A DNA stretch of 64,000 nt from Clostridium sp. Marseille-Q2269 (GTDB lineage: Bacteria; Bacillota; Clostridia; Clostridiales; Clostridiaceae), in NCBI RefSeq assembly GCF_943736985.1, contig NZ_CALSFS010000020.1:1-64000 (forward strand). Reading direction: 5' to 3'. The notes below the pieces were generated by a model that was given only the letters and a program-made list of their open reading frames with translations, was not told the origin of the DNA and did not search any database. This document shows, piece after piece, positions 1 through 64,000 of this stretch (position 1 is the stretch's first letter; every line of letters starts with the position of its first letter). The position numbers were made by a program, and so were the translations under genes.

Positions 1-377
1 AAAATGTAAAATTTATTACAATGAACATAACGGGAATAGCAGATGTATTTGAAAAAAATGAAATAAGTAAGGTATATATAAATTTCTGTAATCCTTGGCC
101 AAAAGAAAGACATAATAAAAGAAGATTAACACATACAAAATTATTAACAGAATACAAAAAGTTTTTAAAGCCAAATACTGAAATATGGTTTAAAACCGAT
201 GATACAGATCTTTTTAATGATTCACAAGAATATTTTAAGGAAAGTGGATTTAATATACAATACATAACATATGATCTTCATAACAGTGACTTTAAAGAGA
301 ATATAAAAACAGAATATGAAACGAAATTTCAATCTATGGGAATGAAGATAATGTTTTTAAAGGCTAAATTAATATAA
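1..377 (+). CDS. trmB: tRNA (guanine-N7-)-methyltransferase, C-terminal part
   Basis: The frame is open from base 3 at the window edge, so the N-terminal SAM-binding part lies outside. The visible part carries the TrmB hallmark [15 protein letters not shown], followed by [18 protein letters not shown], the conserved segment that contacts tRNA and cofactor. The enzyme makes m7G46 in the tRNA variable loop using S-adenosylmethionine. The family is usually 210-220 residues and about 125 codons are seen here. It ends with TAA at 377, and no hairpin follows it closely. Confidence 0.93.
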
Positions 378-603
378 CATATTAATAATGAAATAGTTAT
401 ATTATAAGATTTTTTTAAACTTAAGATAATAACAACGTATATTATAATAAAAGTATTTATACCAATAAAAATAATTTGTAAAAAAATTTAATACAAAAAT
501 TAAAATTAATGGTACAAATTTATTAAACAAATTTATTTTGGGTATAGATAAATAAATCTTTATTGGGGAACATAATAACATATCCTTAATTGGAGGTGTT
601 ATT

Positions 604-867
604 ATGATTGGTGGTAGCAATAATTTTGGTAAGGACATAGTGGCATTAGTAAAAGATGAAAATGATGCTGTAACTGGTTATAAACTAAATAATGGAGAAG
701 TATTAACCAAAGAACAGGCAATAGAGAGAGCGGCAGAAGGGGAAATAAATGATGTTGTTATAGGCACAGCTAAAAACGGAGAGCAATATTTACATGGTAT
801 ACCAGAAAGAACTGGTGGAATAGATCTTCAAAGTCTACCAAATATAAAAGAAAATTCCTTTAAATAA
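604..867 (+). CDS. DUF3892-type small protein
   Basis: An 87-residue protein with a strong GGAGGT ribosome site 6 nt before the ATG. The core VALVKDENDAVTGYKLNNG, then LTKEQAIERAAEGEI and GTAKNGEQYLHGIP, matches the short DUF3892 family (predicted beta-strand, helix and a C-terminal YLR-like motif). The family function is not known. There is no signal peptide or membrane segment. It is a single gene, closed by the hairpin at 893-932 that it shares with the convergent tpx. Confidence 0.8.
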   Translation: MIGGSNNFGKDIVALVKDENDAVTGYKLNNGEVLTKEQAIERAAEGEINDVVIGTAKNGEQYLHGIPERTGGIDLQSLPNIKENSFK

Positions 868-892
868 AATTTAGAACTTTTTAAAATAATAT

Positions 893-932
893 AAAAACAG
901 GTATTTCTATAAACTAAGAAATACCTGTTTTT
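893..932. terminator. Bidirectional intrinsic terminator (DUF3892 gene / tpx)
   Basis: A perfect 16-bp stem (893-908 with 917-932), 8-nt loop, A-tract on the left and T-tract on the right. It lies between two convergent genes and can end transcription from both. Confidence 0.9.
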
Positions 933-965
933 ATATATAAATGCATAAATATGATTTAGTTTATG

Positions 966-1460
966 TTATTTAGCATTTTTAGCGGCTTCTAATATCTTAT
1001 CAAAGTTAGGCTGATCTGTAACTTCAGGAACATATTCAACAAAAGTTACTTTATTGTTACTATCAATTACAAATATAGCTCTTGTTAATAAACCTAGTTC
1101 TTTTATATATGTGCCATAATTTTTACCAACTAATCTATCTTTAAAATCAGATAAAGTTATAACATTAGTTACTCCATTGGTTCCGCACCATCTAGCTTGG
1201 GCAAAAGGTAAATCCATTGATATAGTATAAATAGTTAAATTTGCAATCTCAGAAGCTTTTGAGTTAAAGGTTTTTGTTTCTAAATCACAAACTGGAGTAT
1301 CTAAAGAAGGTACTACAGAAAGGATTCTTACTCCTTTAGTATCCTTTAAAGAAACTGGGTTCATATTATTGTCTATAGCAGTAAAGTCTGGTGCTGTATC
1401 TCCAACTTTTATCTCGTTTCCTTCTAGAGTCATAGTATTTCCCATGAATTTTATTTCCAT
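966..1460 (-). CDS. tpx: Thiol peroxidase (Tpx, atypical 2-Cys peroxiredoxin)
   Basis: A 164-residue protein, the normal length for Tpx. The peroxidatic cysteine is C58 in the motif PSLDTPVCDLET, and the resolving cysteine is C92 in RWCGTNGV, matching the Tpx pair that forms an intramolecular disulfide. Tpx reduces H2O2 and alkyl hydroperoxides using thioredoxin in the cytoplasm. An AGGTG ribosome site precedes the ATG. It is monocistronic: a terminator follows at 893-932 and about 350 bp of non-coding DNA lies upstream. Confidence 0.95.
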   Translation of the reverse strand: MEIKFMGNTMTLEGNEIKVGDTAPDFTAIDNNMNPVSLKDTKGVRILSVVPSLDTPVCDLETKTFNSKASEIANLTIYTISMDLPFAQARWCGTNGVTNVITLSDFKDRLVGKNYGTYIKELGLLTRAIFVIDSNNKVTFVEYVPEVTDQPNFDKILEAAKNAK

Positions 1461-1806
1461 TTATATCACCTCAAAATAATATATATTAAATAATAGTCAA
1501 TATCTATAACAATATAATATCATAAAATTTTTTATATTGCAATAAATTTTTCAAGTTTTTAAAATAATCGGAAAACATTTATAGTATATTATAGATTTGC
1601 CAGCAAAAGAACTTAATGTTAATATAAATTTAATAAATAATGTAATTAATAGGTTGATTTGAGGACGTTTTTAGTATTATAAATTATATAAAATTAAGAT
1701 AAAGATATGTTATAAATACAATGATAAAAAAATAATATTTAATTAAATTTAAAATTACACTAAAGAATTGGTGGATTTAATAGATAATTAAAGGAGGGAC
1801 TATATA
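1461..1806. other. Divergent intergenic region between tpx and the SDR gene
   Basis: 346 bp of AT-rich DNA that must hold both divergent promoters. I see no riboswitch, strong palindrome or missed ORF with a ribosome site. Confidence 0.5.
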
Positions 1807-2547
1807 GTGAATTTAACAGGAAAAGTAGCAATAGTTACAGGTGGTTCTAGAGGTATTGGGAAAAGTATAGCTTTAGAACTTACAAGAGTTGGAGCTAATG
1901 TAATTATAAATTATAATAAAAATGAAGAAGATGCCATAAAAACTTTAAAGCTAATTAAAGATTTAGGGGGATATGGCTACATATACAAGGCAGATGTTTC
2001 AAATTATAATAGTTCAAAAGAATTAATGGAATTTGCAATAAGTAAATTTGGCAAGATAGATATTTTAGTTAACAATGCAGGTATAGCTAAGATAGGTTTG
2101 TTTATAGATATGGATGAAAATGATTGGAATAATATAGTTAATACAAATTTAAAAGGCGTATTCAATTGTAGTCACAATGTAGTTAAGTATATGTTTGATA
2201 AGGGAGAGGGAACTATTATAAATGTATCATCTATGTGGGGAAACGTAGGTGCATCTTGTGAAGTTATTTATTCAGCTTCAAAAGGAGGAATAAATGCTTT
2301 TACAAAGGCGCTGGCTAAAGAACTTGGTCCCAATAACATAAGGGTAAATGCTGTAGCCCCTGGAGTTATAAATACAGATATGAATAGTTGTATTTGTGAA
2401 GAAGATTTAGATAACCTTAAAAATGAAATTCCACTTATGAGATTAGGCGAAGGTGAAGAAGTAGGTAAGGTTGTAGCATTTTTAAGTAGTAAAGATTCTT
2501 CATATATAAATGGACAAATTATAACAATAGATGGAGCTATGTGTTAG
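1807..2547 (+). CDS. SDR-family oxidoreductase, FabG-like (3-oxoacyl-ACP reductase type)
   Basis: A 246-residue classical short-chain dehydrogenase. It shows the NAD(P)-binding TGGSRGIG at 11-18, NNAG at 89-92, catalytic S142, Y155 and K159 (YSASK), and the C-terminal INGQIITIDGA typical of FabG. The start is GTG, 8 nt after AAAGGAGGGA. FabG reduces 3-oxoacyl-ACP in fatty acid synthesis, but no other fab genes are adjacent. This copy may therefore be a secondary paralogue with another keto substrate, such as acetoacetyl-CoA or a sugar alcohol. Confidence 0.85.
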   Translation: MNLTGKVAIVTGGSRGIGKSIALELTRVGANVIINYNKNEEDAIKTLKLIKDLGGYGYIYKADVSNYNSSKELMEFAISKFGKIDILVNNAGIAKIGLFIDMDENDWNNIVNTNLKGVFNCSHNVVKYMFDKGEGTIINVSSMWGNVGASCEVIYSASKGGINAFTKALAKELGPNNIRVNAVAPGVINTDMNSCICEEDLDNLKNEIPLMRLGEGEEVGKVVAFLSSKDSSYINGQIITIDGAMC

Positions 2548-2776
2548 TTAGAAATACATATGAAAAGGTTCTTAGGTTCAGGTGGAGTTGTATTATTAGA
2601 AATAGCTCTCTAACTGAGTATTATAAGAATTTATTAAAATTTATAGAAATGATTATATATAGTATAAGAATTCTAAATACTTAAAATTTAACAATTATGA
2701 TATTCCTGAATTAAATATAATAAGGGCATATTGAAGATAGTGTAAAAATTATCAATTATAAAAAATAATTTAAGGT

Positions 2777-3727
2777 ATGAGAGTGATAGATGTGCAAAAT
2801 ATTATAATATTAGATGATATGAGCTATATGCGATATAGAGTTAAAGAGCTTTTAGAAAAAAAAGATATAAGAGTTTATGAGGCTTCTACTTCTTTTGAAT
2901 TTTTTAATAAGCTTTATGAAAAAAAAGATAACATAGATTTAATAATATTAGAAGTTGGCTTAATTAGAGAAGATGGATTTGAAGTTATAGAAAGAATAAG
3001 AGAGAGAAACATAGATATTCCTATAGTTATATTAACTAAGGTTAATACCAGGGATGCTTTTGCAAAGGTAATAAGAGAAGGGATTTCAGACTATATATTA
3101 AAGCCTTTCGATAATAGAATTTTATTAGATAGAATACTTAAGACTATAAAAGAAAGTAAATCTGATAAAGAAGAATTAAAAGAAAATAAAACTATAGAAA
3201 TACATACTAATGAGGATTCTGTAAATGTTGTACAGAATAAAGAGGAGCTTATTAAGAAGAAGGAATCTATACATTTAGATGATAGGGAAAAAGAATTACC
3301 ACAAGAATTTCAAATTTATTTCCTTGACGAGTTAAATATAGCTAAAAAAGATAATACAAAGATTTCTTCTATTGTATTTACTCTTATAAAAAATACAGAT
3401 GAAGAAGAAAAAATAGATATAAAGGAAAGTTATATAACCCTTACAAATGTTTTTTATAAGGGAATAAAGGATATTTTTAAATCTCCAAATTTTATAACTA
3501 AACATGGTTTTTTAACCTTTGTAACTGTATTGCCAAATTGCAATGAGAAAAGTGTAGAAGAGATGAAAAAAAGAATAGAAGAAAAATATAATGTGCTTTC
3601 TTTAATATATCCTCAATTATCAGGATATCATGTGGAATATGGAAATGTAACATATCCAGAGGATGGAGATAATGCAGAAGAACTTTTGAATAAGCTTATG
3701 AATAAAATGAGAGAAAATATAAAATAA
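2777..3727 (+). CDS. Pseudo-receiver (Glu in place of Asp) fused to a degenerate GGDEF domain
   Basis: A 316-residue protein. Residues 7-125 form a CheY-like receiver with acidic D13/D14, T87 and K109 (ILKPF), but the phospho-acceptor position reads LIILEVGL, giving E59 instead of Asp. Residues about 165-315 align to a GGDEF domain: FVTVLPNCNEKSVEEM and the end NVTYPEDGDNAEELLNKL are typical. However, the GG(D/E)EF signature is replaced by KHGFLTF, so diguanylate cyclase activity is unlikely. An alternative GTG start at 2792, preceded by GAGAGTGA, would give the more usual receiver N-terminus. It probably acts as a phosphorylation-independent signalling or scaffold protein. Confidence 0.8.
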   Translation: MRVIDVQNIIILDDMSYMRYRVKELLEKKDIRVYEASTSFEFFNKLYEKKDNIDLIILEVGLIREDGFEVIERIRERNIDIPIVILTKVNTRDAFAKVIREGISDYILKPFDNRILLDRILKTIKESKSDKEELKENKTIEIHTNEDSVNVVQNKEELIKKKESIHLDDREKELPQEFQIYFLDELNIAKKDNTKISSIVFTLIKNTDEEEKIDIKESYITLTNVFYKGIKDIFKSPNFITKHGFLTFVTVLPNCNEKSVEEMKKRIEEKYNVLSLIYPQLSGYHVEYGNVTYPEDGDNAEELLNKLMNKMRENIK

Positions 3728-3771
3728 TTTTTATATTTGATAATACCAATGAATTATGTGTAAACAAACAA

Positions 3772-3818
3772 TAAGAAATAAACTTTAGGAAAATTATTTT
3801 CCTAAAGTTTATTTCTTA
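3772..3818. terminator. Bidirectional terminator
   Basis: A 22-bp perfect stem (3772-3793 with 3797-3818) between convergent genes, containing the inverted TAAGAAATAAACTTTAGGA. T-rich on both exits. Confidence 0.9.
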
Positions 3819-3865
3819 GAGAGTATAAATAAATTTATAAGCTGGTTTATATAAAAAATTATTTA

Positions 3866-6268
3866 TTATCTTATTCGTCTTCCTGCATAAAAGCTCCATA
3901 TAGAAGATATTTTTACTACGTCACCGCTTTTTGGAGAATGTATCATTTGGCCTCCACCTATATATATGCCTACATGGTGATCACTTGGGAATACCAAATC
4001 ACCAGGTTGCAATTGATCACGTGAAACTGCAACTCCTTCATTAACTTGTCCATAAGTATCTCTGGCTAATTGTATACCAGCAGCATTTCTATACACATAT
4101 TGTACAAATCCTGAACAATCAAATCCTTTTGGTGTAGTTCCACCCCAAACATAAGGAGTACCCTTAAACTGCATAGCATAAGATACTACATTTCCGTGTG
4201 TTGATGGTGCTACCTTTTTTTGGGCTTCTCTTTCAGCTTGTTGTCTTGCCGCTTCTCTTCTTTGAGCCCCTTCTCTTTCAGCTTGTTGTCTTGCTGCTTC
4301 TCTTCTTTGAGTCGCTTCTCTTTCAGCTTGTTGTCTTGCTGCTTCTCTTCTTTGAGCCGCTTCTTTTTCAGCCTGTTGTCTTTCTGCTTCTTTTCTTTGA
4401 GCTGCTTCTCTTTCAGTTTGTTGTTTTGCTGCTTCTTGTTTTTCAGTGTCTTGTTTTTTAACTTCATGTTTTACAGCTACTTGTTTTGAAGCTTCTTGAT
4501 TTTCAGTTTGTTGTCTTTTAGTTTGTTGTTTTTGAATTGCTAATCTTTCTACTTCTCTTCTTTGAGAGGCTTGTTTTTCAGCTTTTTCTTCAGCTTCTTT
4601 TCTTTGTTGATCTTTTAAATTATTAGCCGCTATTTTTTGCTCGATTTCTTTGGATTCTGCACTAGCTAATCTTTTTTTGTTTTCTGGTTTAATGCGAACT
4701 ACTTGGCTATCAGTATTTTTACCAACACCTTGGTTAGATTCCATAACTTTTTTTGATGTATCTGTTAAGTATTTGCTATATACGTAACCTGTAGTGTTAT
4801 TGAATTTTATTTTGTACCAATCTCCAGAAGAGGATAATATCTCTACTTTACTTCCATAGCCTAAGGATGAAATTACACTACTATTTGTACCAGCATTTTT
4901 TCTTACATTTAAAGTAGAATATTTATCTAATAAATGTACAGTGCCAAATCTTTTATTGGTTACTGGAGGTTTAACACTAGTAGTTGAAGCTTTGGAAGTT
5001 GTTATATATTGGCCACTTACATAACCAATTTTTGAACCATATCTAACTTTATACCAAGAACCAGTTTTCTCTAGTATGTCAACAGAAGCTCCATTAGAAA
5101 GACTTCCTGATATGCTAGATGATAGGCTTGGGCCAGTTCTAAAGTTCAATGCAGAACTTGTATCAGATAGTTTTACAGTTCCTTTACCAGTTACAGTTAC
5201 ATTAGAGCTACTAGTAGGATTAGTTTTAGTACTAATGGTAGTTTTAGAGCTGTTGTTTGATGAAATATAATCTGAATTTACGTAACCAATTTTTGAACCA
5301 TATTTAATCTTATACCATGATCCAGTTTTACCTAATATTGATACAGAAGATCCATGCTTAAGGGAACCTATTATACTGGCAGATAGACTTCCTGAATTTC
5401 TAACATTTAATGATGAATTTGTATTAGATAGTTTAACAAAACCTGGTTGTACAGTTTCATTGCTAGAAGAACCGGAATTGCCAGAAGGCCCACCATTATT
5501 GGAAGAACTACTAGTACCACCAGATAAATATTTAGAACTTACATAACCAATACCAGAGCTATATTTTATTTTAGACCAACCATTGCTTTCACTTATTATA
5601 GAAACAGTTTGGTTTTTTGAAACTCCACCTATGATAGACGAAGACAAAGATGGATTGTTTCTAACATTAAGGCTTGAACAAGAAACCTTAGATGTTTTTA
5701 TGATATTATAGTTATTGTTATTATTGTTAGAGTTACTTGAATTACTACCTGGGTTGCCACCAACATAGATGTAGCCTTTTAAAAATAAGTTACCCCTATT
5801 TTTTATAGCTTGTTTAGATATGGTTTTTACATAACCATCATAATATCCTCTTTTCTCAACATTTCCTTCATTATAATAAATAGTGTCTCCTACAACTTTT
5901 TCTACAAAACCAACATGTCCAAATCCTTTTGGACCGCCACTCCATACTATTATAGAATTAGCTCTAGGTTGTGAATCATAGGAAAATATTCCATATTTTA
6001 TATTAGAATACCACCAATCTATAGCATTACCATAGAATTGGCTTGGAAGTTTTGTACCTAATTTTTCTAAAACTCTTCCATAGGTAAACCAGGTACATTG
6101 TCCTTTATATCCACATTGAGTGAATATATTGTTGGAATTGTATGCACTACTACTTATATTAGGATTCATACTGCTAGCATCTACAATATTTTGAGAAAAT
6201 AAGATGTTTTGGCCTAATAAGGCGGCGGACACAGCACAAGTAGCAAAAGCCTTTCTTGATTTGTTCAA
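3866..6268 (-). CDS. Secreted CHAP + 4x SH3b + coiled-coil + NlpC/P60 peptidoglycan hydrolase
   Basis: About 800 residues. I chose TTG at 6268, which sits 7 nt after GGGAGG; the upstream ATG at 6286 lies before that site. The order is: signal peptide (AFATCAVSAALLG); CHAP amidase domain about 45-165 with Cys58 (QCTWF) and His118; four SH3b repeats (about 190-500) of the LNVRNxPSLSSSIIG type; a charged coiled-coil (about 520-685) built on 15-residue repeats AERE-AAQRREAARQQ; and a C-terminal NlpC/P60 domain with Cys718 (FDCSGF), His765 and His777. It carries two different hydrolase domains, an amidase/endopeptidase and a D,L-endopeptidase. Wall turnover or cell separation is likely. Confidence 0.9.
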   Translation of the reverse strand: MNKSRKAFATCAVSAALLGQNILFSQNIVDASSMNPNISSSAYNSNNIFTQCGYKGQCTWFTYGRVLEKLGTKLPSQFYGNAIDWWYSNIKYGIFSYDSQPRANSIIVWSGGPKGFGHVGFVEKVVGDTIYYNEGNVEKRGYYDGYVKTISKQAIKNRGNLFLKGYIYVGGNPGSNSSNSNNNNNNYNIIKTSKVSCSSLNVRNNPSLSSSIIGGVSKNQTVSIISESNGWSKIKYSSGIGYVSSKYLSGGTSSSSNNGGPSGNSGSSSNETVQPGFVKLSNTNSSLNVRNSGSLSASIIGSLKHGSSVSILGKTGSWYKIKYGSKIGYVNSDYISSNNSSKTTISTKTNPTSSSNVTVTGKGTVKLSDTSSALNFRTGPSLSSSISGSLSNGASVDILEKTGSWYKVRYGSKIGYVSGQYITTSKASTTSVKPPVTNKRFGTVHLLDKYSTLNVRKNAGTNSSVISSLGYGSKVEILSSSGDWYKIKFNNTTGYVYSKYLTDTSKKVMESNQGVGKNTDSQVVRIKPENKKRLASAESKEIEQKIAANNLKDQQRKEAEEKAEKQASQRREVERLAIQKQQTKRQQTENQEASKQVAVKHEVKKQDTEKQEAAKQQTEREAAQRKEAERQQAEKEAAQRREAARQQAEREATQRREAARQQAEREGAQRREAARQQAEREAQKKVAPSTHGNVVSYAMQFKGTPYVWGGTTPKGFDCSGFVQYVYRNAAGIQLARDTYGQVNEGVAVSRDQLQPGDLVFPSDHHVGIYIGGGQMIHSPKSGDVVKISSIWSFYAGRRIR
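4216..4480 (-). repeat. 45-bp tandem repeat inside the wall-hydrolase gene
   Basis: The segment TTTCAGCTTGTTGTCTTGC recurs with an exact 45-bp period at 4231, 4276, 4321, 4366 and 4411, with decay towards 4480. It encodes the 15-residue coiled-coil repeat. Such repeats often vary in copy number between strains. Confidence 0.9.
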
Positions 6269-6530
6269 AGAAAATCCTCCCTTCATATTTAATTTGTGTT
6301 TACTTATATTTATCGTTAATTTTCACAAATTTATTATAGTATATAAAGAAATAACATAAGATTTAAGATTAATATAACATATTATGGTAAAAAACTCAAA
6401 AAATATTTAATATATTATTAAATATTTTTAAATAAGGGAGATTGTTACTGGTATTTATTTCATAAATTCAATAGTGTATAATTATTGTAGATTAAAGCTT
6501 AATTATTATAAAAATTTTAAGGAGGCTCGT

Positions 6531-7487
6531 ATGAATAGTAGTTGTTTTTCATTTCAAGGTAGAGAAAATGTAAAGATAAATGTATATAAATGGGAGCCGG
6601 AAAATAAAAAGCACATAAAAGGTGTTATACAGATAGCCCATGGCATGGCGGAAACTGCTAGTAGATATGAAAGGTTTGCTGCATATTTAAATGATAATGG
6701 ATATATAGTGTATGCTAATGATCATAGAGGCCATGGTAAAAGTGCATTAAGCATAGATAGATTGGGGTATTTGGGAGAAGAAGATGGATTTATGTCTATG
6801 GTGGAGGATGTACACACATTAAATAGTAAAATAAAGTATGAGAATAAGGGATTGCCTGTATTTTTATTGGGACATAGTATGGGATCCTTTATAAGCCAAA
6901 GATATATACAACTATATGGAAAAGAACTTCAAGGAGTTATATTAGTAGGGACCAATGGTAATCAAGGCTCAATATTAAATCTAGCAATTTTAATATCTAA
7001 ATTAGAAATGAGATTTAGAGGAAGAGAACATAAAAGTAATCTTTTAAACAACTTATCTTTTGGAGGGTTCAATAAAAGATTTAGACCTAATAGAACAGAA
7101 TTTGATTGGTTGAGTAGAGATAATAAAGAAGTTGATAAATACATAGATAATAAATACTGTGGAACAGTTTTCCCTACATCATTTTTTCATGATTTTTTTA
7201 AAGGACTAAAATCTATATGGAAAGAGGAGAATAAAAGCAATATACCTAAAGATGTACCTATACTAATAGTGTCAGGAGATAAAGATCCTGTAGGAAACTT
7301 TGGTAAGGGCATATTGAATTTATATAATTTTTATAAAAATATAGACGTAGAAGATGTAAAGTATAAATTATATAAAGATGGTAGACATGAAATTTTAAAT
7401 GAAATAAATAGAAAAGAAGTGTTTAAGGATTTGTTGGATTGGATTGAAGATAAATACAAGTTTTATAAAATAAATAAGGGATTATAA
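6531..7487 (+). CDS. Alpha/beta hydrolase, monoacylglycerol-lipase-like
   Basis: A 318-residue protein starting at ATG 6531, 7 nt after AAGGAGG; an in-frame upstream ATG at 6474 has no ribosome site. The serine hydrolase triad is S116 (LGHSMGS), D252 (SGDKDPVG) and H286 (DGRHE). The HGMAE oxyanion motif is at 37-41 and NDHRGHGKS follows, as in the serine aminopeptidase S33 / monoacylglycerol lipase family. No signal peptide is seen, so it is probably cytoplasmic lipid or lysophospholipid hydrolysis. It ends 33 nt before the bceR-like gene and may be co-transcribed. Confidence 0.88.
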   Translation: MNSSCFSFQGRENVKINVYKWEPENKKHIKGVIQIAHGMAETASRYERFAAYLNDNGYIVYANDHRGHGKSALSIDRLGYLGEEDGFMSMVEDVHTLNSKIKYENKGLPVFLLGHSMGSFISQRYIQLYGKELQGVILVGTNGNQGSILNLAILISKLEMRFRGREHKSNLLNNLSFGGFNKRFRPNRTEFDWLSRDNKEVDKYIDNKYCGTVFPTSFFHDFFKGLKSIWKEENKSNIPKDVPILIVSGDKDPVGNFGKGILNLYNFYKNIDVEDVKYKLYKDGRHEILNEINRKEVFKDLLDWIEDKYKFYKINKGL

Positions 7488-7520
7488 AAAAATAGAATAG
7501 ATATTAAGGTTGTGGTGATT

Positions 7521-8207
7521 TTGTACAGTATTATGATCATAGAAGACGATAAAAAAATAGCTAATCTTATAAAAAATCATTTAGAAAAATACGGATATAA
7601 TACATTTCTAATTAAAGATTTCTCAAATATAAAGGACGAGTTTCTAGAGAGTATGCCAGATCTTGTTTTAATGGATATAAATCTTCCTTTTTTTGATGGA
7701 TTCTATTGGTGTAGCAATATAAGAGTTCATTCAAAAGTACCTATAATTTTTGTATCTGCTAGAGATTCAGACATGGATCAAGTTATGGCAATAGATAATG
7801 GGGGCGACGACTTTATAACAAAGCCTTTTTCATATGATGTATTATTGGCAAAGATAAAAAGTGTATTAAGAAGAGTATATGGGAGTTATTCGAAAGGTGA
7901 CATAGATTTTGTAAGAATTGATGAGTTGATTTTATATACAAATAAGAATTCACTAGAGTTCAAAGGTAAAAAAGTTGAACTTAGCAAAAATGAATTTTCT
8001 CTTTTATTATGTCTTACAAAAAATATAAATAAAATTGTTTCAAGAGATGCTTTACTTGAAATTCTTTGGAGCGATACGAATTTTATTGATGATAACACTC
8101 TTTCTGTTAATGTTACAAGACTTAGAAAAAGACTAGAGGAAGTGGGTATTATTAATGCTATAGAAACAAAACGAGGACAAGGATATATGTTTATGAAGAA
8201 TTGGTAA
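7521..8207 (+). CDS. Response regulator, OmpR family, BceR-like
   Basis: About 228 residues: receiver (D52 in LVLMDINLP, K in ITKPFSYD) and C-terminal winged helix (VSRDALLEILW, NTLSVNVTRLRKRL, KRGQGYMF). The motif LPFFDGFYWCSNIR is characteristic of BceR/VraR-type regulators of peptide-antibiotic ABC exporters. I prefer the TTG start at 7521, just after GTGGTGA, giving MYSIMIIEDD; GTG codons at 7512 and 7515 are alternatives. It is followed 21 bp later by its kinase, with bceAB downstream as the expected target. Confidence 0.9.
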   Translation: MYSIMIIEDDKKIANLIKNHLEKYGYNTFLIKDFSNIKDEFLESMPDLVLMDINLPFFDGFYWCSNIRVHSKVPIIFVSARDSDMDQVMAIDNGGDDFITKPFSYDVLLAKIKSVLRRVYGSYSKGDIDFVRIDELILYTNKNSLEFKGKKVELSKNEFSLLLCLTKNINKIVSRDALLEILWSDTNFIDDNTLSVNVTRLRKRLEEVGIINAIETKRGQGYMFMKNW

Positions 8208-8228
8208 ATTTAAAAGTGGGTGAGCAAG

Positions 8229-9278
8229 GTGAGATTTATAGATTTTCTAAAAGACAGGATAGCTTATATAATAGTGTATTTTGTAGGCATATCTTTATCT
8301 ATTATAATAATGTATTTAACGTTATCCATAAAATTAATACAAGTTCCTATAGCAAACATATTGTATGCATATCTTATTGCTACAATAATATTTATTATAT
8401 TTATCATATATGATTATTTAAAGGTAAAGGGCTTCTATAATGGTATTAATAAGGCTTTAAATTCAGAAGATATAATAGATGATATTGTAAGTGTAGGAAA
8501 TGTTAAAACTATAGAACAAGAAGTTTTGGAAGATCTATTAATAAAGATACATAAGTCCTATAAAAATAGGGTTTATAAGTATGAAGATATTCAAAACCAG
8601 TATTCAAATTTTATAAACCAATGGGTACATCAGATGAAAACTCCTGTATCTGTAATTAATTTAATACTTCAGGAAGAAAACACATCTGAACTTAAGGAAG
8701 TTTTTGATAGTATTGATGAAGAAAATGAAAAAATATCACAGGGTCTTAATATTATGCTGTATAATGCAAGAATAAATGAATTTAACTATGATTTCAATGT
8801 AGATCATATAGATATATTAATAATTTTAAGAAAAGTTATAAATGACAATAAAAAATTGCTTATTAAGCATAAAATATTTCCACAAATAATAGGTGAAAGT
8901 GCTTTTGTTCAGACAGATAAAAAGTGGATTTACTTTGTTGTAAATCAAATTGTAATTAATGCAATAAAATATACTACTGTAACAGAAAAAAATAAAAAAA
9001 TAATAAATTTTAATATAAAAAAACATTCACAAAAGATAATTGTAAGTATAGAAGACAATGGTATTGGTATACCAAAGGAAGATTTAGACCGAGTTTTTAA
9101 TGCTTTTTTCACAGGGAAAAATGGTAGAAAAACATCAGAGTCCACAGGTATGGGAATGTATTTAGCTAAACGTATTTGCAGTGAACTTGGAAATGAATTA
9201 TATGTTGAATCAGAACAGGGAAAAGGAACAACATTTTATATTGTTTTTTATAAAGGTAAAAATATATTTAAAATATAA
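8229..9278 (+). CDS. Sensor histidine kinase, BceS-like (intramembrane-sensing)
   Basis: About 349 residues. I prefer GTG 8229, preceded by GGGTGA; GTG 8220 has no ribosome site. Two membrane helices (about 11-32 and 42-62) are separated by only a few residues, so there is no external sensor domain. That architecture is typical of BceS kinases, which sense through the ABC permease. The phospho-acceptor His lies in NQWVHQMKTPVS (H134 from this start). The ATP-binding N, G1 and G2 boxes follow (NAIKYT, DNGIGIP, GMGMYLAK). Confidence 0.9.
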   Translation: MRFIDFLKDRIAYIIVYFVGISLSIIIMYLTLSIKLIQVPIANILYAYLIATIIFIIFIIYDYLKVKGFYNGINKALNSEDIIDDIVSVGNVKTIEQEVLEDLLIKIHKSYKNRVYKYEDIQNQYSNFINQWVHQMKTPVSVINLILQEENTSELKEVFDSIDEENEKISQGLNIMLYNARINEFNYDFNVDHIDILIILRKVINDNKKLLIKHKIFPQIIGESAFVQTDKKWIYFVVNQIVINAIKYTTVTEKNKKIINFNIKKHSQKIIVSIEDNGIGIPKEDLDRVFNAFFTGKNGRKTSESTGMGMYLAKRICSELGNELYVESEQGKGTTFYIVFYKGKNIFKI

Positions 9279-9382
9279 TCTTTCTAATTAAGTGATTGTC
9301 TTTTATTAAGAGTACAAAGAGAAGTTAAGAACATGTTTAAAATATAATCTTTCAAAATTGTAAGATTTATATTGTAAATGAA

Positions 9383-9419
9383 AGAGAAATCGATAGCACG
9401 ATTTCTCTAATTTTTTTAT
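9383..9419 (+). terminator. Terminator between bceRS-like and bceAB-like genes
   Basis: A 10-bp stem AGAGAAATCG/CGATTTCTCT (9383-9392 with 9399-9408), then AATTTTTTT. It separates the regulatory pair from the transporter, so the transporter probably has its own BceR-controlled promoter in 9409-9450. Confidence 0.8.
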
Positions 9420-9466
9420 AATAAAAGCATAGTAATTGAGAAAGATATGAGACGGAGGTTTTTAAT

Positions 9467-10207
9467 ATGTCAATTTTAAAAGTTGAAAATATAACTAAAA
9501 TATATGGTGGAAAAAAAGGTGGAATGAAATTTAAAGCTCTAGATAAGTTTAGTTTAGAAATTGAAAAGGGAGAATTTGTTGGAGTAATGGGGCCATCTGG
9601 TAGTGGCAAGACTACATTATTAAATATAATGGCAACTATAGATACTCCTACATCAGGAGAATTATTTATAAATGGTACTAATCCTACAAAATTGGATGAG
9701 AAAAAAATAGCTATTTTTAGAAGAAAAGAGCTAGGATTTATATTTCAAGATTTTAATTTATTAGATTCTTTATCTGTTAAAGAAAATATAATATTACCAC
9801 TTATACTAGAAAAGGCTCATGTACATGGAATAGAAAAAAAATTAGATGAAATTACAACTCTTTTAAATATAAAAGATATTTTAAATAAAAAACCATATGA
9901 AATTTCAGGAGGACAGCAGCAAAGGGCAGCTTGTGCCAGAGCGCTTATTCATAATCCTTCTATAATTTTGGCAGATGAGCCTACAGGAAACTTAGATTCA
10001 AAAGCTTCACAGGATGTTATGGAAACTTTGACAAATCTAAATAATGAGAAAAAGGCAACAATAATGATGGTTACACATGATCCTTTTTCTGCAAGTTTTT
10101 GCAAAAGAATAATTATGATAAAAGACGGAAAATACTTTTTAGAAATTGTGAATGGGGGAAATAGACAGGCATTTTTTAAAGAAATTATGGACTCTCTTTC
10201 ATTATAG
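9467..10207 (+). CDS. ABC transporter ATP-binding protein, BceA-like
   Basis: A 246-residue ATPase of the MacB/LolD/BceA group: Walker A GPSGSGKTT at 42-50, Q-loop FIFQDFNLLD, signature ISGGQQQRAA from 146 and Walker B IILADEPTGNLDS. Ribosome site GGAGG 8 nt before the ATG. With the FtsX-type permease that follows 39 bp later, it would pump or strip peptide antibiotics such as bacitracin or lantibiotics from lipid II-cycle intermediates, and signal to the BceS-like kinase. Confidence 0.92.
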   Translation: MSILKVENITKIYGGKKGGMKFKALDKFSLEIEKGEFVGVMGPSGSGKTTLLNIMATIDTPTSGELFINGTNPTKLDEKKIAIFRRKELGFIFQDFNLLDSLSVKENIILPLILEKAHVHGIEKKLDEITTLLNIKDILNKKPYEISGGQQQRAACARALIHNPSIILADEPTGNLDSKASQDVMETLTNLNNEKKATIMMVTHDPFSASFCKRIIMIKDGKYFLEIVNGGNRQAFFKEIMDSLSL

Positions 10208-10246
10208 GAAGTAGATCAAATAATTATACATTATAGGAGGATTGAG

Positions 10247-12220
10247 ATGACAATTAATAATATAGCTATTAAAAATATTAAAGGAAATCTAAATAAATAC
10301 ATTATGTATTATTTAAGTAATGTAATAGTTGTAACTATATTTTTTATGTTTGCTAATTTTATATATAATCCAGGGGTTGGTAGTGGGAATGTAGCTGATA
10401 AGATTATGAGTCAAACTGCCAGCAGGTTAATGTTTCTGTGTGAAATTGTAATTGTAATTTTCACGTTTGTATTTTCAACTTATTCCATATCTAACTTCTT
10501 GAAGTATAGAGAAAAAGAATTTGGACTTTTATCCATGTTTGGTTTAACTAAAGCACAAATAAGAAGATATGTTATGTTTGAAAATATAACAATTTCAATT
10601 GCTTCTATTATTACAGGATTATTATTTGGAATTCTGTTTTCAAAATTGTTTTTTATGGCTGTATCTTCAATATTAAATTTTAATTTGGAAATTCCATTTT
10701 TAATATCAAGTAAAGCTATAAAAGTAACGGCAATAAGCTTTTTAATACTTCTTAATGCAATTAGTTTCGTTACAAGTTTTAAAATAAAGAACAATAATAT
10801 TGCACAACTATTAAAAGGGGAAAGAATACCTAAAACAATACCAAAATTTTCTAAAATAAAATCTATGCTTTCAATATTACTTATAATTTCTGGATATGTT
10901 GTAGGTGTATTATCTGGAACCGCTATTATAATTACAATGATACCTATACTTATAGTTGTAATAATAGGAACTAAATTACTATTTTCTCAATTTAGTGTGT
11001 ATTTTACAAATAAGCTTCAACATAATAAAAAAGTTTATTATAAAGGTATAAATCTAATAACATTATCTCAAATTATATACAAATTAAAAGATAATGCTAA
11101 GGTATTATTTATAACTTCTATACTTAGTGGAATTACTTTAGCATCAGCTATATCAGTTTATTCTCTTCAAAAGGTAAGTCTATCTTCCATGGAACAAAAT
11201 TGTCCTCAGGATATAGGAGTTATGGAACAAGGTGTGAATTCTCATAAAGTTATAGCTGATGGAAAAGTTGAAGAAATACTAGGAAAACATAAATTTGATA
11301 TAAAATATAAAAATAAAGTAAATATAATAAAAGCAAAAAATAATAAGTTAATGAACCAAAATAATAAAAAACATAATTACGGCATGAGAGTTAACAAAGT
11401 TGACTTTAATATAATATCAGAAGATAGTTTTAATGAACTAGCAAAACAATATAATAAGAATCCTGTAAATATAAAAAATGGAGAAGCAGTAATATATGTA
11501 TATGATTTTTCTGATGGTTTACTAAATCAAAAAACAGAGTATCCTTTTAAAAATGAGGAAAACTTAAAGTTAAATATTGAAGGCAAAATGAAAAATTTTA
11601 GTGTATCATATGGTGTAAAGGGTGGAATTATAAATACTGATGAGAAAAGTACCAATACTATAGTTATTAATAATGGTGATTTTAAGAGATTATGGAATGA
11701 TGGTTCAGACAATAATAAATATAATTATTATGGATACAATATAAAGCATAATTTAAAAGCTGTTAATGCAGTAAAAGAGATAAAAAACTCAGTCAATAAA
11801 GGGCAAGAATCTTTCTTTAATGAAAGAGTAACAAGTGCAGCAGGGCTTATGCAAATGTTATCTGTAATCTTATTTATAGGAACTTTTATTGCAATGATAT
11901 TCTTTATTGCAACAGGAAGTATATTATATTTTAAGATGTTTAATGAAGTTCAGAAAGATAAACAAGATTTTATAGGACTAAGAAAGATAGGCGTTACACA
12001 GGAGGAAATAAAAAAGATTGTCAGTATTCAAAGTTTTATAATGTTCTTTTTACCACTTATAGTAGCAACTCTTCATGCAGCATTTGCTGTTAAATCTATA
12101 GGCCTTTTGCATACAAAATATTTTATGCTCATTGGAGGAATATATTTAATTTTGCAAATCATATATTATTTATTTGCTAAATGGATGTATGTAAAGCAAA
12201 TTAATAGTTGGAGTCTTTAA
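10247..12220 (+). CDS. ABC transporter permease, BceB-like (FtsX family)
   Basis: A 657-residue membrane protein with about ten membrane helices. One lies near the N-terminus, then several groups, a large soluble external segment at about 305-520, and a C-terminal FtsX-like block (LMQMLSVILFIGTFIAM and onward). This is the BceB layout, in which the large extracellular loop binds the antibiotic-target complex. The motif FGLLSMFGLTKAQIRRYV is typical of the family. Ribosome site TAGGAGG. It completes the bceRS-bceAB module and is the last gene of the transporter unit. Confidence 0.9.
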   Translation: MTINNIAIKNIKGNLNKYIMYYLSNVIVVTIFFMFANFIYNPGVGSGNVADKIMSQTASRLMFLCEIVIVIFTFVFSTYSISNFLKYREKEFGLLSMFGLTKAQIRRYVMFENITISIASIITGLLFGILFSKLFFMAVSSILNFNLEIPFLISSKAIKVTAISFLILLNAISFVTSFKIKNNNIAQLLKGERIPKTIPKFSKIKSMLSILLIISGYVVGVLSGTAIIITMIPILIVVIIGTKLLFSQFSVYFTNKLQHNKKVYYKGINLITLSQIIYKLKDNAKVLFITSILSGITLASAISVYSLQKVSLSSMEQNCPQDIGVMEQGVNSHKVIADGKVEEILGKHKFDIKYKNKVNIIKAKNNKLMNQNNKKHNYGMRVNKVDFNIISEDSFNELAKQYNKNPVNIKNGEAVIYVYDFSDGLLNQKTEYPFKNEENLKLNIEGKMKNFSVSYGVKGGIINTDEKSTNTIVINNGDFKRLWNDGSDNNKYNYYGYNIKHNLKAVNAVKEIKNSVNKGQESFFNERVTSAAGLMQMLSVILFIGTFIAMIFFIATGSILYFKMFNEVQKDKQDFIGLRKIGVTQEEIKKIVSIQSFIMFFLPLIVATLHAAFAVKSIGLLHTKYFMLIGGIYLILQIIYYLFAKWMYVKQINSWSL

Positions 12221-12343
12221 GAACATTACAATTAAAAAATAAGTTTATTATTGATTTTAATATAAATTTACTATATGAAGTTAATTATTAGAAAGTTATG
12301 ATATAATTTGTATTAATAAATTATATTGAAAAGGTTGATTTGC

Positions 12344-14698
12344 ATGGAGATCATAGGAGAAGTAAATATATCCGTTAGAAATCTTATAGAGTTTATATTG
12401 AGAAGCGGAGATATTGATATTGGATATTTAGGAGGAAGTAGAGCTCAAGAAGGAATAAAGGCACATAAAAAAATACAAAAAATGAGAATGGAAAGTTCTA
12501 CTCCATTACTTATGATGAAATATGAAAAAGAAGTTTTATTAAAATATGCAGTAGAGTATAAAGATTTTTTATTTAATATAGAGGGAAGAGCTGATGGAAT
12601 TATTATAGAAAATAATTCTGTTACCATAGAAGAAATAAAAACTACAACTAGAAGCTTAGATGAAATAGAAGATAATTTATTACATTGGGCTCAAGCTAAA
12701 TGTTATGGATTTATTTATTCTAAAGAAAACAATATTAAAACAATAAATATAAAGTTAACTTATTATAACATTAGAAATGAAAATATAAAAAGTATAGATA
12801 AAAGTTTTGAATTTGATGAATTAAAAGAGTTTTTTTATGATGTTATACATAAATACTATGTGTTTATGAATTTTAATATTAAATTTAAAAAGAAAAGGAA
12901 TAAACAGATTAAATCATTGGTCTTCCCATTTAAAGAATATAGAGAAGGACAAAGAAAATTAGCTGTATCTGTTTATAAAACTATAAGTGAAAATAAAAAT
13001 ATATTTATAGAAGCTCCAACAGGAATAGGTAAAACTATTTCTACTATATTTCCTAGTATAAAGGCTATAGGAGAAGAGAAAATAGATAAAATTTTTTACT
13101 TAACTGCAAAGAATACCACAAGAGATTTTGTATTAAGTAATTTTAAAAATATAATAGATAAGAATATTTCTTTTAAAGTTATTACTTTAATTTCTAAGGA
13201 GAAAATCTGTCTTAATGATGAGCTGAAATGTAATCCAGATAAATGTGAATTTGCCAAGGGACACTTTGATAGGATAAATGAATCTATATTAGATATTTTG
13301 AATAATGAAAATATTATAGATGAAGAGGTTATTAAAAAATATTCTTTAAGGCATAAGGTTTGCCCATTTGAATTTTCTTTAGACATAAGCTTATGGTGTG
13401 ATGGAATAATTTGTGATTATAATTATGCATTTGATCCAAGGGTGTATTTAAGAAGATTTTTTTCAGAAGGAAAAGGAGATTTTGTATTACTAATAGATGA
13501 GGCTCATAATTTGTTGGATAGATCAAGAGAAATGTTTTCTTCTACTATATCAAAAGAGAGTGTTTTAAATGTAAGAAAGTCTATAAAAGATAAAAATAAG
13601 AGTTTATATAGAACTTTAGGCAAAATAAATAAAGAACTTTTGGATATAAAGAAATTATATGAAGTAGATAATTATTATATGAACAAAGAGAAACCAGAAA
13701 AATTACAGATATTATTAAGTAATTTTACATCAGAGATTGAGATTCTTATGATGAGAGGAAGTTTTCAAATGAATGATGAACTTCTAAATTTTTATTTTGA
13801 AGCTCTATACTTTTTAAAGATATGTGATATGTATGGGGAGAATTATATAACTTATGGGGAAGAGTATAATGGGGATTTTTTAATTAAGCTTTTTGCTATA
13901 GATACTTCAAAATTATTAAATGAAACTTTGAAAAAGTCAAAGTCTAGTATATTTTTTTCTGGAACGCTGTCTCCTACAAAATATTTTAGAGAAGTTTTAG
14001 GTGGAGAGAATGAAGATTATATTTTAAAATTAAATTCTCCATTTTCAATAGAAAATCATAGGATTTTGATAGGAAATAATATATCTACAAAATATAAAAA
14101 TAGATGTAAAAGTTATGATGATATTTGTAATTATATAAATACAGTGTGCAAAATAAAAAAGGGAAATTACATGGTGTTTTTCCCATCTTATAAATATATG
14201 AATGAAGTATGTTTATTGTATAAGGAAAAGTATCCAGAAGAAAATATAATAGTTCAAAATTCTTCTATGGACGACAAAGAAAGAGAACAATTTATAAAGA
14301 AATTTGACAAAGAAAGAGAAAATACAATAGGATTTTGTGTATTAGGAGGTATTTTTTCTGAAGGTATAGATTTAACAGGTGATAAAATAATAGGAGCTAT
14401 AATTGTGGGAGTTGGATTACCACAAATATGTGTGGAAAGAAATTTAATAAAAAATTATTATGATGACAAAGAGAAGTCTGGTTTTGAATATTCATATATT
14501 TATCCAGGGATGACTAAAGTTATGCAGGCTGGGGGAAGAGTAATTAGGACGGAGAAAGATAGGGGAATAATATTATTAATTGATGAAAGATTTAATAGTA
14601 ATTCTTATAAAAAATTATTTCCTAAGCATTGGTTTCCTAATATTAATGTGAAAAACGAGAAAGACTTAGAGAAGATATTAAAAAATTTTTGGGATTAA
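12344..14698 (+). CDS. PD-(D/E)XK nuclease-like + Fe-S DEAH helicase (DinG/XPD type)
   Basis: A 784-residue protein. I chose ATG 12344 (MEIIGEVNIS), about 9 nt after AAAGG; an in-frame TTG at 12326 has weaker support. The N-terminal region (about 1-180) has a PD-(D/E)XK-like core: D84 in GRADG and E97-I98-K99. The helicase part has Walker A APTGIGKT (224-231), four candidate [4Fe-4S] cysteines (289, 296, 301, 340), DEAH at 385-388, and C-terminal motifs FSGTLSP, GIFSEGIDL and QAGGRVIR. Such proteins are 5'-3' DNA helicases of repair. The nuclease-like part resembles RecB/Cas4 folds. Confidence 0.85.
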   Translation: MEIIGEVNISVRNLIEFILRSGDIDIGYLGGSRAQEGIKAHKKIQKMRMESSTPLLMMKYEKEVLLKYAVEYKDFLFNIEGRADGIIIENNSVTIEEIKTTTRSLDEIEDNLLHWAQAKCYGFIYSKENNIKTINIKLTYYNIRNENIKSIDKSFEFDELKEFFYDVIHKYYVFMNFNIKFKKKRNKQIKSLVFPFKEYREGQRKLAVSVYKTISENKNIFIEAPTGIGKTISTIFPSIKAIGEEKIDKIFYLTAKNTTRDFVLSNFKNIIDKNISFKVITLISKEKICLNDELKCNPDKCEFAKGHFDRINESILDILNNENIIDEEVIKKYSLRHKVCPFEFSLDISLWCDGIICDYNYAFDPRVYLRRFFSEGKGDFVLLIDEAHNLLDRSREMFSSTISKESVLNVRKSIKDKNKSLYRTLGKINKELLDIKKLYEVDNYYMNKEKPEKLQILLSNFTSEIEILMMRGSFQMNDELLNFYFEALYFLKICDMYGENYITYGEEYNGDFLIKLFAIDTSKLLNETLKKSKSSIFFSGTLSPTKYFREVLGGENEDYILKLNSPFSIENHRILIGNNISTKYKNRCKSYDDICNYINTVCKIKKGNYMVFFPSYKYMNEVCLLYKEKYPEENIIVQNSSMDDKEREQFIKKFDKERENTIGFCVLGGIFSEGIDLTGDKIIGAIIVGVGLPQICVERNLIKNYYDDKEKSGFEYSYIYPGMTKVMQAGGRVIRTEKDRGIILLIDERFNSNSYKKLFPKHWFPNINVKNEKDLEKILKNFWD

Positions 14699-14729
14699 AA
14701 ATTCATTAGTGATATTTTTTATTAATAAT

Positions 14730-14939
14730 AGCCTTTAAAGATATTATAATTAAAAATATATTTATAAAAAATAATTAGAATACTTAATTTGTGATCTAAT
14801 ATATAAGCGATAAATAAGAGAGGAATTTTTGCTATTTTATTTTGCTTAAATATTGGTGCATAAATACGAGTATTCTTTATCTTTATAATTAAATGCTATT
14901 TAAAAATTTACTGATTTTAATTATTAATTTTTAAAGGCT
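14730..14939. repeat. Palindromic intergenic element, diverged copy C
   Basis: The outer arms are inverted (AGCCTTTAAA at 14730 and TTTAAAGGCT ending at 14939). The inner arms AATAATTAGAATACTTAATTTG and CGAGTATTCTTTATCTTTAT match copies A (26941-27155) and B (47776-47994). The central part has diverged and lacks the two AGGAC hairpins, although an AGAGGAAT segment sits in the loop. It lies between the convergent helicase gene and the small minus-strand gene at 14972. Confidence 0.75.
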
Positions 14940-14971
14940 ATTAAAATATAATTTTGTACTATTTATATGTT

Positions 14972-15163
14972 TTAATAAGAATCATATTTGTCTAATACAT
15001 TACGAAGTTTTTTTGCTTGAATAGCTTCATTTTCTGCAAATTCTCCAAAAAGATCAGCCACATCTTTGTCATCTATTTTATGAGAATACATTTGATAGTC
15101 TCTCACATTTTCTTGAGCGTCTAATATTTTTTTCTTAATAATATCTTTAGTTGTTAAATCCAT
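14972..15163 (-). CDS. Small helical protein, half-ferritin/rubrerythrin-like
   Basis: About 63 residues. The ATG at 15163 is 7 nt after AAGGAGG; the ATG at 15169 is too close to it. The sequence is all helix, with ENVRDYQMYSHKIDDKDVADLFGEFAENEA, resembling one ExxH-type helix pair of ferritin-like proteins (E...Y...D-V-A-D-L-F...A-E-x-E). The normal metal-binding histidine is replaced by Q, so iron binding is doubtful. No function can be assigned. The palindromic element C follows its stop within 35 bp. Confidence 0.65.
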   Translation of the reverse strand: MDLTTKDIIKKKILDAQENVRDYQMYSHKIDDKDVADLFGEFAENEAIQAKKLRNVLDKYDSY

Positions 15164-15242
15164 GTTCATTCCTCCTTTTTTATTAGTTTTCTCTTTTTTG
15201 AATTTATTATGTAAATATTTAATTAGTAATAAAATAATAAAT

Positions 15243-15354
15243 AAGTAAAAGAATATAGTAAAAATAAATAAGTAAAAATAAATAAGTAAAAATAGATAAG
15301 TAAAAATAGATAAGTAAAAATAGATAAGTAAAAATAGATAAGTAAAAATAGATA
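15243..15354. repeat. 14-bp tandem repeat array (left part, split by the IS)
   Basis: The unit AAGTAAAAATAGAT recurs with an exact 14-bp period (AAGT at 15270, 15284, 15298, 15312, 15326, 15340), with diverged copies to the left. The array continues after the IS at 16819-16850. Joining the two sides restores the 14-bp phase, so the IS inserted into the array. Confidence 0.9.
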
Positions 15355-16818
15355 ACTTTAGTTAGGCAATTTCAAAAGCTAAATTACCTATTGAGACGAT
15401 ATTATACTTATTATGATATATTATCCATATAATATGAAAACACTTGCCCAATTTTATATGATGAATTTTTAAAAACTCTAAGGGATTTTTAGCTCAGATA
15501 AAATATCTTTTAGTTCAATATTCTGTTTTGATTTTTCATATATAAAGCACACAAGTGCTTTTGCCGTCAGGCTGTTTAGATATTTCTGAGTTTCACCTAT
15601 AGTCTTAAAATCTCCGTGGTTGGAACTAACTCTAAATAATTCTAAAAAATTATAGATTAAGAATACTATAAGAAAATATCGTTCTATAGACAAAATGCTA
15701 CGCATTCTATATTTATCAAAAGCTAAATTGCTTTTTAAATATTTATATGAAGTTTCTATAGTCCATCTGTGAGAATAATATTTAATTATAGTTTCTGCAT
15801 TTAATAAGATGTCGGTAGACAGCAAATATACTGGGTTCTTGAATCCATCATGGGTGACTTCATAGCAAATAAGTATTTTAGCATAAGGGAATTTAGAAAC
15901 ATTACCTTCATAGGTATATACTCTATAGTCCTTACCTTCAACTGTAACAAGGTCTAAGGTGTTAGGACTAAGGAATTTTTCAAATTTTGATAACTGCATT
16001 GAAATTCCTAATGGAGATATTTTTCTGTTAGATTTAATTGCTCCTATTAGGTGGTAGCCCTTTGCTAAAGATGCTTCTATTAAATTATTATTTGTATACC
16101 ATGAATCCATAAGACAATACATTTTTTCACAATTAGATGGAGTTTTAAAAGAAGTTATAAAATTTTTTGCAATATCAATCTTAGATTTAAAATTTTTATT
16201 TAAATCTTTGCAAAATTCCTTTTTATAGTAAGGTTTATATTGTAAAGGAATAGATTTATCATTTACAACAAAATTTGAAGTAACCACACAATGTGACCAA
16301 ATATTTTTGTCTTCTGTATGAGAGTAATTATAAGATAATCCTTGCATTTTCTTTGCTGATTTCTTGGGATTTACAGTATCATCTATAATCAAAAATCCTA
16401 CGGATTTAGGTTTAATATTATGCTCAAGGAAAAAGTTTAAATAGCTAATTCTATTGTTGTTCAGAAGACTATGGTCCCATTTAGAATGGCTTAAAAATCT
16501 ATAAATACAACTTTTATCTTTTGATGACAACACATTTTTAGCAATTTCAGATAAAGTTTTAGTGCCAGGTAAATTAATTAATCCATTGGCAATATTGGTT
16601 AAATGATTAAATTGAGGCTTAGACATTCCATAATTTACATCATTTAAGTAATTGTAAAGTTCATTATTAATGGATACAATATTAGTACTTGGCATACTTC
16701 TTACCTCCTGTGTTTGTATTTGTATGGTAACTTTTATATAACACAGTGAGAGAAAGTATGCCATATTTATTTTTTGGTAGTTTTACCAATTTAGATTTTT
16801 ATTTTGCATAACTAAAGT
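15355..16818 (-). mobile_element. IS4/IS701-type insertion sequence, copy 1
   Basis: The 1464-bp element is the segment shared with copy 2 (28843-30306, offset exactly 13488 bp). The ends are imperfect inverted repeats of about 31 bp beginning ACTTTAGTTA-G/T-GCAA. AGATA is found on both sides (15350-15354 and 16819-16823), consistent with a short target duplication. It carries one transposase gene on the minus strand. Confidence 0.93.
15478..16695 (-). CDS. Transposase, IS4-type DDE family
   Basis: 405 residues from the ATG at 16695, which follows CAGGAGGTAAGAAGT; the frame is open further up but has no ribosome site there. The DDE core has D105/D106 (LIIDDTVNPKKS), a second Asp in CLMDSWYTNN, and the Glu in YSHRWTIETSYKYLK, which fits the IS4-family Y-x2-R-x3-E-x6-K signature. 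The protein is identical in both copies and apparently intact, so the element may be active. IS4 versus the related IS701 family cannot be settled by eye. Confidence 0.92.
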   Translation of the reverse strand: MPSTNIVSINNELYNYLNDVNYGMSKPQFNHLTNIANGLINLPGTKTLSEIAKNVLSSKDKSCIYRFLSHSKWDHSLLNNNRISYLNFFLEHNIKPKSVGFLIIDDTVNPKKSAKKMQGLSYNYSHTEDKNIWSHCVVTSNFVVNDKSIPLQYKPYYKKEFCKDLNKNFKSKIDIAKNFITSFKTPSNCEKMYCLMDSWYTNNNLIEASLAKGYHLIGAIKSNRKISPLGISMQLSKFEKFLSPNTLDLVTVEGKDYRVYTYEGNVSKFPYAKILICYEVTHDGFKNPVYLLSTDILLNAETIIKYYSHRWTIETSYKYLKSNLAFDKYRMRSILSIERYFLIVFLIYNFLELFRVSSNHGDFKTIGETQKYLNSLTAKALVCFIYEKSKQNIELKDILSELKIP

Positions 16819-16850
16819 AGATAAGTAAAAATAGATAAGTAAAAATAGAT
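16819..16850. repeat. 14-bp tandem repeat array (right part)
   Basis: Two further copies of the AAGTAAAAATAGAT unit (AAGT at 16823 and 16837) directly follow the IS, then run into the hairpin at 16847. Confidence 0.85.
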
Positions 16851-16883
16851 AGTTTCAAAATTACAGAAATTTTGAAACTATCT
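16847..16883 (-). terminator. Terminator of the GntR/RCK_C regulator gene
   Basis: A perfect 16-bp stem (16847-16862 with 16868-16883) with loop ACAGA. On the minus strand it is followed by a T-rich tract and lies downstream of the regulator stop at 17001. Confidence 0.7.
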
Positions 16884-17000
16884 ATATGAAAATACAAATT
16901 AAATGTATAAGTAGATAAAATATAATTAATTTTTAAAATTATTAATACAATAAGATATTAGATACATAGTTTCTTAATGCATTATTAATCTTATGTGTAT

Positions 17001-17621
17001 TTACTTTTCATATAAAAAGTTATAAACTTTCTTGTAAACATTAGAAGAACCGATTACAACAATAATATCACCTTTTGTAAATATATAATTTGGACCAGGG
17101 GATATTATAATTTCTTTTCCTCTTCTATATGCTACCATAGTTGTCCCAGTCTGTTGCCAAAACTTAACTTCATTCACTTTTTTACCAATATATTTGCAGT
17201 TTTCTTCTATAGCTACTTCTATTAAAGTAAATGGGGAAATGTTTTCAAAACGATCCATTAAGTCTAACATTTTGTTAAAATTTTCTTGAAGCTCTTCATC
17301 TAAGCTTTTTTTTCTTAAAAGAATGTCTTCTATATTCTCTTTAACTGTAGCTAAATATACATTAGACTTATTTCGTTCTATAAATTTTTCAGCGGCAGAT
17401 ATAGAGAGTATTTCTATCCCACTACCTTTAGTAGATTTTACCACACTCATATCTTCTAATAGTGCAATAGCTCTTCTTATAGTTTCAGGAGATACATTAT
17501 ACATACTAGCTAAAGTAGATCTGCCACTTATCTTTTCATCGCTTTTCAATTTTCCTCTAACTATGCGGTTAGCTATGTCTAAGGCTATATTTTTGTATAA
17601 AGGACCAGTACTATTTTTCAT
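17001..17621 (-). CDS. GntR-type regulator with C-terminal RCK_C (TrkA-C) domain, BusR-like
   Basis: 206 residues. Residues 1-75 are a GntR winged helix (LYKNIALDIANRIVRGKL, YNVSPETIRRAIALLEDM). A helical linker follows, and residues about 130-205 are an RCK_C/TrkA_C domain (VNEVKFWQQTGTTMVAYRRG, ISPGPNYIFTKGDIIVVIG). This pairing is the architecture of BusR, the c-di-AMP-binding repressor of the BusAB osmolyte importer in lactic acid bacteria. Here it is divergent from a carboxyethylornithine synthase gene rather than busAB. Ligand and targets are inferred, not shown. The ATG lies 8 nt after AGGAGG. Confidence 0.85.
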   Translation of the reverse strand: MKNSTGPLYKNIALDIANRIVRGKLKSDEKISGRSTLASMYNVSPETIRRAIALLEDMSVVKSTKGSGIEILSISAAEKFIERNKSNVYLATVKENIEDILLRKKSLDEELQENFNKMLDLMDRFENISPFTLIEVAIEENCKYIGKKVNEVKFWQQTGTTMVAYRRGKEIIISPGPNYIFTKGDIIVVIGSSNVYKKVYNFLYEK

Positions 17622-17730
17622 AAATGATTCCTCCTAATATGCATAATTAAGAATATGAGTACTATATATGGTATCCCTATAACATATTACTATATTTTCA
17701 ATATTAATGCCACTAGTATAACTAATATTT

Positions 17731-17832
17731 TTGACACAAAAATTCTTATAGTGTATAATATTATGTATGTTCACCAACTTTATATTTAATATAAAGTTGT
17801 AACTATAATAAATATTGGTTAATATTATAGTT
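17731..17832 (+). promoter_or_regulatory. Strong sigma-A promoter followed by two palindromes
   Basis: TTGACA (17731-17736), 17-bp spacer, TATAAT (17754-17759). Just downstream are two inverted repeats: CAACTTTATA/TATAAAGTTG (17775-17784 with 17790-17799) and AACTATAATA/TATTATAGTT (17801-17810 with 17823-17832). They lie in the 5' leader of the gene at 17862, and could be operators for the divergent regulator (roadblock) or leader hairpins. Confidence 0.75.
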
Positions 17833-17861
17833 ATTGTAAGATTAAATAAAGGAGGTTATAT

Positions 17862-18815
17862 ATGAAATTAGGATTTTTAATACCACATCATCCAAATGAA
17901 AAAAGAGTTGGTTTATTACCACAACATGTTAAAAATTTCAGAAATGAAATAGTAGTAGAAACAGGTTTTGGTGAAACTCTAGGAATTTCGGATGAGGAGT
18001 ATGTAAATGCAGGTTGTAGCATAAGTTCTAGAGAAGATATATTTAGAACTTGTGAAGGTGTATTTTTACTAAAAGTTTTAAAACCTGAGGACTACCAATA
18101 TATAAGAGAAGGACAAATTATAGTTGGTTGGACTCATCCAGAAGGATCAGGAAAGACATTTATGGAAGAACAAGGCATACCTAAGAATCTAATTGTAGTA
18201 GATTTAGATAACATCCATCCTTCAATCTATTATAAGAACTATGTAATACCAATGGATTGGATTCCATCTAATTTTGTAAGAAAAAACAGCTATATAGCAG
18301 GATATGCATCCACTATGCATGCAATTATGAACTATGGAAGCATACCAACTTCAGAAACTAAGGTTGCTATATTAGGATCAGGGAATGTATCTCAAGGGGC
18401 TTTTTCTGCAATATCTAAATTTAACCCAGACATAAGAATGTTTTATAGAAAAACAATGAATCAGTTAAAAGATGATTTAAGTGAGTTTGATATAATAATA
18501 AATGGTATAGAAATGGATAATCCACATACTCATATATTAACTTTAGAAGATCAAGGTAAATTAAAGAAAAATTGCCTAATAGTAGATGCAGCAGCTAATC
18601 TTGGGAAAGCTATAGAAGGTGCAAGACATACAACAGCATCAGATCCTATATATAATAAGGATGGCAAGTACTACTATGCAGTTAATAATTCACCATCCAT
18701 ATTTTATAGACAATCTAGTAAAGCTATAAGTGAAGCTTTTAGCAAATATGTATATAGCAAAGAATTAGAATTCTATTTGGATGTTATTGCAGAAGTAGAA
18801 GAAATGATAGTATAA
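17862..18815 (+). CDS. ceo: N5-(1-carboxyethyl)ornithine synthase-like dehydrogenase
   Basis: 317 residues of the alanine dehydrogenase/transhydrogenase superfamily. Segments such as LREGQ-type IREGQIIVGWTHPEGSG, LIVVDLD and KVAILGSGNVSQGAFSAISK (a Rossmann GxGxxxxG) match, as I recall it, the lactococcal N5-(carboxyethyl)ornithine synthase over the full length. That enzyme reductively condenses pyruvate with the side-chain amine of ornithine or lysine using NADPH. An AAAGGAGG site precedes the ATG. It is divergent from the GntR/RCK_C regulator, with palindromes in its leader. An ordinary alanine dehydrogenase or saccharopine-type enzyme is the alternative. Confidence 0.8.
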   Translation: MKLGFLIPHHPNEKRVGLLPQHVKNFRNEIVVETGFGETLGISDEEYVNAGCSISSREDIFRTCEGVFLLKVLKPEDYQYIREGQIIVGWTHPEGSGKTFMEEQGIPKNLIVVDLDNIHPSIYYKNYVIPMDWIPSNFVRKNSYIAGYASTMHAIMNYGSIPTSETKVAILGSGNVSQGAFSAISKFNPDIRMFYRKTMNQLKDDLSEFDIIINGIEMDNPHTHILTLEDQGKLKKNCLIVDAAANLGKAIEGARHTTASDPIYNKDGKYYYAVNNSPSIFYRQSSKAISEAFSKYVYSKELEFYLDVIAEVEEMIV

Positions 18816-18951
18816 AAATTTATTTTGGAAAATAGACTAAAAGACCTTATAAATTATATGAATGGTAGTATTTATGTAATATAAATACTATACACTATAA
18901 AAATAAAAAGGTAGGTAATATTTATCAGTTATTTACGGAGAATTGAAATAT

Positions 18952-18993
18952 AAAAGACCACTTGTATGTTATAAGACATCAAGAGGTCTTTTT
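18952..18993. terminator. Terminator between convergent ceo and fbp
   Basis: AAAAGACC/GGTCTTTT (18952-18959 with 18985-18992) with inner CTTG/CAAG and ATGT/ACAT pairs, followed by T on the plus strand and A-rich DNA on the other side. Confidence 0.75.
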
Positions 18994-19026
18994 GTTTCTA
19001 TTTTATAAATTGGAGTTTAACGTTCA

Positions 19027-21033
19027 TTAACATATGGTATGAGTTTCATTTTCTTCTTTTATAAGACCTTTTCTATAAGCCACCAAAAGCATTTCTAAAT
19101 CACAGATTTGTTTTTTTATTTCCTTACCAATATCTGTATCTAATACTCTTTTTCTTGATGATACATGCTCTAATATTATAGTAGATGAAAGTATATCATT
19201 CCCTTCCACTATAGCCTTATGTATAGAGCTAAAAGGCTCATGAGAGGTCAATAGCAATCCATAGGAGTTATATATTAATGTGTATCCTGCAATGCCTGTC
19301 TGTGGCTGATAAGCTTTACAGAAGCCGCCATCTATAACTAATAGTTTACCATTAGCTTTTATAGGGTTTTCGCCTTCCTTAGTTTTTACGGGAATGTGTC
19401 CATTTATTATATGAGAATTATCAATATCTAAATCAAATTCCTTAAATATCATTGTACACATTTTTTCATCATTTCTATATTTATAATAAGGATTTTTTTC
19501 TTCTTTATGTGTACTTTTATCATCTAAAAAATATCTTTCGAAAGTCGTCATCTTTGCTTTACCAAACAAAGGAGAATTAGGACCACACCATAAATACCAC
19601 ATCATATCCATACCATATAATTTTGATTCAGGATCTTTTTTAAAAAAGTAAGCTTCTCTTGCTAAGTGATCCAGTTTATCTAAAAGTGATTTTCCTTTTA
19701 AAGTTTCACCACATATATTTACTTCTTTTAAGGAACCATCATGATTTAAAGGTATACATCCATGATATAACAAATTAGAATTACAGTTTAGATACATACT
19801 TCCATTGCTATACAAGAACTTTATATGTCTTTGAAATTTTTCACTAATAACAAAAGAGTTTGAAAGTTTTTCTACTAAATCTTTTTCTCTTTCATTTAGT
19901 TCATAAGGGTTTTCTATATCTACTGTAGGGAAATTATTGTTGTTTAATTTATAGACATTGCCATTTAATTTAATGGTACCTGTTTTTAGGTCTATTTTGT
20001 GTAAAAGTAATCTTTCTTCCATTTTAAATTCAGGTCTTCTTTTAATTATTTGCCCCTCTAATTTAAATTGTATTATAGATATAGCCTTGTGCATTTTTGA
20101 TAAAAGTTTTATATCTGTTTCATTTAAATTTTTATCTATAGTCCTAGGCTTAAAATTATTACAATTATCTTCTTTATAAAAATCCATAGCAAAAGTAGCT
20201 AATGGCATTAAATTTATACCATAACCATCTTCTAATGTGGATAGGTTTGCATAACGAAGGGATATTCTTATTACATTAGCAATACAAGCTTCACAGCCAG
20301 CAGCAGCACCCATCCATACAATATCATGATTACCCCATTGAATATCTATAGAATGATGTTTAGTTAGGGCATCAATTATAATTTCAGCTCCAGGTCCTCT
20401 ATCGTATATATCACCTATTATGTGAAGTCTGTCTACTACTAATCTTTGAATAACCTTTGATATGGCTATTATAAATTCGCAAGATCTATCAATATCTATA
20501 ATAGTTTCAATTATACCGTTGTAATATTCTTGCTTATCTACTCTATCCCCTTGCTCATTTAATAATTCTTCAATAATGTATGCAAAATCAGAAGGGAGAG
20601 CTTTTCTAACTTTAGATCTAGTATATTTAGATGAAACTATTTGACATAATCGTATTAATCTATATAAAGTTATCTTATACCAATCATTTAAATTTTTTTC
20701 TGATTTTTTTATTAAATCTAATTTTTGCTCAGGGTAGTATATAAGTGTAGCTAAATTTTTTTTATCACTTTCTCTTAGAGAAGTACCAAAAATATCATCT
20801 ATTTTTCTTTTAATAACTCCTGAAGCATTTTTTAACATATGAGTAAAAGATTCATATTCTCCATGAACATCGCTTATAAAATGCTCTGTGCCTTTAGGTA
20901 AATTAGAGATAGCTTGAAGATTTATAATTTCAGAACTAGCACTTGAAATGCTAGGATACTGTTTGGACAACAATTTTAAATATCTCAAATTATTTTTTAT
21001 TATATGTAGGTTATTCTCATCATATAAAGTCAT
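19027..21033 (-). CDS. fbp: Fructose-1,6-bisphosphatase, class III (Firmicute type)
   Basis: 668 residues, the normal length of this family. It has the calcineurin-like metallophosphatase motifs SDVHGE (54-59), GDIYDRGPG (207-215) and GNHD (234-237). It hydrolyses fructose-1,6-bisphosphate to fructose-6-phosphate in gluconeogenesis and uses divalent metal (Mn2+). AAGGAGA precedes the ATG. It is monocistronic, convergent with ceo. Confidence 0.96.
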
Positions 21034-21318
21034 GATTTTTCTCCTTTTATATTAATATATAATCAAGTATCATATACTACTAATTATATAAATATGATAT
21101 ATATACAATAATGTGCATGCTAAATTGCTTAAAATATGTTAAATAGTATATACTTTATCATATAAGAAAACATATATTTATACAACCCATAAAAACATTC
21201 AATATAAAGCTAAAATATAGTTTAATAATAAAAATCTTTTCACTATAATAATTATATATAGTTTTTAGATAAAAATCATCAAATTTTAGTTAATAAATCA
21301 TATAAATAGGAGGTCCTT

Positions 21319-21681
21319 ATGAACAAATTAAGTAAATTTATAAAGTCTACTGGAGCTTTTTTAGGTGATAATATGGAAAATGTATGTGAAAATACGGGGA
21401 AAATTTTATATAAAAATTTAAAAAAGAGTGACCACACTAATATAGCTAAAGGAGCAAAGAACGGTGGAAAGTTATTGGGGAAGATAGGGTCTTTGGCAAC
21501 TAAATCTATTTTTAATGTGGCAGGAATGACTTTAGATGGTGGTGTAAAATTGAGTAAGTTTACTGGAAAAGTTATAAAACAAAAGGCTATAAAAGAAGAA
21601 GTTAGAGTATATGGTGAGTCAAAAGAATTTTATAGAGGTAAATTTGTAGAGGCAGAATATAAAATTGTGGATAAAAAGTAA
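21319..21681 (+). CDS. Hypothetical basic protein
   Basis: 120 residues, not recognised. It is rich in Lys, Gly, Asn and Ser, with an amphipathic centre (GAKNGGKLLGKIGSLATKS and GGVKLSKFTGKVIKQK) and no clear signal peptide or membrane helix. AGGAGGT precedes the ATG by 7 nt, so it is likely translated. It stands alone, with about 285 bp upstream and 158 bp downstream without genes. Confidence 0.7.
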   Translation: MNKLSKFIKSTGAFLGDNMENVCENTGKILYKNLKKSDHTNIAKGAKNGGKLLGKIGSLATKSIFNVAGMTLDGGVKLSKFTGKVIKQKAIKEEVRVYGESKEFYRGKFVEAEYKIVDKK

Positions 21682-21839
21682 ATTTAGATATTTTAAAAGT
21701 AATATAATAGTTATTTGTATATTTTTAGTATTGTAATATTTGGTTAATTAGTTTATATTTTTTTATATATCTATATTTATTTTAAATCATTGGTATATTA
21801 AAAAATAGCAATATTGATAATATTAAAAGGGGGATATTA

Positions 21840-22253
21840 ATGTTTAAATGGAAGGACAGTTATAGCTGTAACATAAGACAAATTGATGAACAACACAAGA
21901 AGTTATTTGAGCTTGCAAATAAAATTTATAGTATAGTGTTACTTGATGACAAATATGATCATTTTGATGAAATTGTAGGCACTATAAGAACATTAAAAGA
22001 ATACACAGTATTTCATTTTTCTTATGAGGAAGAGGTAATGAGAAAATATGAGTATGGGGATGTGGACAATCATAAAATAGAGCATGAAGCATTTATAAAA
22101 AAAATAAGTTCTATAAATGAAGAAAAAATAGATGAGAAACAAAAAAGTTTCTTAATGGATTTATTAGAATTTGTTGTGAATTGGATAGAGAATCATATAT
22201 TAAAATCAGATTTAAAATATAAGGACTATTTAAATGGTTTAGGAGTATATTAA
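21840..22253 (+). CDS. Bacteriohemerythrin
   Basis: 137 residues, a single-domain hemerythrin. The full diiron ligand set is visible: H19, H59, E63 (HFSYE), H78, H82 (HKIEH), H119 and D124. Such proteins bind O2 reversibly and, in anaerobes, are thought to buffer or deliver oxygen or protect iron enzymes. The start follows a GGGGGAT site. It is monocistronic, with a terminator at 22317. Confidence 0.95.
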   Translation: MFKWKDSYSCNIRQIDEQHKKLFELANKIYSIVLLDDKYDHFDEIVGTIRTLKEYTVFHFSYEEEVMRKYEYGDVDNHKIEHEAFIKKISSINEEKIDEKQKSFLMDLLEFVVNWIENHILKSDLKYKDYLNGLGVY

Positions 22254-22316
22254 TATATCCTATGGGGAAATCATTGAATGTTATAAATATATTTTTATAT
22301 TTGTAGAGTAATTAAG

Positions 22317-22351
22317 AAGCACTATCATGAATAAATTTTGATAGTGCTTTT
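22317..22351. terminator. Terminator after bacteriohemerythrin
   Basis: An 11-bp stem AAGCACTATCA/TGATAGTGCTT (22317-22327 with 22339-22349), then TTTT. Confidence 0.85.
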
Positions 22352-22378
22352 ATTATGGACGAAGGTTTGATTTGATAG

Positions 22379-23080
22379 TTATTTTCTTCTTTTTTTATTT
22401 TTTTTCTTATCATAATAGTAATTATTGTTATTTCTTGTGTGGAAAAATAATAAATATATGCATAGAGCTATAAAGAATTTGTCAAATTCACTATTGCTTA
22501 TATTATTAGTTTTATGAGAATTGGTAGGTTCGATTTTTTTATAGGTCTTTAGAGAGTCAACACCAATATATTCTGCAAAGCTTTCAACTTTTATATGATC
22601 TATTATGTTATTTCCCATATCTATATCTAAATTGGAAAGTTCAGCATAACCTTTTTCATCAGACCAATTTTTTTTACCTTCCATAACCTTTAACACATTG
22701 TTATTTGAATCAAAAGCTGTTATTTTAACTGGAAAAAATGAAAGGTATTTTAAAGAAAAAGAGCAAACTGGATTTTCAAAATTAATATATCTGTAATTAT
22801 CAGGAAAGTTTTTTTCTTTAACCCACGTTGCTATGCTATGTTGAGAAAAAGAATTGTCTAAATTTTTATGTTCTTTTAAAGTAATCCAGCCAGGAAATTC
22901 TATTTTACCTAAATTAGTTTTAATATCTAAAATAGTGTTAAAATCTTCTCCACCTTTAAAATCTATAATACATCCTTCTAAATTATTTTTTTCCATGTCT
23001 TTTGTATAAGATAGAATTTTTTTAGAGATTATTATATTTATTAAGCTATGGTTTAAAAAAATTTTTTTATATTTATCCAT
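22379..23080 (-). CDS. Hypothetical protein with C-terminal membrane segment
   Basis: 233 residues, not recognised. The first 190 residues look like a soluble beta-rich domain. A hydrophobic stretch near 205-216 (FFIALCIYLLFFH) is followed by a very basic, Asn/Tyr-rich tail ending KKKNKKRRK. There is no N-terminal signal peptide, so it may be anchored by its C-terminus with the tail inside. GGGGGA precedes the ATG. Confidence 0.65.
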   Translation of the reverse strand: MDKYKKIFLNHSLINIIISKKILSYTKDMEKNNLEGCIIDFKGGEDFNTILDIKTNLGKIEFPGWITLKEHKNLDNSFSQHSIATWVKEKNFPDNYRYINFENPVCSFSLKYLSFFPVKITAFDSNNNVLKVMEGKKNWSDEKGYAELSNLDIDMGNNIIDHIKVESFAEYIGVDSLKTYKKIEPTNSHKTNNISNSEFDKFFIALCIYLLFFHTRNNNNYYYDKKKNKKRRK

Positions 23081-23282
23081 TATATTCCCCCAAGAATATT
23101 ACTATATATAGTCTATGAAATAAGATAAAATTTTGTGAATAGGTTAATATTAAATTGTATGATTATATAATTATAATTAATATAGAAATATAAAAAGCTA
23201 TCAATTTGTGTAGAAGTAATAGAAAATAAAATTATTTATTTACATGTGAAATAAAATAATAAAATGTACTTAAAATAAAATA

Positions 23283-23327
23283 CACCTCCCTGTGCTTATT
23301 TTAGAGGAAAATAAACACAGGGAGGTG
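23283..23327 (-). terminator. Strong hairpin terminator of the 31-residue peptide gene
   Basis: A 12-bp stem CACCTCCCTGTG/CACAGGGAGGTG (23283-23294 with 23316-23327), extended inside by TTATTTT/AAAATAA. On the minus strand it is followed by TATTTTATTTT. Confidence 0.8.
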
Positions 23328-23395
23328 GTGATTTCAAATAATGTTTTTATCTAAGTCCAGCGCTGGAACTTTGCCAGATCATTATTCGTATTTAA

Positions 23396-23491
23396 TTACC
23401 AACAACAATGATTACGGCGTTGACAATTACAGATTATTGCAAATATTATAATCAAAGCTATTAACCAGCATATCCAAGCACAACCCCACAT
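23396..23491 (-). CDS. 31-residue Trp/Cys-rich single-membrane-helix peptide
   Basis: The sequence reads MWGCAWICWLIALIIIF, then a continued helix, then CNCQRRNHCCW and a TAA stop. An AAAGGAGG site lies 7 nt before the ATG, and a strong terminator follows at 23283-23327, making a complete small transcription unit. One membrane helix has Trp/Cys at the N side and Cys/Arg/His at the C side. It recalls short YjcZ-type sporulation peptides only in size and layout; no homology is claimed. Confidence 0.65.
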   Translation of the reverse strand: MWGCAWICWLIALIIIFAIICNCQRRNHCCW

Positions 23492-23809
23492 AAAGATACC
23501 TCCTTTGTGTACAAATTAGCCTGTCAATATATAATATTCAATTAACAAAATTTTGTTTATGTTTAAAGTAATATTTTTATTTATATTAGAATATAATGAT
23601 AGTTTTATGGAAAGTTATTTTAAATCCAATAATTATATGGAGTATTTTTACAATATTAATGTGATTTATAGAAAGGTATTTTAAAACACTAATTTAACTA
23701 TCAGTAAGATTGGTTCAAAGTTTAACTTAGAAAAATATGACTTCTAAAGTTACTTTAACTAGCACAATGGATTGTAATACTATTAAAATATAAAAATAGG
23801 GTGGTGCAG
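23492..23809. other. Non-coding AT-rich stretch with a shared 35-bp motif
   Basis: 318 bp between the 31-residue peptide gene and the decayed gene. Around 23733-23766 (AAAATATGACTTCT...TTTAACTAGCACAA) it resembles 32204-32240. I see no gene or terminator here. Confidence 0.4.
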
Positions 23810-24475
23810 ATGAATAAAGTGAAGAAAATAAAATTTTTGAAATTAATAAAAAATAAGAGAAAACTTAATATTATAAATGGAATACTGTGAGTTCATGGAT
23901 GATAATGGTTTTATATGAATGAATAAAAAAAGAGAATAATAGTAATATTAAATGTAAGGTAGTAACATTTTTTATAAATAATAATATAATGTATAGAACA
24001 AGAAACTATAGAATGGACAACCTTAAAATTTACAGTTAAAGGTGATAAAAATATGAATATATTTGATTTACTCCCTATAAGTATATCTTATTTTGATATT
24101 GGTGATATTGAAAAAAATCAGTTAAAAGAAGAATATACAAGATTCATAACTAATATAAAGAGCATGAATTATGAAAATTTAGAATCGGAAAATTTTACAG
24201 CCAAAATTCCATTGGATGTATTTTCTATAGGTTTTAAAGTAGATGAGGATATAAGCACATTTTTAAAATATGAAAATTATATTCTGCAAAAAAAAGAAAT
24301 GGATCCTTACAATCCATTAAACAAAATCTGTGTAGACACAGGAAAAGAAAAACTAAATTTAATGTTAGAGTTAGTAAGTCTAAAACCCTATAAAGTAAAA
24401 ATAAGTGGAGACTCATATAAAAAATATGATAAAAAGTGGGAAGTGAAAAAATTCAATCAGGTTATTGTATTATAA
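23810..24475 (+). pseudogene. Decayed gene of unknown function (several frameshifts)
   Basis: A start with a GGGTGGTG site at 23810 gives only 26 residues before TGA. Protein-like reading then continues in other frames (YCEFMDDNGF; NNSNIKCKVVTFFINNN). The long 3' frame is open from 23990 (IEQETIEWTTLKFTVKGDKN) through the nominal ATG at 24053 to 24475, although no start codon or ribosome site fits there. The 3' part (140 codons, e.g. IPLDVFSIGFKVDED) is not recognised. The whole looks like one gene disrupted by at least two or three indels. Confidence 0.55.
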
Positions 24476-24608
24476 GATTAAGCAAATTCCCATATTATTG
24501 ATTAATAGCCTAAAGGTTTGGATGGAGGTTCTTTATAACAAAGATATAACTCCATCTGAATCTTAATAAGATATTTATTGATATTTCCCTCCCACATTTC
24601 TTCCAATA

Positions 24609-24660
24609 AAAAGATTTCTTAGGAGCTTGTTATTTAAGGATGGGCTGCTTAGAAATCTTT
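24609..24660 (-). terminator. Terminator of the SOD-like gene
   Basis: AAAGATTTCT/AGAAATCTTT stem (24610-24619 with 24651-24660). On the minus strand it is followed by a T-rich tract. It lies 50 bp after the stop at 24711. Confidence 0.75.
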
Positions 24661-24710
24661 CTTTTCATATGATAATTAAAAAGAATTATTATAAATATTA
24701 AGAATGAAAT

Positions 24711-25361
24711 TTAGTAGAACATATTTCTATAATTCATAGTATTAGTCAAAAATATGTTACTATTTATGGCGTTTATTATAGTATAGTACATTCCTAATCT
24801 CTCATTTATCAAATTCCAGTTTACATTTTGAAGAAAAACATCCATATATTTAGTTTTATCTGTACCAAAATCCATAAAATAAGCATGTTCATATACGTCC
24901 ATTACAAGCAATGGATAAGATAGCCATAGTGCACCATTATCATGAGCATCGGACCCAAAGATATGAAGCTTTGTATCCATAGGATCAATACCTAATACAA
25001 CCCATCCCCTCATTGATTTTCCAGTTTCTTTAAATAGCTCTGTGAAATTTTCTACAGAATTAAAATCCTCTAGAATTTTATCTAATATAGCTCCATTCAT
25101 AGGTACATGGCCAGAAGTCATGTTTTCAAAGTATAGTTCGTGCAATTTAACGCCATCTAAAGCATAGCTTTCTCCTCGTTTTATGCATCTTAACCTACTA
25201 AAAGTAGCATTACTATTTTTAAAATCTTCAGCATCGTTAGGTATACTCCAAATTTCATTTATGTTATTTACATAACCTGTGTATAGTTTATAATGTTCAG
25301 TCAACTGTCTAGAAGTCATTCCAGTTACATTATTAAAATTATATTCTTTAGCAACAACCAT
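24711..25361 (-). CDS. Fe/Mn superoxide dismutase-family protein with altered first ligand
   Basis: 216 residues. The SOD fold signatures are clear: helix LTEHYKLYTGYVNN, KLHELYFENM with ligand H74, and DVYEHAYFMDF with ligands D155 and H159. Aligning the second-sphere Tyr (Y30, Tyr34 of E. coli MnSOD) puts Glu22, not His, at the first ligand position, with His23 next to it. The usual Gln/Asn segment is also unusual (GSDAHDNGALW). SOD activity or metal choice is therefore uncertain. A GGAGAT site precedes the ATG. Confidence 0.8.
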   Translation of the reverse strand: MVVAKEYNFNNVTGMTSRQLTEHYKLYTGYVNNINEIWSIPNDAEDFKNSNATFSRLRCIKRGESYALDGVKLHELYFENMTSGHVPMNGAILDKILEDFNSVENFTELFKETGKSMRGWVVLGIDPMDTKLHIFGSDAHDNGALWLSYPLLVMDVYEHAYFMDFGTDKTKYMDVFLQNVNWNLINERLGMYYTIINAINSNIFLTNTMNYRNMFY

Positions 25362-25553
25362 TTAAATATCTCCTAAAAACGTTTTATCAATATTATTATA
25401 TTTATATAAATCAATTTGGACACATAATATGATAAAAAATAAAGTCTTTATTAAGAAAATAATATAAAGATATTTTAAATATATAAATTTGTGGTAGAAT
25501 TATAGTGTATTTGTAATTACTTTACAATTATAACTTATTGGGGGGAGAATTAT

Positions 25554-26393
25554 ATGAGTGTCAAGATAACTACCTTAATAGAGAATTCTAAAAAGGATGG
25601 AAGCCAACTTATAGAAGAACATGGACTCTCTATGTACATAAATACTCCAAGATGTAATATAATATTTGATACTGGTTCTTCTGGAGATTTTATAAAGAAT
25701 GCTAATGAATTGAACATTGATTTAGAGGAAACTAATTATATGATACTAAGTCATGCTCACTATGATCATTGTGGAGGGGTAAAGACTTTTATAGAAAACA
25801 TAAAATGTTATCCAGAACTATATGTAAGTGATAATTTCTTTAGAAACAGTAATAAATTTAAAATAGGAAAAGAAAGAGAATATAAATATTTAGGCATAGA
25901 TTTTCATGAAACATATCTAATAGATAAGGGTATCCCGGTAAACTATGTTGAAGAAGACATCTTAGAAATAGAACCAGATATATTTATAGTTACAAATTTT
26001 AAGAATAATAATAATTTTGAAGAGTTTACAGCCAATATGGTAATAAAGAAGGGTGAAGGGTATATATTAGATGATTTTAATGAAGAAGTTGCACTAGTTA
26101 TAGATACATGTAGAGGATTAGTGGTTTTAGTAGGATGTAGTCATATTGGAATTATTAATATATTAAATAGTATAAGCGAAAGATTTAATAAGAAAATATA
26201 TGCTGTCCTAGGAGGAACTCATCTTGTTAAATGTGACGAGAATAGAATAAATAAGACTATAGAAGCTTTAAATAAATTAGATATTGATCTTATAGGTGTA
26301 TCACATTGCACAGGGGAGCTTGCTATAGAAAAATTAAAAGAATTAAAAGATAGGTTTTTTTTAAATAATACAGGGACTATATTAGAAATATAA
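25554..26393 (+). CDS. MBL-fold metallo-hydrolase
   Basis: 279 residues with the metallo-beta-lactamase motif HAHYDH (H67, H69, D71, H72), GCSHIGI in the middle and SHCTGE near the end. This is the layout of the 7,8-dihydropterin-6-methyl-ribofuranosylaminobenzene phosphate synthase-like group, common in archaea and clostridia. It binds two metal ions, and the substrate here is unknown. A GGGGGGA site precedes the ATG. A terminator follows directly. Confidence 0.85.
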   Translation: MSVKITTLIENSKKDGSQLIEEHGLSMYINTPRCNIIFDTGSSGDFIKNANELNIDLEETNYMILSHAHYDHCGGVKTFIENIKCYPELYVSDNFFRNSNKFKIGKEREYKYLGIDFHETYLIDKGIPVNYVEEDILEIEPDIFIVTNFKNNNNFEEFTANMVIKKGEGYILDDFNEEVALVIDTCRGLVVLVGCSHIGIINILNSISERFNKKIYAVLGGTHLVKCDENRINKTIEALNKLDIDLIGVSHCTGELAIEKLKELKDRFFLNNTGTILEI

Positions 26394-26440
26394 AGCTATA
26401 GGAGTAGATAAAGTTTTAATATTATCTATTCCTATAGCTT
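26393..26440. terminator. Bidirectional terminator
   Basis: A 19-bp stem with one G-T pair (26393-26411 with 26422-26440), containing AAGCTATAGGA. It starts in the stop codon of the MBL gene. Confidence 0.85.
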
Positions 26441-26490
26441 ATTTTTTATGTTTTTAATTTAAAAGCGTAAAATTTATATTTGAATTAGAA

Positions 26491-26790
26491 TTAAACTTCT
26501 TTATAATCTACATCAATTACATTTTCTTGAGAAATATCAGGAATATCACCTGTGGTAACATCCTCAAATTTTTCAAAATGTTTTTCACTTTGTTTATTAT
26601 TTTTAAAGCCTTTTTTATTTATTTTCCATGATTTTATATAGTTAACTAATTTATATACTCCAAATAATACTATGCCTGCTACTATAACTATAGGAAGTGC
26701 AGTGAAAATTAAAAAATTAGCTAAAATCACGATTAATACCAACAACAAAATTCCACTTATTTTCCAAGGACTATTGCTTGTGAATGGCAT
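26491..26790 (-). CDS. Small membrane protein of unknown function
   Basis: 99 residues. Two adjacent membrane helices (about 11-29 and 31-49: ISGILLLVLIVILANF and LPIVIVAGIVLFGVYKL) are followed by a basic stretch and an acidic C-terminal tail (EDVTTGDIPDISQENV). AAAGGAG precedes the ATG. Not recognised. The palindromic element A lies upstream of it. Confidence 0.7.
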   Translation of the reverse strand: MPFTSNSPWKISGILLLVLIVILANFLIFTALPIVIVAGIVLFGVYKLVNYIKSWKINKKGFKNNKQSEKHFEKFEDVTTGDIPDISQENVIDVDYKEV

Positions 26791-26940
26791 AAAAACATTA
26801 ACTCCTTTTATATAAATTTAATTTATAATTCATTATAGCATAATTGAAAAAACAAATAATGCTATTTATCTTAAAATTGTATTAACAAAGTATTAATATA
26901 AGAAAATCACCACTTAAAGTAAGATTACAACCATTAGGTA

Positions 26941-27155
26941 AAAAAAGGAATACTTTTAGGGAAAATAGATATCTAGAAAAATAATTAGAATACTTTATTT
27001 GTAAACTAAGATTTAAGCGTAAAGTAAACAGGACGTTTACTTAGGCCTAGTTGCCACAGGACGTGGCATTAGGCCGTTAGCTTAAATCTTAGGATACAAA
27101 TATTAGTATTCTTTATTTTTATAGCCATCTATTGACTAAAAGTATTCCTTGTTTT
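26941..27155. repeat. Palindromic intergenic element with structured core, copy A
   Basis: Outer arms AAGGAATACTTTTA/TAAAAGTATTCCTT, then AATAGAT/ATCTATT, then long arms ending CTAAGATTTAAGC/GCTTAAATCTTAG. The core holds hairpin AGTAAAC-AGGAC-GTTTACT (27023-27041), stem GGCCT/AGGCC (27044-27048 with 27071-27075) and hairpin TGCCAC-AGGAC-GTGGCA (27052-27068). The whole could fold as one long hairpin ending in a multi-way junction. It starts 42 bp after the stop of the lrp-like gene (minus strand). Confidence 0.85.
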
Positions 27156-27196
27156 AATTTTTATCCTTTAAAGTCTGTTATGTCGCAATTTACTTA

Positions 27197-27661
27197 TTAT
27201 ATGTTTATATTTCTATCTATTAGTTGAGATAAAGAAATAAAAGTATCCGTTCTTTGAATTCCTTCAACCTTTTGTATTTTATTCATTAGTAAGTCTTGTA
27301 AATGAGTAATACTCTTGCATATTACTTTTACAAATATAGAATATTGACCGGTTGTGTAATGAAGTTCCGTTATTTCTTTAATTTCATCTAATTCTTCCAA
27401 TACAGAATTAAAGTAAGAGGCTTTGTCTAAAAAAATGCCTATAAAACAACAAACATCATAGCCTAGTTTAGAGTTATCTATTATAAGTTTTGTTCCTTTT
27501 ATTATTCCTATATCATGCATCTTTTTCATTCTAACATGTATTGTACCGCCACTAACATGACATTTTCGGGCTATTTCTAAAAAAGGAGTTCTAGAATCTT
27601 TGATTAAAATCTCAAGTATCTGCAAGTCCAGCTCATCTAAACCATCTATATTAAAATCCAC
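27197..27661 (-). CDS. Lrp/AsnC-family transcriptional regulator
   Basis: 154 residues: N-terminal helix-turn-helix (LDELDLQILEILIKDSRTPF, then CHVSGGTIHVRMKKM) and C-terminal RAM/AsnC effector domain (VCCFIGIFLDKASYF, ELHYTTGQYSIFVKV). It is a feast/famine regulator that likely binds an amino acid; the ligand cannot be read. It stands alone, and the target is unknown. The palindromic element A follows its stop. A GGAGGTG site precedes the ATG. Confidence 0.92.
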   Translation of the reverse strand: MDFNIDGLDELDLQILEILIKDSRTPFLEIARKCHVSGGTIHVRMKKMHDIGIIKGTKLIIDNSKLGYDVCCFIGIFLDKASYFNSVLEELDEIKEITELHYTTGQYSIFVKVICKSITHLQDLLMNKIQKVEGIQRTDTFISLSQLIDRNINI

Positions 27662-28205
27662 GTCAACACCTCCAAGTTATGATTAGTTTAATTAAACTAA
27701 TATACTTTTATTTTATTACTTTATAAATATTATACCAGAAATAATTATGAATTTGTTAAATTTTGAAACGTCACTTTACTAATAACATTACTTAATAAAC
27801 AAATAAATAAAAATTCAGCTATAGATTATGATTTTAACAAAAGTTATTAATCTAAAAAAACAGCAAGAATTTTAATGTTAAAAATATTATAACACAAATA
27901 GAAATTTAAGAAATAGTATTATATTGGAATTCAAGTATTATATTTGATAATATGCAAGGCAATTAGGTATGGCTATATAATAAAAAAGGATTGTAAATTT
28001 TAGAGGGGGAATTATTTACAATCCTTTTTATGTTAGAATTTTTATTCTCTAATATAATATGTTATTATATTGTATGTTGTTACATATTTATAATATAAAT
28101 TTGATATAACTATATTAAGTATAAGTATTTATATCAAATATATTGATATATTATTTTAAATATATAATAATAATATAGTATGAAATTTAATTAGGGGGGA
28201 AAGTC
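27662..28205 (+). other. 544-bp gene-free region with an orphan terminator
   Basis: Upstream of the divergent lrp-like gene and the gene at 28206. It is AT-rich with no ORF that has a ribosome site. The only strong signal is the hairpin at 27983-28029, which would end a short plus-strand transcript starting in 27700-27950. Confidence 0.5.
27983..28029 (+). terminator. Orphan intrinsic terminator
   Basis: A perfect 16-bp stem AAAAAGGATTGTAAAT/ATTTACAATCCTTTTT (27983-27998 with 28014-28029) with a G-rich loop (TTTAGAGGGGGAATT). No gene precedes it on this strand. Confidence 0.75.
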
Positions 28206-28580
28206 ATGCCAGTTTGGTTAAAGTTTATTTTACAAGTAATTTTCTTTTCTGTTGTAGTTATAATTGGCTACACTGCTCTTAAAATTTATGTTTTAGACAA
28301 AGTTAAGATTAATAAATGGATAGTACTTGGACTATCTGTATTTGCACTATTTTTACCTGTACTATTGAAAGTAAATATTAATGGTACCGTATGGCAGTAT
28401 GTTCAATCTGCTGCAGTTATAATTCTTACGTTATGGTTTTTGGATCTAATAGGGTTAGGTGGCGGCAGAAGGCCTAAAAAGAAAAAAGATGATATGGTTA
28501 TTAGGCCTAAGGCTAAGCCTAATAGAGCAAAAAATGTTAAAAAAGAAAAGGATAACAAAAAAAATAATAAGAAAAAATAA
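28206..28580 (+). CDS. Membrane protein with Lys-rich tail, unknown function
   Basis: 124 residues with three predicted membrane helices (about 5-28, 37-54 and 64-84) and a cytoplasmic tail made almost wholly of Lys, Asn and Arg (RRPKKKKDDMV to KKNNKKK). GGGGGGA precedes the ATG. Not recognised. The tail could contact nucleic acid or acidic lipids. Confidence 0.7.
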   Translation: MPVWLKFILQVIFFSVVVIIGYTALKIYVLDKVKINKWIVLGLSVFALFLPVLLKVNINGTVWQYVQSAAVIILTLWFLDLIGLGGGRRPKKKKDDMVIRPKAKPNRAKNVKKEKDNKKNNKKK

Positions 28581-28594
28581 ACAAAGATTTGTTT

Positions 28595-28639
28595 AGCTAA
28601 AAGCACACTAAAAACTAAGTTTTTAGTGTGCTTTTAGCT
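28595..28639 (+). terminator. Terminator after the 28206 gene
   Basis: A stem of about 20 bp built on AGCTAAAAGCACACTAAAAA and its complement, tiny loop, ending at 28639. Confidence 0.85.
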
Positions 28640-28842
28640 TTAATCAACATGTATATTGTATAGGATTCATTGAAAAAAATGATGGTATATTAAAATAAAT
28701 TTCTTTAAAATTGCCATGTATATTTATTGAATGATTGCTGTAGATTATATGGTAAAAAATTCAATAAATAGAATTGATATATAATGATATTTATAAATTA
28801 ATCATTACAAAAACCTTATAGATGCTATAAAAAAGTATTATA

Positions 28843-30306
28843 ACTTTAGTTAGGCAATTTCAAAAGCTAAATTACCTATTGAGACGATATTATACTTATT
28901 ATGATATATTATCCATATAATATGAAAACACTTGCCCAATTTTATATGATGAATTTTTAAAAACTCTAAGGGATTTTTAGCTCAGATAAAATATCTTTTA
29001 GTTCAATATTCTGTTTTGATTTTTCATATATAAAGCACACAAGTGCTTTTGCCGTCAGGCTGTTTAGATATTTCTGAGTTTCACCTATAGTCTTAAAATC
29101 TCCGTGGTTGGAACTAACTCTAAATAATTCTAAAAAATTATAGATTAAGAATACTATAAGAAAATATCGTTCTATAGACAAAATGCTACGCATTCTATAT
29201 TTATCAAAAGCTAAATTGCTTTTTAAATATTTATATGAAGTTTCTATAGTCCATCTGTGAGAATAATATTTAATTATAGTTTCTGCATTTAATAAGATGT
29301 CGGTAGACAGCAAATATACTGGGTTCTTGAATCCATCATGGGTGACTTCATAGCAAATAAGTATTTTAGCATAAGGGAATTTAGAAACATTACCTTCATA
29401 GGTATATACTCTATAGTCCTTACCTTCAACTGTAACAAGGTCTAAGGTGTTAGGACTAAGGAATTTTTCAAATTTTGATAACTGCATTGAAATTCCTAAT
29501 GGAGATATTTTTCTGTTAGATTTAATTGCTCCTATTAGGTGGTAGCCCTTTGCTAAAGATGCTTCTATTAAATTATTATTTGTATACCATGAATCCATAA
29601 GACAATACATTTTTTCACAATTAGATGGAGTTTTAAAAGAAGTTATAAAATTTTTTGCAATATCAATCTTAGATTTAAAATTTTTATTTAAATCTTTGCA
29701 AAATTCCTTTTTATAGTAAGGTTTATATTGTAAAGGAATAGATTTATCATTTACAACAAAATTTGAAGTAACCACACAATGTGACCAAATATTTTTGTCT
29801 TCTGTATGAGAGTAATTATAAGATAATCCTTGCATTTTCTTTGCTGATTTCTTGGGATTTACAGTATCATCTATAATCAAAAACCCTACGGATTTAGGTT
29901 TAATATTATGCTCAAGGAAAAAGTTTAAATAGCTAATTCTATTGTTGTTCAGAAGACTATGGTCCCATTTAGAATGGCTTAAAAATCTATAAATACAACT
30001 TTTATCTTTTGATGACAACACATTTTTAGCAATTTCAGATAAAGTTTTAGTGCCAGGTAAATTAATTAATCCATTGGCAATATTGGTTAAATGATTAAAT
30101 TGAGGCTTAGACATTCCATAATTTACATCATTTAAGTAATTGTAAAGTTCATTATTAATGGATACAATATTAGTACTTGGCATACTTCTTACCTCCTGTG
30201 TTTGTATTTGTATGGTAACTTTTATATAACACAGTGAGAGAAAGTATGCCATATTTATTTTTTGGTAGTTTTACCAATTTAGATTTTTATTTTGCATAAC
30301 TAAAGT
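28843..30306 (-). mobile_element. IS4/IS701-type insertion sequence, copy 2
   Basis: 1464 bp with the same ends as copy 1. At least one silent difference (C at 29884 versus T at 16396) was seen; the encoded proteins are identical. It is flanked by TATA on both sides (28839-28842 and 30307-30310), consistent with a short target duplication. Confidence 0.93.
28966..30183 (-). CDS. Transposase, IS4-type DDE family (copy 2)
   Basis: Identical in protein sequence to the transposase at 15478-16695, with the same ribosome site and ATG. DDT, DSWY and the Y-R-E-K signature are all present, so it is apparently intact. Near-identity of the two copies implies recent transposition or gene conversion. Confidence 0.92.
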   Translation of the reverse strand: MPSTNIVSINNELYNYLNDVNYGMSKPQFNHLTNIANGLINLPGTKTLSEIAKNVLSSKDKSCIYRFLSHSKWDHSLLNNNRISYLNFFLEHNIKPKSVGFLIIDDTVNPKKSAKKMQGLSYNYSHTEDKNIWSHCVVTSNFVVNDKSIPLQYKPYYKKEFCKDLNKNFKSKIDIAKNFITSFKTPSNCEKMYCLMDSWYTNNNLIEASLAKGYHLIGAIKSNRKISPLGISMQLSKFEKFLSPNTLDLVTVEGKDYRVYTYEGNVSKFPYAKILICYEVTHDGFKNPVYLLSTDILLNAETIIKYYSHRWTIETSYKYLKSNLAFDKYRMRSILSIERYFLIVFLIYNFLELFRVSSNHGDFKTIGETQKYLNSLTAKALVCFIYEKSKQNIELKDILSELKIP

Positions 30307-30638
30307 TATAAGAAATTTTAAAGGTTTACCTAAATTAATATTTAATTTAAAAGAATTTATTAAGAATTATAAAAAACAATTAATAAAGATGATGAAAATC
30401 TATGTAATTTTATTAAAACACTGTATATTTATGAATTTACCGGTATAATTAAAAATATAGCCTTTTTCTTATTACTTTTAGTTGGTTTAAAAAATATAGA
30501 GAAACTTATTACAACATTTTTATTGTTCACCCTTATTTCCCTAATATATTAAAATTATTGACAAATTTATCACATAATATAAAATATAAAGTAACAAAGC
30601 TTCTTTTTAGGAAGTTGGAGGTTGGGAGGAACTAAAAA
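30307..30638. other. Upstream region of the first permease
   Basis: 332 bp between the IS and the permease start. A TTGACA at 30558-30563 could be a -35 box. No T-box, riboswitch or intact ORF was seen. Confidence 0.4.
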
Positions 30639-31994
30639 ATGGATAATGAAGGTCATAATCACAAAAAGATAGGCCTACTTGCAGCTACTTGCGTAGTTGC
30701 GGGAAATATGATTGGATCAGGAGTATTTATGTTACCTGCTAGTTTGGCAGCAGTGTCTGGTCCAGGAACTACTCTATTAGCTTGGTTAGTGACGGGTATA
30801 GGATCTATATTTATGGCACTATCCTTTGGTAGATTAGGAAGTAGAATTCCTAAAACAGGAGGACCTTATGAATTCGGAAAATTAGCATTTGGCGATTTTA
30901 TAGGATTCTTGAATGCTTGGCTTTATTGGAGTGCTACATGGATATCTAATGCAGCAATTATAATAGCTATAGGAAGTTATGCATCTTATCTTATTCCAGC
31001 TTTAAATAATGGCTTTAACGCCCTTTTATTTAATAGTGCTATATTATGGATATTTACGTTTTTAAATATTAAAGGAGCAAAAGAAACTGCTAGCTTTGAA
31101 ACTGTTATTACAGTATTTAAATTTTTAGTATTTGTATTTTTTATAGTTTTTGCAGCTACTCACTTTAATGTGGAAAACGTTACACCAATTATGCCAAAAG
31201 GGAAAGGAATAAGCACTCTACCTTTAGCAGCTGCTACTACATTATGGGCTTTTACAGGATTTGAATCTGCCGCAGTAGGAGCAGGATCAATTAAAGATCC
31301 AGAAAAAAATATAAGAAGAAGTACAATATTAGGTCTTTTAATAACTATTATTTTTTATGTATTAATAAGCATTTTCGCTATGGGAGCTATACCTCAAGAA
31401 GTGTTGGCTAAGAGCCCTTCACCAATGACAGATATATTAGCTCAGTTTTTTGGTAGCGGAATAGTGAAAACATTTAATTTAGTTATAGTTATAACCATAT
31501 TAGGTACTATTGCAGGGTGGATAATGATTGCAGGTCAGATGAGCTATGCAGTGGCTAAGGATGGGTTGTTTCCAGCAGTGTTTGCAAAACTACATCCTAG
31601 GTATAAAACTCCATATAAGGGATTAATAATAAATGCTATATTGACTAATATATTATTAATATTAAATTCATCAAGGGGAATGGTATCTGCTTATAATTTC
31701 ATGATACTTTTAGCAACTTTATCATATTTACCTGTTTATGCCACAACTTCTGCATCTGATATATTATTGTTATTTAAATGCAAAGGACAATTAACTGTAG
31801 GTAAATTTATAAAAATAGCTATAATACCATTAATAGGATTTATATATGCCTGTTGGGCCATATACGGCTCAGGAGCTGAAACTGTATTATACGGATTCAT
31901 GTTAATGTTAGCAGGAGTTCCGTTCTATACATACATGAAATTAAAAAGCAAAAAGGATATTTCAAGGGATGCTATTGATGTAGAAAATATATAA
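30639..31994 (+). CDS. APC-family amino-acid permease/antiporter (copy 1)
   Basis: 451 residues with about 12 membrane helices. The N-terminal motif GNMIGSGVFMLPASLA is the substrate-binding TM1 signature of the APC superfamily, and SIPKTGGPY-like SRIPKTGGPYEF and ATTLWAFTGFESA are typical of the AdiC/PotE/CadB basic amino-acid and polyamine antiporter group. The substrate is probably a basic amino acid or its decarboxylation product, but this cannot be read from sequence. GGGAGG precedes the ATG. A second close paralogue follows at 32467. Confidence 0.88.
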   Translation: MDNEGHNHKKIGLLAATCVVAGNMIGSGVFMLPASLAAVSGPGTTLLAWLVTGIGSIFMALSFGRLGSRIPKTGGPYEFGKLAFGDFIGFLNAWLYWSATWISNAAIIIAIGSYASYLIPALNNGFNALLFNSAILWIFTFLNIKGAKETASFETVITVFKFLVFVFFIVFAATHFNVENVTPIMPKGKGISTLPLAAATTLWAFTGFESAAVGAGSIKDPEKNIRRSTILGLLITIIFYVLISIFAMGAIPQEVLAKSPSPMTDILAQFFGSGIVKTFNLVIVITILGTIAGWIMIAGQMSYAVAKDGLFPAVFAKLHPRYKTPYKGLIINAILTNILLILNSSRGMVSAYNFMILLATLSYLPVYATTSASDILLLFKCKGQLTVGKFIKIAIIPLIGFIYACWAIYGSGAETVLYGFMLMLAGVPFYTYMKLKSKKDISRDAIDVENI

Positions 31995-32019
31995 AATTAT
32001 TTTTAATTTAATAAAATAA

Positions 32020-32063
32020 AGCTATGGATTTTTAAACTTAGAGTTTTAAATTCATAGCTTTTA
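32020..32063 (+). terminator. Terminator after permease 1
   Basis: AAGCTATGGATTTTTAAACT pairs imperfectly with AGTTTTAAATTCATAGCTT, then TTTATTTTT. Confidence 0.75.
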
Positions 32064-32466
32064 TTTTTAGCTGTTTATGTTTAAATGCAAATATATTTAT
32101 TTTGAAAATATATTTTACTAGATTCTATATAGTGTATATGATGTTTTTTATTTTAAAATAAGCTAATATTACTGTTAGTTTATTTAGCATTGACTTAATG
32201 TGGAAAATATGATTCTGTAAGTTCAATTTAACTAGCACAACAAGTCAAATTAAAAATAATAATAAATTTTAAAGGGAAATTTTAGATAATATATTCTGAA
32301 AACAAGGTAAAATATGGTGAAATATTAAAAATGTATTTATTTAGAAGTAATAATTTTTACACAACAAATAAATAATAGTATTAATGGTTATAAATAATTA
32401 TATGAAAATTTTAATTATAGACTAGTCTGTAATTTTTACTAAAGATAAAAGGAAAGGAGTTTTAAT
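32064..32466. other. Intergenic leader of permease 2
   Basis: About 400 bp, AT-rich. It contains a segment (32204-32240, TTTAACTAGCACAA) shared with 23733-23766. No T-box or riboswitch was recognised. Confidence 0.4.
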
Positions 32467-33816
32467 ATGGAGAGCAATAATAAATTAAAAAAAGAAATAG
32501 GACTTTTTGCTGCTACATTTATAGTGGCTGGTAATATAATTGGATCAGGAATATTTATGCTTCCAGCTACTTTAGCTGCAGTATCAGGACCAGGAGCTAC
32601 TATGGCAGCTTGGATTATAACTGGTGTAGGCTCTATATTTTTAGCATTATCTTTTGCACGATTAGGATCAAAGATTCCTAAAACAGGAGGGCCTTATCAA
32701 TATGCTAAAATAGCTTTTGGAGATTTTGTAGGTTTTACTAATGCATGGCTTTACTGGAGTGCTACCTGTATAGCTAATGCGGCTATAATAACGGCTATAG
32801 CAAGTTATACTTCAAGTTTAATACCAGCTTTGAAAACTAATGGAGTATATGCTTTTTTATATACATCTGCTATATTATGGGTATTTAATATATTAAACAT
32901 AATAGGGGTAAAACAAGCCAGTGCTTTTGAAACTATCATAACTATATTTAAATTAGGGGTGTTTTTAATATTTGTAATAATAGGCTTTGCTAATTTTAAT
33001 CCACAATATATTACTCCAGCTTTTCCAAAAGGAAAAGGTTTTAGTACTGTACCTTTAGCTGCAGCAACTACTTTATGGGCATTCTCTGGATTTGAATCCG
33101 CTAGCATAGCAGCAGGTGAAATAAAAAGTGCTGAAAAAAATGTTAAATTAAGTACTATTTACGGACTTTTGATATCAGTTGTTGTGTACTTAGTAATAAG
33201 CTTTGTAGCTATGGGTGGATTACCACAGGACATATTAGCAAAAAGTAATTCTCCTATGAGTGATATATTAGCCCTGCATTTAAGTAGCGGAGCTGTAAAT
33301 GCATTTTTATTATCTATTGTTGTAACAATTTTTGGAACTATATCAGGGTGGATAATGTTAACAGCTAGGATTTCTTATGCAGCAGCTATAGACGGAATGT
33401 TTCCAGAAGCTTTTGCTAAAGTTCATCCTAAATATAGAACACCTTATGTAGGCATTATAATAAATGGAATATTGACTAATATTGTTCTTCTGATGAATTA
33501 TGTAGGATCTATGACTGCTGCTTATAATTTTATGATTTTGCTTGCTACATTAGCATACTTACCTGTATATGCTATAACTAATGCTGCAGATATATTGCTT
33601 TTATGTAAAAGACAAGAGAAGTTTAATGTTGGGAACTTTATTATAAACTCAATTGTTCCATTAATAGGATTGGTTTATGCTATTTGGGCAGTTTATGGAG
33701 CAGGGCCTGAATCAGCCTTATACGGATTAATATTAGGATTTATAGGTGTACCGTTTTATCTTTACATGAAAATGAAGGATAAGCAGCAACTAGATAATTT
33801 GAGAAAACAAAAGTGA
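32467..33816 (+). CDS. APC-family amino-acid permease/antiporter (copy 2)
   Basis: 449 residues, a close paralogue of the gene at 30639 along its whole length (GNIIGSGIFMLPATLAAVSGPG, SKIPKTGGPYQY, ATTLWAFSGFESA). About 12 membrane helices. GAAAGGAG precedes the ATG. Its own terminators on both sides mean the two permeases are separate units. The tandem pair probably arose by duplication and may divide substrates or conditions. Confidence 0.88.
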   Translation: MESNNKLKKEIGLFAATFIVAGNIIGSGIFMLPATLAAVSGPGATMAAWIITGVGSIFLALSFARLGSKIPKTGGPYQYAKIAFGDFVGFTNAWLYWSATCIANAAIITAIASYTSSLIPALKTNGVYAFLYTSAILWVFNILNIIGVKQASAFETIITIFKLGVFLIFVIIGFANFNPQYITPAFPKGKGFSTVPLAAATTLWAFSGFESASIAAGEIKSAEKNVKLSTIYGLLISVVVYLVISFVAMGGLPQDILAKSNSPMSDILALHLSSGAVNAFLLSIVVTIFGTISGWIMLTARISYAAAIDGMFPEAFAKVHPKYRTPYVGIIINGILTNIVLLMNYVGSMTAAYNFMILLATLAYLPVYAITNAADILLLCKRQEKFNVGNFIINSIVPLIGLVYAIWAVYGAGPESALYGLILGFIGVPFYLYMKMKDKQQLDNLRKQK

Positions 33817-33889
33817 ATTTTGTAATATAATAATAGTTTTAATAAAAAAGTGTAATAAATTTTATAATAATGTTATAATAGATGTATTA

Positions 33890-33917
33890 AAAGCCCTGTG
33901 CCAGTGTGCAGGGCTTT
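33890..33917 (+). terminator. Terminator after permease 2
   Basis: AAAGCCCTG/CAGGGCTTT (33890-33898 with 33909-33917), a GC-rich stem in AT-rich DNA. Confidence 0.85.
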
Positions 33918-33944
33918 ATGATTTAAAGATTTGTTTATTTTATA

Positions 33945-34075
33945 AGCTTAAGTTAAATATAATCTTAGATTTTATTTTGTTTTATATACTTATCTTAAAT
34001 ATAATTTAGAATTTTATTTTGTTTTATATATTTACTTTAAATATAATTTAGAATTTTATTTGTTTTTTTAGATTT
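33945..34075. repeat. 42-bp tandem repeat, about three copies
   Basis: TTAAATATAAT recurs at 33953, 33995 and 34037 with exact 42-bp spacing. The rest of the unit (TTTAGAATTTTATTTTGTTT) is well conserved. Non-coding. Confidence 0.85.
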
Positions 34076-34142
34076 AATTTAAATATACTCAATAAATTTA
34101 AATAGCCTAATGAAATGGTACTTAATATATTAATTTTACAAA

Positions 34143-34188
34143 AGGGAGGTGAATCCGTTAGTAAAATTTATAAGGTTTTGCTTAACGG
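34143..34188 (+). promoter_or_regulatory. Displaced ribosome site and hairpin before the gamma-CA gene
   Basis: A strong GGGAGGTGA (34144-34152) lies about 43 nt before the ATG at 34195. Between them is a hairpin CCGTTA/TAACGG (34155-34160 with 34183-34188). Folding would bring the site close to the ATG. Without it only TTGGG lies just before the start. Confidence 0.45.
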
Positions 34189-34194
34189 CTTGGG

Positions 34195-34704
34195 ATGATT
34201 TATAAATACAATGGAAAAACACCTATAATAAAAGAAAATGTTTTTGTAGCTAATAGTGCAGATTTGATAGGGAATATAATATTAGAAGAAAAATCTACTG
34301 TATTGTTTGGAGCAGTTTTAAGAGGAGATATAAATAGTATACATGTAGGTTATGGCTCCAATATACAAGATAATTGTGTTCTTCATGTAGATGAAGGTGA
34401 TAGACAAGTATACATAGGAGAATATGTAACTGTAGGACATGGTTCTATATTACATGGATGTAAAATAAATGACAATTCTTTAATAGGAATGGGTTCTATC
34501 ATATTAAATGGAGCGGAAATAGGATCAAATACTATTGTTGGAGCTGCAAGTTTAATAACATCCGACAAAAAAATACCTTCAGGAGTATTATGTATAGGAT
34601 CACCTGCCAAAGTAATAAGAGAACTTACGCAGGAAGAAATAGCAAGTATAAAAGAGTCAGCAGAGGATTATATAACCTTAAATGAAAATTTTAATAGAGG
34701 ATAA
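34195..34704 (+). CDS. Gamma-carbonic anhydrase-like hexapeptide-repeat protein
   Basis: 169 residues of left-handed beta-helix (YrdA/PaaY/gamma-CA family). The three zinc-type histidines are H64, H82 and H87 (CVLHVDEG, GHGSILHG), and the R and D/Q residues typical of the site (FGAVLRGD, QDN) are present. Family members include active carbonic anhydrases and proteins of unknown reaction. No in-frame start exists upstream, because TAA precedes at 34183. A 46-bp gap separates it from the next gene. Confidence 0.9.
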   Translation: MIYKYNGKTPIIKENVFVANSADLIGNIILEEKSTVLFGAVLRGDINSIHVGYGSNIQDNCVLHVDEGDRQVYIGEYVTVGHGSILHGCKINDNSLIGMGSIILNGAEIGSNTIVGAASLITSDKKIPSGVLCIGSPAKVIRELTQEEIASIKESAEDYITLNENFNRG

Positions 34705-34750
34705 AATATAATTTACTACAAAAAATAAACACATAGCAAGGAGGTGTATT

Positions 34751-35626
34751 ATGAAGATAAAAGCACCTAAGGTTTTATTAGTGTTTATTGTTGTTGTAGT
34801 AAGTTTTTTTTGCATAAAAGCTTCCGCAAAGGAAGGAAATATAGAGGTACATTTTATAGATACGGGTCAAAGTGATTGCATATTAATTAAAACAGGAGAA
34901 GAGAACTATTTAATTGATACTGGGTGGAGATATTACAGTGGAAAAGTTTTAAGATATTTAGATTCTAACAATGTGGATAAAATAGATGGTATTATATTAA
35001 CTCATTATCATGATGATCATTATGGTGGTTTAAATCTACTTTTAAAAACAGGTAGAGTAAAAAAGGTTTATTTACCCAAACATGATGGGGGAGATAAGAA
35101 AAAAGTAATGAATATAGTAAAAAAGCATAAGGCTAAATATGAATGGATAGAACATGGATTTGAACTTAAAGGGGCACATTTAAATTTAAAAGCAATAGTT
35201 CCAACTTGTGTAGATTGTAAAAATGAGAATAATAATTCTATAGTACTATCTGGTAAAATAGATGGAATAAAATATTTATTTTTAGGAGACTGTGAAAAAA
35301 AAGAAGAAGAAGAGATGTTATATAATGAACAAATAAAAAAATGTGATATTGTAAAAGTTTCTCATCATGGATTTAAGACTAGTAATACTTTACAACTTTT
35401 GGATAAGGCAAAGCCTAATGTGGCTATTGTCACTTGTGATGGAAGATATAGTCCAGATAAAGTTGTGCTGGATAGATTAAAGAATAAAGGAATAGAAGTG
35501 TTTACAACAAGTAATAAGGGTACTTTAGTGATTAGAGATAATAAAGTTATTTGGAGCAAATATGTTTATTATATAAACAAGGGAAAAAATTTTATAGGAA
35601 ATATATATTATAAAATGATATCTTAA
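34751..35626 (+). CDS. Exported ComEC-like metallo-beta-lactamase-fold protein
   Basis: 291 residues: signal peptide (LLVFIVVVVSFFCIKASA, likely cleaved near 26), then an MBL domain with HYHDDH (H85, H87, D89, H90), LGDCEKKEE and VSHHG. It matches the stand-alone C-terminal domain of ComEC/Rec2, a probable nuclease that degrades the non-transported DNA strand. As an exported protein it may hydrolyse extracellular DNA or nucleotides, but the substrate is inferred. AAGGAGGTG precedes the ATG. Confidence 0.85.
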   Translation: MKIKAPKVLLVFIVVVVSFFCIKASAKEGNIEVHFIDTGQSDCILIKTGEENYLIDTGWRYYSGKVLRYLDSNNVDKIDGIILTHYHDDHYGGLNLLLKTGRVKKVYLPKHDGGDKKKVMNIVKKHKAKYEWIEHGFELKGAHLNLKAIVPTCVDCKNENNNSIVLSGKIDGIKYLFLGDCEKKEEEEMLYNEQIKKCDIVKVSHHGFKTSNTLQLLDKAKPNVAIVTCDGRYSPDKVVLDRLKNKGIEVFTTSNKGTLVIRDNKVIWSKYVYYINKGKNFIGNIYYKMIS

Positions 35627-35667
35627 AATTAAATTATTAAAATTTAAAATTGTGTACAAAATATTAT

Positions 35668-35712
35668 CTGCCAAAACTTAGTTTTTATAGACTAAAGTTT
35701 TGGCAGTATTTT
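35668..35712. terminator. Terminator
   Basis: CTGCCAAAACTT/AAGTTTTGGCAG (35668-35679 with 35695-35706), then TATTTTTT. Confidence 0.85.
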
Positions 35713-35835
35713 TTAAGTAAATATATACTTTAAATTTAAAAAATTTTTAGTAAATCCTATATTTGAATGGATTGAAGTTTTACATTTTCTTTACCAAAGA
35801 TGGTATTTTAAAAATAAATCTAATATATTAATATT

Positions 35836-38454
35836 TTATTTATCTTTTAATCTTTTAAAGAATTTAATTATTTCATTTATTATTAAAGGTATTACAGATA
35901 AAGCACCTACAAATATCCAATCCTGAGCTGTTAAATCAAAAACTTTAAATACAGAAGCTAAGAATGGAACTGTTATAACTATATCCTGTAGTAATATTCC
36001 AAAGATTACAGAAGCAAATAAATATTTATTTGAAAATAACCCCAATTGGAATATAGATTTTTTAGGGTGTCTCATATTAAATGAGTGGAATAATTGAGAT
36101 ACACTTAATACAACGAAAGCCATAGTTTGAGCATGCATTAATGAGTTAGCATATCTTATTCTTCCAACTTCAAAAGCTATTAATGTAAGAATACCTATTA
36201 ATAAACCATTTAATATAAGAGAAACGCCTGCACCACCTGCAAATAAACTTTCTTTAGGATTTCTTGGCTTTTCTTTCATAATATCAGGATCACCATGATC
36301 TACACCTAAAGATAAGGCTGGTAAACTGTCTGTAATTAAGTTAACCCACAAAAGATGTATAGGTCTTAATGGAGCTGGCCATCCAAGAAGTATACCTATA
36401 AATAGAGCCAAAATTTCTCCAAGATTACAAGATAAAAGGAATATAATAGATTTCTTAATATTATTATATATATTTCTTCCTTCTTTTATTGCAGATACGA
36501 TGGTAGAGAAATTATCATCAGTTAAAACCATGTCAGAAGCTCCCTTAGCAACATCTGTACCTGTTATACCCATAGCTACACCTATGTCTGCTGCTTTTAG
36601 AGAAGGGGCATCGTTAACTCCATCACCTGTCATAGAAACTATATTTCCTTTAGATTTTAAGGCTTTTACTATTTTAACCTTATGCTCTGGAGATACTCTG
36701 GCAAAAACTCTCAAATTTTCAATTTTGGAACTTAGTTGTGAATCAGACATATCATCTAATTCATATCCAAATATAGCTTGAGATTCATCTTCTGCTATGC
36801 CTAGTTCCTTTGCTATAGCAAAAGCTGTTACTTTATGATCTCCTGTAATCATTATAGTTTTTATACCTGAGTTTTTACATTCTGCAATAGATCCTTTTAC
36901 AGATTCACGAGGAGGGTCTATCATACCTACTAAGCCTATAAAGGTTAAATCTGATTCTAGATATTCTTTATTATAATCATTATCTGCTAATGTTTTATAT
37001 GAGGCGCCTAGAACTCTAAGAGCATTTTTAGACATTTCATTAGATGCATTCATTATATTTTCTTTTATCTCATCTGTTAAATTAACTGTTTCTCCATTTA
37101 TATAAGCTTTTTTACTAATCTTTAATAGATTATCTATAGCACCTTTAGTCATTACATAACTTTTATTATCAAAGTTGTTTACAGTGGTCATTAATTTTCT
37201 ATCAGATTCAAAAGGAATCTCATCTATTCTTTTATATTCATTTTCTATATTATTTTTAATAATATTATATTTAGCTCCTGCTTCTAATAAAGCTATTTCA
37301 GTAGGATCTCCAGTGCTAGAATCATTTGAAAAAGTAGCATCATTACATAAAACTAAATTTTGAAGGAGTAATTTATGAACAGGATCTTCTCCATTTAGTT
37401 TATCTATATCTTGAGTTTCATTATTAGCATAAAATTTAGTTACAGTCATTTTATTTTGAGTTAAAGTACCGGTTTTATCTGAGCATATAATATTAACGGC
37501 ACCTAAAGTTTCAACAGCAGGAAGTTTTCTGATTATGGCATTTTCCTTTATCATTTTTTGAACCCCTATAGCCAAAACTATAGTTACTATAGTAGGTAGA
37601 CCTTCTGGAATAGCAGCAACTGCAAGACTGATAGCTGTTAAAAACATTTCTAGAATGTCTCTTTTTTGCAATAAAGCAATAACAAACATTAAAGCACATA
37701 TACCTAGAGCAGCAATACCTAAGATTTTACCCAATTCAGCTAACTTTTTTTGCAGAGGAGTAAGTTCTTTATCTTCTCCTTCAAGCATTTTAGCTATTTT
37801 ACCTATTTCAGTATCCATACCTGTACCTACAGCTATACCAATACCTCTTCCATAAGTAGATAGTGTAGACATAAAGGCCATATTTTTTTGATCGCCTAAA
37901 GGAGTTTTAGGATCTTCTAACTTTCCTTCTGCACGTTTTTCTACAGGAATAGATTCACCTGTAAGAGCAGATTCTTCTATTTTAAGATTGGCAGTTTCTA
38001 TAAGTCTTAAATCACAGGGAACATATCTACCTGCATCTAGAACTACTACATCTCCAGGAACTACATCTTCTGATGGAACTTCCATGTTTTCTCCATTTCT
38101 TTTTACTAAAGCTTTAGGAGTTGAAAGTTGTTTTAATGCCTCTAATGCTTTTTCAGCTTTTGATTCTTGAACAACTCCAATAATTGTATTAATGATGATT
38201 ACTATAGCTATTATTACTGCATCACTAACTTCACCTAAAATACCAGAAATTATGGCTGCGGCAAGTAGTATGTAAATTAGTATGTCATTTAGCTGTTCAA
38301 AAAACATTTTTAATAAAGATTTTTGCTTTTTAGAATTTAATTTATTCAGGCCATACTTTTCTTTTCTTTTTTCTACTTCTTCAGAACTTAACCCATTAGT
38401 AGGATCCACATTAAGTTCTTCCAGTATTTCCTGAGAAGTTTTGTTAAACCACAT
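35836..38454 (-). CDS. P-type cation-transporting ATPase (Ca2+/Mn2+ type)
   Basis: 872 residues from the ATG at 38454 (GAGGTGA upstream; a GTG at 38463 overlaps that site). P2A-type motifs: TGES at 165-168, PEGLP in M4, phosphorylated D326 in DKTGTLT, MTGDGVNDAP and an N-terminal cation-ATPase domain. Family annotation would be calcium-translocating ATPase. However, the gene lies directly behind a yybP-ykoY riboswitch, which senses Mn2+. Export of Mn2+, or of Ca2+ and Mn2+, at the membrane is therefore likely. Confidence 0.93.
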   Translation of the reverse strand: MWFNKTSQEILEELNVDPTNGLSSEEVEKRKEKYGLNKLNSKKQKSLLKMFFEQLNDILIYILLAAAIISGILGEVSDAVIIAIVIIINTIIGVVQESKAEKALEALKQLSTPKALVKRNGENMEVPSEDVVPGDVVVLDAGRYVPCDLRLIETANLKIEESALTGESIPVEKRAEGKLEDPKTPLGDQKNMAFMSTLSTYGRGIGIAVGTGMDTEIGKIAKMLEGEDKELTPLQKKLAELGKILGIAALGICALMFVIALLQKRDILEMFLTAISLAVAAIPEGLPTIVTIVLAIGVQKMIKENAIIRKLPAVETLGAVNIICSDKTGTLTQNKMTVTKFYANNETQDIDKLNGEDPVHKLLLQNLVLCNDATFSNDSSTGDPTEIALLEAGAKYNIIKNNIENEYKRIDEIPFESDRKLMTTVNNFDNKSYVMTKGAIDNLLKISKKAYINGETVNLTDEIKENIMNASNEMSKNALRVLGASYKTLADNDYNKEYLESDLTFIGLVGMIDPPRESVKGSIAECKNSGIKTIMITGDHKVTAFAIAKELGIAEDESQAIFGYELDDMSDSQLSSKIENLRVFARVSPEHKVKIVKALKSKGNIVSMTGDGVNDAPSLKAADIGVAMGITGTDVAKGASDMVLTDDNFSTIVSAIKEGRNIYNNIKKSIIFLLSCNLGEILALFIGILLGWPAPLRPIHLLWVNLITDSLPALSLGVDHGDPDIMKEKPRNPKESLFAGGAGVSLILNGLLIGILTLIAFEVGRIRYANSLMHAQTMAFVVLSVSQLFHSFNMRHPKKSIFQLGLFSNKYLFASVIFGILLQDIVITVPFLASVFKVFDLTAQDWIFVGALSVIPLIINEIIKFFKRLKDK

Positions 38455-38521
38455 AATATTCACCTCTCTATTATTGTTTGTAAAATTATTATATAATATA
38501 AATTAAGTTTTTATAAATAAA

Positions 38522-38650
38522 AAGACCTTTGCCCTATATTTAATATAGGACAAAGGTCTTGCAATCTCTTAAAGAGCAAACTATCCGGGATTTAAGTCCG
38601 TAATGACGAATAGTTTAAAGTACTTAACTTTTGCTACTCCCCTTTGTCTT
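38522..38650 (-). promoter_or_regulatory. yybP-ykoY manganese riboswitch with terminator
   Basis: Read on the minus strand: CAAAGGGGAGTAGC, then TTCGTCATTACGG, CCCGGATAG and GACCTTTG, the conserved blocks of the yybP-ykoY aptamer. The 3' P1 strand (GACCTTTG) is also the 5' arm of an intrinsic terminator (38522-38539 with 38543-38560) with a following T-run. Mn2+ binding should stabilise P1 and block the terminator, turning on the P-type ATPase gene. Confidence 0.95.
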
Positions 38651-38708
38651 CATGACATTTCAAATTATAGCATATTATTCTAACTTCCACAACATTTATT
38701 AAAAGATT

Positions 38709-39245
38709 TTAAAAGGGAATAATTCCATAAAACACTATTCCTAAAAGTCCTGCTATTACAATGATTACAATAGGGTGTATTTTTTTTGAAAGCAATAGCA
38801 TAAAGGTGATTGTTCCTATTATTACACTTTTTAAGTCCACATAGGATTCAGATGCTAGGTTTAAAAAAGCATATATTATAAGGCCTATAAGAACTGGCCT
38901 CATTCCCATCAAAGCTGATTTTAAAATTTTTGATTCTTTAAATTTAATAATAAAATGGGTTGCTAGAGTAACTAAAATAAAGGAAAAGGTCACAACCCCT
39001 AAGGTAGCCATTATGCTTCCTTTTACTCCAGCTACAGTGTATCCTACAAAGGTAGCAGAATTTATAGCTATAGGTCCAGGAGTCATTTGAGATATCCCTA
39101 TAATGTCTATAAACGATTTATAACTCAACCAATGCTTGTTGTTTACAATCTCCCTCTCTATAAGTGGGAGCATGGCATAGCCACCTCCAAAACTAAACAT
39201 ACCTATTTTAAAGAAAGAAAAAAATAATTTTAGCAGTTTGCTCAT
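38709..39245 (-). CDS. chrA: Chromate transporter family protein, second half
   Basis: 178 residues with about six membrane helices and the CHR signature FSFGGGYAMLPLIEREIV near the N-terminus, then ISQMTPGPIAINSATFVGY. In short-chain CHR systems two such half-size proteins form the transporter. It overlaps the upstream gene by one base (TAATG). It could export chromate or another oxyanion. The physiological substrate is unproven. Confidence 0.9.
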   Translation of the reverse strand: MSKLLKLFFSFFKIGMFSFGGGYAMLPLIEREIVNNKHWLSYKSFIDIIGISQMTPGPIAINSATFVGYTVAGVKGSIMATLGVVTFSFILVTLATHFIIKFKESKILKSALMGMRPVLIGLIIYAFLNLASESYVDLKSVIIGTITFMLLLSKKIHPIVIIVIAGLLGIVFYGIIPF

Positions 39246-39781
39246 TATTCCACCTTCTTTCTAAAAAAAGTGTAACCGTATATACCAGAGATAAGTACTA
39301 TTAAAACAGGATGAATTTTAAGAAATTTTAGAAGTACCACAGTTAAGGCAATTATGGTATAATTAATATAATTTTTTTTAATAGATTTAGAAAGACTTAT
39401 TACAGCTACAAGTACAAGTACAGGAACTGCACCATTTATTCCTTTAAACACTAAGTCTACATAATAATTATTTCTAAATTGCATAAAAAAAGTTACAATA
39501 CATAAAATTATAAAGAAGGAAGGCAGTATAGTTCCTAGAAGCGCAAGCAGTGCTCCAGGTAAATTTCCTAGTCTATAACCTATGAATGTAGAACAATTTA
39601 CTGATAAAGCACCGGGGAAGGATTGTGATACTACTAATATATCTAAAAACTCCTCTTTAGATATCCAAGAGTTTTTATTTACAACTTCTTCCTCTATAAG
39701 TGGAATCATTGCATAGCCTCCACCAAAAGTAAATGCACCTATTTTAAAGAAGGTCCAAAACATTTTTAAATACTTAAGCAT
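39245..39781 (-). CDS. chrA: Chromate transporter family protein, first half
   Basis: 178 residues from the ATG at 39781 (GAGGTGAT upstream; an earlier in-frame GTG at 39790 lies in that site). CHR motifs FTFGGGYAMIPLIEEEVV and VSQSFPGALSVNCSTFIGY. It pairs with the overlapping downstream half gene, and together they form a two-gene chromate-transporter unit. Confidence 0.9.
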   Translation of the reverse strand: MLKYLKMFWTFFKIGAFTFGGGYAMIPLIEEEVVNKNSWISKEEFLDILVVSQSFPGALSVNCSTFIGYRLGNLPGALLALLGTILPSFFIILCIVTFFMQFRNNYYVDLVFKGINGAVPVLVLVAVISLSKSIKKNYINYTIIALTVVLLKFLKIHPVLIVLISGIYGYTFFRKKVE

Positions 39782-39954
39782 TAATATCACCTCATAAAAA
39801 AATAAAAGACAAATTAATTATAACCTATGAATACTATATTTTCTAATAGAATAATATAAATAAAGTAGGTAAATGATAGATAAATAGATTATTTATAAAT
39901 TTTATTTCTCTTTCAAATTTTGGTATTATATAATTGTTATAGGGGGAAAGAGCA

Positions 39955-40545
39955 ATGAAGAACTTGAACGATATGAATAGCCAAGAATTAGCCAAATACA
40001 TAAAAGATACAGAAAATCAAATACATAACTTATTAGATGAATACATAAATAGGGTTAACAATAGAATAGATAAAAAGAAAAGCGCCAAAACTTTAAAAGA
40101 GAAAGCATACGCATTAAGTAAATTATATAAATATGTGGAATGGGTAAATGATGGTATAGAAATGAATAATAATGTCAAGAATAGGATTAGGATAGTTCCT
40201 AAACGAGGTGAAGTTTGGACTTGTGAACTAGGTCAGAATATAGGATCGGAAGAGAATAAGATTAGACCAGTTATTATTATACAAAATGACACAGGAAACC
40301 AAAATGCACCTACAACCATAGTAGTACCTATTTCTAATAGACCAAAGAAAATAGCTGTACATATTTCCATAAGAAATGGAGATTTTGAATTAGTTAAAGG
40401 TGAAAAAATGGAAATAACAGGAACAGTTTTAGCAGAACAGATACGAATAGTGTCAAAAGCTAGATTAGGAAGACATGTAGCTACTTTATCAGACAAATTT
40501 ATGGAACTTTTGGATTCCAAGATAAAAATTTCGCTGGATTTGTAG
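39955..40545 (+). CDS. MazF/PemK-like protein with N-terminal helical extension
   Basis: 196 residues. About 80-190 is a PemK/MazF fold: PKRGEVWTCEL, NKIRPVIIIQND (R104 at the catalytic Arg position), TTIVVPISN (T120/T121 at the catalytic Thr position) and ITGTVLAEQIRIVSKARLG. Residues 1-78 are predicted helices not found in a minimal MazF of about 115 residues. No small antitoxin gene lies before or after it. The extension could be a built-in antitoxin or a partner-binding part. GGGGGA precedes the ATG. Confidence 0.85.
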   Translation: MKNLNDMNSQELAKYIKDTENQIHNLLDEYINRVNNRIDKKKSAKTLKEKAYALSKLYKYVEWVNDGIEMNNNVKNRIRIVPKRGEVWTCELGQNIGSEENKIRPVIIIQNDTGNQNAPTTIVVPISNRPKKIAVHISIRNGDFELVKGEKMEITGTVLAEQIRIVSKARLGRHVATLSDKFMELLDSKIKISLDL

Positions 40546-40603
40546 TAAAAATAAAAAATATAAAGAAATTTATAAAAAAATATTAAATTTTTATAAATTA
40601 ATG

Positions 40604-40632
40604 TTGTATAATTTTTCGGTTAATGCTATAAT
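40604..40632 (+). promoter_or_regulatory. Promoter of the tandem-motif RNA
   Basis: TTGTAT (40604-40609), 17-bp spacer, TATAAT (40627-40632), giving a start near 40639. Confidence 0.6.
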
Positions 40633-40638
40633 AACAAT

Positions 40639-40777
40639 TGTGTTAAAGCGAAACATACCTAGCAGAGGTTAGGAGATTATATCTCATATATCCTTTCTTA
40701 AAATTGAATAACATACTCGGCATAGGTCGAGAGATTATATAACATATCATAGGACTGATTCTAAATCAGTCTTTTTT
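40639..40777 (+). ncRNA. Candidate structured RNA with two copies of one hairpin motif
   Basis: Two units 58 bp apart share AACATA, a 4-bp stem, an 8-nt loop and AGATTATAT. Unit 1 has stem CCTA/TAGG with loop GCAGAGGT (40652-40682). Unit 2 has stem CTCG/CGAG with loop GCATAGGT (40710-40740). The stems differ but remain paired (compensatory change) while loop and flanks are kept. A terminator follows at 40753-40777, and a sigma-A-like promoter precedes. No coding potential was seen. Not recognised as a known riboswitch or sRNA family. Confidence 0.65.
40753..40777 (+). terminator. Terminator of the tandem-motif RNA
   Basis: GACTGAT/ATCAGTC (40753-40759 with 40765-40771), then TTTTTT. Confidence 0.85.
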
Positions 40778-41010
40778 GCTTTTTTTATTTATTATTAAGA
40801 TATTTTTACTAATTGTCAAGGCATTCCTATTATTTATAGTGCCTTTTAAAATCATAAGTAAACAATTCTCGAAAAAATAGAAAATATTGGTTCGAATTTT
40901 AAACATTTTGTAATATAAATTAAACTTCTTTGTAACAGAGTTCTTCAAAAAAACTAGTATTATTAAACTATGAAATACATTTGATGATGAATTTGAGGAG
41001 GTAGATATAT

Positions 41011-41334
41011 ATGAATAGACAGAAGATAGCTTCAATAGTATTATCAGCAGCAATATTATCAGGAGCAGCAGCTACTCAAGTTAATAATGTAGTACACGCA
41101 AGTAATATCAGTGTCAGCTGTAAGCACAAACAATAAGGTAGGAACAGTAAGTGCACCGTCAGGATTAAATGTAAGAAATGCTTTAAATATAAGAAAAGGT
41201 TCAAATATAAACTCACAAGAGTAGGAACTTTAAAAGCGGGCACTAGGGTTACTATATTAGGAGAAGAAAATGGTTGGTACAAAATAAAATTCAATAAAAG
41301 CTTTGGATATGTATCAAAAGCTTTTATAAAATAG
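41011..41334 (+). pseudogene. SH3b-domain secreted protein, frameshifted
   Basis: GAGGAGGT precedes the ATG at 41011. Frame 1 reads a signal peptide (ASIVLSAAILSGAAATQ) and stops at TAA after 42 codons. Frame 2 continues with NKVGTVSAPSGLNVRN and LNIRKGSNINSQ. The original frame then resumes with VGTLKAGTRVTILGEENGWYK and GYVSKAFIK to TAG at 41332-41334. Two compensating indels (near 41107 and 41217) split one short SH3b protein related to the SH3 repeats of the 3866-6268 gene. Confidence 0.85.
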
Positions 41335-41494
41335 TTAAATATAAGACAATAGTTTGAAATGTAAAATTTATATTAGAATATGGTATAAGATATTTAAAAT
41401 AAAAAAAGAAATTTTATTTTAAAACTAAAACCCAAAACATTATATTAAAATATAAATAGACCATTATAATAAATAAATATATATATATACCAGC

Positions 41495-41544
41495 AACATT
41501 AAAAATAAGTTCTTTGCATAATCAGAGAGCTTATTTTTAATGTT
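41495..41544. terminator. Hairpin terminator
   Basis: A 15-bp stem AACATTAAAAATAAG/CTTATTTTTAATGTT (41495-41509 with 41530-41544), between the SH3 remnant and the YaaR gene. The plus-strand exit is only moderately T-rich. Confidence 0.65.
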
Positions 41545-41613
41545 ACTGCTATATTTTTATAGGAATTTTAGTTATAATAAATATATCATACAAATAACTA
41601 ATGAGGTGATTTA

Positions 41614-42039
41614 GTGGAAATTAAAAGAGTAGGTTCAAATTCACCTATACAATCAGAAAATAAAAGATCAGTAGAAAATAAAAGAGGATTTTCACAAAAT
41701 TTTAATTTTGCTCGCCAAAAAAAGTCAGAGCAAGAATTAAAAAATATGTTAGATAGTATAAAGAAAAAAGGAAATAGATTAGCTATAACAAAATGCTATG
41801 CTGATGTTAGGGCATATAAAAGAATGATAAAAGAATATTTGAAATCTGTTTTGGAGTATATGTATTCTGTAAAAAAGGATATAAGTTTTTGGCAAACTCA
41901 ATATTTTATTACAGTAGAAACTGTAGATGAAAAATTAGAAGAATTAACAGAGATGCTTATAAGTTCAGAAAAAGAAAATTTAGATATAGCTAGAACTATA
42001 GATGATATAACAGGACTTATTGTAGATATATACAAGTAA
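41614..42039 (+). CDS. YaaR-family (DUF327) protein
   Basis: 141 residues matching the DUF327/YaaR family: QELKNMLDSIKKKGNRLAITKC-type region, RAYKRMIKEYLKSVLEYMYSV, and DDITGLIVDIYK at the end. It is mostly helical and soluble. The function of the family is not established. The start is GTG, 7 nt after GAGGTGA. It is monocistronic, with a terminator at 42119. Confidence 0.85.
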   Translation: MEIKRVGSNSPIQSENKRSVENKRGFSQNFNFARQKKSEQELKNMLDSIKKKGNRLAITKCYADVRAYKRMIKEYLKSVLEYMYSVKKDISFWQTQYFITVETVDEKLEELTEMLISSEKENLDIARTIDDITGLIVDIYK

Positions 42040-42118
42040 TTATTGTTAGGTATATACTATAAATATATTATTATTTTTTATATTGACTTTATTAAAAAAT
42101 ACTGTTCAGATTGCAACA

Positions 42119-42154
42119 ATATTAATGGAAGTCTTAGTAGACCTCCATTAATAT
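42119..42154. terminator. Terminator between YaaR and nadE
   Basis: ATATTAATGGA/TCCATTAATAT (42119-42129 with 42144-42154) with an inner GTCT/AGAC pair. Confidence 0.7.
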
Positions 42155-42272
42155 ATATTTAAATTTTTTAGATAAAATAAATAATTATCACTCATATAAT
42201 TCAAAACCATAAAAATTCTTTATTATGAAATGGGCTTTTCCCTATACTATTTTATCTTTATTTATTAATAGG

Positions 42273-44201
42273 TTAGTTCTTGTTTTGTTTCCAAAGGTTA
42301 AAGCTTGCATCAGATGGCATTCTCCAATCTCCTCTAGGAGATAAACTTATAGTTCCTACCTTTGGTCCATCTGGTATTGCAGAACGCTTAAATTGTTGAG
42401 TAAAAAATCTTCTTACAAAATAAGAGAACCATTTATTTATAGTTTCCCTGTCATAGGAATCCTTAAAAGCTATTCTAGCTAATTCTTTTATTTTATCAGG
42501 TTCAGCTCCTTGACGGATAAAGTAATAAAGGAAAAAATCATGTAGTTCATAAGGCCCTACTATATCTTCAGTTTTTTGAGCAATATTACCTTCTTTATCC
42601 TTTGGTAATAGTTCAGGGCTTACAGGTGTATCTAATATATCTATAAGTATTTCAGATATTTCTTTAGTCACTTGATTTTCAGCCACATATCTTACTAAAT
42701 ATCTTACTAAAGTTTTAGGAATAGAACAGTTTACGCTATACATGGACATGTGATCTCCATTATATGTGCACCATCCCAAAGCTAATTCAGATAAGTCACC
42801 AGTTCCTATAACCAATCCGCCTTCTTTGTTAGCCATATCCATAAGTATCTGAGTTCTTTCTCTTGCCTGAACATTTTCGTAAGTTACATCATGTATATCT
42901 TTATTATGACCTATATCTTTGAAATGTTGTAATGCTGCATCTACTATATTTATTTCTTTTAAAGTTGTATTTAAGTGATTACATAAATTTACTGCATTGT
43001 TATAAGTCCTGTCTGTAGTTCCAAAACCAGGCATTGTAACGGTTATTATATTTTTTCTAGGAATATTTAATTTATCAAAGGTTTTAGCTATAACTAGTAG
43101 GGCTAGAGTAGAATCTAATCCTCCAGAGATACCTATAACTGCTTTTTTCATGTTAGTATGAGTAAGTCTTTTAGCTAAAGCTGATGTTTGTATATTAAAT
43201 ATTTCTTTACATCTTATTTCTCGCTCTTCTTGATTAGAAGGAACAAAAGGATATTTATATACAGGTCTATCAAACTCACCAATATCGTTAATTGAAAATT
43301 TAAATTCAATCTCCTCAAATTCCATATTTGCATTTATTGAATTATCTGTGAAACTTACATTCTTAAGTCTTTCATTGTTAAGTTTATCTATATCTATAAT
43401 ACTTGAAATAACTTCATTTTCTCTTTGGAATCTTTCATTTTCTTTTAATATAGAGCCGTTTTCTCCAATTAATAAATGACCGCTAAATACCAAATCTGTG
43501 GAAGATTCATATACACCTGATGATGAATATACATAAGAAGCTAAGCATCTACCACTTTGAGACGCAACTAAATTTCGTCTATAATCTGATTTACTAACTA
43601 TCTCATTAGATGCAGAGAGATTTCCTATAATATTAGCACCCATTAATGCAAGATAACTGCTAGGTGGAATTGTAACCCAAAGATCCTCGCATATTTCAAA
43701 AGCAAATTTAAATATATTATTGGAAAATATAAGATTAACACCAAAAGGAATATTTTTTTGGAATGGTAAATCAATGTTCTCACTTTTTATCTTATATCCT
43801 TCAGTAAACCATCTTTTTTCATAGAACTCTGAATAATTAGGTAGGTAACTCTTAGGTACAATGCCCAATATTTTTCCAGCAAATATTATAACAGCACAAT
43901 TATAAAGGCTATTTCTGTATAATAAAGGAGCTCCTACAGCTATTAAAACATCTTTATCCATAGAATATTTACATATACTATGAACTCCCTCTAATGCTTT
44001 AGATATTAATAGTCTTTGTGAAAAAAGTTCACCACAGGTATAAGAGGTTATAGAAAGCTCTGGAAAAACTATTAATTTTGATTTTTGTTCTATACACATA
44101 TCTACACATTTTTTTATGTTTTCTATATTGAAATCTATATCTGCTACATTAGTTATTGGACAAGCAGTAGATACTCTTATGTAATATTTTGAGTTATTCA
44201 T
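42273..44201 (-). CDS. nadE: Glutamine-dependent NAD+ synthetase
   Basis: 642 residues. The N-terminal nitrilase-type glutaminase carries the triad E48 (FPELS), K117 (VPKSYLPN) and C171 (FEICEDLW). The C-terminal synthetase has the P-loop SGGLDS at 359-364, ARERTQILMDMAN, and GTGDLSELALGW. It makes NAD+ from nicotinate adenine dinucleotide, ATP and glutamine, with ammonia channelled between domains. A GGAGGAT site precedes the ATG. It is monocistronic. Confidence 0.96.
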   Translation of the reverse strand: MNNSKYYIRVSTACPITNVADIDFNIENIKKCVDMCIEQKSKLIVFPELSITSYTCGELFSQRLLISKALEGVHSICKYSMDKDVLIAVGAPLLYRNSLYNCAVIIFAGKILGIVPKSYLPNYSEFYEKRWFTEGYKIKSENIDLPFQKNIPFGVNLIFSNNIFKFAFEICEDLWVTIPPSSYLALMGANIIGNLSASNEIVSKSDYRRNLVASQSGRCLASYVYSSSGVYESSTDLVFSGHLLIGENGSILKENERFQRENEVISSIIDIDKLNNERLKNVSFTDNSINANMEFEEIEFKFSINDIGEFDRPVYKYPFVPSNQEEREIRCKEIFNIQTSALAKRLTHTNMKKAVIGISGGLDSTLALLVIAKTFDKLNIPRKNIITVTMPGFGTTDRTYNNAVNLCNHLNTTLKEINIVDAALQHFKDIGHNKDIHDVTYENVQARERTQILMDMANKEGGLVIGTGDLSELALGWCTYNGDHMSMYSVNCSIPKTLVRYLVRYVAENQVTKEISEILIDILDTPVSPELLPKDKEGNIAQKTEDIVGPYELHDFFLYYFIRQGAEPDKIKELARIAFKDSYDRETINKWFSYFVRRFFTQQFKRSAIPDGPKVGTISLSPRGDWRMPSDASFNLWKQNKN

Positions 44202-44448
44202 GTAAAATCCTCCATTTTAAATATTATTACCCTATGATTATATCAAATAAAGGCTAGTTAATTAAACTTTTTAAATGTAAATAATTAAAATTTCATATAA
44301 ATTATAAATAAAAATTATGTAAAAGATATTTCATTATAAAACTATATCATATATTATATAGTTTTATAAATTTAATAACTATTTATATCTATTATTTCTA
44401 AAATTTTGAGGTATAATAATAGTAATAATTAAATTATGGAGGGAAAAT

Positions 44449-44886
44449 ATGTGGAATTTAAACATTATGATCTGGGTCATAATTGGAACTGCTGCTTTGA
44501 CAATTGATCTTGCTACTAGTTCATTTTTATTTGTTTGGTTCACTTTAGGTTCCATAGGTGCGCTTGTGGCTCAAATATTAGGATGTTCCTTGCCCATACA
44601 GATTATTATCTTCGTAATTATTAGTCTTATATGTATGATAATAGGTTATCCAATAGTAAAAAAGATTATTAAAAAACAACAAAATTCTTTACTAGCTATT
44701 GAAAAAAATTATGTTGGAGAAACTTTTACTGCAGATAAAGATGTAAAAGATGAAGGTGTACTAAAATTTCAAGGTGTATATTGGAGAGTAATAAATACTG
44801 GCAGTTATGTGAAAAAAGGAGACAAGGTAAAAATAATGTCAGTAGAAGGTAACAAAATTTTTATTAAAAAAGTTGAGGAGGAATAA
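44449..44886 (+). CDS. NfeD-like membrane protein
   Basis: 145 residues: two or three membrane helices in the first 70 residues (TAALTIDLATSSFLFVWF, IIIFVIISLICMIIGYPIV) and a C-terminal OB-fold (VGETFTADKDVKDEGVLK, WRVINTGSYVKKGDKVKIM). It is a short NfeD protein, always found with a stomatin/SPFH partner, here starting 2 bp after its stop. Thought to act in membrane microdomains or membrane protein quality control. GGAGGG precedes the ATG. Confidence 0.9.
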   Translation: MWNLNIMIWVIIGTAALTIDLATSSFLFVWFTLGSIGALVAQILGCSLPIQIIIFVIISLICMIIGYPIVKKIIKKQQNSLLAIEKNYVGETFTADKDVKDEGVLKFQGVYWRVINTGSYVKKGDKVKIMSVEGNKIFIKKVEEE

Positions 44887-44888
44887 CC

Positions 44889-45833
44889 ATGGGAATACTA
44901 CTAATAATACTTTTAGTAATTATATTAATAAGTTTTTTACTATCCATAAAAGTTGTAAATACGGGGTATGTTTCAATTGTAGAAAGGTTTGGTAAATATC
45001 ATAGAACCTTAGAACCAGGATGGCATGTAATTGTGCCTTTTGCTGATTTTGTTAGAAAAAAAGTTTCTACAAAACAACAAATTATAGATATAGATCCACA
45101 GAGTGTTATTACACAAGATAACGTAAAAATTTCTATAGATAATGTTATATTCTATAGAATAATGAACAGCAAGGATGCAGTTTACAACATTGAAGATTAT
45201 AAATCAGGTATAGTATATTCCACTATAACAAATATGAGAAATATAGTAGGTAATATGACCTTAGATGAAGTACTATCAGGTAGAGATAAAATAAACTCAA
45301 AATTACTTCAACAAATAGATGAAGTTACAGATGCTTATGGTATAAAAATTTTATCTGTAGAAATCAAAAACATAGATCCACCAAGAGAAATACAAGAAGC
45401 TATGGAAAAACAAATGAGAGCGGAAAGAGATAAGAGAGCTGCTATACTTCAAGCAGAGGGACAAAAACAATCTGACATAGCAAGAGCAGAAGGTGAAAAA
45501 CAAGCAAAAATACTACAATCAGAGGCAGAAAAGGAAGCTAATATAAGAAGAGCAGAAGGACTTAGAGAATCTCAATTATTAGAGGCAGAAGGTAAAGCTA
45601 GAGCCATAGAGCAAATAGCTAATGCAGAATCAGAAGCTATAAGAAAAGTTAACGCATCTATAATAGAATCTGGAACAAATGAAACTGTTATTGCTTTAAA
45701 ACAAGTAGATGCATTAAAAGAAATGGCTAAGAATCCGGCTAATAAATTAATATTACCAAATGAAACATTATCTTCTTTAGGTAGCATTGCTGCAATTGGT
45801 GATTTGTTAAATAAAAACAAAGAAGCTAAATAG
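44889..45833 (+). CDS. SPFH/band 7 (stomatin/QmcA-like) protein
   Basis: 314 residues: an N-terminal membrane hairpin or anchor (about 2-18), the SPFH domain (VSIVERFGKYHRTLEPGWHVIVPF, ISIDNVIFYRI) and a long Ala/Glu-rich coiled-coil (REIQEAMEKQMRAERDKRAA onward to about 265). It forms oligomeric membrane scaffolds. It is translationally coupled to the NfeD-like gene, with GAGGAGGAA over its stop. Confidence 0.92.
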   Translation: MGILLIILLVIILISFLLSIKVVNTGYVSIVERFGKYHRTLEPGWHVIVPFADFVRKKVSTKQQIIDIDPQSVITQDNVKISIDNVIFYRIMNSKDAVYNIEDYKSGIVYSTITNMRNIVGNMTLDEVLSGRDKINSKLLQQIDEVTDAYGIKILSVEIKNIDPPREIQEAMEKQMRAERDKRAAILQAEGQKQSDIARAEGEKQAKILQSEAEKEANIRRAEGLRESQLLEAEGKARAIEQIANAESEAIRKVNASIIESGTNETVIALKQVDALKEMAKNPANKLILPNETLSSLGSIAAIGDLLNKNKEAK

Positions 45834-45890
45834 AGCATATAATTATATAAAAATAATAATTACTTTGTAAAGTTATCATAAAAGAACAGG

Positions 45891-45935
45891 ATATTAATAC
45901 CCCTACCTTGAAATTATAGGTAGGGGTATTAATAT
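45891..45935. terminator. Terminator after the NfeD/SPFH operon
   Basis: A perfect 18-bp stem ATATTAATACCCCTACCT/AGGTAGGGGTATTAATAT (45891-45908 with 45918-45935). Confidence 0.9.
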
Positions 45936-46050
45936 TAGCTATGATAGGATATAAAGTTTCAAAAGGCATATTTGTTATGGTTATAATAAATCTTCATAAA
46001 TTACTAAAGATTATTTATATATTTTAATAAACCAAATAGGGGGGATTTTT

Positions 46051-47286
46051 GTGGATAAAGAATTTTTTAAAAGAAACAGAAAAAATCTAGGAAATACCAT
46101 AAAAGAGGGGATAATTATAATATTTGCAGGCAAAGCACCTTATAAGTCAGCAGATGAAACCTATCCTTTTACACCCAATAGGAATTTTTACTATTTAACA
46201 GGCATAGAAGAAGAAAAGATAATATTAGTTATCACTAAGAAAAATGATAAAATAAATGAGCATTTATATATACAAAGACCTGATCCAGTAATGGCAAGAT
46301 GGGTAGGAGAGACCGTTAGTGAAGACAGAGCTAAAAAAGTTAGTGGTATAGAAAATATAGAATATATAGATAAGTTTTTTGATGATTTTCCATCTCTTAT
46401 AAATAGAAGTGGATTTAAAAAAGTGTACTTAGATTTAGAGAGGAGAGAGTGGGAAGAAAACTTTACACCTGCTCAAATCTTTGCAAGTGAATTAAAAAAC
46501 AAATACCCTTATGTAAAAATAAAAAATATATATAAAGATATATGCCATTTAAGAGCAATAAAGAGTAAAGAAGAAATAGAATTAATAAAAAAAGCTATAG
46601 ATATAACTAAAGAAGGCATATATAACATGATGAAAAATATAAAGCCAAATATGATGGAGTATGAGGTTGAAGCATATTTTGATTTTTCATTAAAGAAAAA
46701 TGGAGTCACAGATTTTGCTTTTAAAACTATAGCTGCATCAGGAAAAAATGCAACAGTTTTGCATTATAGTAAAAACAATTGCAAAGTACAAGATAAATCT
46801 TTAATGCTTTGTGATCTAGGAGCTCAATATAAATATTATAACGGTGATATAACGAGAACTTTCCCAGCTAACGGGAAATTTACAGAGAGACAAAAGGAAG
46901 TATATGAAGCGGTTTTAAAAGCTAATAAAGCTATAATTGAAAATGCAAAGCCAGGAATAACATTTAAGGAAATGGAAGACATAACTAAAAAAATATTGAC
47001 AGAAGGGTGTAAAAAATTAGGTATATTAAAAGATGAAAAAGAATTAAGAAAATACTATTTCCACAGCTTCGGTCATTACTTAGGATTAGATACTCATGAT
47101 GTAGGAAGCTATGATTTGGAATTAAAGCCAGGCATGGTTATAACTAATGAGCCAGGTCTTTATATAGAAGAAGAGGGCATAGGCGTAAGAATAGAGGATG
47201 ATCTTTTAATAACAGAGAATGGGTGTGAAGTTTTAAGTAAGGATATAATTAAAAGTATAGAAGAAATAGAAAACTTCATGAAATAA
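46051..47286 (+). CDS. pepP: Xaa-Pro aminopeptidase (M24B)
   Basis: 411 residues. The N-terminal AMP_N domain (FKRNRKNLGNTIKEG, TPNRNFYYLTGIEE) is followed by the creatinase-fold catalytic domain with metal ligands in CDLGAQYKYYNGDITRTFP (two Asp), HSFGHYLGLDTHD (His), NEPGLY (Glu) and VRIEDDLLI (Glu). It removes N-terminal residues before proline, using Mn2+. The start is GTG after GGGGGGA. Monocistronic. Confidence 0.94.
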   Translation: MDKEFFKRNRKNLGNTIKEGIIIIFAGKAPYKSADETYPFTPNRNFYYLTGIEEEKIILVITKKNDKINEHLYIQRPDPVMARWVGETVSEDRAKKVSGIENIEYIDKFFDDFPSLINRSGFKKVYLDLERREWEENFTPAQIFASELKNKYPYVKIKNIYKDICHLRAIKSKEEIELIKKAIDITKEGIYNMMKNIKPNMMEYEVEAYFDFSLKKNGVTDFAFKTIAASGKNATVLHYSKNNCKVQDKSLMLCDLGAQYKYYNGDITRTFPANGKFTERQKEVYEAVLKANKAIIENAKPGITFKEMEDITKKILTEGCKKLGILKDEKELRKYYFHSFGHYLGLDTHDVGSYDLELKPGMVITNEPGLYIEEEGIGVRIEDDLLITENGCEVLSKDIIKSIEEIENFMK

Positions 47287-47313
47287 GTAAATTACGACGT
47301 AAAAGGTTACTAT

Positions 47314-47479
47314 CTTAAATTAAAAAAGGGATATGTGGCTTGAAAGGCAGGTCAATTTGCTAAGAAGTTCTAATTTGATTTTTTAAGATATATGGTCCAA
47401 AATATAAATAATAAATAATAAATTCTAAAGCTTTTTCCAATGCCTTTTGCACCACATATACCAATTTTTTAACTTAAAG
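47314..47479. repeat. Long imperfect inverted repeat (about 37-bp arms)
   Basis: The left arm 47314-47349 (CTTAAATTAAAAAAGGGATA and onward to AAAGGCA) is matched by the complement of 47441-47479 (TTAAGTTAAAAAATTGGTAT to AAAAGGCA) with a few gaps. The loop is about 90 bp. It lies after pepP. It could be a remnant of a small mobile element, and no ORF is inside. Confidence 0.6.
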
Positions 47480-47775
47480 GAAGATATTAAACTATTTAAA
47501 CGTAATTTTCTATGTAAGAGGAAGTACTAAAGGATGATTTTACTATTTTTGTTACGTAAAATCTACAATTATATTTTTATGATTAAAAGAAATGACTTTA
47601 AAAAAATTTTGGTTACAAAATAAATGCATAACATGTGTAATAAGTGTATCATTCATAAACTTTAACTATATTGATTCTTATGCTAAATATTTATGTGTGT
47701 TAGCAAACAAATTTTATATTTCAATTTAAAATCTTTATATGAAACTAAAAATTTATATAACATCTTTTAAAGATA
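47480..47775. other. Gene-free spacer between the inverted repeat and palindromic element B
   Basis: About 300 bp of AT-rich DNA without an ORF that has a ribosome site. I see no hairpin or promoter that can be assigned. Confidence 0.4.
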
Positions 47776-47994
47776 TTAAAACAAGAAATACTTTTAAAGA
47801 AAATAGATATCTAAAAAAATAAATAGAATACTTTATTTGTGTCCTAATATTTAAACGTGAAGTAAACAGGGCGTTTACTTAGCCCTGTCGGCACAGGACG
47901 TGGCGTTAGGGTGTTAGTTTAAATATTAGAGCACAAATATTAGTATTATCTATTTTTATAGCCACCTATTGACTAAAAGTATTTCTTGTTTTAA
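47776..47994. repeat. Palindromic intergenic element with structured core, copy B
   Basis: Outer arms TTAAAACAAGAAATACTTTTA and its complement ending at 47994, then CTAATATTTAAAC/GTTTAAATATTAG. The core holds hairpin AGTAAAC-AGGGC-GTTTACT (47861-47879), stem GCCCT/AGGGT and hairpin CGGCAC-AGGAC-GTGGCG (47889-47905). Compared with copy A, several stem positions changed on both strands together. It starts about 40 bp after the stop of the NlpC/P60 gene at 48033 (minus strand). Confidence 0.85.
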
Positions 47995-48032
47995 TTTTTT
48001 GTTATGTGGTAATTTTCTTATAAAGGGTAGTA

Positions 48033-49670
48033 TTATTTTAATATTTTATTCCAATCTTTTTCTCTTATAACACCATCTGCACCTGCAGCACTCCATATAC
48101 CAGCTTTTATTTGCCATTGACGTACTCTTTCTTTCATGTCATTATCATAAACACCGTTTTTAGGACTGCCAATCCACCATTGTAAAAATCTTGTAGCATA
48201 TTTAAGATTTGTATTTACTGATACTGAAGGTTTATGAACAATCTGATTTAATGCATCCACAACTGAAGCATCTAAAGTATCATTAACTGGTAATCCCATA
48301 GTACTTTTAAAGTTTTTTATAGCATCTTTTGTTTTTCCATCTGTAATTCCTGTTGCTGGTCCAGAATAAAAACTACATCTTGCTAAGTCTCTTTGAACTG
48401 ATGCAACAAAATCTTTTGTATAGCCACTTTGATCTACTTCTCTTAGAATTTTACCCCAATCTTTTTCTCTTATAACACCATCTGCACCTGCAGCGCTCCA
48501 TATACCAGCTTTTATTTGCCATTGACGTACTCTTTCTTTCATGTCATTATCATAAACACCGTTTTTAGGACTGCCAATCCACCATTGTAAAAATCTTGTA
48601 GCATATTTAAGATTTGTATTTACTGATACTGAAGGTTTATGAACAATCTGATTTAATGCATCCACAACTGAAGCATCTAAAGTATCATTAACTGGTAATC
48701 CCATAGTACTTTTAAAGTTTTTTATAGCATCTTTTGTTTTTCCATCTGTAATTCCTGTTGCTGGTCCAGAATAAAAACTACATCTTGCTAAGTCTCTTTG
48801 AACTGATGCAACAAAATCTTTTGTATAGCCACTTTGATCTACTTCTCTTAGAATTTTACCCCAATCTTTTTCTCTTATAACACCATCTGCACCTGCAGCG
48901 CTCCATATACCAGCTTTTACTTGCCATTGACGCACTCTTTCTTTCATGTTATTATCATAAACACCGTTTTTAGGACCGCCAATCCACCATTGTAAAAACC
49001 TTGTAGCATATTTAAGGTTTGTATTTACTGATACTGAAGGTTTATGAACAATCTGATTTAATGCATCCACAACTGAAGCATCTAAAGTATCATTAACTGG
49101 TAATCCCATAGTGCTTCTAAAGTTTTTTATGGCATCTTTTGTTTTTCCATCTATAATTCCTGTTGCTGGTCCAATGTAAACACTGCATCTTGCTAGATCC
49201 CTTTGAACTGATGCAATAAAATCTTTTGTATAATTATTTGAAGCTATTCCAGGTATTCTTCTTCCAGCATAAAAGTCGTACACATCAGAAATTTTTAAAA
49301 CATCACCAGTTTGTGGGGAATGGATCATTTTTCCACCACCTATATATATACCTACATGATGTGTACTAGGAAATACTAAGTCTCCTGGTTGTAATTGACT
49401 CTGTGATACTGGAGTACCTACTCCAATTTGACCATATGTATCTCTTGGTAATTCTATACCTGCTACATTTCTATATACATATTGAACAAACCCTGAACAG
49501 TCAAATCCACTTGGGGTTGTGCCTCCCCACTTATATGGAATTCCCTGAAATTGTTTAGCATAGTTTATTATGTCTTGTCCTGTTGCTGCGGCTTTTGCAT
49601 TATTTATATTTAACGCTAAAATCATAAAAGCAGCTAAAAAAATACTTAATATAGTTGTCCTTTTTTTCAT
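48033..49670 (-). CDS. Secreted NlpC/P60 endopeptidase with three peptidoglycan-binding-like repeats
   Basis: 545 residues: signal peptide (ILSIFLAAFMILALNINNAKA), then an NlpC/P60 domain (GFDCSGFVQYVYRN, HHVGIYIGG, MIHSP) very similar to the C-terminal domain of the 3866-6268 protein, then three repeats of about 135 residues. Each repeat contains YTKDF-ASVQRDLARC, ATGI-DGKTKDAIKNF and RFLQWWIG-PKNGVYDN, which look like paired peptidoglycan-binding units (PG_binding_1-like). It is probably a wall hydrolase that cuts gamma-D-Glu-diaminopimelate links. Confidence 0.92.
   Translation of the reverse strand: MKKRTTILSIFLAAFMILALNINNAKAAATGQDIINYAKQFQGIPYKWGGTTPSGFDCSGFVQYVYRNVAGIELPRDTYGQIGVGTPVSQSQLQPGDLVFPSTHHVGIYIGGGKMIHSPQTGDVLKISDVYDFYAGRRIPGIASNNYTKDFIASVQRDLARCSVYIGPATGIIDGKTKDAIKNFRSTMGLPVNDTLDASVVDALNQIVHKPSVSVNTNLKYATRFLQWWIGGPKNGVYDNNMKERVRQWQVKAGIWSAAGADGVIREKDWGKILREVDQSGYTKDFVASVQRDLARCSFYSGPATGITDGKTKDAIKNFKSTMGLPVNDTLDASVVDALNQIVHKPSVSVNTNLKYATRFLQWWIGSPKNGVYDNDMKERVRQWQIKAGIWSAAGADGVIREKDWGKILREVDQSGYTKDFVASVQRDLARCSFYSGPATGITDGKTKDAIKNFKSTMGLPVNDTLDASVVDALNQIVHKPSVSVNTNLKYATRFLQWWIGSPKNGVYDNDMKERVRQWQIKAGIWSAAGADGVIREKDWNKILK
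48036..49245 (-). repeat. 405-bp tandem repeats inside the NlpC/P60 gene
   Basis: TAGCCACTTTGATCT occurs at 48421 and 48826, exactly 405 bp apart. The two C-terminal repeat units are nearly identical at DNA level, while the first (48830-49240) has several substitutions. This implies recent duplication or homogenisation. Confidence 0.9.
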
Positions 49671-50019
49671 TTTGATTTTTCTCCCTATTTATAATTGTTT
49701 TATAAAATATAATATTTCTACATAATTCCTTAAATTCCTCTTTTTATTATAATTTTAAATTTGTATATGACAACTATATTCTAACAAGGGTTGATGATAT
49801 TTTTAATAAATAACCATATATTGTAAAAAAGTATTTTCTATATGTATCCATTGGCAATTCTATACATGTAGGATATATATTGAATAAATCATGAAAAGTA
49901 AAAGAATGATAACTCTGTTATTCTTAAGATGTATTGATGTCTATATATGTTTTCTGCATAATTTACTACATTTCATGTTGATACTAATGAGTTAGAGGTA
50001 CATATATTTAATAAAAAGA
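49671..50019. other. Upstream region of the NlpC/P60 gene
   Basis: 349 bp, AT-rich. It must hold the minus-strand promoter. No convincing ORF, hairpin or riboswitch was seen. Confidence 0.4.
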
Positions 50020-50452
50020 TCATAAATATATCCAATATCTTTGGGTAACCCTTCCTCCTTCTAAGATTTCATTTTCAAGTATACCACCATTGTGAATTAT
50101 AGTTTTTGCTGATGGAATATTTTCTTTATTGCAAGTAATGAGGACTTTTTTCATGTTCATATCTCTACATTTTTCTAAAGCTAGGCGGAGTATTTCTTTT
50201 GCATAACCTTTTCTTCTTTCGGATTTTCTTACACTATATCCAATGTGTCCACCAAAGTTATATAAAAAGTCATTTATCTCATGACGTATATCTATCATAC
50301 CAATTACTTTATTATCATGAAGTCTTACGGATAAATATGTGGAAGATAGTACCTAACCTTTTTTTACAGTTTCTTTTTTGGAAGTATTAATTATACTAGA
50401 CAGCCACTCATCGAAGCTTGTATATTTTTGACTACTAGATTCTAATACAAAA
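50020..50452 (-). pseudogene. GNAT acetyltransferase remnant
   Basis: The downstream 92 codons (IGMIDIRHEINDFLYNFGGH, GYSVRKSERRKGYAKEILRL, SAKTIIHNGGILENE) are a typical GNAT acetyl-CoA-binding domain. Upstream in the same frame lies SFDEWLSSIINTSKKETVKKG, then a TAG stop, then VLSSTYLSVRLHDNKVIG. Further up a TAA precedes and no start codon with a ribosome site exists. The gene is therefore broken by an in-frame stop and has lost its N-terminus. Confidence 0.85.
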
Positions 50453-50518
50453 ATAGATTATAATATTAATTATTAGTAAATAATATATATGAATAACTTA
50501 TAAGGAGAAAAGATAATA

Positions 50519-50731
50519 ATGAATAATAATGCAAATGAACAAATAATGGATAAATTAAAGAAAGTGTGTATATGTAGAAATATAAATAGATTAACTATAA
50601 AAAATGCTATAAAAGCAGGAGCTAAAACTGTAGAAGAAGTTAGAAAAGCCACTGGTGCAGGTACTGGGGCTTGCAAGGGGACAAGATGCACATACACTAT
50701 AGAAAAATTACTAGAAGAATATTCAAAATAA
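50519..50731 (+). CDS. BFD-like [2Fe-2S]-binding protein
   Basis: 70 residues with the bacterioferritin-associated ferredoxin (BFD) fold. Four cysteines C17, C19 (VCICRNIN), C52 and C57 (ACKGTRC) have the C-x-C...C-x4-C spacing of that domain. It probably carries a [2Fe-2S] cluster for electron transfer or iron mobilisation. No ferritin or nitrite reductase lies next to it. AAGGAGA precedes the ATG. Confidence 0.9.
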   Translation: MNNNANEQIMDKLKKVCICRNINRLTIKNAIKAGAKTVEEVRKATGAGTGACKGTRCTYTIEKLLEEYSK

Positions 50732-50797
50732 TATCTAATACAAAGTATTTTGATTTATAAAGATGAAAGTACTATAAAAATTTAAAATTAATAATAG

Positions 50798-50843
50798 GCA
50801 CTATCATAAATTATTTATTTCAGTAGTTTAGGATAGTGCTATT
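50798..50843. terminator. Terminator after the BFD-like gene
   Basis: GCACTATC/GATAGTGC (50798-50805 with 50832-50839), then TATTATTATT. The loop is long (26 nt). Confidence 0.6.
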
Positions 50844-51030
50844 ATTATTCTATAATATAGTAAGAATTAAATTTATGTAAGTTAGTCTATTATGCTAGCT
50901 AAGTTATATTTTAGATATAGGTATTATGATCTCAAATTACAAGTTGGGACCCTAATAAGAGTAATAGTTTTTTTATCTATGAAATATATTTAATAATTAA
51001 TAGTATATACAATTTAAAAGATAGTATATG

Positions 51031-51059
51031 TTGACCTTTGGTTCAATATGGAATAAAAT
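51031..51059 (+). promoter_or_regulatory. Promoter of the 51091 hydrolase gene
   Basis: TTGACC (51031-51036), 17-bp spacer, TAAAAT (51054-51059), about 32 bp before the ATG. The rest of the gap (50844-51030) shows nothing else. Confidence 0.6.
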
Positions 51060-51090
51060 GTGGACATATTAAACATGGTAGGAGGACAAT

Positions 51091-51999
51091 ATGAATTTGG
51101 CATTATTGATTTTTTTAGTACTAATATTAGCTGCAATTTTTGTGGTATCTTGGAGATTAACTAATATAGTTATATATCCAACAGTCAGAAATCCACAACA
51201 TACTTATGAAAAAGAAATAGAGCAGGGTGGATTTATAGAGGAAGAATTTAATAAATTAGAAAGAGAAGAAATTACTATAAAATCTCCCTTTGGTTATTAT
51301 TTAAAGGGAATGTATTTCCCAGGAAAAAGCTCGAATAAAACTGTAATAATATGTCATGGGATAAAATGTAATTTATATAATTCCGTAAAATATATGAAAA
51401 TATTTATGGATAAAGGGTTTAATGGAGTAATATATGATCATAGAAATCATGGAAACAGTGGTGGTGAAAATACTACTTTTGGATACTATGAAAAACAGGA
51501 TCTAAAAGCTGTTTCTGATTGGGTGTTTCAAAGAAATGGTGATGATTCTATAGTTGGAATTCATGGAGAATCTATGGGTGCAGGGACTATACTTCAAAAT
51601 TCAGCTATGGATAAAAGAATAGCTTTTTATGTGGCAGATTGCCCTTATTCCAGTATGAAAGGTATATTGCAGTTTAGATTAAAGGAAGATTATAAGTTGC
51701 CAAGCTTTCCATTTATACCTGTAGCCAGTCTTATAAGTAAATTAAGAGTAGGATTATTTTTCTCACAGGTATGTCCTATAAAGAATATAGAAAATGTAGA
51801 AACACCAATACTTTTTATACATGGTATGGAGGACGAATATATACCAAAGGAAATGAGTATAGATATGTATATAAATAAAAAGAGAGGTATAAAGGATTTG
51901 TATATAGCTCCTAATGCAGATCATGCCGAATCATATATAAAAAATAAAAAACAATACAAAGAGCATATATATAAGTTCTTAGAAAAGATAGGTCTGTAG
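51091..51999 (+). CDS. Membrane-anchored alpha/beta hydrolase
   Basis: 302 residues. An N-terminal membrane helix (about 3-21) is followed by an alpha/beta hydrolase with catalytic S161 (HGESMGAG), D248 (HGMEDEYIP) and H278 (NADHAES), plus CHGIKCN and YDHRNHGNSGG. It belongs to the peptidase S9/DUF-type acyl-ester hydrolase group common in Bacillota. The substrate is unknown. GGAGGAC precedes the ATG. Confidence 0.88.
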   Translation: MNLALLIFLVLILAAIFVVSWRLTNIVIYPTVRNPQHTYEKEIEQGGFIEEEFNKLEREEITIKSPFGYYLKGMYFPGKSSNKTVIICHGIKCNLYNSVKYMKIFMDKGFNGVIYDHRNHGNSGGENTTFGYYEKQDLKAVSDWVFQRNGDDSIVGIHGESMGAGTILQNSAMDKRIAFYVADCPYSSMKGILQFRLKEDYKLPSFPFIPVASLISKLRVGLFFSQVCPIKNIENVETPILFIHGMEDEYIPKEMSIDMYINKKRGIKDLYIAPNADHAESYIKNKKQYKEHIYKFLEKIGL

Positions 52000-52072
52000 T
52001 TAAGAATGCATTATTGTATAAATAATTTAAAAATTTCCATACAACAGTTAAAAAGAATAAACTTATAGTAGA

Positions 52073-52130
52073 AGATTTAATTTTAATATTATTTTTATGT
52101 TGCAAGTATTAAAATTGAATCTACTTTATT
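52073..52130 (+). terminator. Terminator after the 51091 gene
   Basis: A 16-bp stem with one G-T pair (AGATTTAATTTTAATA at 52073-52088 with 52107-52122), then ACTTTATTTTTT. Confidence 0.75.
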
Positions 52131-52298
52131 TTTTGAGGTACTATAATTATTAAAATCAATATAAAATATCGGAATATACAGATAATTTTTAAAATTAAAA
52201 ATTGTATAGGGGAATTTCGACATAAACAGCGCTATAAGAAGTTTGATTAATGTTTATCAAAATGATATGATTTACTTAAATTGGGAGGAGGAATATTG

Positions 52299-52808
52299 AT
52301 GAATGGAAATTTGTATATTAACAAGTTAGAAGACTCCTATAAAACCCATTTTAAAATAAAAAAAGATACTTATTTTTTAGAAAATCATTTAGATATATTA
52401 GCTCATTGTAAATTGGTTAATGTTCGAACTATGTTAACAGAAAACGATATTATAGATAGCTTTGAAACCAATGAGTTTTGTTTTGTAAAACACTTAGATA
52501 ACATTTCAGAAGAAACACTCCAAAAGCACATAAATATGCTTATAGAAGGGGAAAAACTTTGTGTAACACCTCATAAAGATCATAAGAGTTCGTATTTAAC
52601 AGGAATATTAATAAGTGAAAATTCCGTTGAAGATAATATAAAAAAATATGTTAAAAAGTTTAAATTTGCAAAAGCCTATAAATTTTATTGGTTTGGATGG
52701 TGTGATATAAGACTAATTTTAATAGATTTAAAGAATCAAGAGGTTATAACAAATAAAGCTGGTAAATTTGTTAAAAAAGTGTATGAAAAGCACTTTAATA
52801 ATAATTAG
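52299..52808 (+). CDS. Hypothetical protein co-transcribed with cstA
   Basis: 169 residues from ATG 52299, 7 nt after GGGAGGAGG; an upstream TTG at 52281 overlaps that site. Soluble, mixed alpha/beta, no signal peptide. Features are CFVKHLDNISEETLQKHINM and KAYKFYWFGWCDIRLILIDL. Not recognised. It ends 11 bp before cstA and so is likely in the same transcript, possibly a regulator or partner of the transporter. Confidence 0.7.
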   Translation: MNGNLYINKLEDSYKTHFKIKKDTYFLENHLDILAHCKLVNVRTMLTENDIIDSFETNEFCFVKHLDNISEETLQKHINMLIEGEKLCVTPHKDHKSSYLTGILISENSVEDNIKKYVKKFKFAKAYKFYWFGWCDIRLILIDLKNQEVITNKAGKFVKKVYEKHFNNN

Positions 52809-52819
52809 GAGGGTTTTAT

Positions 52820-54463
52820 ATGAATTCAGTAGTGTTACTTTTGAGTGGTATTATTCTATTTTTGATTGCTTATTTAACTTATGGTAGATGGCTTGCTAAA
52901 CACTGGGGAATAGATATAAGCAAAAAGACTCCAGCTCACACTAAATTTGATAATGTAGACTATTGTCCAGCAGATGCTAAAATTTTATTGGGTCACCATT
53001 TTTCATCTATTGCAGGGGCGGGCCCTATAGCTGGACCTATACAAGCCGCTATATTTGGATGGGTGCCTGTAATGTTATGGATTGTTATAGGAAGTATTTT
53101 TATCGGTGGAGTTCATGATTTTGGTTCTTTGTTTGCATCTATAAGACATGGAGGTAACTCCATAGGTGAGATAATTCGTGTTAATATAGGTGAAAAAGGT
53201 AAAAATCTATTTAATATTTTTGCTTGGGTTACATTAGTTTTGGTTGTAGCGGCCTTTACAGATATTTGTGCTTCTACTTTTGCATATAATCCACAAGCAC
53301 CAGAACTTTTAACAGGAGCACGTTCTGGAACAGCATCAATTCTATTTATATTCTTAGCTATGGGATTTGGATTCTTTGTTTATAGAAAAAATGCTCCCAT
53401 TGCATTATCTACAATAGTTGGAGTTGCTCTACTGTTTTTCTGCATATATATAGGATATAAATTCCCAGTATTAAAATTAAGTAAATTACAATGGCAAATA
53501 ATACTTTTAATATATATTACAGCTGCATCTACTATGCCAGTTTGGTTACTTCTTCAACCAAGAGACTATCTTTGCTCTTTCTTGTTATATGCTATGCTTT
53601 TAGGGGCTTTTTTAGGTATATTAATTCTTCATCCAACAATGCAATTAGCACCAACTACTTCTTTTAGTGTAGATGGTAAAACATTATTCCCATTCTTATT
53701 TGTAACGGTAGCCTGTGGAGCAGTTTCAGGATTCCATTCTCTAGTAAGTTCAGGAACATCTTCAAAACAGTTAAATAGTGAAAAAGATACTCAACTTATA
53801 GGTTATGGTTCTATGTTAATAGAAGGTGTTGTAGCTATTATAGCTTTAATTGCTGTGGGATACGTTGCCAAAGCAAAAGGAACACCAGCAGAAATTTTTG
53901 CTAATGGCTGTGCAAACTTTATGAATTCTTTTGGAATACCATTAGCTATAGGTAAAGTATTTGTAACATTATCTTTTTCTGCTTTTGCTTTAACAAGTTT
54001 GGATACAGCTACAAGAATAGGAAGATATATATTCCAAGAATTTTTCCAAGGATTTAGTGAAAAACAGGGAGAAAAGAAATCAATTTTTACTAATATGTAT
54101 GTATCTACTCTAATAACAGTAGCTTGTGCATTAGGTTTAATATTATATGGATATGAGAAAATATGGCCTATATTTGGTTCAGCAAATCAACTTTTAGCTG
54201 CATTAGCATTATTGTCATTAACAGCGTGGCTTGCAAGAAGGGGAAAGAGAACAGTAATGATAATAATACCAATGATATTCATGTTTGCAGTAACATTGTC
54301 AGCATTATTTTTAATAATAAAATCATATTTATTTGGAGCAAAACCAAATTATATATTAGGAATAATGGCTATAATATTATTAGTATTGGCTGTAGTACTT
54401 GCAGTAGAGGCATATAATACTTTGGCTAAAAACAAGAAGACTAATACAAATGTAGGAGCTTAA
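52820..54463 (+). CDS. cstA: CstA-family carbon starvation protein / pyruvate-type transporter
   Basis: 547 residues with about 14 membrane helices. Family signatures: the opening YLTYGRWLAKHWGID, DYCPADAKILLGHHFSSIAG and FVTVACGAVSGFHSLVSSGT. E. coli CstA and BtsT are pyruvate/H+ symporters and CstA also affects peptide uptake, so uptake of pyruvate or a related small acid is likely. AGGAGGG precedes the ATG. No LytST-type regulator is adjacent. Confidence 0.92.
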   Translation: MNSVVLLLSGIILFLIAYLTYGRWLAKHWGIDISKKTPAHTKFDNVDYCPADAKILLGHHFSSIAGAGPIAGPIQAAIFGWVPVMLWIVIGSIFIGGVHDFGSLFASIRHGGNSIGEIIRVNIGEKGKNLFNIFAWVTLVLVVAAFTDICASTFAYNPQAPELLTGARSGTASILFIFLAMGFGFFVYRKNAPIALSTIVGVALLFFCIYIGYKFPVLKLSKLQWQIILLIYITAASTMPVWLLLQPRDYLCSFLLYAMLLGAFLGILILHPTMQLAPTTSFSVDGKTLFPFLFVTVACGAVSGFHSLVSSGTSSKQLNSEKDTQLIGYGSMLIEGVVAIIALIAVGYVAKAKGTPAEIFANGCANFMNSFGIPLAIGKVFVTLSFSAFALTSLDTATRIGRYIFQEFFQGFSEKQGEKKSIFTNMYVSTLITVACALGLILYGYEKIWPIFGSANQLLAALALLSLTAWLARRGKRTVMIIIPMIFMFAVTLSALFLIIKSYLFGAKPNYILGIMAIILLVLAVVLAVEAYNTLAKNKKTNTNVGA

Positions 54464-54646
54464 TAAATATATAATTATGTTTGTAAGTGATGTTTAATTA
54501 ATAGTGACTTTGGTCATAAAGTTTATTACATTAAGTACTAACATATAATCTGTTTTTCCTATATAATTATATTAACAATCAACTGATATATTGTAATTTA
54601 TAAATTTTATAAGTTGATTATAAATTGTTAAATGGAGGAATAGATA

Positions 54647-55336
54647 ATGAGAGGTAAAAGTACTACAGGAATTATATTTCTTTTTATAGGTTTAGGATTA
54701 TTTTTAGAAGCTTTAAATTTATGGGATTTTGAAAATATTATAGGTGTTTATTGGCCACTTATATTAATAATCATTGGGGCTAAAAAGCTTATAGAAAGAT
54801 CATCTTCTTATATAAACGGGATTATATTAATATTTTTAGGTGTACTTATACAGCTAAGAAATCTAGATATTTTATATAATGCTTCTAAATTCTTTTGGGC
54901 AGGTGTTTTTCTTTTAGTAGGTATTTATTTATTGTCTTGCAAAGAAGTATTTACATTAAGACATAAAGATTTTTTTAAATCAGGTAATGGAGAAGATACT
55001 ATAAAGGCAGGAGCATTATTTTCTTCATGCAAAAGTAGAAATTATTCTAAGGCATTTAAAGGTGGAAGTTTAACATCTTTATTTGGATCAGTAGAATTAG
55101 ATTTACTAGATGCTGACATGAGTCCAGCTGGTGCATATATAGATGCATTTGTTGGATTTGGTGGAATAAATATAGTTGTTCCAGAACATTGGAAGGTAGT
55201 TATAACTGGAATGCCAATAGCAGGTGGATTTAGTAATAAGACTAGGAATAGAGATACAAATGATGGGAGACCAATTTTAAAAATAAACTGCATAGCAATA
55301 TGTGGGGGAATGGATATAAAAAATTATTTTAATTAA
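54647..55336 (+). CDS. LiaF-like membrane protein
   Basis: 229 residues: four short membrane helices in the first 105 residues (a LiaI/LiaF-type region: GIIFLFIGLGLFLEALNLW, YWPLILIIIGAKKL, GIILIFLGVLIQL, FFWAGVFLLVGIYLL) and a C-terminal beta-helix-like domain (LTSLFGSVELDLLDAD, FVGFGGINIVVPEHWKV) of the cell-wall-active-antibiotics-response LiaF type. LiaF represses LiaRS-type envelope stress signalling in bacilli. No LiaRS pair is adjacent here. GGAGGAA precedes the ATG. Confidence 0.85.
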   Translation: MRGKSTTGIIFLFIGLGLFLEALNLWDFENIIGVYWPLILIIIGAKKLIERSSSYINGIILIFLGVLIQLRNLDILYNASKFFWAGVFLLVGIYLLSCKEVFTLRHKDFFKSGNGEDTIKAGALFSSCKSRNYSKAFKGGSLTSLFGSVELDLLDADMSPAGAYIDAFVGFGGINIVVPEHWKVVITGMPIAGGFSNKTRNRDTNDGRPILKINCIAICGGMDIKNYFN

Positions 55337-56741
55337 ATTATAATAGATAAATTAGTTTGATTTTACATTTTATTATAGTACAATAAAAAGTACAAATTAG
55401 TTTTACAATTTACTATATTTTTACAAATCAAATAAATTTATTTTAATTTATAGTATGTTCAAATAAGTATTATAGATTAATTTAACATTTTGTTATAGTA
55501 AATATCATAAATATATTTTAATTTTGACCATATTTTAATAAATATAAATAAATATTAGTACTATAATTTAGTACAAAATTAAGATCAGGAAGTCTGTTAG
55601 ATTGCCTGGTCTTAATTTTATAAATTAATACTTTGTTTTAATTAAAGTTAATATAAAAAATTATTTATTTTACTATATGTAAAAAATAAAAACAGTTTAT
55701 TTTTAAACATATTATTTGAAATATATTTAAAAATAATATTATAATTCATAATTTGAATAAATAATTATAAAGATTACGGGACAAAATATGAGGGAAGGGA
55801 ATTAATAATTACAGTAGAGTATCTTATGATATAAAAATATTAAAAAATTTTTAAAGGGTTAGATTTTATATGGTTTAATTGTTATAGAAATATTATTTTA
55901 ATATTTTTATAAACGGATATCTTTTTAAAGCTATATTAAATTTTATAAAATGGATTTAAATTTGATTAATATTTTTAGAATTTCTTCTGTCTACTAAAGG
56001 AAATGTAGAAGAAATATATAGCTAAATTCGAACCATATTTTTAAAAATTTTCTCACTACTAAAGTTATTGTAGAAGAAGGATGGATCTAAATCCAGTTAA
56101 CATTTTTAGAATTCATTATTTCTTTCAGATTTAATACCAAAAAATAATTATAATTAATTATTTTTTAGGGTTAATATGAAAGGTTAACTATAATTTATTG
56201 TTTCTTTTAAAGTTAGAGTAGAAGAATAAATGTAATTAATAGTTGTAGTTATAGAAACACTTACCAATGATAAAGTAGCAAAATTAAACTATTTTTCATT
56301 GCTATAGGATGAATTTAAATGCAGCTTTAAAAGGTTAGATGAAGTTTTGCGTATTGAGCTTTAGTGTATTATTAATATCCCTTCAATTTTATATTTTATA
56401 TAATTGTCTACATTTCTAAAAATATCTTTTCTTTAAGATGTTATATATAAAGTAACATACTGCTATCATAATAATTATGTATATTTTATTACAAATTAAT
56501 ACTACAGATTTGACAAAAACCTCTCATTATAATGAATATTTTTAATTTGATAAATTTTACCATTATACAATTTACAATTAAGTTATAATTAATTTATAAT
56601 AGAGTGTATTAACAAATATTCCAATGTAATTTATAAAATGTATTTAAGTTCTATAAAAATATTAATATTACAAATTATATTATTTATAGTATAATATTAT
56701 ATAATTTACTAATATTTTTTACATAATAGGGGGGAAGTTTT
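55337..56741. other. 1.4-kb gene-free, very AT-rich region with weak repeats
   Basis: No ORF with a ribosome site was found. The only strong site is the terminator at 55577. Three loose copies of CTACTAAAG-n-TGTAGAAGAA occur at about 55991, 56055 and 56208 (the third diverged), and TTTTTAGAATT precedes two of them. It may be the remains of an old repeat or lost gene, and it also holds the promoter of the chemoreceptor gene. Confidence 0.55.
55577..55620 (+). terminator. Terminator
   Basis: AAATTAAGATCAGG pairs with CCTGGTCTTAATTT (one G-T pair), ending in TTTTA. It is 240 bp after the LiaF-like gene and may end its transcript or a separate short RNA. Confidence 0.7.
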
Positions 56742-58748
56742 ATGAAAAATAAATATGGGAAAAGTAAAAGTATAAAATACATAATTTCTAGATTGCTTAT
56801 ATTTGTGGCTTTAATTCCTATAGTTATTATTGGGTTATATACTAACTATCAAGCTAGTAAATCTTTAAAGAGCGATTTTGAATCACTAACCAGGGATACT
56901 GTTGTTAATTTTAGAGATATGATTGCTCAAAAGAATAAGAGTAGTATTGAAACAGTCAATACTTTAGCACAAAATGAAGATGCTAAACATGTATTTAAAG
57001 ATAAGAAAAGTCCAACCTGGGTTTTTTATACATTAGAATCTTTTAGAAGTAATCATTCTGAAGTTACTAACATGTATTTAGGAACATCTAAAGGAACTAC
57101 TATAATATCTCCTAAAACTAATGTAGTTAACAATATTGATCCAAGAACAAGACCTTGGTATAAACAAGCTGTAGAAAACAAGGGACTAGCTATAATATCA
57201 GAACCATATAGAGATACTGCCGGAAGTAATAGTTTTATGGTAACTGTAGCTAAAGCTGTTACTGATGATAAAGATTCATTAGTGGGAGTAGTTGGCATGG
57301 ACATAAAATTAGATGATGTATCTGCTCTTCCACGAAAAACCCATATCGGTAAAAACGGATTTGTTGTAATAGCAGATAAAGATGGTTTAGTAATAGGAGA
57401 CAAAAATAAGGATAGACTAGATAAGAATATTAAACATTTAAATTGGCCTAAAGAGATATTAAATAAAGGAACTATAGATAAAATAAAAATAAATGGAGAA
57501 TATTATAAGGTTATAACAGAAAAAGAACCGGGTACATCTTGGAGTATTATAGGATTTTTGCCTTATAGCGAAATACAATCTCAACTTAACAAAAATTACT
57601 TAATTTTTGCTGTAGTAGCTATTTTATCTTTGATTGGCGCACTTGCATTAGGGGCGCTATTGTGTAAACAAATCACAAAACCTATAAAAAGAATAGAAAA
57701 TGTATTATCCTCCATGAAAACAGGAGATTTTACTAAAGATATAGACAAAAATGGAATCGTAATATATGAGATGGAACTTATTATGGAAGGAATTAATAAG
57801 GTAAGGGAAGAAACCGTTAAAATTTTGCAGAGTCTTAACAATGTTTCTAATAATGTAAAGGAATCTTCAGACCTTCTAAATAGTATAACAGAGCAATCAG
57901 AAATGGCAGGGAATGAAATAGTAAAAGTCGTACAAAACATAGCAGATGCTACTTCAGGTCAAGCTCAATCTATGGAAGGAAGCTTAAACTCTATAAGTGA
58001 TTTATCAGAAAAAGTAGAAACGTCTATGGAAAATTCTAAGGAGATGGTTACAGAATCTCATAAAGTAAGAGATGTTCTACATGATGGGGGACAAGCCATT
58101 ATTGGATTAAAAGATAAATTTAAGATTAACGCTTCATCCAATAAAGAATTGGCTGATAAGATTAATATATTAGCAGAAAGTTCAAATAAAATAAGTATAA
58201 TAACAGATACGATACAATCTATAACAGAGCAAACTTCTTTATTAGCTCTTAATGCTAGTATAGAATCAGCAAGAGCTGGAGAAGCAGGAAAAGGATTTGC
58301 TGTGGTTGCAGAAGAAGTAAGAAATTTAGCAGAACAATCTTCAATTTCAGCTTCAGAAATAGAAAATGTTGTTCATAACATAAATAAAGAAGTAAGAGAT
58401 ATACTAGACAAAATGAAAGAAACTATGGAACTTGAAAAAGATACTAATGATAAGGTAAATATTACAGATGATACATTTAATACTATAAAAGAATCTATAG
58501 ATAAATTAGAAAAGAGTATAAAAAATGTAAATGAATCTCAACAAATTATATACAATAATAAAAATGATATATTAAATAAAATAAATGAAGCATCCTCTGT
58601 TTCTGAGGAAATAGCCGCTACTACGGAAGAAATAACTGCTTCAGCAGAAGAACAGGCAGCAGGACTTAAAGAAGTTGTGGGATCTGCAGAAAAATTAAAT
58701 TCTTATTCAGATGAACTAGATTTATTAGTAAAACAATTTAAATTATAA
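56742..58748 (+). CDS. Methyl-accepting chemotaxis protein with dCACHE sensor
   Basis: 668 residues: TM1 about 15-34, extracellular double-CACHE domain about 38-275 ([16 protein letters not shown] is the typical CACHE motif), TM2 about 285-307, HAMP about 308-360 and cytoplasmic signalling domain about 390-660. The hairpin tip [20 protein letters not shown], then [16 protein letters not shown], binds CheA/CheW. dCACHE domains often bind amino acids, but the ligand here is unknown. GGGGGGA precedes the ATG. It stands alone. Confidence 0.94.
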
Positions 58749-58758
58749 ATATAAAAAA

Positions 58759-58820
58759 GCTAGCAATAGGATTATTGCTAGCTCAGGCTGTTGATGAACA
58801 TGTTTTGTCAACAGCTTTTT
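58759..58820 (+). terminator. Double hairpin terminator after the chemoreceptor
   Basis: GCTAGCAATA/TATTGCTAGC (58759-58768 with 58773-58782), then GCTGTTGA/TCAACAGC (58787-58794 with 58808-58815), then TTTTT. Confidence 0.8.
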
Positions 58821-58852
58821 AAAATATCAATGTAACTGTTAGTAAAATTTAT

Positions 58853-60511
58853 TTACTTTTTTAATAATTTAATTTCACTTAATAAATTTATATATTCATT
58901 ATTTAAATTTTCTCTAACTATAGAATCTTTCTCTATAGATAGTTCTGAAATGATTTTTGAAAGTCTAGTTTCTAATACTAATAATTTTTCTTTTTTCTTA
59001 CGATCATCAGTGTCTTCTTGTTTTTTAGCTCTATAGTTTGATTTTTCTTCAATGAATTCTTTATAAGTACCTGAAAAACAATTTAGATTATTATCTTTTA
59101 TTTCAATTATATAATCACATATGTTAGAAATAAAAGCTCTATCATGAGACACCATTACCAAGGTTTTATCTGTATTAATGAGGGCTTTTTCTAAAGCCTC
59201 AATAGATTTGATGTCTAAATAATTAGTAGGTTCATCTAAAATTAAAGTGTTGGTATCACTTAAAATTATTTTGCAAAGGGCAACTTTAACCTTTTCTCCA
59301 CCACTTAATACAGAAATTGGTTTGTATACAGTATCTCCTTTAAATCCAAATCCATCTAGACTAATTCTTATAAAGCTTTCATCATAAGAACTAGTTGATT
59401 TTATATTATCCAATATTGGTTTGTTTTTAGCTAGAATGCTTTGACTTTGATCAAAATATCCTATAGAAATATATTTTGATAATTTTATATTTTCACTATC
59501 TTTTTTTAATATTTCTTTTAATAAAGTTGTTTTCCCACAGCCGTTTTTACCAATAATAGCTGCTTTTTTGCCGTTTTTTATTTTAAAATTACCATCTTTT
59601 ATAAGGAGTTTTTTACCTATAAATAAATCTAAATCTCTTACTTCTATTACTGTTTTGGAAGGCATTTTATTGCTTTCATTTATTTTTATTCTAATATCTT
59701 TAGTGGAAGTAGGCTTTTCTTTTGTTTCAAGATGATTGATTCTACTTTTTAAAGACTTTATATTTCCATCTAAGTGTTTTTTTGATTTTTGATCTCCCAT
59801 TTTGAAAAGTCTAGCTTCTGAGTTTCCCATTCTTTTAGGGGTTTTTTTTATAGAATCTTTCTTATTTTTTTTTGCGATAATGGTTTGTTCAAGTCTTTTC
59901 TTTTCATTTATATATTCTTTATATTCTCTTTCTTGAGATTCTACTTCTTGGGATTTTAGTTCAAGATATTTTGAATAGCTACATTTATATAATTTAATTT
60001 TTCCGTTTTCTATTTCTAATATATTATTACAAAGATTATTTAAAAAATCTCTATCGTGAGAAACTAATAAAAGTCCTCCTTCATACTCACTTATAAGTTT
60101 TTCAATGTTTTTTATAGTATTAGTATCAAGATTAGCTGTAGGTTCATCGGCTATAAGAAAGTTGCTATTAGAACTAAGAGCTTCATTAATTCTAATTTTT
60201 ACTTTTTCTCCACCGGACAACAAATCATTATAACTATTAGGTACATCTAATATACTTTTAATTTTTCCATCTTTAGAATCACCGCAATAATTTTCACTTT
60301 GGCTTATGTATGAATAATTAGCATCTACGTATATTTTACCTTCATCCACATCTATTTCACCTAATATAATTTTGATAAGAGTTGTTTTGCCAGCTCCATT
60401 TTCTCCAACAACACCAACTCTATCATTTTCCTTTATTTCTAAATTGTCTATATCTAATATTAACTTATTTCCATAATATTTTTTTACTTTATCTAATTTT
60501 ATTGATAACAT
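58853..60511 (-). CDS. ABC-F family ATPase (probable ribosome-protection type)
   Basis: 552 residues from the ATG at 60511, just after AAGGAGGG. Two ABC domains without membrane parts: Walker A GENGAGKTT (36-44), signature LLSGGE, Walker B FLIADEPT, then second Walker A IGKNGCGKTT and signature VLSGGEKVK. The interdomain linker carries KKTPKRMGNSEARLFKMG, as in antibiotic-resistance ABC-F proteins (Vga/Lsa/CplR-like). It would bind the ribosomal E site and dislodge lincosamide, streptogramin A or pleuromutilin-type drugs. Resistance is inferred, not shown. Confidence 0.85.
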   Translation of the reverse strand: MLSIKLDKVKKYYGNKLILDIDNLEIKENDRVGVVGENGAGKTTLIKIILGEIDVDEGKIYVDANYSYISQSENYCGDSKDGKIKSILDVPNSYNDLLSGGEKVKIRINEALSSNSNFLIADEPTANLDTNTIKNIEKLISEYEGGLLLVSHDRDFLNNLCNNILEIENGKIKLYKCSYSKYLELKSQEVESQEREYKEYINEKKRLEQTIIAKKNKKDSIKKTPKRMGNSEARLFKMGDQKSKKHLDGNIKSLKSRINHLETKEKPTSTKDIRIKINESNKMPSKTVIEVRDLDLFIGKKLLIKDGNFKIKNGKKAAIIGKNGCGKTTLLKEILKKDSENIKLSKYISIGYFDQSQSILAKNKPILDNIKSTSSYDESFIRISLDGFGFKGDTVYKPISVLSGGEKVKVALCKIILSDTNTLILDEPTNYLDIKSIEALEKALINTDKTLVMVSHDRAFISNICDYIIEIKDNNLNCFSGTYKEFIEEKSNYRAKKQEDTDDRKKKEKLLVLETRLSKIISELSIEKDSIVRENLNNEYINLLSEIKLLKK

Positions 60512-60526
60512 AAAAAATCCCTCCTT

Positions 60527-60604
60527 AAAATTTAGGAGAGAGCATATAATAATTCCACAAAAAAGGTGCACCACGCCTAAGAATAATTTACTCTCTCAAA
60601 TTTT
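60527..60604 (-). promoter_or_regulatory. Leader hairpin before the ABC-F gene
   Basis: On the minus strand AAAATTTGAGAGAG (60604-60591) pairs with CTCTCTCCTAAATTTT (60542-60527), the latter ending just before the AAGGAGGG site. Between them is GGCGTGGTGCACC followed by TTTTTT, a possible weak terminator. The 5' arm overlaps the end of the putative leader ORF, as in ribosome-mediated attenuation. Confidence 0.55.
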
Positions 60605-60661
60605 AAGTACAACAAAAAATCCTAATTTCATAGAATCTCTAAAATCATTTGAATTTGTCAT
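60596..60661 (-). CDS. Putative 21-residue leader peptide of the ABC-F gene
   Basis: An ATG at 60661 opens 21 codons (MTNSNDFRDSMKLGFFVVLKI) ending TGA at 60596. The ribosome site is weak (TTAAGT). It lies in a leader of about 200 nt with a likely promoter near 60745 (TTACAA...TATAAT). Its last codons overlap the 5' arm of the leader hairpin. Drug-stalled translation could open the hairpin. Its role is inferred from position. Confidence 0.45.
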   Translation of the reverse strand: MTNSNDFRDSMKLGFFVVLKI

Positions 60662-60805
60662 ACTTAATAAAATAAAAGTGTAAATTACATTCTCATTGAT
60701 GAAAATACCTCGTTCTTTCTTTAATTTATTTTATTATAACATATAATTGTAATTTTAAAAATAAATTCATGAGATTAATTATATATTTACCCATATAATC
60801 TAAAT

Positions 60806-60853
60806 ATTACATAGAAATTAAGAAAAATCTAAATTTCTTAATTTCTATGTAAT
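60806..60853. repeat. Perfect 20-bp inverted repeat without T-tract
   Basis: ATTACATAGAAATTAAGAAA at 60806-60825 is fully complementary to 60834-60853, 8-nt loop. It lies in the divergent gap between the ABC-F leader and mscL. Neither exit has a clear T-run, so it is a poor terminator candidate. Confidence 0.7.
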
Positions 60854-61075
60854 AGGATAAATAGTTTTTAGAATAATATAAGAGGGTCACATTTTTTCAC
60901 TTATAAAATAAAGAATAGTTTACTAATTATATTATAAAAATAATAGATAAATCCTTCTTTATTATCAATATCAGTTACAATTTATATGTATTTTACCAGT
61001 ATAAAACCATTGAAAAGAAAGAATCCTTATTATAATATACATAATAGTTCATAGTTCAAAATGGAGGTCTTAATT

Positions 61076-61480
61076 TTGAAAAAGATAATTAAAGAATTCA
61101 AAGAATTTGCAGTAAAGGGGAATGCCATTGAACTAGCAGTGGGAGTAGTTATAGGTGGAGCCTTTGGTAAAATAGTAACTTCTTTAGTAGAGGATATTAT
61201 AATGCCTTTAGTAGGGGTATTAATAGGTGGCATAGATTTTACAAGCTTAAAATTTTCCATAAGATTTTCAAATAGTGCAGTGGTTTCTATAAAGTACGGT
61301 AATTTTATACAAGTATCAGTAAATTTTTTAGTAATATCCTTTTCTATTTTTCTGTTTATTAAATTAATAAATAGTTTTAAAAACAAAGAAGAGAAAGTTA
61401 AAGAAGAACCTAAAATTAGCAATGAAGAGATACTATTAAAAGAAATAAGAGATATATTAAAGGAAAATAACAATCAATAG
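61076..61480 (+). CDS. mscL: Large-conductance mechanosensitive channel
   Basis: 134 residues. TTG 61076 is 7 nt after GGAGGT; the ATG at 61061 lies in that site. The family core FKEFAVKGNAIELAVGVVIGGAFGKIVTSLVEDIIMPLVG is typical: N-terminal amphipathic helix, TM1, periplasmic loop, TM2 (about 73-94) and a charged cytoplasmic bundle. It opens under membrane tension to release solutes during osmotic downshock. Confidence 0.95.
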   Translation: MKKIIKEFKEFAVKGNAIELAVGVVIGGAFGKIVTSLVEDIIMPLVGVLIGGIDFTSLKFSIRFSNSAVVSIKYGNFIQVSVNFLVISFSIFLFIKLINSFKNKEEKVKEEPKISNEEILLKEIRDILKENNNQ

Positions 61481-61653
61481 TTTTTATTATATATAATTAC
61501 TAACTCTAAATAAATTATTTATAGTTAATCTGCCTATAGTGGCAATTGAAGCTGTAATTTGTATAGTAATATTTAAATTAATACTTGTTGAAAGGTTATT
61601 AAAGAGTATGAATTCTAAATCTCAAGTTTCAGTTGAAAGTTAAAATTGAAACA

Positions 61654-61685
61654 GGGTATTTCAATGTTTGAAATACCCCTTTATT
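61654..61685 (+). terminator. Terminator after mscL
   Basis: GGGTATTTCA/TGAAATACCC (61654-61663 with 61669-61678), then CTTTATTATA. It is about 170 bp after the stop. Confidence 0.7.
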
Positions 61686-61735
61686 ATATTAAAAACTTGA
61701 CAGGCTATTTAAAGTCAAAAATTATTTAGTGTATT

Positions 61736-61969
61736 TTATCGGCGGCAAAATAGACCGAGCAATATTAAAGCTAATACTGGATTATTGAAACCACTGCCGC
61801 AACTGTTGCCACAGCCACAGTTATTGCCCCAGCCACAGCTGTTGTTACCAAAGCAACCATCGAATAATCCACAAGAGTTATTGCCACAGTTATTACATCC
61901 GCAACTTGGTCCGCAACATTCGTACTTTTCATAATTACAGCATTTGTGTTTATGATGTTTGTGTCCCAT
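61736..61969 (-). CDS. Cys/Gly/Asn-rich small protein, possible spore-coat component
   Basis: 77 residues. It starts MGHKHHKHKCCNYEKYECC, then GCNNCGNNSCG and NNSCGWGNNCGCGNSCG repeats, and ends in a short hydrophobic segment NPVLALILLGLFCRR. About one residue in five is Cys. It resembles exosporium/coat proteins in composition only. GAGGTGA precedes the ATG, and a sigma-K-like promoter lies upstream. The hydrophobic end suggests membrane or coat insertion. Confidence 0.75.
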   Translation of the reverse strand: MGHKHHKHKCCNYEKYECCGPSCGCNNCGNNSCGLFDGCFGNNSCGWGNNCGCGNSCGSGFNNPVLALILLGLFCRR

Positions 61970-62031
61970 TTTATCACCTCAGTTTAAAGCGTTAGAATTG
62001 TGTACCAAGATATTATCTTTAGTTATAATAG

Positions 62032-62058
62032 TAATATATGAGGAATATGAAAAAATGT
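62032..62058 (-). promoter_or_regulatory. Sigma-K-like promoter of the Cys-rich gene
   Basis: On the minus strand AC, 16-bp spacer, CATATATTA (fits AC-N16/17-CATAnnnTA). It lies about 65-90 bp before the ATG. If real, it implies late mother-cell expression during sporulation. Confidence 0.4.
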
Positions 62059-62168
62059 TACCTTATATTATACCGGTTTCAGGTAGCTATTGAAAAAAAG
62101 TTATTATTTATATACAATAAAGATTGTCTGATTATGCAAAATAAAATATACAGAATAGGAGAATGATT

Positions 62169-63311
62169 GTGAGTTGTAATAATATACAAGAATTAAATGA
62201 AAAAAATAATTTAGAAGAATTATTAAATAACTTAACTAAAAATGATTTAACAGATATAAGAAAATCATTAGATATAAAGGGTGCGAGTAAATTAAATAAA
62301 AAAGAATTAGTTAAAGCTTTAGAAGATGAATTACATGGTAATCTAGATAAAATAATGAGTAATATTGGGTTTTATGAGTATATTTTTCTAGATAGATATT
62401 TTGAACAAGTAGAATACGTAAATAAAAATATAAAAAAATTTGATAATGCCATATGTGATTTAAAGAAAAAAGGTCTAATATTTACTATACATAGAGATGA
62501 AAATAAAGTTGTTACTATACCACAAGAGTTAGAAGATAGTATAAGAGAGAATTTGGTAAATAATGAAGATTTTGATTTAGGGTTCTATATATCAAAAGAT
62601 ATACTTAAGATAGTACAGGTTTTACTGCATCATTATGGAGCTATAAGTTTAGATGAATTGTATAAAATCATATATGAAATGTCTTCTAATTTAAAGTACG
62701 GAAAAGATGGGAAAACAGAAATAGAATTTGATAAAAATTATTTGACTAATTTATTAAGTGATAATAATAGAAGCTATTATGGAATAAAAAAACAAGATAA
62801 TGTTTATTATGTGGAGGATGTAATTAATTTATCTTATGTTTTGCAGGGACATAAAGCAGTACAATATCTAGATTATAAAGAACTAAGTATTAATAGCATA
62901 AAAAAATTTAATAAAGAAGAGTTTTATATAAAACCACTAGAAAAATTGAAGAAATATATGGAAAACAACTTAAATATTAAACCAGAAAAATTGAATGAAA
63001 TATTATATCATGTAAGCTGTCTTATGAAAAATGCTTTTTCTGTAGATTATATATTTGAAGATGTAAAGGGAAGAGTGTATCTAAAGAGTGAAAAAATCGA
63101 AATAAACATAAAAGATATTATAACTGAAATAAACAATAATATTGATAAATGGTGTTTAAGAGGGTATAGTGTAACTGAAATAAAATCTAAAGAAGATAAA
63201 TTATATAAAAAAGTAGACAAAGAACATCATAAAGGCAAAATAGGTAGAAATGATCCATGTCCTTGTGGTAGCGGTAAAAAGTATAAAAAATGTTGCTTAA
63301 ATAATAAATAG
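62169..63311 (+). CDS. SEC-C zinc-motif protein with N-terminal SAP/Rho-N-like domain
   Basis: About 380 residues. GTG 62169 is about 7 nt after AGGAG; the ATG at 62163 is only 1-2 nt from it. The N-terminal part, LLNNLTKNDLTDIRKSLDI and LNKKELVKALEDEL, looks like a Rho-N/SAP-type DNA/RNA-binding helix-extended-helix. The middle is unrecognised, with winged-helix-like segments. The C-terminus is a SEC-C motif GRNDPCPCGSGKKYKKCC that binds zinc, as in SecA. The role is unknown. It stands alone. Confidence 0.8.
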   Translation: MSCNNIQELNEKNNLEELLNNLTKNDLTDIRKSLDIKGASKLNKKELVKALEDELHGNLDKIMSNIGFYEYIFLDRYFEQVEYVNKNIKKFDNAICDLKKKGLIFTIHRDENKVVTIPQELEDSIRENLVNNEDFDLGFYISKDILKIVQVLLHHYGAISLDELYKIIYEMSSNLKYGKDGKTEIEFDKNYLTNLLSDNNRSYYGIKKQDNVYYVEDVINLSYVLQGHKAVQYLDYKELSINSIKKFNKEEFYIKPLEKLKKYMENNLNIKPEKLNEILYHVSCLMKNAFSVDYIFEDVKGRVYLKSEKIEINIKDIITEINNNIDKWCLRGYSVTEIKSKEDKLYKKVDKEHHKGKIGRNDPCPCGSGKKYKKCCLNNK

Positions 63312-63337
63312 GCTTATAAACTAATTCACATTGAATA

Positions 63338-63391
63338 AAAAGCATCCTATAGAGTAGACTTTACCAGTGGTCTACTCTATAGGATGCTTTT
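63338..63391 (+). terminator. Terminator after the SEC-C gene
   Basis: A perfect 22-bp stem (63338-63359 with 63370-63391) containing AAAAGCATCCTATAGAGTAG, 10-nt loop. Confidence 0.9.
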
Positions 63392-63798
63392 ATATATTGA
63401 GATATAGTAATTTATAAGATTTTAAAAATAAATATTATATTGGAAAAAAGTACAAACAAGAATACATTGACAACACCACGAGACTAGTGTACTATTTAAA
63501 TATAACAGTAGTATTCTAAAAATTACATTAAACTTACTGTTATATTTATAAAATATAAGATAAAAATTGGAAAAGGATATATGAGATAAGACAGACAGTA
63601 GACTTAACTTATAATTATTTAGTAATGTACAAAAGAAGGATTATGGAGGGCTATTGTGAACAGAAGGTTAGCAATATATATTTAGGTTATAGTCGCACTT
63701 AGTGATATAAAGTAAGACAGTAAAAGGTATATGAAGTAAGAGTAACAGTATATAACTATGCTTAGGCTATATAAGGCAAGAATTTTGGAGGTGACATT
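63392..63798 (+). promoter_or_regulatory. Promoter and long leader of the GntR gene
   Basis: TTGACA (63467-63472), 17-bp spacer, TACTAT (63490-63495). An inverted repeat TAAATATAACAGTA/TACTGTTATATTTA (63497-63510 with 63535-63548) overlaps the likely start and may be an autoregulatory operator. A 9-codon mini-ORF (GTG 63656 to TAG 63685) follows a perfect GGAGGG site. The rest of the roughly 300-nt leader shows no clear feature. Confidence 0.6.
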
Positions 63799-64000
63799 TT
63801 GATAATAAATTTTAACGACAACATGCCTATCTATATTCAAATAATGAATTATGTAAAAGAAAATATAGTTAATGGAAGTTTTCAGCTTGGAGATAAGCTT
63901 CAATCAGTTAGAGAATTTTCTAAAGAACTTAGAGTTAATCCAAATACTTTACAAAGAGCTTATCAAGAATTAGAACGAGATGGCATAATTTTTACTCAGC
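63799..64000 (+). CDS. GntR-family regulator, N-terminal part (YtrA-like)
   Basis: A TTG start at 63799 is 7 nt after GGAGGTG; the gene runs off the window after 67 codons. The visible part is a GntR winged helix: MPIYIQIMNYVKENIVNG, GDKLQSVREFSKELRVNPNT and LQRAYQELERDGII. This is typical of short YtrA-subfamily regulators, which usually head an operon with an ABC transporter. Confidence 0.9.
   Translation, partial: MIINFNDNMPIYIQIMNYVKENIVNGSFQLGDKLQSVREFSKELRVNPNTLQRAYQELERDGIIFTQ

What the first reader, a model, noticed from the sequence alone, without database searches (positions are those of the whole stretch)
40639..40777. Promoter-to-terminator RNA built from two copies of one hairpin motif
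Two units 58 bp apart keep AACATA, loop GCA(G/T)AGGT and AGATTATAT, while the 4-bp stem changes from CCTA/TAGG to CTCG/CGAG. All pairs are kept although the bases differ, so the hairpin itself is selected. A sigma-A-like promoter precedes, and an intrinsic terminator follows directly. It could be a tandem riboswitch controlling what lies downstream (now a broken SH3 gene), a small RNA with two protein- or ligand-binding loops, or a repeat-type RNA antitoxin for the preceding MazF-like protein.
Basis: partly seen in the sequence, partly recalled or inferred. Interest (0 to 1): 0.75.

Follow-up and report, generated by a model that had tools for sequence, protein, structure and literature searches.

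The report
MazF's two-hairpin RNA, copied by phages
Next to an RNA-cutting toxin gene in Clostridium-like bacteria sits a small RNA made of two look-alike hairpins, probably the toxin's antidote, and some phages carry single copies of the same hairpin, probably as a decoy.

Summary
In detail: two copies of one hairpin lie at 40652-40682 and 40710-40740, after a promoter-like site and before a terminator. The stem is 6 bp with a 4-nt loop, not 4 bp. The RNA is conserved. It follows, on the same strand, a MazF/PemK gene with an ~80-residue N-terminal extension in all 21 genomes (of 206 in one family) found to carry this protein. Models of the RNA hit none of the other 185. All six pairs covary. 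Flanking genes fall into seven sets, so the RNA belongs with mazF, not with what lies downstream. No conserved protein antitoxin, no terminator between gene and RNA, and on average no antisense pairing were found. Single copies occur in prophages and viral contigs; 15 of 21 distinct copies lie upstream of the phage gene phrog_3928. At that gene the hairpin is present at 3 of 8 loci in genomes with this MazF and 0 of 21 informative loci without. Best reading: a type III-like RNA antitoxin, copied by phages as a decoy. Binding and neutralisation are inferred. I found no Rfam match. A new variant of RNA-antitoxin systems.

The parts
39955..40545 (+). mazF/pemK gene, 196 aa: N-terminal extension (residues 1-~80) and PemK_toxin domain (residues 83-194)
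   Evidence: PF02452 E 1.4e-27; 22-row alignment A4 with R104 and S127 invariant; closest solved structures are MazF enzymes such as 4mzm and 4mdx
40604..40632 (+). promoter-like site of the RNA: TTGTAT, 17 bp, TATAAT; start expected near 40639
   Evidence: read; similar position relative to unit 1 in 18 of 22 loci by a simple scan; not found by the stricter scanner
40639..40775 (+). inferred small RNA, about 135 nt
   Evidence: between promoter-like site and terminator; conserved in 21 relatives
40652..40682 (+). hairpin unit 1: AACATA, 6-bp stem, 4-nt loop, AGATTATAT
   Evidence: R2 match, 48.6 bits (the unit is in the model's training set); covariation
40710..40740 (+). hairpin unit 2
   Evidence: R2 match, 45.5 bits (in the training set); 5 of 6 pairs change on both sides among relatives
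40751..40773 (+). intrinsic terminator
   Evidence: a hairpin with a T-rich tail follows the RNA in relatives by a lenient scan, poor or misplaced in L031 and L043

Best explanation
The feature is the RNA half of a two-part module: a MazF-type RNase with an extra N-terminal domain, and a ~135-nt RNA with two copies of one hairpin. Proposed working: the RNA is made in excess, from its own promoter and also as the tail of the mazF message, since no terminator separates them. Its hairpins bind the toxin directly and keep it inactive, as RNA antitoxins do in type III systems. If host transcription stops, for example during phage infection, the RNA would decay, free the RNase and abort the infection. 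Temperate phages of these hosts place a copy of the hairpin ahead of their packaging genes, so late lytic transcription supplies a decoy antitoxin. Shown here by comparison: the anatomy, the covariation, the exclusive link to this MazF in the genomes searched, and the phage copies with their position and distribution. Inferred: transcription, direct binding, neutralisation, the role in phage defence, the timing in phages and the decoy function.
For: 21 of 206 genomes carry the full-length N-extended MazF at E up to 1e-30; all 21 have the two-unit RNA, its first unit 51-154 nt after the stop codon on the same strand (in L031 the second unit of the first RNA is degenerate). RNA models R1 and R2 hit those 21 genomes and none of the other 185 (Fisher 4e-29). 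The models were built from these loci, so the informative part is the 0 of 185; the tool's filters were the stricter ones. In a class-wide sample of 391 genomes R2 hit the 4 with this MazF plus one weak hit. 19 other MazF/PemK loci gave no hit. The pair sits in seven sets of flanking genes. All 6 pairs change on both sides; 98.3% of cells are paired against 84.1% in shuffles. No upstream small ORF is shared by more than 5 of 22 loci and no terminator lies between gene and RNA in 22 of 22 loci. Seven extra single copies occur in 4 of 21 MazF genomes and 0 of 185 others. Of 21 distinct single-copy loci, 15 have a phrog_3928-like phage gene within 1.1 kb downstream on the same strand and none has one on the opposite strand. 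At 30 phrog_3928 loci the hairpin is at 3 of 8 in MazF genomes and 0 of 22 in the others, one of the 22 (L141) being cut off just upstream; Fisher 0.014, or 0.015 for 0 of 21. Precedents in print: RCd22, an RNA with two motifs, neutralises AbiF by direct binding (PMC12373285, abstract and passages seen), and phage pseudo-ToxI mimics a type III antitoxin (PMC3475682, abstract and passages seen).
Against: There is no experimental evidence of transcript, binding or toxicity. The gene order is reversed compared with type III systems, where the RNA lies upstream. No pseudoknot is seen, and none was searched for. The genomes are related, so the Fisher values overstate independence; no species tree was made. 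5 of 8 phrog_3928 loci in MazF genomes lack the hairpin, so phages do not always need it. One extra copy (L126) is not in an evident prophage, and 6 of 21 distinct single copies have no phrog_3928-like gene near. Whether the hosts of the viral contigs carry this MazF could not be checked. On the two-unit alignment one covariation measure (further pair types) is no better than shuffles, 119 of 500. The predicted structure of the MazF is too poor to use (mean pLDDT 42.3).
Confidence: 0.62

Rival explanations
1. The hairpin is a cleavage site, not an inhibitor. This MazF cuts U^ACAU at the foot of the hairpin and so processes its own RNA and phage leaders; phages use the host enzyme to trim or stabilise late messages.
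For: UACAU stands at the foot of unit 1 in 20 of 22 loci and in 15 of 21 distinct single copies. The closest solved structures are S. aureus-type MazF and B. subtilis EndoA, which cut U^ACAU (recalled).
Against: Unit 2 has UACAU in 0 of 22 loci, and the window and L028 lack it in unit 1 too. Prophages of hosts without this MazF keep a similar leader without the hairpin, so processing is not needed there.
Confidence: 0.17
2. The RNA is a trans-acting regulator with other targets, or binds a different host protein, and mazF is only linked to it genetically.
For: Only comparative evidence links RNA and protein. On average no pairing with the start of the mazF message was found, so the RNA could act elsewhere.
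Against: The RNA models hit no genome without this MazF among 206, although flanking genes change in seven sets.
Confidence: 0.12
3. The hairpin in phage leaders is a phage regulatory element (antitermination or translation control), and the host RNA is a captured copy that titrates a phage factor.
For: Phage copies often sit between a terminator-like hairpin (found by script in 13 of 21 distinct loci) and the next gene.
Against: At phrog_3928 loci of genomes without this MazF the hairpin is absent in 22 of 22 fetched loci, 21 of them informative. It would not explain the strict link to mazF.
Confidence: 0.07
4. Tandem riboswitch or attenuator for the downstream gene.
For: A structured, repeated RNA followed by a terminator.
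Against: Downstream genes are not conserved across the seven sets; no Rfam riboswitch matches.
Confidence: 0.02

Closest known systems
Type III toxin-antitoxin systems (ToxIN, CptIN, TenpIN/AbiQ)
   Same: MazF-fold endoribonuclease paired with a repeat RNA (PMC5086642, passages seen), and a phage that carries mimic RNA (pseudo-ToxI, PMC3475682, abstract and passages seen)
   Different: Here the RNA lies downstream with its own promoter-like site and no terminator between; two simple covarying hairpins; toxin is a Pfam PemK/MazF protein with an N-terminal extension
AbiF/RCd22 of Clostridioides difficile (PMC12373285, abstract and passages seen)
   Same: RNA of about 130 nt with two copies of a short hairpin motif before a terminator, next to a toxic protein; neutralises it by direct binding
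   Different: Toxin is Abi_2/AbiF, linked to ancestral Cas13, not MazF; RNA precedes the gene; no Rfam match to our RNA
pemK RNA motif (Rfam RF02913)
   Same: RNA element associated with pemK-type genes (recalled)
   Different: 61-position motif; found in 1 of 5 genomes searched, G553, at a different place from this locus; no match at the window locus
Type II MazEF
   Same: MazF-type RNase domain with conserved catalytic positions
   Different: No conserved protein antitoxin gene beside it

Membership tests
Type III toxin-antitoxin | Toxin is an endoribonuclease of the MazF/Kid fold | tested here: met
   By sequence family only: PF02452 and solved MazF homologues. No ToxN-family model was listed in Pfam at E up to 0.001. 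Activity not tested.
Type III toxin-antitoxin | RNA partner is a tandem repeat | tested here: met
   Two units in the window and in 21 relatives, second unit of the first RNA degenerate in L031
Type III toxin-antitoxin | RNA upstream of the toxin gene, one promoter, terminator between | tested here: not met
   RNA is downstream, no terminator between in 22 of 22 loci, promoter-like site between gene and RNA in 18 of 22
Type III toxin-antitoxin | Antitoxin folds as a pseudoknot | not tested
   Only nested hairpins were predicted and counted; no pseudoknot search was made
Type III toxin-antitoxin | RNA binds and neutralises the toxin protein | not testable with these tools
   needs experiment
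pemK RNA (RF02913) | Match to the Rfam model | tested here: not met
   No match at the window locus nor in L028-L044; family found elsewhere in 1 of 5 genomes
abiF RNA / AbiF system | RNA motif match and Abi_2-family toxin | tested here: not met
   Only four chance-level hits of other families up to E 10; that the abiF model is in the library was not checked. The toxin is PemK
Type II MazEF | Protein antitoxin gene adjacent to mazF | tested here: not met
   No small ORF within 420 nt upstream is shared by more than 5 of 22 loci; flanking ORFs of 60 aa or more within 1.5 kb fall into seven sets
Type I toxin-antitoxin | Antisense pairing of the RNA with the toxin message | tested here: not met
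   Mean z -0.09 over 21 loci (range -2.59 to 2.53; L031 left out), against the start region of mazF only

The most novel reading that the evidence does not exclude
A new class of RNA-protein toxin-antitoxin module: a true MazF controlled by a downstream two-hairpin RNA instead of a MazE protein. It acts in phage defence, and temperate phages of Clostridium-like hosts have answered with an RNA anti-defence element built into the leader of the late operon, switched on only in the lytic phase.
Probability: 0.45. Interest if true: 0.88.

Novelty: new variant of a known kind. Interest (0 to 1): 0.74.

Why it matters
MazF is a textbook type II toxin held by a protein. An RNA-held MazF would bridge type II and type III systems and show how one fold changes its kind of antidote. 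The phage copies would be a natural, recurrent case of RNA mimicry against host defence, which I know mainly from phage PhiTE and its escape mutants (PMC3475682). The 32-nt hairpin is small enough for direct binding tests, so the idea is easy to test.

Tried and rejected
Riboswitch: disfavoured, downstream genes not conserved. Type I antisense: no excess pairing on average (single loci ranged from z -2.59 to 2.53). Type II: no conserved partner protein. Known Rfam family: none at gathering in the window; in L028-L047 only rRNA and T-box matches (L008-L011 were not scanned); only chance-level hits at E up to 10 over the feature. DNA operator instead of RNA: disfavoured, because the arms vary in sequence while keeping pairing, and the phrog_3928-like gene near 15 of 21 distinct single copies is always on the same strand as the unit.

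Led nowhere: the exact pattern scan of genome contigs gave 6 hits, about the number expected by chance by my estimate; the same pattern gave none in viral contigs; DNA similarity of the RNA in plasmids and of a phage copy in phages and plasmids found no relatives; MazF relatives in viral contigs were 3 loci that match the MazF domain only; PADLOC gave no meaningful hit. A single-sequence structure prediction of the MazF came back poor (mean pLDDT 42.3, pTM 0.25); it suggests two helices at residues 9-40 and 44-73 (10-residue block means of pLDDT up to 77), and no fold search was run on it.

Rows dropped: L031 from alignment A1 (degenerate second unit); L078 (26.6 bits) and the 12 viral loci of 30 without an R2 match from the phage table; L082 kept in the table although it lies inside an ORF and is doubtful; three exact duplicates (L084, L163, L166) dropped for 'distinct' counts, while L088, a near-duplicate of L076, and the two L125 copies that share one gene were kept. 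The weak class-level hit in G027 (34.4 bits) was read and judged likely chance.

Full report
Observation. The window holds two copies of a hairpin unit at 40652-40682 and 40710-40740 on the + strand, 58 bp apart. They agree at 22 of 23 columns outside the 4-bp arms while the arms differ and stay paired; in 100 first-order Markov sequences the best pair reached 18. A terminator follows at 40751-40773. A promoter-like site with a perfect -10 (TATAAT, 40627-40632) and a weak -35 (TTGTAT, 40604-40609) precedes. Rfam has no match in the whole window at gathering thresholds; at E up to 10 only four chance-level hits appear in 40550-40800.

Gene next to it. The gene at 39955-40545 encodes 196 residues. 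Residues 83-194 are a PemK/MazF domain (E 1.4e-27); the part before it matches no Pfam family at E up to 0.001. The nearest solved structures are MazF enzymes. In 22 aligned proteins R104 and S127 are invariant; by the alignment R104 falls on the arginine of the RPV motif of S. aureus-type MazF and S127 on a threonine, the catalytic pair by recall. Residues 1-80 are less conserved (mean commonest-residue share 0.52 against 0.84). A single-sequence AlphaFold2 model is poor (mean pLDDT 42.3) and only hints at two long helices there.

Relatives. No genome is held for the window and its species is not established; GC is 26.7%. A search of 391 genomes of one class found four full-length relatives (57-60% identity), all with the motif just downstream on the same strand. 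In the family of one of them, 21 of 206 genomes carry the protein at E up to 1e-30 (53-73% identity). All 21 have the two-unit RNA downstream (the second unit of L040 was placed). In L031 the second unit of the first RNA is degenerate and a second RNA follows. The distance from stop codon to the first unit is 51-154 nt.

Structure. An alignment of 21 RNAs (window plus 20 of the 21 relatives, L031 left out) gives, without guidance, two 6-bp hairpins with 4-nt loops; 7 of 12 pairs have compensatory changes. With the structure named, 98.4% of cells pair against 90.8% in shuffles, 0 of 500 shuffles reaching this; pairs with a change on both sides are reached by 8 of 500 and further pair types by 119 of 500. 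For 54 single units, all 6 pairs change on both sides (4 of 500 shuffles reach this), and no slid version comes close. These controls do not remove relatedness. The typical host unit is CATA, stem, loop mostly ending in G, stem, AGATTATAT, two bases, CATA.

Link to mazF. RNA models R1 (two units) and R2 (one unit) both hit exactly the 21 MazF genomes and 0 of the other 185. The models were trained on these loci, R2 also on phage copies, so the positives there are by construction; the absence elsewhere is not, though the tool used its stricter filters. In the class sample R2 hit 5 of 391: the four MazF genomes and one weak hit (34.4 bits) judged likely chance. Loci of 19 other MazF/PemK genes, including three plasmid-borne ones, gave no hit. 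The flanking proteins (ORFs of 60 residues or more within 1.5 kb) of the 22 loci form seven sets, while mazF and the RNA stay together. No terminator lies between them in 22 of 22, and no small upstream ORF is shared by more than 5 of 22. A promoter-like pair with a TTG -35 ends 15-23 nt before unit 1 in 18 of 22 loci by a simple scan that prefers a 17-bp spacer in ties; single scores are only slightly above shuffles (8-10 against about 8), so the constant position is the argument. The RNA shows no excess pairing with the start of the mazF message (mean z -0.09 over 21 loci, range -2.59 to 2.53).

Phage copies. R2 found seven further single units, away from mazF, in 4 of the 21 MazF genomes and in none of 185 others (Fisher 8e-5). 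Two pattern scans of viral contigs gave 30 loci; R2 matches 18 of these 30 at E up to 0.1, one of them weak (L078) and one doubtful (L082, inside an ORF). A table of 24 single-unit loci, 21 distinct, shows a phrog_3928-like gene within 1.1 kb downstream on the same strand in 15 of 21 (the two L125 copies share one gene), none on the opposite strand, and a terminator-like hairpin just upstream in 13 of 21 by script. PHROGs named the small gene phrog_3928 in 3 of 3 proteins tested (L127, L123, L080), an upstream gene a phrog_36 transcription regulator in 3 of 3 tested (L127, L125, L085), and a downstream gene of L125 a terminase small subunit, 1 of 1 tested. I therefore read the place as the start of the late operon; this is inference. 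phrog_3928 relatives occur in 47 of 206 genomes. At 30 fetched loci the hairpin is present at 3 of 8 in MazF genomes and at 0 of 22 in the others; L141 among the 22 ends just upstream of the gene, so 21 are informative (Fisher 0.015). In several of these leaders, read by eye, a terminator-like hairpin is followed directly by the ribosome site. Against a strict rule, 5 of 8 MazF-genome loci lack the hairpin. One extra copy (L126, G526) is not in an evident prophage.

UACAU. Unit 1 begins with UACAU in 20 of 22 loci, not in the window nor L028; unit 2 in 0 of 22. 15 of 21 distinct single copies have it. MazF of this type cuts U^ACAU (recalled), so processing at the foot of the hairpin is possible but not general.

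Mechanism. The strict link, the repeat, the lack of a protein antitoxin and the phage copies fit an RNA antitoxin. The best precedent is RCd22 with AbiF (PMC12373285: abstract, section list and passages seen): two motifs, a 132-nt full-length transcript, direct binding. Phage mimicry of an RNA antitoxin is known for PhiTE and ToxIN (PMC3475682: abstract, section list and passages seen); there wild-type phage carried 1.5 repeats and escape mutants more. Type III systems place the RNA upstream, with a terminator between (PMC5086642: passages seen); ours does not, so I do not file it as type III, only as working like one. My searches for a MazF with an RNA antitoxin in print were judged from their listings only, which are capped at 10-15 rows, and showed none; most subscription papers are not held.

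Noticed in passing
window 41013-41335 (+): SH3-domain gene downstream of the RNA looks broken; an open piece of it matches SH3_3. In the nearest relative, L028, a DUF327-type gene follows the RNA instead.
   Followed up: partly
window 33950-34070: AT-rich tandem repeat with a period of about 42 bp between two ORFs.
   Followed up: no
L031 (G552) downstream of mazF: The whole RNA is duplicated; the first copy has a degenerate second unit.
   Followed up: partly
L126 5822-5853 (G526): Orphan single unit in a non-phage setting, about 1.3 kb downstream of a gene that looks like DNA polymerase IV (by eye).
   Followed up: partly
L085 2801-2832: Phage copy of the hairpin directly behind a tRNA-Asn gene at 2723-2799.
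   Followed up: partly
G553 C1:2467555-2467655: Rfam pemK RNA (RF02913) lies elsewhere in a genome that also has this module.
   Followed up: no
L123, L124, L125, L127, L129 and viral loci: phrog_3928, a ~60-residue protein of unknown function ahead of packaging genes, often preceded by a terminator-like hairpin; may belong to a late-transcription switch.
   Followed up: partly
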